Assembly (NCBI GenBank): GCA_001783035.1
Contig: MFQK01000047.1
Location: forward strand, 1,855-17,033
Source of the DNA: Candidatus Magasanikbacteria bacterium RIFCSPLOWO2_02_FULL_44_11
GTDB lineage: Bacteria; Patescibacteriota; Patescibacteriia; Magasanikbacterales; GWA2-37-8
DNA length: 15,179 nucleotides
Reading direction: 5' to 3'
This document shows, piece by piece, positions 1 to 15,179 of this stretch (position 1 is the first letter of the stretch; the number at the start of each line of letters is the position of its first letter). A model generated the notes under the pieces. It saw only the letters and a list, made by a program, of their open reading frames with translations, searched no databases and was not told the DNA's origin. The translations under genes were made by a program, and so were the position numbers.

Positions 1-2
1 AT

Positions 3-557
3 AAAATATTTCTTGTTTCTTTGATCGTGATTGGAGTGGTGTTAAGTTTATCACCGGCTTTAGCCGGTCCGCTTAGCAATTCGATGACAAATTTAGAAGG
101 GGCCCTTGGAAACACTGGTTTGGAGAAAGATTTGCAATCAACAGTCGGAACAGTTATCAAAGCTGTCTTAGCTATGGTCGGCACCATCTTTTTGGTTCTA
201 ACTATTTATGCCGGCATTTTGTGGATGACCGCGAGCGGCAATGATGAACAAGTTACTAAAGCAACAGGTATTATAAAAGCAGCAATTATCGGTTTGGTCA
301 TCACGATGTCTGCTTATGGCATTACTTTCTTCATTGCCAGCAAAGTTGGAGGAGGTGGGACACAAACTGCTGCGCCGTCTGCCGGTTCTACCGCTGCGCC
401 TACTGGTTGCTGTGTCAATGGATACGATGGATCAAAATATCAATACTGTTCCGCAACTATCGGTCAAGGTCTGTGTGAAACGAGTGGTTATACGTGGCGA
501 ACAGACAAGACATGCCAGGAATTAAAAATTGCTAGCTGGTGCGATGTAATACAATAG
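3..557 (+). CDS. T4SS-pilin-like membrane protein 1 (5' partial)
   Basis: Small exported two-TM protein of the VirB2/TrbC-like 'T4SS pilin' type seen widely in CPR bacteria; probably a subunit of a surface appendage or secretion/uptake channel, though that role is inferred. The frame is open to the left edge and reads KIFLVSL before the TTG at 21, so the true start almost certainly lies just outside the window. A Sec signal ends at about SPALAG. Two hydrophobic helices flank the signature YAGILWMTASGNDEQV (about nt 207-254), which all four paralogues share in variant form. After a Gly/Ala/Thr/Pro linker the tail has six Cys (CC, C, C, C, C), which may form disulfides outside the membrane. The next gene starts 3 nt downstream, so the genes are probably cotranscribed. 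Confidence 0.85.
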   Translation, partial: KIFLVSLIVIGVVLSLSPALAGPLSNSMTNLEGALGNTGLEKDLQSTVGTVIKAVLAMVGTIFLVLTIYAGILWMTASGNDEQVTKATGIIKAAIIGLVITMSAYGITFFIASKVGGGGTQTAAPSAGSTAAPTGCCVNGYDGSKYQYCSATIGQGLCETSGYTWRTDKTCQELKIASWCDVIQ

Positions 558-560
558 CTT

Positions 561-986
561 ATGAAAGTATTTTTTGTGAATATTTCGTCACTGTTACTAA
601 TGGTAATTTTATTTTTCCCTGCTATGGTTGTTGCCGCGCCAGATATTGGTTTAGGCCAAGGTGGAACAGCGAACGACATTGCAAAAAAGGGTGGTTATGA
701 TGTTGTTGGAGTAACAGACACGACACTATCTGAATCCGTCGGTAAGATAATTAAAGTCGCCCTATCATTTGTCGGTACTTTATTTTTCGCGCTGACGATT
801 TATGCCGGCTTTCTGTGGATGACCGCCAGCGGAAACGAGGAGCAAGTCACTAAAGCGCAAAGCATTATAAAGATGGCCGTTATCGGCATGATCATTACCT
901 TGGCCTCGTATGGTATTACAGTGTATGTTTTGACGACCGTTGCTCTTTCATCCCGCAACACAACGTGTGTGGGCGCTAATTGTTAG
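561..986 (+). CDS. T4SS-pilin-like membrane protein 2
   Basis: Paralogue of the preceding gene, 141 aa. It has an N-terminal Sec signal peptide (MKVFFVNISSLLLMVILFF, with likely cleavage after VVAA), a first TM helix (KIIKVALSFVGTLFFALTIY), the family signature YAGFLWMTASGNEEQV, then a second TM helix (MAVIGMIITLASYGITVYVL). The tail is short and holds two Cys (CVGANC). The ATG lies 3 nt after the previous stop and no Shine-Dalgarno is visible, so translation is likely coupled or SD-independent. The fold is that of the VirB2/TrbC pilin group; which machine it serves cannot be read from this window because no VirB4, VirB6 or VirB10 genes are present. Confidence 0.85.
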   Translation: MKVFFVNISSLLLMVILFFPAMVVAAPDIGLGQGGTANDIAKKGGYDVVGVTDTTLSESVGKIIKVALSFVGTLFFALTIYAGFLWMTASGNEEQVTKAQSIIKMAVIGMIITLASYGITVYVLTTVALSSRNTTCVGANC

Positions 987-995
987 ATTGTTTGT

Positions 996-1481
996 ATGAA
1001 ATATTTTTTGCTACTCACCTTTTTATCAGTCGGGCTTTTTGCAATGAGTGTTCCTGTCTTGGCCCAACCCGCGGGCAGTGCCGCCTATGAAATTGGTAAA
1101 CAATTAGGCGCGGCCGCCGGAACAAAAGGAGCTAATATGGGCGACCCGGTCGATCCGCGCTATATCGCGGTTTTCATTATCAAAACCATTTTGACGATTG
1201 TGGGAACTCTTATGTTTGGGTTCATGGTGTATGCCGGCTATACTTGGATGACTGCTGGAGGAAACGATGAGAAAGTCCTCAGCGCAAAAACAACAATCCG
1301 CAATTCTATCATCGGTTTGGTTATTGTCCTTTCGGCGTACGCTATTACCATAGCGGTGACGAACATTGCGGGTGGACGGCCCGTGGATAGCGGGATGAGT
1401 GATGGTTCAGACCCCCTTGAAAGCGCCATGCAAGGATGCGCCGATAATCTTTCTTGGGGTTGCCTGTGGAGCGATAATTAA
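996..1481 (+). CDS. T4SS-pilin-like membrane protein 3
   Basis: Third paralogue in the tandem array, 161 aa. It has a signal peptide with cleavage expected near VLAQ and a longer Gly/Ala-rich mature N-terminus, then a TM helix (about residues 57-80), the signature YAGYTWMTAGGNDEKV, and a second TM helix (NSIIGLVIVLSAYAITIAV). The hydrophilic tail carries two Cys (GCADN, GCLW). The gene starts 9 nt after pilin 2 and stops 3 nt before the glycosyltransferase ATG, so all four genes look like one transcription unit. Tail sequences differ strongly between paralogues while the TM core is kept, as expected if the surface-exposed ends have diverged in function. Confidence 0.85.
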   Translation: MKYFLLLTFLSVGLFAMSVPVLAQPAGSAAYEIGKQLGAAAGTKGANMGDPVDPRYIAVFIIKTILTIVGTLMFGFMVYAGYTWMTAGGNDEKVLSAKTTIRNSIIGLVIVLSAYAITIAVTNIAGGRPVDSGMSDGSDPLESAMQGCADNLSWGCLWSDN

Positions 1482-1484
1482 GGT

Positions 1485-2576
1485 ATGCGGATTTGGTTGT
1501 ACTACGCGGGAGCAGGCGGAGGCCACAAAGCATCAGTTCAAGCGGTAGCCGAGGAGTTTTTGAAACAAAAAAGTGACGCCCAATTTAGTTGGTTTGATGT
1601 CGGTATATTGGCCGGCGCTTATTCGCGGCGGTGGTTCGAAAATGGTTACGCCGGTTTAGTTCATCATTTGCCATGGCTCTATGCTTTTCTTTATGAAGCC
1701 AGCAAATTGCGACCCGTTATGTGGTTGCACAATACACTGGCCGAAATGTTGGTTGGCAACGCGCTCGTTCGATCTTTACAAACAGAAAACCCCGATCTGA
1801 TTGTATCCAGTTATTTTTTGGTGGGGCCACTTGTCCGTGCGCTCAAGAAAACAGGCCGGGCAATTCCCCTAGTTGTAATCGTGACCGATCCTTACAGCGC
1901 GCCGCCAATTTGGTTCTATTATCCTGAATTGAAATACGTGGTGGCATCGGCAATGGTGAAAAAGACCGCGCTGACCAGGGGTGTACCTGAAAAAAATATT
2001 GTTGTTGTGCCGCAGATAATACATGGGGCGCCTTCCCGACAGAAGTCTGTCGATAAAGAAGGCAAGATAGTTTTGCTTGTAGGCGGAGGAAACGGTTTTC
2101 CCGGCGCTGAAGACGTGGTAAATGCTTTAGTACAATCGGATGTGGTAGCAAAAATAGTTGTAGTTTGTGGTACGAATGAAAAATTGAAAAAAGAAATTGA
2201 AGCTGTAACTAGACAAACAAAAAAGCAAATCACCGTTTATGGTTTCGTGGATTTTCTACCGGAACTTATTGTCAAAGCCGATGTGGTGATAGCCAAAGCG
2301 GGAGCGGGAGTGGTGCATGAAGTATTGCAACAAAAAAAACCGCTTATCATTTCCCATTTTATTTGGGGACAAGAAACTGGCAATAAAGATTTTGTGGTGA
2401 ATAACGGTCTGGGTTTTTACGAGCCTCAAGCAAAAAACATCCCCGCGCTGGTGCAAAGATGTTTGTATGATGCCGATGTTTTGGCCAAGCTCGAGAAGGC
2501 TTGTCAAGAGCATCTTCAGAAGAATGGAGTGAGTGAGGTGGTGACGTATTTAACCTCGTTGACTAAGGGTGCCTAA
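1485..2576 (+). CDS. MGDG-synthase/MurG-like glycosyltransferase (GT28 type)
   Basis: Predicted GT-B glycosyltransferase of 363 aa, peripheral to the inner membrane, which would transfer a sugar from a nucleotide-sugar to a lipid or envelope acceptor; the substrate is not determinable here. The N-terminal MGDG-synthase-like domain carries the glycine-rich acceptor loop GAGGGHKASVQAV (residues 9-21). The C-terminal GT28 domain has LLVGGGNGFPGAEDVV (about 197-212), VYGFVDFLPELIVKADVVIA, and the donor-site segment AKAGAGVVHEVLQQKKPLII (270-289) followed by HFIWGQETGN, as in MurG and diacylglycerol glucosyltransferases. The ATG is 3 nt after the third pilin stop. The last three codons and stop (GGT GCC TAA) lie inside the acceptor stem of the convergent tRNA-His gene, so the two genes overlap by 9 bp. 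Confidence 0.88.
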   Translation: MRIWLYYAGAGGGHKASVQAVAEEFLKQKSDAQFSWFDVGILAGAYSRRWFENGYAGLVHHLPWLYAFLYEASKLRPVMWLHNTLAEMLVGNALVRSLQTENPDLIVSSYFLVGPLVRALKKTGRAIPLVVIVTDPYSAPPIWFYYPELKYVVASAMVKKTALTRGVPEKNIVVVPQIIHGAPSRQKSVDKEGKIVLLVGGGNGFPGAEDVVNALVQSDVVAKIVVVCGTNEKLKKEIEAVTRQTKKQITVYGFVDFLPELIVKADVVIAKAGAGVVHEVLQQKKPLIISHFIWGQETGNKDFVVNNGLGFYEPQAKNIPALVQRCLYDADVLAKLEKACQEHLQKNGVSEVVTYLTSLTKGA

Positions 2577-2640
2577 CCGGAATTGAACCGGTATTGCGAG
2601 AGCCACAATCTCGCGTAATAACCATTATACCATAGGCACC
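2568..2640 (-). tRNA. tRNA-His (GTG anticodon)
   Basis: Folds as a cloverleaf on the minus strand: 7-bp acceptor helix plus the G-1:C73 pair that is the histidine identity element, a short D stem, a 6-bp anticodon stem with loop TTGTGGC (anticodon GTG), and T stem ACCGG/CCGGT with loop TTCAATT. CCA is not encoded (the next bases are CTT). Its 3' acceptor strand overlaps the end of the glycosyltransferase gene on the other strand. Confidence 0.95.
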
Positions 2641-2662
2641 AAGTAGGAATAGAGCCGCGCTC

Positions 2663-2691
2663 ATTATATACGAAAGATAGTGGGCGGTCAA
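2663..2691 (-). promoter_or_regulatory. Sigma70-type promoter for tRNA-His
   Basis: On the minus strand TTGACC (2686-2691) and TATAAT (2663-2668) are separated by exactly 17 bp, 22 bp upstream of the tRNA-His 5' end. It lies entirely in the spacer between the two tRNA genes, so tRNA-His has its own promoter. Confidence 0.8.
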
Positions 2692-2699
2692 TGTTCCTC

Positions 2700-2774
2700 T
2701 GGTGTCCCCGCTAGGAATTGAACCTAGATCAAGAGCTTAGAAGGCTCCTATTCTATCCATTGAACCACGGGGAC
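2700..2774 (-). tRNA. tRNA-Arg (TCT anticodon)
   Basis: Minus-strand cloverleaf: acceptor GTCCCCG/CGGGGAC with discriminator A, anticodon stem GGAGC/GCTCT with loop CTTCTAA (anticodon TCT, reads AGA), and T loop TTCAATT closed by CTAGG/CCTAG. CCA is genomically encoded (2700-2702), unlike in the two other tRNAs here. Confidence 0.95.
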
Positions 2775-2800
2775 AATTATCGTATTTGGAAATACCCACT

Positions 2801-2829
2801 ATATTACCGCATTTTTAAAGAAAAATCAA
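2801..2829 (-). promoter_or_regulatory. Probable promoter for tRNA-Arg
   Basis: Minus-strand TTGATT (2824-2829) and TAATAT (2801-2806) with a 17-bp spacer place initiation near 2794, about 20 nt before the tRNA-Arg 5' end. The -35 element abuts the + strand ribosome-binding site of the fourth pilin gene (about 2829-2835). Confidence 0.6.
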
Positions 2830-2840
2830 GGAGAGTCACT

Positions 2841-3830
2841 ATGTCGAAAGCAGCAAAGTATTTAATAGGAATAATGGCTTTGTTTAGTTTGTTCTTGATG
2901 CCGCTCGCTGTTCGGTCGGCGAGCTATGGTCTAGAAGATACAGCCAAGGAAGCAGGCTATGAAATCGGCCCACAAAATTCCATCCAAGCGTCTGTTGGTA
3001 AGGTGGTTTCAACTTTACTCGCGATCCTCGCGATCGCCTTTTTTATTTTGGTGACCTACGCGGGGCTGCGTTGGATGACGGCTCGCGGAAACGATGAAAT
3101 GGTACTGGAAGCAAAAAACACTTTGGAAGCGGCTGTGATAGGTTTAATTGTTGTTCTTTCGGCCTACGGCATAACGACATTTATTTTTTCTCGTTTGGAT
3201 ACAAATTCTATCCCAGCAACATCCCAAGACGACCCCCAAGACGACCCTGCCATAGTTGATTGTGCAGGAATAATGTCGTCAAATGATTGCACACAATCGG
3301 AATCGGAATGTGAGTGGCTTAGTGATCCGAATGATTCGCAAAAGGGTCAGTGTATTAAGACAATAAAATCTGATCCTCAGAGCTTTTGCACAACAATCAC
3401 GAATCGCAGAAGTTGTGGATTATTGAATCAATGTTATTGGGATGTTGGGGATGGTTGTGTTCAGGGGGCCGTAACGACTGAACCAACCGACGATGATGGT
3501 ATTTGTGTAAAGATGGAAAATAATAAAGTCATCGTCTGCGGCTACTCAAGTCGTGAAAATTGTGATGCTGCTGATACTTTTTATTCAGTTGAAGAAGTTA
3601 TTAATTCGGGACAGGAGCTAGCCAAATTTTGTGATAAGTTTGAACCGCCTAAAGCATTGTCGCAACCGACGCAAGCGTGTGCCACCGCAGACGCAGCCGC
3701 AGTTTATCAAACTGGAGCCTCTCCTTTGTGTAGCGACGGCAACCACAGTGTTGGCGATTTGTGTGGTACAGAGGGAACATGCCAGCTTCTTGCGGGAACG
3801 CAACCATACTCATATTGTGGATGCCGATAA
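2841..3830 (+). CDS. T4SS-pilin-like protein 4 with long Cys-rich tail
   Basis: 329-aa paralogue of the three pilin-like proteins. The start is taken at ATG 2841, which has an AAGGAGAG ribosome-binding site 5 nt upstream and begins a good signal peptide (cleavage near VRSA). The same frame is open from an ATG at 2718, but that lies inside tRNA-Arg. The core repeats the family plan: TM helix, signature YAGLRWMTARGNDEMV, second TM helix (AAVIGLIVVLSAYGITTFIF). It then has an extra soluble domain of about 190 residues with many Cys, often spaced like small disulfide-knot repeats (DCTQSESECEW, NRRSCGLLNQCYWDVGDGC). This domain is likely extracellular and stabilised by disulfides; it may be a decorated or tip subunit, which is speculation. 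I recognise no named domain in the tail. Confidence 0.82.
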   Translation: MSKAAKYLIGIMALFSLFLMPLAVRSASYGLEDTAKEAGYEIGPQNSIQASVGKVVSTLLAILAIAFFILVTYAGLRWMTARGNDEMVLEAKNTLEAAVIGLIVVLSAYGITTFIFSRLDTNSIPATSQDDPQDDPAIVDCAGIMSSNDCTQSESECEWLSDPNDSQKGQCIKTIKSDPQSFCTTITNRRSCGLLNQCYWDVGDGCVQGAVTTEPTDDDGICVKMENNKVIVCGYSSRENCDAADTFYSVEEVINSGQELAKFCDKFEPPKALSQPTQACATADAAAVYQTGASPLCSDGNHSVGDLCGTEGTCQLLAGTQPYSYCGCR

Positions 3831-3836
3831 TCAATC

Positions 3837-3865
3837 TTGACAAAAAGCCGCACTTTTGATAATAT
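3837..3865 (+). promoter_or_regulatory. Promoter of the rpsO operon
   Basis: TTGACA (3837-3842), a 17-bp spacer, then TAATAT (3860-3865). It begins 6 bp after the pilin 4 stop and is followed by a leader of about 77 nt before the rpsO ATG. Confidence 0.8.
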
Positions 3866-3884
3866 ATAGCCATTAAATTAACCC

Positions 3885-3936
3885 GTCATAGGGTCCGAGC
3901 GGCTTGGACACATGCTCTTGAAGCGCGCGCGGTGAC
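3885..3936 (+). promoter_or_regulatory. Candidate S15-binding three-way-junction leader
   Basis: The leader just before rpsO can fold as a three-way junction: closing helix GTCA (3885-3888) with TGAC (3933-3936), a 7-bp hairpin GTCCGAG/CTTGGAC with loop CGG (3893-3909), and a short GCT/AGC hairpin (3914-3924). S15 is known to bind three-way junctions in 16S rRNA and in its own leaders in several bacteria, so autogenous control is plausible. The third helix is weak and there is no alignment to support it. Confidence 0.4.
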
Positions 3937-3948
3937 TATAAGGCATGT

Positions 3949-4314
3949 ATGATAGATACAAAGAAAAAGCAGTCGATCATCAAGAAATACCAGACACACG
4001 AAGGGGATACCGGTTCGAGTGAAGTGCAGATCGCTATCCTCACCTCTGAAATCGAAGAACTAATCGGGCATTTAAAAATGCATCCGAAAGACCATTCCTC
4101 ACGCCGCGGTTTGCTCCGCAAAGTCTCTTCCCGTCGTTCTTTGATGCGTTACTTGAAAAAGGAAGACGCGTTGAGCTACGAAAATTTGATTAAAAAATTG
4201 AAAATCAAACAGTCGCGCGTCATTGCCAAACTTGGCACGACTGCTCAAGCAGCGGTAACTCCCGATGAGGAAGCCGAGGTTATTGAAAAAGAAAATGAAA
4301 TCGTCAATGAATAA
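3949..4314 (+). CDS. rpsO: 30S ribosomal protein S15
   Basis: Ribosomal protein S15, which binds the 16S central-domain three-way junction and helps assemble the 30S platform and the B4 bridge. The family signature HEGDTGSSEVQIAILTSEI is at residues 17-35, followed by the RNA-binding helices with HLKMHPKDHSSRRGLL and SSRRSLMRYLKKEDALSYENL. The protein is 121 aa, about 30 longer than the usual 89; the extra part is an acidic tail (DEEAEVIEKENEIVNE). The ATG at 3949 has AAGG 5 nt upstream and gives the normal N-terminus; an ATG at 3945 is out of frame. The stop overlaps the start of the next gene, implying coupled translation. Confidence 0.97.
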   Translation: MIDTKKKQSIIKKYQTHEGDTGSSEVQIAILTSEIEELIGHLKMHPKDHSSRRGLLRKVSSRRSLMRYLKKEDALSYENLIKKLKIKQSRVIAKLGTTAQAAVTPDEEAEVIEKENEIVNE

Positions 4315-4867
4315 AAGTCATCCGTTGAAGCACCCCGACCAACGTGTTGGGGTGTTTATTGATGTGCAAAACATGTATTACAGCGCCAAAAATTTGTTTG
4401 GCAGCAAGGTTAATTTTGGCAACATTGTCACCGAAGCGACCGCCGGCCGTAAATTGGTCCGAGCCATCGCGTATGTAGTTAGCACGGAATCAAAAGAGGA
4501 ACAGCCTTTTTTTGATGCATTGTATAATCTCGGTATTGAGACTAAAGAAAAACCTCTGCAAATATTTTACGGTGGTGAGAAAAAAGCTGATTGGGACGTA
4601 GGTATCGCCGTTGATTGTATCCGTTTGGCCCCGATGGTTGACGCGATTGTTATTGTGAGTGGAGATGGCGACTATGTGCCGCTGGTGGAGTATTTGAAAA
4701 ATCAGGGTAAACAGGTTGAAGTGGCCGCGTTTGGCGAAACCACCTCGGCCAAGCTAGCCGAAATTGCCGATGATGTCATGGATTTGAGCCAGGACAAAGC
4801 TAAATTCTTAATTAGCGACCGCCGGTATTATAAAAGTAATAAGCCAGGAGACCGTAAAGCGATTTAA
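4307..4867 (+). CDS. NYN-domain (LabA-like PIN fold) putative RNase
   Basis: 186-aa protein of the NYN/LabA-like branch of the PIN nuclease superfamily, expected to be a metal-dependent endoribonuclease acting in the cytoplasm. The acidic active-site positions are recognisable: VGVFIDVQNMYY (D19, N22), DWDVGIAVDCIRLA (D95/D97, then D102) and VIVSGDGDYVPLVEYL (D120, D122). The next segment, GKQVEVAAF, fits the family's last strand. The start was chosen at ATG 4307, which overlaps the rpsO stop by 8 nt; in-frame ATGs at 4265 and 4295 would add a basic extension and deepen the overlap. Its position between rpsO and pnp suggests a role in RNA turnover or rRNA processing; that is inference. Confidence 0.85.
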   Translation: MNKSHPLKHPDQRVGVFIDVQNMYYSAKNLFGSKVNFGNIVTEATAGRKLVRAIAYVVSTESKEEQPFFDALYNLGIETKEKPLQIFYGGEKKADWDVGIAVDCIRLAPMVDAIVIVSGDGDYVPLVEYLKNQGKQVEVAAFGETTSAKLAEIADDVMDLSQDKAKFLISDRRYYKSNKPGDRKAI

Positions 4868-4896
4868 GGTTTCCCCTTTATTATTTAGAAGGTTGA

Positions 4897-4938
4897 TCTA
4901 CGGACACACAGACCATTTTCTGGTCTTTAGCTCGTAGA
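4897..4938 (+). promoter_or_regulatory. Nested stem-loop in the pnp leader
   Basis: Outer helix TCTACG/CGTAGA (4897-4902 with 4933-4938) encloses inner helix AGACCA/TGGTCT (4910-4915 with 4921-4926) with loop TTTTC. The internal loops are 7 and 6 nt. It stands 26 nt before the pnp ATG and has no T-run, so it is not an intrinsic terminator. In E. coli a leader stem-loop cut by RNase III is the target of PNPase autoregulation; a similar role here is an inference. Confidence 0.55.
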
Positions 4939-4964
4939 GCAATCTTCGTAACAGTAGACAATTT

Positions 4965-7181
4965 ATGCAGGTACAACAGTGGTCCTTGAACTGGGCCGGA
5001 CGAACCCTCTCGGTCGAGACAGGAAAATTTGCGTTACAGACCAACGCTTCATGCACGGTGCGCTATGGCGATACGGTGCTTTTAGCGACCGCGGTCATGA
5101 GCAACAAAACCCGTGACGGCATCGATTTTTTCCCGCTCATGGTCAATTTTGAAGAAAAATTGTACGCCGCCGGAAAAATCAAAGGCAGTCGTTTTATCAA
5201 GCGCGAAGGTCGCCCCAGTGAAGAAGCTATTTTATCGGGCCGGTTGGTTGATCGGGCTATTCGTCCGCTCTTTAACCAAGATACGCGCAACGATGCGCAG
5301 GTCATTTTGACCGCGCTCTCTTATGATGGTAATAATGACCCGCAAATTCCGGCTTTGATCGCCGCTTCCGTAGCCCTATCTCTTTCAGATATTCCATGGA
5401 ATGGTCCGATTGCCGGGGTGCGCGTTGGTCGCGTGGCCGGCGCTTGGAAAATTAACCCAAGTTTCAGCGAACGTGGAACAGGCGATGCCGACATCGTCAT
5501 TGCCGGCTCACCGGAAAAGATTATTATGGTTGAAGCGGCCAGTAACGACGTTCCTGACCAAGAAATTCTGGAAGCCATGCAGTTGGGTGCCAAAGAAATG
5601 GGTCCGGTCATCGATTTTATCAAAAAAATTCGTTCTGAAGCCGGTAAAGAAAAAATGGATCTAGAAGCTAACTTATCCGAATCGGAACAGCTTTTGAAAA
5701 AAACAGAAGCCCAAGTCCGCGCGTTGGTTAAAAGCCATGTCGATGATTGGATGTTTGACGGTGTAAAAAAAGGTAAGGCTGAACGCGTGACCATGGTGGA
5801 CCGCTTCCAGAAAGCGGTGGAAGAAATGCTCACCGCGCAAGAAATTGAAGAAAAGATCAAAAAAATTATCCTTGGCCGTGTCAAAATATATGTCGAGGAG
5901 TTCATCACGCAACGAATTCTCGATAAGGGCCAACGTCTTGATGGTCGCGGTTTAGATGATATTCGACCTTTATATGGTGAAGTTGGTTTATTGCCTCGCA
6001 CGCATGGTACGGGCCTGTTTATGCGCGGTGATACCCAGGTGCTGTCTGTAGTAACGCTTGGCGCCCCAGGTGATGTCCAGACGCTTGATACTATGGAAGA
6101 AGAAGGCACCAAACGCTACATGCATCATTATAATGATACGCCGGCCACGTATGGCGAGGCAGGACCGATGCGCGGACCAGGCAATCGGGCAATTGGTCAC
6201 GGTGCTTTAGCAGAACGCGCCCTTGAACCGGTCTTACCAGATGAATTGGGTTTTCCTTACGCTATCCGCGTGGTTTCGGAAGTCTTGGGTTCAAATGGTT
6301 CGAGCTCAATGGCTTCGGCTTGCGCTTCCACGCTCGCGCTGATGGATGCGGGTGTACCGATCAAGAAACCAATCGCCGGTATCGCGATGGGTCTGGCGAG
6401 TGACGAGAAAGGCCGTTATAAAGTTTTGACTGATTTGCAGGATATTGAAGACGGCCCGGGTGGTATGGACTTCAAAATTACCGGTACTCACGATGGCGTT
6501 ACGGCTATCCAGATGGATACCAAAACGCACGGCTTGAGCTGGGAGATTGTGAAACAAACGTTCAAACAATCATTTGAAGCTCGTTTGAAAATTTTAGATT
6601 TCATGAAGACTATTTTGGCCGAACCACGTAAAGATTTGTCGCCTTTTGCGCCGCGCATTGTCACTATCCAGATCAATCCCGATAAAATTCGTGATGTTAT
6701 TGGCCCCGGCGGTAAGATTATTAATAAGATTATTGCCGAAACCGGCGTGGCCATTGATATTGAAGACGATGGCCGCGTCAACGTGACCTCGAACGATGCT
6801 GTTGGTATGGAAAAGGCTGTTACCTGGATTAAACAGTTGACCCACGAAGTCACCGCCGGTGAACAGTATGAAGGTACGGTCGTTCGTATGGAAGATTTTG
6901 GCGCGTTTATCGAAATTTTGCCAGGCCAAGATGGCTTGGTGCACGTCTCGGAAATCGCTTGGGCTCGTACCAACAAACCGAGTGATGTTTTGAAGATGGG
7001 GGATAAGGTGAAAGTGTTGGTCAAAGAAATTGATAACCTCGGCCGCATAAATTTAAGCATGAAAGCATTATTGCCAAAACCGGAAGGCTACCAGGAACGT
7101 CCGCCGATGGATCGAATGGATCGTGCCCGTAGTCCCCGACCGATGGGTGGCAATCGCGGTGGCGGCCGACCTCGATATTAA
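4965..7181 (+). CDS. pnp: Polyribonucleotide nucleotidyltransferase (PNPase)
   Basis: Phosphorolytic 3'-5' exoribonuclease that degrades RNA to NDPs and can polymerise tails; acts as a trimer in the cytoplasm. 738 aa, close to the family norm. Domains in order: RNase PH 1 (FFPLMVNFEEKLYAAGKIKG, 55-74, and RPSEEAILSGRLVDRAIRPL, 83-102), a helical linker, RNase PH 2 (LDGRGLDDIRPL, then SNGSSSMASACASTLALMDAG), the catalytic loop DLQDIEDGPGGMDF (490-503; D490 and D496 align with E. coli D486/D492), a KH domain with GPGG at 580-583, and an S1 domain from about 632. The tail is Arg/Gly-rich (RPMGGNRGGGRPRY). No clear Shine-Dalgarno precedes ATG 4965. It is the third gene of the rpsO operon. Confidence 0.98.
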   Translation: MQVQQWSLNWAGRTLSVETGKFALQTNASCTVRYGDTVLLATAVMSNKTRDGIDFFPLMVNFEEKLYAAGKIKGSRFIKREGRPSEEAILSGRLVDRAIRPLFNQDTRNDAQVILTALSYDGNNDPQIPALIAASVALSLSDIPWNGPIAGVRVGRVAGAWKINPSFSERGTGDADIVIAGSPEKIIMVEAASNDVPDQEILEAMQLGAKEMGPVIDFIKKIRSEAGKEKMDLEANLSESEQLLKKTEAQVRALVKSHVDDWMFDGVKKGKAERVTMVDRFQKAVEEMLTAQEIEEKIKKIILGRVKIYVEEFITQRILDKGQRLDGRGLDDIRPLYGEVGLLPRTHGTGLFMRGDTQVLSVVTLGAPGDVQTLDTMEEEGTKRYMHHYNDTPATYGEAGPMRGPGNRAIGHGALAERALEPVLPDELGFPYAIRVVSEVLGSNGSSSMASACASTLALMDAGVPIKKPIAGIAMGLASDEKGRYKVLTDLQDIEDGPGGMDFKITGTHDGVTAIQMDTKTHGLSWEIVKQTFKQSFEARLKILDFMKTILAEPRKDLSPFAPRIVTIQINPDKIRDVIGPGGKIINKIIAETGVAIDIEDDGRVNVTSNDAVGMEKAVTWIKQLTHEVTAGEQYEGTVVRMEDFGAFIEILPGQDGLVHVSEIAWARTNKPSDVLKMGDKVKVLVKEIDNLGRINLSMKALLPKPEGYQERPPMDRMDRARSPRPMGGNRGGGRPRY

Positions 7182-7231
7182 TCAGCGCATGGTACTGTAG
7201 GACGCGATATCAATGAGAAAGATAAATCACT

Positions 7232-7267
7232 CAACCAAAAGACACTCGTTCGAGTGTCTTTTGGTTG
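7232..7267. terminator. Bidirectional terminator hairpin after pnp
   Basis: A perfect inverted repeat: 16 bp from C7232:G7267 inward, with tetraloop GTTC. Its core GACACTCG/CGAGTGTC is flanked by AAAA and TTTT, the usual A-tract/T-tract form that terminates in either direction. It begins 50 nt after the pnp stop. Confidence 0.75.
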
Positions 7268-7319
7268 TGGCCGCGATAGAGAATTGTCCGCGGTCACAAC
7301 ACTTCGCGGCGGCGTGTTG
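7264..7319. repeat. Two further inverted repeats overlapping the pnp terminator
   Basis: GTTGTGGCCGCG (7264-7275) pairs with CGCGGTCACAAC (7289-7300), 12 bp with one G.U. CAACAC (7297-7302) then pairs with GTGTTG (7314-7319). Each hairpin shares 4 nt with its neighbour, so adjacent stems cannot all be complete at once. No T-run follows either. The rest of the interval to 7430 is AT-rich with no other gene that I can support. Confidence 0.6.
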
Positions 7320-7406
7320 ATCGCGGATACGAATGGTTTTTCTTTATGATAATTTTATCTTCTTGGTGCTATTATTTTTCAGCTGGTACGTTCATTTTTA
7401 CGCCAG

Positions 7407-7435
7407 TTGCTTTTATTAATTTAATCAAGTATAGT
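7407..7435 (+). promoter_or_regulatory. Possible promoter for the coiled-coil gene
   Basis: TTGCTT, 17 bp, TATAGT ending directly before ATG 7436. If it is used, transcription would begin a few bases inside the annotated start, which would favour the next in-frame ATG at 7457. Confidence 0.4.
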
Positions 7436-7771
7436 ATGGAAAAGAACCAAACATCTATGTTTAACAAAGGCCAAGTGCAACAATTGAAAGGGCTGCTCGA
7501 CGAACAAACGGTGCACCTAAAATCGTATGTGAAAGAACAAATGATGGAAACACTCCTCGAGTATTCCAATACCTTTTTAATACCCCAATTGGATGATTTG
7601 CGGCAAGAATTGAAAAAGGACATGGTTGAATTGAGAAACGATCTTAGGATCGAATTCAAAAGCGATATTGGTGGGTTAAAATACGAATTAAAGAGTTATG
7701 TCGATGATAAGCTTGCAGATCAAACCGCCGAAATTTTTGAACGAATGGATAGAAAATTGGCGAGCGCCTAG
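7436..7771 (+). CDS. Small coiled-coil protein, unknown function
   Basis: 111-aa charged protein, mostly helical with heptad-like spacing: LKGLLDEQTVHLKSYVKEQM, then LRQELKKDMVELRNDLRIEF and LKSYVDDKLADQTAEIFERM. It has no signal peptide or membrane helix from this start. The frame is open further upstream to an ATG at 7346, which would add a hydrophobic segment (SAGTFIFTPVAFINLI) that could act as a membrane anchor; the promoter-like sequence at 7407-7435 argues against it. A third option is ATG 7457. The gene stands alone, between the pnp terminator and its own terminator. I do not recognise the family with certainty. Confidence 0.7.
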   Translation: MEKNQTSMFNKGQVQQLKGLLDEQTVHLKSYVKEQMMETLLEYSNTFLIPQLDDLRQELKKDMVELRNDLRIEFKSDIGGLKYELKSYVDDKLADQTAEIFERMDRKLASA

Positions 7772-7794
7772 AGTTGAGCAGTTACTTACGAATG

Positions 7795-7822
7795 GCCTCT
7801 CTTTCGACGGAGAGGCTTTTTT
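7795..7822 (+). terminator. Intrinsic terminator
   Basis: GCCTCTC (7795-7801) and GAGAGGC (7810-7816) form a 7-bp stem with an 8-nt loop, followed by six T. It begins 23 nt after the stop of the coiled-coil gene. Confidence 0.9.
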
Positions 7823-7833
7823 AGTGACAAGCC

Positions 7834-7862
7834 TTGATTTTTCTGTTATTCTGTGGTTACAT
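7834..7862 (+). promoter_or_regulatory. Probable promoter for tRNA-Leu
   Basis: TTGATT (7834-7839), 17 bp, TTACAT (7857-7862); the predicted start near 7869 is 5 nt before the tRNA. It may also serve the Smr and acidic-protein genes. Confidence 0.5.
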
Positions 7863-7873
7863 ATGCCGACCAT

Positions 7874-7955
7874 GGGCAAGTGGCGGAATTGGTATGCGCG
7901 CATGCCTTAGGAGCATGTTCCTTCGGGAGTGAGGGTTCGAGTCCCTCCTTGCCCA
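7874..7955 (+). tRNA. tRNA-Leu (TAG anticodon)
   Basis: Class II tRNA with a long variable arm (TTCCTTCGGGAGT). Acceptor GGGCAAG/CTTGCCC with discriminator A; anticodon stem CATGC/GCATG with loop CTTAGGA, anticodon TAG, reading CUA. T arm GAGGG/CCCTC with loop TTCGAGT. CCA is not encoded (CAC follows). Confidence 0.95.
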
Positions 7956-7964
7956 CACATAGTT

Positions 7965-8225
7965 ATGAATGTACGAATTTTTGCCGCTTCGCTGCGGCAC
8001 GACCTGCCGACTCTTGACTTGCACGGGTTATACCCAAGTGAGGCACTGGAACGCTTGGAGATTTTTTTGTATACTACGTCTCACCAAGATACGGCAGCCA
8101 AAATTATCTATGGCATCGGTACCGGTAAGCTGGAAGAAGCGGTGAACGCTTATCTTCGTAAGCATCCGGCAATCGACCACGTCATAGGCGAGACGGGCTA
8201 CTGCATCATTTTATTCGCAAATTAA
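7965..8225 (+). CDS. Stand-alone Smr-domain protein
   Basis: 86-aa protein consisting of little more than a Smr (small MutS-related) domain, the nuclease-like domain found at the C-terminus of MutS2 and in short stand-alone proteins that cut or bind nucleic acids, including mRNA on stalled ribosomes in known cases. The family motifs are present: LDLHGLYPSEALERLEIFL (DLHG at 18-21) and KIIYGIGTGKLEEAVNAYL, with YGIGTG replacing the usual HGxGxG, then GYCIILF. The start is ATG 7965; the GTG at 7929 is inside tRNA-Leu. It begins 9 nt after the tRNA and ends 4 nt before the next gene. Confidence 0.85.
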   Translation: MNVRIFAASLRHDLPTLDLHGLYPSEALERLEIFLYTTSHQDTAAKIIYGIGTGKLEEAVNAYLRKHPAIDHVIGETGYCIILFAN

Positions 8226-8229
8226 TTAT

Positions 8230-8577
8230 ATGGCCATCACTACGTTAACCATCGACAATCTGTATCACGAAATTGTGGAATTAGCGCGCGAGCAAGGCGC
8301 TCAGACGCGGGAATTGTGGAACGAGATTGTTGACGAGGTCGTCGAGGGGCACATTGATCTCGGGGAGCTCGATGCCGACCAAAATACCGAGGGGATGAAA
8401 GAGGTTTTGCGCGCCAAATGGAATACATTTAGAGAAGAATTAGCTGAAGAAGAGAAAAATAAGGATGAATTTGAGGAAGATACGACCACGGTTGTAGAAG
8501 AGAAAAAGGATATGGAAGAAAAAGAAGAGGAAGAGGACACCGATGATTTTTTGGGGAACAACGACGAAGAGTATTAA
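8230..8577 (+). CDS. Small acidic protein, unknown function
   Basis: 115 aa. The N-terminal 70 residues look folded and helical (IDNLYHEIVELAREQGAQTR, then ELWNEIVDEVVEGH); after that the sequence is almost entirely Glu/Asp with some Lys and ends in DDFLGNNDEEY, so that tail is probably disordered. No signal peptide, membrane helix or catalytic motif is visible. It starts 4 nt after the Smr gene with no Shine-Dalgarno, so the two are likely cotranscribed. A terminator follows 30 nt downstream. I cannot name the family. Confidence 0.8.
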   Translation: MAITTLTIDNLYHEIVELAREQGAQTRELWNEIVDEVVEGHIDLGELDADQNTEGMKEVLRAKWNTFREELAEEEKNKDEFEEDTTTVVEEKKDMEEKEEEEDTDDFLGNNDEEY

Positions 8578-8607
8578 AAAGGTGGTCGTCCTGTCGACAG
8601 CTATTTT

Positions 8608-8635
8608 ATTGGCTAAGATTAGCCAATTATTTTTT
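8608..8635 (+). terminator. Intrinsic terminator
   Basis: ATTGGCTA (8608-8615) pairs perfectly with TAGCCAAT (8620-8627), loop AGAT, followed by TATTTTTT. It closes the tRNA-Leu/Smr/acidic-protein unit. Confidence 0.85.
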
Positions 8636-8636
8636 C

Positions 8637-8677
8637 TTAACAATTGGTTGACAAGGTGGTATACTAAGAAATATCAT
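8637..8677 (+). promoter_or_regulatory. Two overlapping promoters for the 594-aa protein
   Basis: Promoter A: TTAACA (8637-8642), 17 bp, TATACT (8660-8665), with an extended -10 (TGG before TATACT). Promoter B: TTGACA (8648-8653), 18 bp, TATCAT (8672-8677). Both point toward ATG 8695. Promoter A begins right after the preceding terminator T-run. Confidence 0.65.
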
Positions 8678-8694
8678 AATAATTCCATAATTGT

Positions 8695-10479
8695 ATGACG
8701 ACAGAAAATTTAGAAGAACTTTTGGCTGGAGCCCTTGATGAGCAGGGTCAGTTTGAAAAAGAGAACATTAAAAAAGAGGAAGCTTTGGTATTGTCCAAAA
8801 AGGAAGAAGAGGAAAAACGCGAAGCGGAGCAGGTAAAAGCAAGGGAAGAAAAACAACAACAAATTGATAAAGGAAAATTAAATCTTGAAAATTTGATTGA
8901 AAAGGAAAGAAGCGCCGCTAAAGAAGCAGTCAAAATAGAAAAATTGTTGACGCAAGCTAGAACCATGATTGCCGATCTGGAAAAGGACAATAAAGAAATT
9001 TCACCCGCTTTACGCAATGCTTTAGGAAAACTGGAGCTGGCTTTTTCGGACGCGAAAGAATCGATTGAAACATCTTTCGGCGAAGTAAAATCAGCCGCCG
9101 GAGACACGGAGGTGTATGGCGCGGTGCAGGAAGAAGCGGAAAAGGAAAATACTCTTAGTAATAAAGAAAAGGCAGAGCGATATGCTGCCGAGCAAATAAA
9201 AGCGTTAGGTTTGGACAGACTTTCTTTTTCCCCTGAAACGCGACAAGAGGATTGGAAAAAAGTGCTTGAGTATTTTGGTGGCGAGGAGGCTGTTCTTCAT
9301 TTGCTTAAAATATACTCACGTGAGGAAATTGATAAGGTTTTTGAAACTTCGCCCTATGAAAAAAATCAAACGGTGGCTGAAAAATTGAAAAATACTTTTA
9401 AGGCCGGTTCCCGTTATAAGGAAGGGCATACAGATTATTTAAAGAGAAGGGAGAACACGCCGTACACAATAGCAGACACTCGTATTTTATCCGATTTTAG
9501 AAGCGTTCTATTTAAGGAAAAAGAGGGTGAGGAGCCGTTGAATTTTAAAAAAAGGTCTTATGACGAGGACCAGGTTACTATTTATGATAAAGCGAAGGGG
9601 TTGTTTAAAAAAGATACAATATATGATTTGGCGCTTGAAAATGTGGCACACTATGACGGAGACAAAGGTGAAACACATAAGGAGTTTATAGAGTACATCC
9701 AAAAAGATCTTTATCGAAAGAAATATAATGAATTGAGTGCGGAAGATAGACAGCGTGAGAAAGCTCAAGCAGAATGGAATAGTATGCATGATGAGGCTGC
9801 TAAAGAAAACAAAAATTTTGATAGCAATAAACGGCAAAAGCAAGCAGAAGCCGAGGCAAAAGTTCGCCAAGAAGCAAAAGAAGCGGAAGCTTTACAGGAA
9901 GCAAGAGAAGCTCTTAATGTAGCCAAGAAAAAGGAGCGTGAATTGCAAGATTTTGTAATAAATAGCCAAGAGTTCGCTGTTAGTCCGAAAGGATCTGAGC
10001 TCGGCTATGTAAGGCAAGCCGACAAGCTGAACAAAGACTTGTTCGAAACAGTAAATCAAAAATCGAAAACAGAAAATGATCTTTTTAAGGTAGAACATAC
10101 ATTTTTCAAGTCTGGTCGAAAAGCATTGAAAGAAAAGTCGGAAAATTTAAAGATACAAGCAAAAGAAAAACTTGAGAAACTTATTGAACTTACCGAAAAA
10201 GCAATTGATGAGCTTGGAAAATATAACCAATTATTCAATGAATTTTCTGAAAAGATTAAGGTGTACGCTGACGCGCACAAAAAGTATGTTCATGAACATT
10301 CACTAACAAAAGAGCGTAAGCCGCACTTGGTTGGTGCGGTGAAAGACGAGTTCCGTTATATGGAGGAAGGAAGCGGTAGTAGCGAAAATTATTTTTATAG
10401 AGATTTAAATTATCTGCTGGACACTCAAGTATTGACTGAAAAATTGCGGGGGTATAGGTTACAGTTAAGTCGATTGTAA
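8695..10479 (+). CDS. Large charged coiled-coil protein, unknown function
   Basis: 594 aa, very rich in Glu, Lys, Ala and Gln. Residues about 20-120 and 340-525 are long coiled-coil-prone helices (for example EKREAEQVKAREEKQQQ and ARQEAKEAEALQEAREAL-like stretches). In between is a more globular region with normal composition (LGLDRLSFSPETRQEDWKKV, then YFGGEEAVLHLLKIYSREEI). No signal peptide, TM helix, Walker motif or known catalytic signature is seen, so it is probably cytoplasmic. It has its own promoters and terminator, thus a single-gene unit. Similar long Glu/Lys coiled-coil proteins are common in CPR genomes without assigned function; I do not recognise this family. Confidence 0.88.
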   Translation: MTTENLEELLAGALDEQGQFEKENIKKEEALVLSKKEEEEKREAEQVKAREEKQQQIDKGKLNLENLIEKERSAAKEAVKIEKLLTQARTMIADLEKDNKEISPALRNALGKLELAFSDAKESIETSFGEVKSAAGDTEVYGAVQEEAEKENTLSNKEKAERYAAEQIKALGLDRLSFSPETRQEDWKKVLEYFGGEEAVLHLLKIYSREEIDKVFETSPYEKNQTVAEKLKNTFKAGSRYKEGHTDYLKRRENTPYTIADTRILSDFRSVLFKEKEGEEPLNFKKRSYDEDQVTIYDKAKGLFKKDTIYDLALENVAHYDGDKGETHKEFIEYIQKDLYRKKYNELSAEDRQREKAQAEWNSMHDEAAKENKNFDSNKRQKQAEAEAKVRQEAKEAEALQEAREALNVAKKKERELQDFVINSQEFAVSPKGSELGYVRQADKLNKDLFETVNQKSKTENDLFKVEHTFFKSGRKALKEKSENLKIQAKEKLEKLIELTEKAIDELGKYNQLFNEFSEKIKVYADAHKKYVHEHSLTKERKPHLVGAVKDEFRYMEEGSGSSENYFYRDLNYLLDTQVLTEKLRGYRLQLSRL

Positions 10480-10488
10480 TATCTTTTC

Positions 10489-10514
10489 AAACTGGCCTAA
10501 CAAGCCGGTTTTTT
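10489..10514 (+). terminator. Intrinsic terminator
   Basis: AAACTGGC pairs with GCCGGTTT (one T.G) around a loop of 7 nt and is followed by a T-run. It starts 10 nt after the stop of the 594-aa gene. Confidence 0.85.
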
Positions 10515-10563
10515 GTTACTCTCGAACTCATACTTTATCCTCACTTTATCCCCATTGTGCCTC

Positions 10564-10592
10564 TTGACAAGAAATAAGAATCGATGTATAAT
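10564..10592 (+). promoter_or_regulatory. Perfect consensus promoter upstream of the 23S region
   Basis: TTGACA (10564-10569), exactly 17 bp, TATAAT (10587-10592): a full sigma70 consensus, the strongest in the window. Just upstream ACTTTATCC occurs twice in tandem (about 10532-10551). It is the only strong promoter between the previous terminator and the 23S gene, so it probably drives the leader and perhaps 23S rRNA. Confidence 0.85.
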
Positions 10593-10598
10593 CGCGCA

Positions 10599-10797
10599 TA
10601 CGATAAACCCTCCGAAAGGAGACCACGTCCACAAGACATTGGAAGCATCGTAATCGCTTGGACCTCTGGGGTAAAAAAAGTAGCGTTTTAAACAACCATG
10701 TTTACCATCACTACAACCTTTTACTCTGATCATCCAAGCGGTTAAAAAGTTCTCACGAATTTTAACCAGGGCCGCTTGATTGCGGTTCTGTTTTTTT
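10599..10797 (+). ncRNA. Attenuator-like leader RNA or small RNA
   Basis: From the predicted start to the terminator T-run, about 200 nt with no convincing gene but strong, competing pairings. GTCCA (10627-10631) pairs with TGGAC (10659-10663). CGCTTGGA (10655-10662) can instead pair with TCCAAGCG (10733-10740). CAAGC plus GGTTAAAA (10735-10747) can pair with TTTTAACC (10760-10767) and GCTTG (10774-10778), which would break the terminator stem. A 15-codon ORF (10698-10745, MFTITTTFYSDHPSG) ends inside these arms but has no ribosome-binding site. It could be a transcription attenuator for the downstream rRNA or a free small RNA. I matched it to no known family (not tmRNA, SRP RNA or T-box). 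Confidence 0.5.
10767..10797 (+). terminator. Intrinsic terminator within the 23S leader
   Basis: CAGGGCCGC (10767-10775) pairs with GCGGTTCTG (10782-10790), 9 bp with two G.U, loop TTGATT, followed by seven T. It lies between the consensus promoter and the 23S gene. Confidence 0.7.
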
Positions 10798-10957
10798 GCC
10801 CACCGGGTATTTGGCAGACGGCTGCGACAAAAAAATCATCTCGATCGAAGTCAGCAATCTTCCAAAAAGATTTCTCACTCTGATTGAAATGACTGTCCCG
10901 ACTGAAACGGATCGCACGTTGACAATTCAACAGTATATAGCAACTAAAATCAAATAG
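10796..10957 (+). pseudogene. Coding-like remnant upstream of the 23S gene
   Basis: From a TTG at 10796 the frame reads 53 codons to TAG 10957, including KKIISIEVSNLPKRFLTLIE and MTVPTETDRTLTIQQYIATK. The composition looks protein-like, but no ribosome-binding site or ATG precedes it (the only ATG, 10889, leaves 22 codons) and the upstream frame is closed by TAA at 10763. It may be the 3' end of a decayed gene whose earlier parts lie in other frames (NQGRLIAVLFF in the next frame at about 10765-10795), or chance. No family recognised. Confidence 0.2.
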
Positions 10958-10962
10958 GGTAT

Positions 10963-11021
10963 GTAGGTTCCGGAATTCGGAAATCGGAGATCAGATTTCC
11001 GACATCCGATATCCGGTCTAC
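10963..11021 (+). repeat. Heptamer-repeat hairpin upstream of 23S
   Basis: Six consecutive 7-mers of the form CNGANNT (10971-11012: CGGAATT, CGGAAAT, CGGAGAT, CAGATTT, CCGACAT, CCGATAT), then CCGG. The array folds on itself: CGGAAATC (10978-10985) with GATTTCCG (10994-11001), CCGGA (10970-10974) with TCCGG (11012-11016), and GTAG (10963-10966) with CTAC (11018-11021). The same 7-nt pattern builds the arms of the IVS inside the 23S gene. Confidence 0.75.
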
Positions 11022-11092
11022 ACACATGCAATAACTGAAAAATGCAGATTCCAAAAAGTAAGCAAAATTGCTAACAAATGCTAAGTAAGAAA

Positions 11093-11128
11093 ATAACATA
11101 ATGAAGCACGATTGAGTGTTTTTGTTAT
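11093..11128 (+). promoter_or_regulatory. Candidate pre-23S processing hairpin
   Basis: ATAACA (11093-11098) pairs with TGTTAT (11123-11128), with inner CAC/GTG, ending exactly at the inferred 23S 5' end. It may help 5' processing. The stretch 11022-11092 is AT-rich with no gene seen. Confidence 0.3.
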
Positions 11129-12315
11129 GCGCAATTAAATAAGGGCGTATGGTGGATGCCTTGACACTAAAAGACGAAGAAGGACGTTGTAGGGTGCGAT
11201 AAGCCTCGGGGAGCTCCCAAACAAGCTTTGATCCGGGGATGTCCGAATGGGGAAACCCATCACGACTTGATCGTGATATCTCACACTGAATACATAGGTG
11301 TGTGAAGGAAACCTAGGGAAGTGAAACATCTCAGTACCTAGAGGAAAAGAAATCGAAGAGATTCCCTGAGTAGTGGCGAGCGAAAAGGGAAAAGTCTAAA
11401 TCATAAACATGTTGTTATCACAAGAGGTTGATCGCAAGATTAATTTTGAATGATAACTTAAAGGACAGGCCGTTGTGTTTATGACGTTGCAAGACATAGA
11501 TGCCAGTTACCTGTGAGACTGGGCAGCATAATGGGGTATTTTTAACAGAATTGTTCTGGAAAGAACAACCGAAGAGGGTAATAGTCCCGTACGTGAAAAA
11601 AATACACCAGCTGTAGTTTATGTTCTTAAGTAGGGCGGGACTCGTGAAATTCCGTCTGAATCTGGGCCGACTATGGTCTAAGACTAAAAACTTTTAGTGA
11701 TCGATAGTGGACAAGTACCACGAGGGAACGGTGAAAAGCAGCCTGTTGAAGGCGATGAAATAGTATCTGAAACCGTACGCTTACAAAGAGCGGGAGTCCG
11801 TAGCTGTCGCAAGATAGCTGGATGACCGTGTTCCTATTGAAGAATGAGCCTGCGAGTATGCTGTATGTCGTCGCTTAAACCCTTCTGGGGTGGAGGCATA
11901 GGGAAACCGAGTCTGAAAGGGCGCATATGATGGCATGCACATAACCCGAAACCGGGTGAGCTATCCATGACCAGGATGAACGTTGGCGAAAGCCAACGGG
12001 AGGTCCGAACTCACGAGCCGTGCAACACTCGGAGATGAGTTGTGGATAGGAGAGAAATTCTAATCGAACTCGGTGATAGCTGGTTCTCCTCGAAATAGTT
12101 TTAGGACTAGCCTCGAGAGTTCCTGTTGGTGGTAGAGCACTGGATGAGAATTGGGTCCTTCGGGATACCGTTTTCAATCAAACTCCGAATACCGACAGCC
12201 AAATCTCGGGAGTCAGACTGTGACGGCTAAGCGCCATAGTCAAAAGGGAAACAGCCCATGATCGCTAGCTAAGGTCCCTAAATCCATGTTAAGTGTAAAA
12301 GGTGGTGTTAACTCT

Positions 12316-12353
<38 letters not shown>

Positions 12354-12440
12354 TAAAGAAAGCGTAACAGCTCACTGGTCAAGAGTTTTCGCGCCGAAAA
12401 TGTATCGGGGCTCAAACATGGTACCGAAGCTGCGAACTAT

Positions 12441-12884
12441 CGGAGGTCGGACTGCAGAAGTCAGAAATCTGAATATTAAGGAGGAAAGTATGTATGATGT
12501 ACAAGATATAAAAGTCTATCGGAATGTGCTGGTTCTTTTAGAACCACTGCAACGATTGGCAAGTCTTATCCCTCGAAGCGATTCACGTTTAAAAATCCAA
12601 CTACTCAACGCCGGAAGATCCGTTCCCGCGCAGATAGCTGAAGGTTTTGCTAAACGTCGATCGCAAAAGGAATACCGTCGGTTTCTGGAAATGGCTATCG
12701 GTTCGTCGGATGAGACCATAACTCACCTACGAATTATCCAGTTAGCACATTTTTCTCAAATCAAAACAGAGACCTGCGCGGCGTTGATCAAGCAATTTAC
12801 GATCATCTCCAAGCAACTTAATAAGTACATTCAAGCAGTATCCAAAAATATTCCAAGATCTGATATCTGAAGTCTGACTTCCGG
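12441..12884 (+). mobile_element. 23S rRNA intervening sequence (IVS) in helix 45
   Basis: The rRNA reads normally to GAAGCTGCGAAC and resumes at GGTAGTGGTAGAGGAGCGTTC, corresponding to E. coli helix 45, a known IVS site. The insert carries an IVS protein gene and is closed by a long imperfect stem: 12436-12453 pairs with 12871-12888 over 18 bp (15 Watson-Crick plus 3 G.U), and weaker pairing continues inward to about 12477/12847. Such IVS are normally cut out by RNase III without religation, leaving fragmented but working 23S rRNA. Exact ends are uncertain by a few bases because the arms merge with helix 45. Confidence 0.9.
12490..12870 (+). CDS. 23S rRNA IVS protein (four-helix bundle, S23 family)
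   Basis: 126-aa member of the four-helix-bundle family encoded by 23S rRNA intervening sequences. Helices are visible in order: KVYRNVLVLLEPLQRLASLI, SRLKIQLLNAGRSVPAQIAE, the conserved IAEGFAKR (49-56) with EYRRFLEMAIGSSDE (61-75), then a last helix (CAALIKQFTIISKQLNKYI). Family members form pentamers; their function is unproven. The start is ATG 12490, with AAGGAGG 6 nt upstream, the best ribosome-binding site in the window; the frame is open back to 12400, but that part is rRNA. The final codons and TGA (12868-12870) lie inside the right arm of the IVS stem, so folding of the rRNA would cover the end of the gene. Confidence 0.93.
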   Translation: MYDVQDIKVYRNVLVLLEPLQRLASLIPRSDSRLKIQLLNAGRSVPAQIAEGFAKRRSQKEYRRFLEMAIGSSDETITHLRIIQLAHFSQIKTETCAALIKQFTIISKQLNKYIQAVSKNIPRSDI

Positions 12885-13556
12885 TAGTGGTAGAGGAGCG
12901 TTCTTAGCGCACAGAAGCCCTAGGCGTGAGCCGGGGTGGAGTGCTAAGAAGTGAGAATGCAGGCATAAGTAGCAATAAGACAGGTGAGAATCCTGTCCGC
13001 CGAAAATCCAAGGTTTCCTGGGCAACGAGAATCGACCCAGGGTTAGTCGATCCTAAGGCCAGGCCGAAAGGCGTAACCGATGGAAGAGCAGGTTAATATT
13101 CCTGCACTATATACAGTTTGGTGCCAAGTGCACATCATAAAGCTTTGCTCGTGTTCTGAATATGCACGTTTCGCAAGATGAAGATGAAACCTTCGGGTGG
13201 AGTCGACGCAAGGGGATGTGGTGTCTAGAAAAGCTTGTCGCCGTTAAGCTGTATATAACCGTACCGTAAACCGACACAGGTGGGTGAGTCGAGGAGACTA
13301 AGGCGTATGAGAGAACCCTCGTTTAGGAACTCTGCAATACAACGGCCGTAACTTCGGGATAAGGCCTGCCCATCGCAAGATGGGTTACAACAAAAGACGC
13401 ACTGCGACTGTTTACCAAAAACACAGCTCCCTGCAAAAGCGCAAGCTGACGTATAGGGAGTGATGCCTGGCCAGTGTCAGAACGTTAAGGGGAGAGCTGC
13501 AAGGCTTGAACTGAAGCGCTGATGAACGCCGGCGGTAACTATAACCGTCCTAAGGT

Positions 13557-13849
13557 GTTCGCCTTCATTTAAAAATGGAAGTGAACAGGACTGGGACGGT
13601 AATAGGAAAAGTTTATGAAAACTTTATAAATAGTCGTGTATAATCGTAAAAAGCTGCTTCGCTCCATCGTAAGATAGAGCAGGTCCTCAAAAACACGCAG
13701 CCATATGCTGAGAAGTCCTTGAACCATGAAGGGCGATCAGCAGGAAAGGCCCTGACTAAGTTTAGTTAGGGAATCCTCAGAGACTAAACGCTGTGCTCCT
13801 TAAATAATAAGGATGAAGTTATAGTCCAGGCTAAAAAAAGGAAAGCCTC
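13557..13849 (+). mobile_element. Group I intron 1, insertion site L1931, ORF-less
   Basis: Splits the invariant CCTAAGGT | AGCGAAATTCC after U1931. Group I core elements are visible: P1 AAGGT (13552-13556) with guide GCCTT (13561-13565) giving a U.G at the splice site; P7 GACTA (13782-13786) with TAGTC (13822-13826) in the typical AAGTTATAGTCC context; P8 TCCTTA/TAAGGA (13797-13802, 13808-13813); a P6-like hairpin near 13750-13771; P9 AGGCT/AGCCT (about 13828-13848). It is 293 nt and has no ORF. The rRNA-based 3' boundary leaves C13849 as last intron base, not the usual terminal G. L1931 is a known group I site in bacteria and organelles. Confidence 0.85.
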
Positions 13850-13869
13850 AGCGAAATTCCTTGTCGGGT
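13850..13869 (+). rRNA. 20-nt 23S rRNA exon between the two introns
   Basis: Exactly matches the universally conserved E. coli positions 1932-1951 (AGCGAAATTCCTTGTCGGGT). It is flanked on both sides by group I introns, so correct 23S needs both to splice. It also supplies the 5' exon strand (TCGGGT) for P1 of intron 2. Confidence 0.9.
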
Positions 13870-14583
13870 GAACAAATTCTTCTGGTCGGAGAATACTTGC
13901 CCGAGTGCCGTGGCAACATGGCACAAGCATACTGACTCATAACGGTGGAGTCCTGAAAATGGATAATACCGTGGGAACACTTGTTTGAATAACTTGTGAC
14001 CCGTAACGACTGAGCCGAAAGGCGAGGTTTGACCATAGCAATATGGCATACAACACGTCAGCTCTTGTCACAACAAGAGTATCCACGAACGATGCGTCAT
14101 ATCTTACCGGTCTCACCGATGGTGAAGGCAGTTTTCTGGTTAGTTTCCAGAAACGACCTACCATGAGACTTGGTATAGAAGTTCGACCCAGTTTTACCCT
14201 CAGTCAGCATCAAAGAAACAAAGCGATCCTTGATTGGATTGTCGAATTTTTTGGATGCGGAACTGTTCGCTTCAATCGAAGCGATGAGACCTATAAATAT
14301 GAAGTACGAAGTTTAACTGATCTTCTTGAGGTAGTCATTCCTCACTTTGATCAGCATCCACTTCGAACTTCCAAAGCAGCCGACTTTCAGAAATGTAAGT
14401 CCATCTGCCTACTTATGGCTCAGGGTAAACATCTAACAAAAGCCGGTATGAGTGAAATCATTACCAGGGCTTATGCGATGAATAACTGGGGAGCTCGACG
14501 ATATGATAAGCAATCACTTCTACAGATACTGACAAGATGAAGGTATAGTCTGAACATTCTGGTAACAGAATGATAACACAATG
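13870..14583 (+). mobile_element. Group I intron 2, insertion site L1951, with homing endonuclease gene
   Basis: Splits GTCGGGT | GAGTTCCGACC after U1951. The internal guide ACTT-GCCCGA (13895-13904) pairs with both exons: GCCCGA with 5' exon TCGGGT (13864-13869) with U.G at the junction, and ACTT with 3' exon GAGT (14584-14587), forming P10. The intron ends in G14583. P7 is GACTG (14008-14012) with TAGTC (14546-14550) in an AAGGTATAGTC context; P9 is CATTCT/AGAATG. The 714-nt intron encodes a LAGLIDADG protein between the two P7 strands. Coxiella burnetii also has a 23S intron at L1951. Confidence 0.92.
14043..14540 (+). CDS. LAGLIDADG homing endonuclease (intron-encoded)
   Basis: 165-aa single-motif LAGLIDADG endonuclease, expected to act as a homodimer that cuts intronless 23S genes around the L1951 site and so spreads intron 2. 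The motif is YLTGLTDGEGSFLVSF (residues 20-35), with E28 at the catalytic acidic position. Later parts fit the family: VRPSFTLSQHQRNKAILDWI, FFGCGTVRFNRSDETYKYEV, HFDQHPLRTSKAADFQ, then LTKAGMSEII and ILTR. Single-motif enzymes are usually about 160-170 aa, so it looks complete. ATG 14043 is the first good start; no Shine-Dalgarno is seen. The TGA lies directly before the 3' strand of P7, so the gene uses the peripheral P8 region of the intron. It may also assist splicing (maturase), which is not demonstrable here. Confidence 0.93.
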   Translation: MAYNTSALVTTRVSTNDASYLTGLTDGEGSFLVSFQKRPTMRLGIEVRPSFTLSQHQRNKAILDWIVEFFGCGTVRFNRSDETYKYEVRSLTDLLEVVIPHFDQHPLRTSKAADFQKCKSICLLMAQGKHLTKAGMSEIITRAYAMNNWGARRYDKQSLLQILTR

Positions 14584-15098
14584 GAGTTCCGACCTGCACG
14601 AATGGCATAACGATAGTGCGACTGTCTCAACGAGGGACTCAGTGAAATTGCAAGGGAGGTGAAGATGCCTCCTACCCGCAACTAGACGAAAAGACCCCGT
14701 GAAGCTTTACTACAATTTGCTATTGGTATACGGTAATTCATGTTGAGCGTAGGTGGGAGCCTTCGGGCGCCAATGAGACACCACCCTTGGATTACTGTAT
14801 GCCTAATTTTCCCCCGTGAATCCGGGAGAGAAGACAGTGGCTGATGGGTAGTTTAACTGGGGCGGTTGCCTCCCAAAAAGTAACGGAGGCGTTTACAAAG
14901 GTAGGCTTAGCTCGGATGGAAATCGAGCTGGACGCGCAAACGCACAAGCCTGCTTTACTGCAAGAGCTACAACTCGAGCAGTCGCGAAAGCGGAAGTTAG
15001 TGAACCGACCATCCTTCATAGGAAGGTGGAAGATCAACGGATAAAAGCTACTCCGGGGATAACAGGCTGATCTGGCCCGATAGTCCACATAGACGGCC

Positions 15099-15140
<42 letters not shown>

Positions 15141-15179
15141 GAGAAGCTCCCAAGGGTTTGGCTGTTCGCCAATTAAAGC

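Follow-up and report, generated by a model that had tools for sequence, protein, structure and literature searches.

In the 23S rRNA gene of Coxiella burnetii, the upstream member of a pair of group I introns is inserted at position 1917, and this L1917 intron is the one that lacks the usual terminal G (omega-G). As described in PMC1995217, two group I introns flank a short exon in this gene, and the L1951 intron carries a LAGLIDADG gene; a title cited in PMC11270868 gives the exon a length of 34 bp and one of the two introns a non-canonical last nucleotide, without specifying its letter. According to passages of PMC4990558, helix 45 of this gene also contains an IVS that includes an S23p ORF. 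A survey of CPR genomes (Tsurumaki 2024, PMC11270868) names positions 1917, 1931 and 1952 among the frequent 23S intron sites, with group I introns at 1931 and 1952, some of which contain LAGLIDADG_1 ORFs and some of which do not. Searched by term, the main text of that survey showed no passage on adjacent pairs, on P10 or exon pairing, or on the last nucleotide.

Here, we describe a stretch of 15,179 bases (the window), the final part of a 17,033-base contig from a bin of 0.98 Mb and 56 contigs. Like the Coxiella gene, the 23S rRNA gene of the window has a short exon enclosed by two group I introns, a LAGLIDADG gene in the L1951 intron, one intron without omega-G, and a helix 45 insertion with an IVS ORF; like the CPR introns of the survey, its two introns occupy frequent group I sites, one with and one without a LAGLIDADG_1 ORF. 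The Coxiella parallel had been drawn in the original prediction, and the cited title supports it. The pair itself proves to be recurrent, and what we regard as the finding are two departures of its upstream intron that the original prediction did not mention: a last nucleotide other than G, and a stretch complementary to the exon (the anti-exon). We think it probable, judging from the sequence, that the two introns splice separately, after U1931 and U1951, and that the second step of the upstream intron relies on exon pairing and not on omega-G.

Layout of the locus

All features of the pair lie on the forward strand. The 5' exon (13531-13556), from the helix 69 region, ends in CCTAAGGT (1924-1931), a boundary read from the sequence. 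It is followed by intron 1 (13557-13849), 293 nt at L1931; by the 20-nt exon AGCGAAATTCCTTGTCGGGT (1932-1951) at 13850-13869; by intron 2 (13870-14583), 714 nt at L1951; and by the 3' exon (14584-15179), where the 23S rRNA resumes with GAGTTCCGACC and reaches the end of the contig. The small exon was identified by reading the sequence and by a search with the 20-mer, which has a single match in the window with up to two mismatches allowed and none in 200 shuffles. Site numbers follow E. coli, and we take the two sites to be 1931 and 1951; because a G stands at both edges of intron 2, the second site could be named either 1951 or 1952. PMC11270868, with its sites 1931 and 1952, agrees with these numbers. 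U1931 is followed by G, not by A, and A1932 is preceded by C, not by U, which makes the boundaries of intron 1 unambiguous and C its last nucleotide. In its outline the original prediction is borne out: two group I introns at L1931 and L1951, with exact coordinates and a match to the covariance model RF00028 in each segment, nothing but 1932-1951 left between them, and a LAGLIDADG gene (ORF scan and PF00961 profile match) in one intron only, the ORF scan having found no ORF of at least 80 aa inside intron 1.

Three other observations lie outside the pair. The 23S gene has a further insertion at 12400-12870, by eye in the helix 45 region, that contains a 23S_rRNA_IVP ORF (PF05635, 60.8 bits) and is apparently bordered by inverted repeats, like the IVS of Coxiella (PMC4990558). 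A second contig of the same bin (C21, L007:1-3500) carries another 23S 3' half. Its L1931 intron bears a gene and ends in A, its L1951 site is empty, and three group I matches below threshold fall in the peptidyl transferase centre region. The idea that C21 and the window's contig (C47) are two copies of one genome was dropped: their 23S exons are only 91-92% identical over 826 aligned bases, and C21 therefore more likely belongs to another organism. Finally, a sub-threshold group I match on contig C50 (L003:1440-1710) lies by eye within an apparent split tRNA gene on the minus strand; ARAGORN found no tRNA in this partly masked stretch.

Recurrence of the pair

A 1931/1951 pair was not one that the original prediction knew as described. 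A pattern scan of 84,980 species genomes uncovered 34 stretches in which the mini-exon is bordered by foreign bases, 25 of them interrupted on both sides and nine only at 1931, and both sites are frequent in CPR (PMC11270868); the notion of an unknown or unique pair was accordingly rejected. The hosts are CPR, with pairs from many groups, and members of four other phyla, under record titles that include Acidobacteria, Actinobacteria/Actinomycetota, Elusimicrobia and Gammaproteobacteria as well as Acidimicrobiales, Actinomycetes and Gaiella; these labels can err because the records are metagenome bins. In a phylum sample of 379 genomes, nine match the patterns of both sites, and a tenth (G186) proved on inspection to have both. 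The pair is recurrent, not common.

All searches together yielded 77 unique L1931-interrupted sites, defined by exon pattern, four of them without the 5' exon in view (L013, L016, L033 and L145). There are 31 pairs among them, and 46 sites lack an L1951 intron. Foreign flanks at L1917 were flagged at 18 of the 77 sites (two doubtful), and 11 of these 18 also have L1951, so that triple arrangements exist, with exons of 14 and 20 nt.

The L1951 intron and its endonuclease

Intron 2 is filed as group I because of its endonuclease gene, its P1 and P10, and its recurrence at a known site. RF00028 matches 14259-14572 with 26.2 bits (E 2e-4; cmscan, relaxed threshold), and the stretch 13870-14582 folds better than 20 shuffles (z -5.9). 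A P10 strand and a guide sequence, read from the sequence, lie side by side at 13895-13904: ACTT can pair with GAGT (14584-14587), and GCCCGA (13899-13904) with TCGGGT (13864-13869), so the original prediction was right that P1 of this intron uses the mini-exon. The mini-exon is in fact used twice, its 5' end as the P10 partner of intron 1 and its 3' end as the P1 strand of intron 2. The intron ends in AATG, with the terminal G in place.

The endonuclease gene (14043-14540) encodes 165 aa, and its 3' end overlaps the ribozyme core. Residues 21-122 match PF00961 (LAGLIDADG_1) over its full length (profile 1-102) with 91.2 bits, against a cut-off of 23.1 (E 9e-26), and intron 2 is probably the mobile member of the pair. 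Among the L1951 introns of at least 400 nt in the collected loci, the closest relative of its endonuclease, 66.7% identical, is found at locus L069 (genome G391, of the window's family), which has the same pair and an L1931 intron of 260 nt that ends in C and is identical to that of L022, a record named Ca. Magasanikbacteria. The next relatives, L073 and L152, are 59.9 and 56.2% identical. As in the window, all three of these endonuclease genes stand next to an L1931 intron that is short (255-262 nt), has a non-G end and contains an anti-exon. The organism of the window is therefore probably one of the Magasanikbacteria.

Anatomy of the L1931 intron

As judged by anatomy and covariation, intron 1 is a group I intron, and it is the covariation of the core that places it there. 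The covariance search that the original prediction offered as a check finds RF00028 at 13615-13840 with 37.5 bits (E 9e-8; cmscan, relaxed threshold), short of the curated gathering threshold of 50, a library cut-off and not a biological feature, under which both introns fall. The intron folds better than 200 shuffles (z -5.0). In an alignment of 16 sequences, 7 of them non-G, support by covariation for the group I helices amounts to 0.345, compared with 0.127 +/- 0.009 for shuffles and 0.055-0.086 for slid structures, with 90.3% of the cells paired and none of 500 shuffles attaining any of five measures, for a structure drawn on the window's own sequence and hence favoured.

The intron begins with a hairpin (13557-13586) that starts at nucleotide +1, lies within the P1 loop, changes on both sides in all four of its pairs and is paired in 98.4% of cells. 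About 100 nt into the intron, the P10 strand GCT (13653-13655; partner A1932-G1933-C1934 at 13850-13852) is followed by the internal guide sequence GCTT (13656-13659), which would form P1 with AGGT (13553-13556) and set a G.U wobble at U1931, the 5' splice site. P1 is weak in the window, with only 4 bp and two G.U pairs. The guide reads GCU-GCUU in the window and GCU-GCCUU in nine of the 16 aligned introns; it pairs with AGGU in all 16, where U1931 faces G in 12 and A in 4, and P10 is complete in 15. P1 is paired in 100% and P10 in 97.9% of cells (n=16; exon sides nearly invariant), and P10 shows no covariation because its exon side is fixed by the search pattern. Among 49 complete L1931 introns, P10 has at least 3 bp in 40 and fewer in nine.

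The P3-P7-P8 core that characterizes group I introns is present. P3 (5' strand 13696-13701; 3' strand 13790-13795) changes on both sides in five of six pairs. P4-P5-P4' spans 13706-13742, with invariant P4 pairs (TGCTG 13706-13710, CAGCA 13738-13742), P5 paired in 70% and P6 in 75% of cells. The P7 5' strand GACTA (13782-13786; 3' strand TAGTC, 13822-13826) forms the guanosine-binding site, whose two G-C pairs are kept in 16 of 16 introns regardless of the last nucleotide. The covariation alignment also places P8 at 13797-13813 and the P9 hairpin AGGCT/AGCCT at 13828-13848, flush with the last intron nucleotide at 13849. Changes on both sides are found in P2, P3, P8, P9 and the 5' hairpin.

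The P4-P6 domain is present in the window and missing as a whole, by eye, in four of the 16 aligned short introns: L014:122-340, L036:1299-1499, L043:2600-2835 (the same as L071) and L049:1521-1709 (minus strand). There, the 5' strand of P3 is followed by a few nucleotides and then P7, with P1, P10, P2, P3, P7, P8, P9 and a final G retained; tiny Phialophora introns without most core helices are known (PMC3160393). A possible pairing between AAGGAA in the P9 loop and UUCCUU in the exon was seen by eye and set aside. Two other placements were rejected by eye: a short P1, AAGGU/GCCUU, at intron nucleotides 5-9, which the window allows and the inspected relatives of the same subtype do not share, and a 5' splice site at U1926, for which the 3' exon side offers no copy of AAGGU.

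The last nucleotide of L1931 introns

A terminal G is a hallmark of group I introns with printed exceptions, and not a defining feature; PMC8146996 describes it as universally conserved and itself introduces an omega-A intron from a sea anemone. Intron 1 ends in C at 13849. The 77 unique L1931 insertions end in G in 48 cases, in A in 21, in C in 7 and in T in 1; the resulting 29 of 77 is not a population frequency, because the samples are uneven and overlapping, the pattern demanded a non-T base and the mini-exon had to be exact. The non-G cases come from CPR and from records titled Acidimicrobiales, Elusimicrobia, Gaiella and Armatimonadota.

Is this peculiar to the site? In the phylum sample of 379 genomes, where the patterns for all three sites excluded T, non-G ends occur in 10 of 21 L1931 introns (11 have G), compared with none of the 22 L1951 and none of the 10 L1917 introns, an excess with Fisher p values of 1.8e-4 against L1951 and 1.8e-5 against L1951 and L1917 together. 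The L1951 control had 29 matches, from which seven uninterrupted there (C at 1951) were dropped; the L1917 control had 21, from which 11 chance matches with no rRNA context were dropped, one of the 10 kept (L117) having no 5' exon edge in view. In the pooled set, A is the last letter of four of the 18 flagged L1917 flanks (L020 and L037, and the doubtful L031 and L042), so exceptions exist at L1917 as well. G ends 23 of 35 L1931 sites in the class sample and only five of 15, including one T and the C21 copy, in the order sample of 86 genomes; the phylum, class and order samples overlap, and all patterns required a non-T base before AGCG except in the order sample, where T was allowed and gave one match.

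The non-G end persists while stems differ, for the window and the L022 and L069 introns (same family, other genus) share C with unlike P9 stems, and it can also vary within a genus, where L066 ends in G, and L067 and L068 in A. It shows no association with the anti-exon, the L1951 pair or an L1917 intron (Fisher p 1.0, 1.0 and 0.58) or with P10 length (p 0.20). The anti-exon, the L1951 intron, the L1917 intron and a longer P10 were therefore dropped as compensation for the missing G, and no compensation was found among the tested features. In open-licence literature we found no printed precedent for omega-C, which ribozyme work leads one to expect would hinder exon ligation. The authors of PMC8146996 propose that omega-A prevents 3' hydrolysis and the formation of circles, which would favour exon joining, and as an analogy this idea would fit the L1931 introns.

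Perhaps, then, intron 1 is decaying and splice-impaired, cleaving the 5' site and ligating poorly, so that the 23S rRNA is partly fragmented at 1931. The terminal C and the weak P1 would suit such an intron, and Coxiella offers a likeness in its helix 45 IVS, after whose removal the 23S rRNA is left fragmented (PMC4990558). The site at 1931, however, adjoins helix 69 and is not an exposed loop, and it is difficult to see why a decaying intron would keep the core helices, the guanosine site, P1 and P10, with compensatory changes in the stems, across an alignment in which 7 of 16 members are non-G. Non-G ends are also common to different genera (A in L053, L054, L067 and L068, C in the window and L022), though L066, from the genus of L067, ends in G. 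We therefore consider decay unlikely and favour an intron that splices with the help of exon pairing. With more than a third of the examined L1931 insertions lacking omega-G and all 22 L1951 introns of the phylum sample having it, nature supplies many test pairs, which could show the role of the last nucleotide and what can replace omega-G.

The anti-exon in the P1 loop

Intron 1 belongs, by its sequence, to a CPR subtype in which the P1 loop contains a 13-nt stretch complementary to 1914-1926 of the 5' exon, within helix 69. In the window, the anti-exon GGGACGGTAATAG (13593-13605) can form 12 of 13 pairs with CTATAACCGTCCT (1914-1926; 13539-13551). Letters resembling GGGACGGUUAUAG and complementary to the same exon positions occur in the P1 loop of 38 introns, mostly starting at nucleotides 32-45 (one at 79); one of the 38 rows is doubtful (L060), and L066 and L068, where the anti-exon is shifted by one base, stand outside the rule. 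The anti-exon covaries with its own exon: 450 of 494 cells are paired, compared with a mean of 421 and a maximum of 437 in 5000 permutations, a test inflated by the relatedness of the sequences. Paired changes occur at 1924 (C-G to U-A; L034 and L154), at 1921 (C-G to G-U in four introns and to U-A in two, one of them L060) and at 1920 (C-G to U-A), and mismatches in four of 38 at 1920 and in 18 of 38 at 1914. The match in the window has a score of 26, where shuffles average 16.7 and 1% of 200 do as well; complementarity to the exon reaches p < 0.05 against shuffles in only 21 of the 49 complete introns. Relative to P1, the order of the pairings is pseudoknot-like, and the two might exclude each other. 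In three loci with an upstream L1917 intron (L129, L137 and L141), the pairing continues into the last 1-3 nucleotides of that intron, as if the anti-exon were to act before L1917 splicing; in L020 it does not.

We suggest that the anti-exon would grip 1914-1926, keep helix 69 open and tether the 5' exon. The same complementarity can be read as an alternative P1 that chooses a second 5' splice site after U1926, so that regulated or mistaken splicing drops AAGGU. An exon duplex that ends in a U.G pair is characteristic of P1, and U1926 faces G in 32 of the 38 introns and A in six. The product, however, would lack 1927-1931, and the conserved guide that pairs with AGGU at U1931 in every aligned intron leaves the alternative quite improbable. 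A tether would resemble a natural exon clamp and would tie removal of the intron to the folding of helix 69, an idea that makes splicing and ribosome assembly testable together.

How the pair may splice

According to the mechanism that we propose, each intron would remove itself in two steps. A guanosine bound in P7 would attack after the U, and the freed 5' exon would then attack the 3' splice site, held in place by P10. The partner of P10 in intron 1 would be AGC at the beginning of the mini-exon, and the P1 strand of intron 2 its last six letters, UCGGGU. Since the mini-exon would serve the two introns separately, either order of splicing is possible, and since the introns recognize different exon letters, exon skipping should be disfavoured. 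Intron 1 has no final G, and it would thus depend mainly on P10 and P9 to position its second step, with omega-C tolerated or slow; the expected ligated junction is CCUAAGGU-AGCGAAA. A pair of this kind would be useful for studying the order of splicing around a 20-nt exon.

If the true 3' splice site of intron 1 followed G1933, or some G upstream of 13849, omega-G would be normal and the mature RNA would have a few nucleotides more or fewer. Such a shift would restore a nearly universal rule, and A1932 and G1933 were set by the AGCG of the search pattern. Several features nevertheless point to one common site: P10 places it at 13849/13850, which makes a boundary error unlikely; GCU meets A1932-G1933-C1934 in all but one of the 16 aligned introns; by eye, G and non-G introns alike have the GGA of the P9 loop at a distance of 10 nt (13 of 16) or 9 nt (3 of 16) from this site; and the differing 5' ends of the introns, again by eye, are not rescued by any common shift. 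A displaced splice site is accordingly very hard to credit. Equally implausible is a single combined ribozyme in which the 20-nt exon is often skipped, limiting the supply of ribosomes, for although exon skipping is in print for the Coxiella and phage Twort intron pairs (PMC10136302), the guides and P10 strands here differ (GCU-GCUU and ACUU-GCCCGA) and most L1931 introns (46 of 77 sites) have no L1951 neighbour.

Separate splicing with a second step guided by the exon can be extended, much more tentatively, to a general view of L1931 introns. They could be a ribozyme lineage without the omega-G switch, its second step placed by exon pairing, to which a CPR branch has added an anti-exon as a clamp that covaries with the exon and unfolds helix 69, and in which P4-P6, lost in four relatives, is dispensable or supplied in trans; we regard this as a possibility that is more doubtful than likely. 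If it were true, bridge helix 69 would form only after splicing, which would amount to an assembly check.

Comparison with known systems

The window differs from Coxiella in its upstream site, 1931, in its omega-C, in its anti-exon and in the length of the exon, 20 nt instead of 34 bp. Synechococcus sp. C9, with introns at L1917, L1931 and L2593, likewise has LSU introns that lie close together and carry single-motif LAGLIDADG genes, but the mini-exon between L1917 and L1931 is 14 nt, shorter than that of the window, and both introns bear genes (PMC1995217). For the last nucleotide, the natural parallel is the omega-A of the sea anemone ND5-717 intron (PMC8146996), which interrupts a mitochondrial protein gene, whereas the pattern found here recurs in bacterial rRNA and includes omega-C. 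The anti-exon has its counterpart in trans-splicing group I ribozymes with an extended guide sequence, where, as described in PMC6155759, splicing increases when an antisense stretch is engineered beyond P1; that of the window is natural, acts in cis if it acts as proposed, lies in the P1 loop and would pair with the exon upstream of P1.
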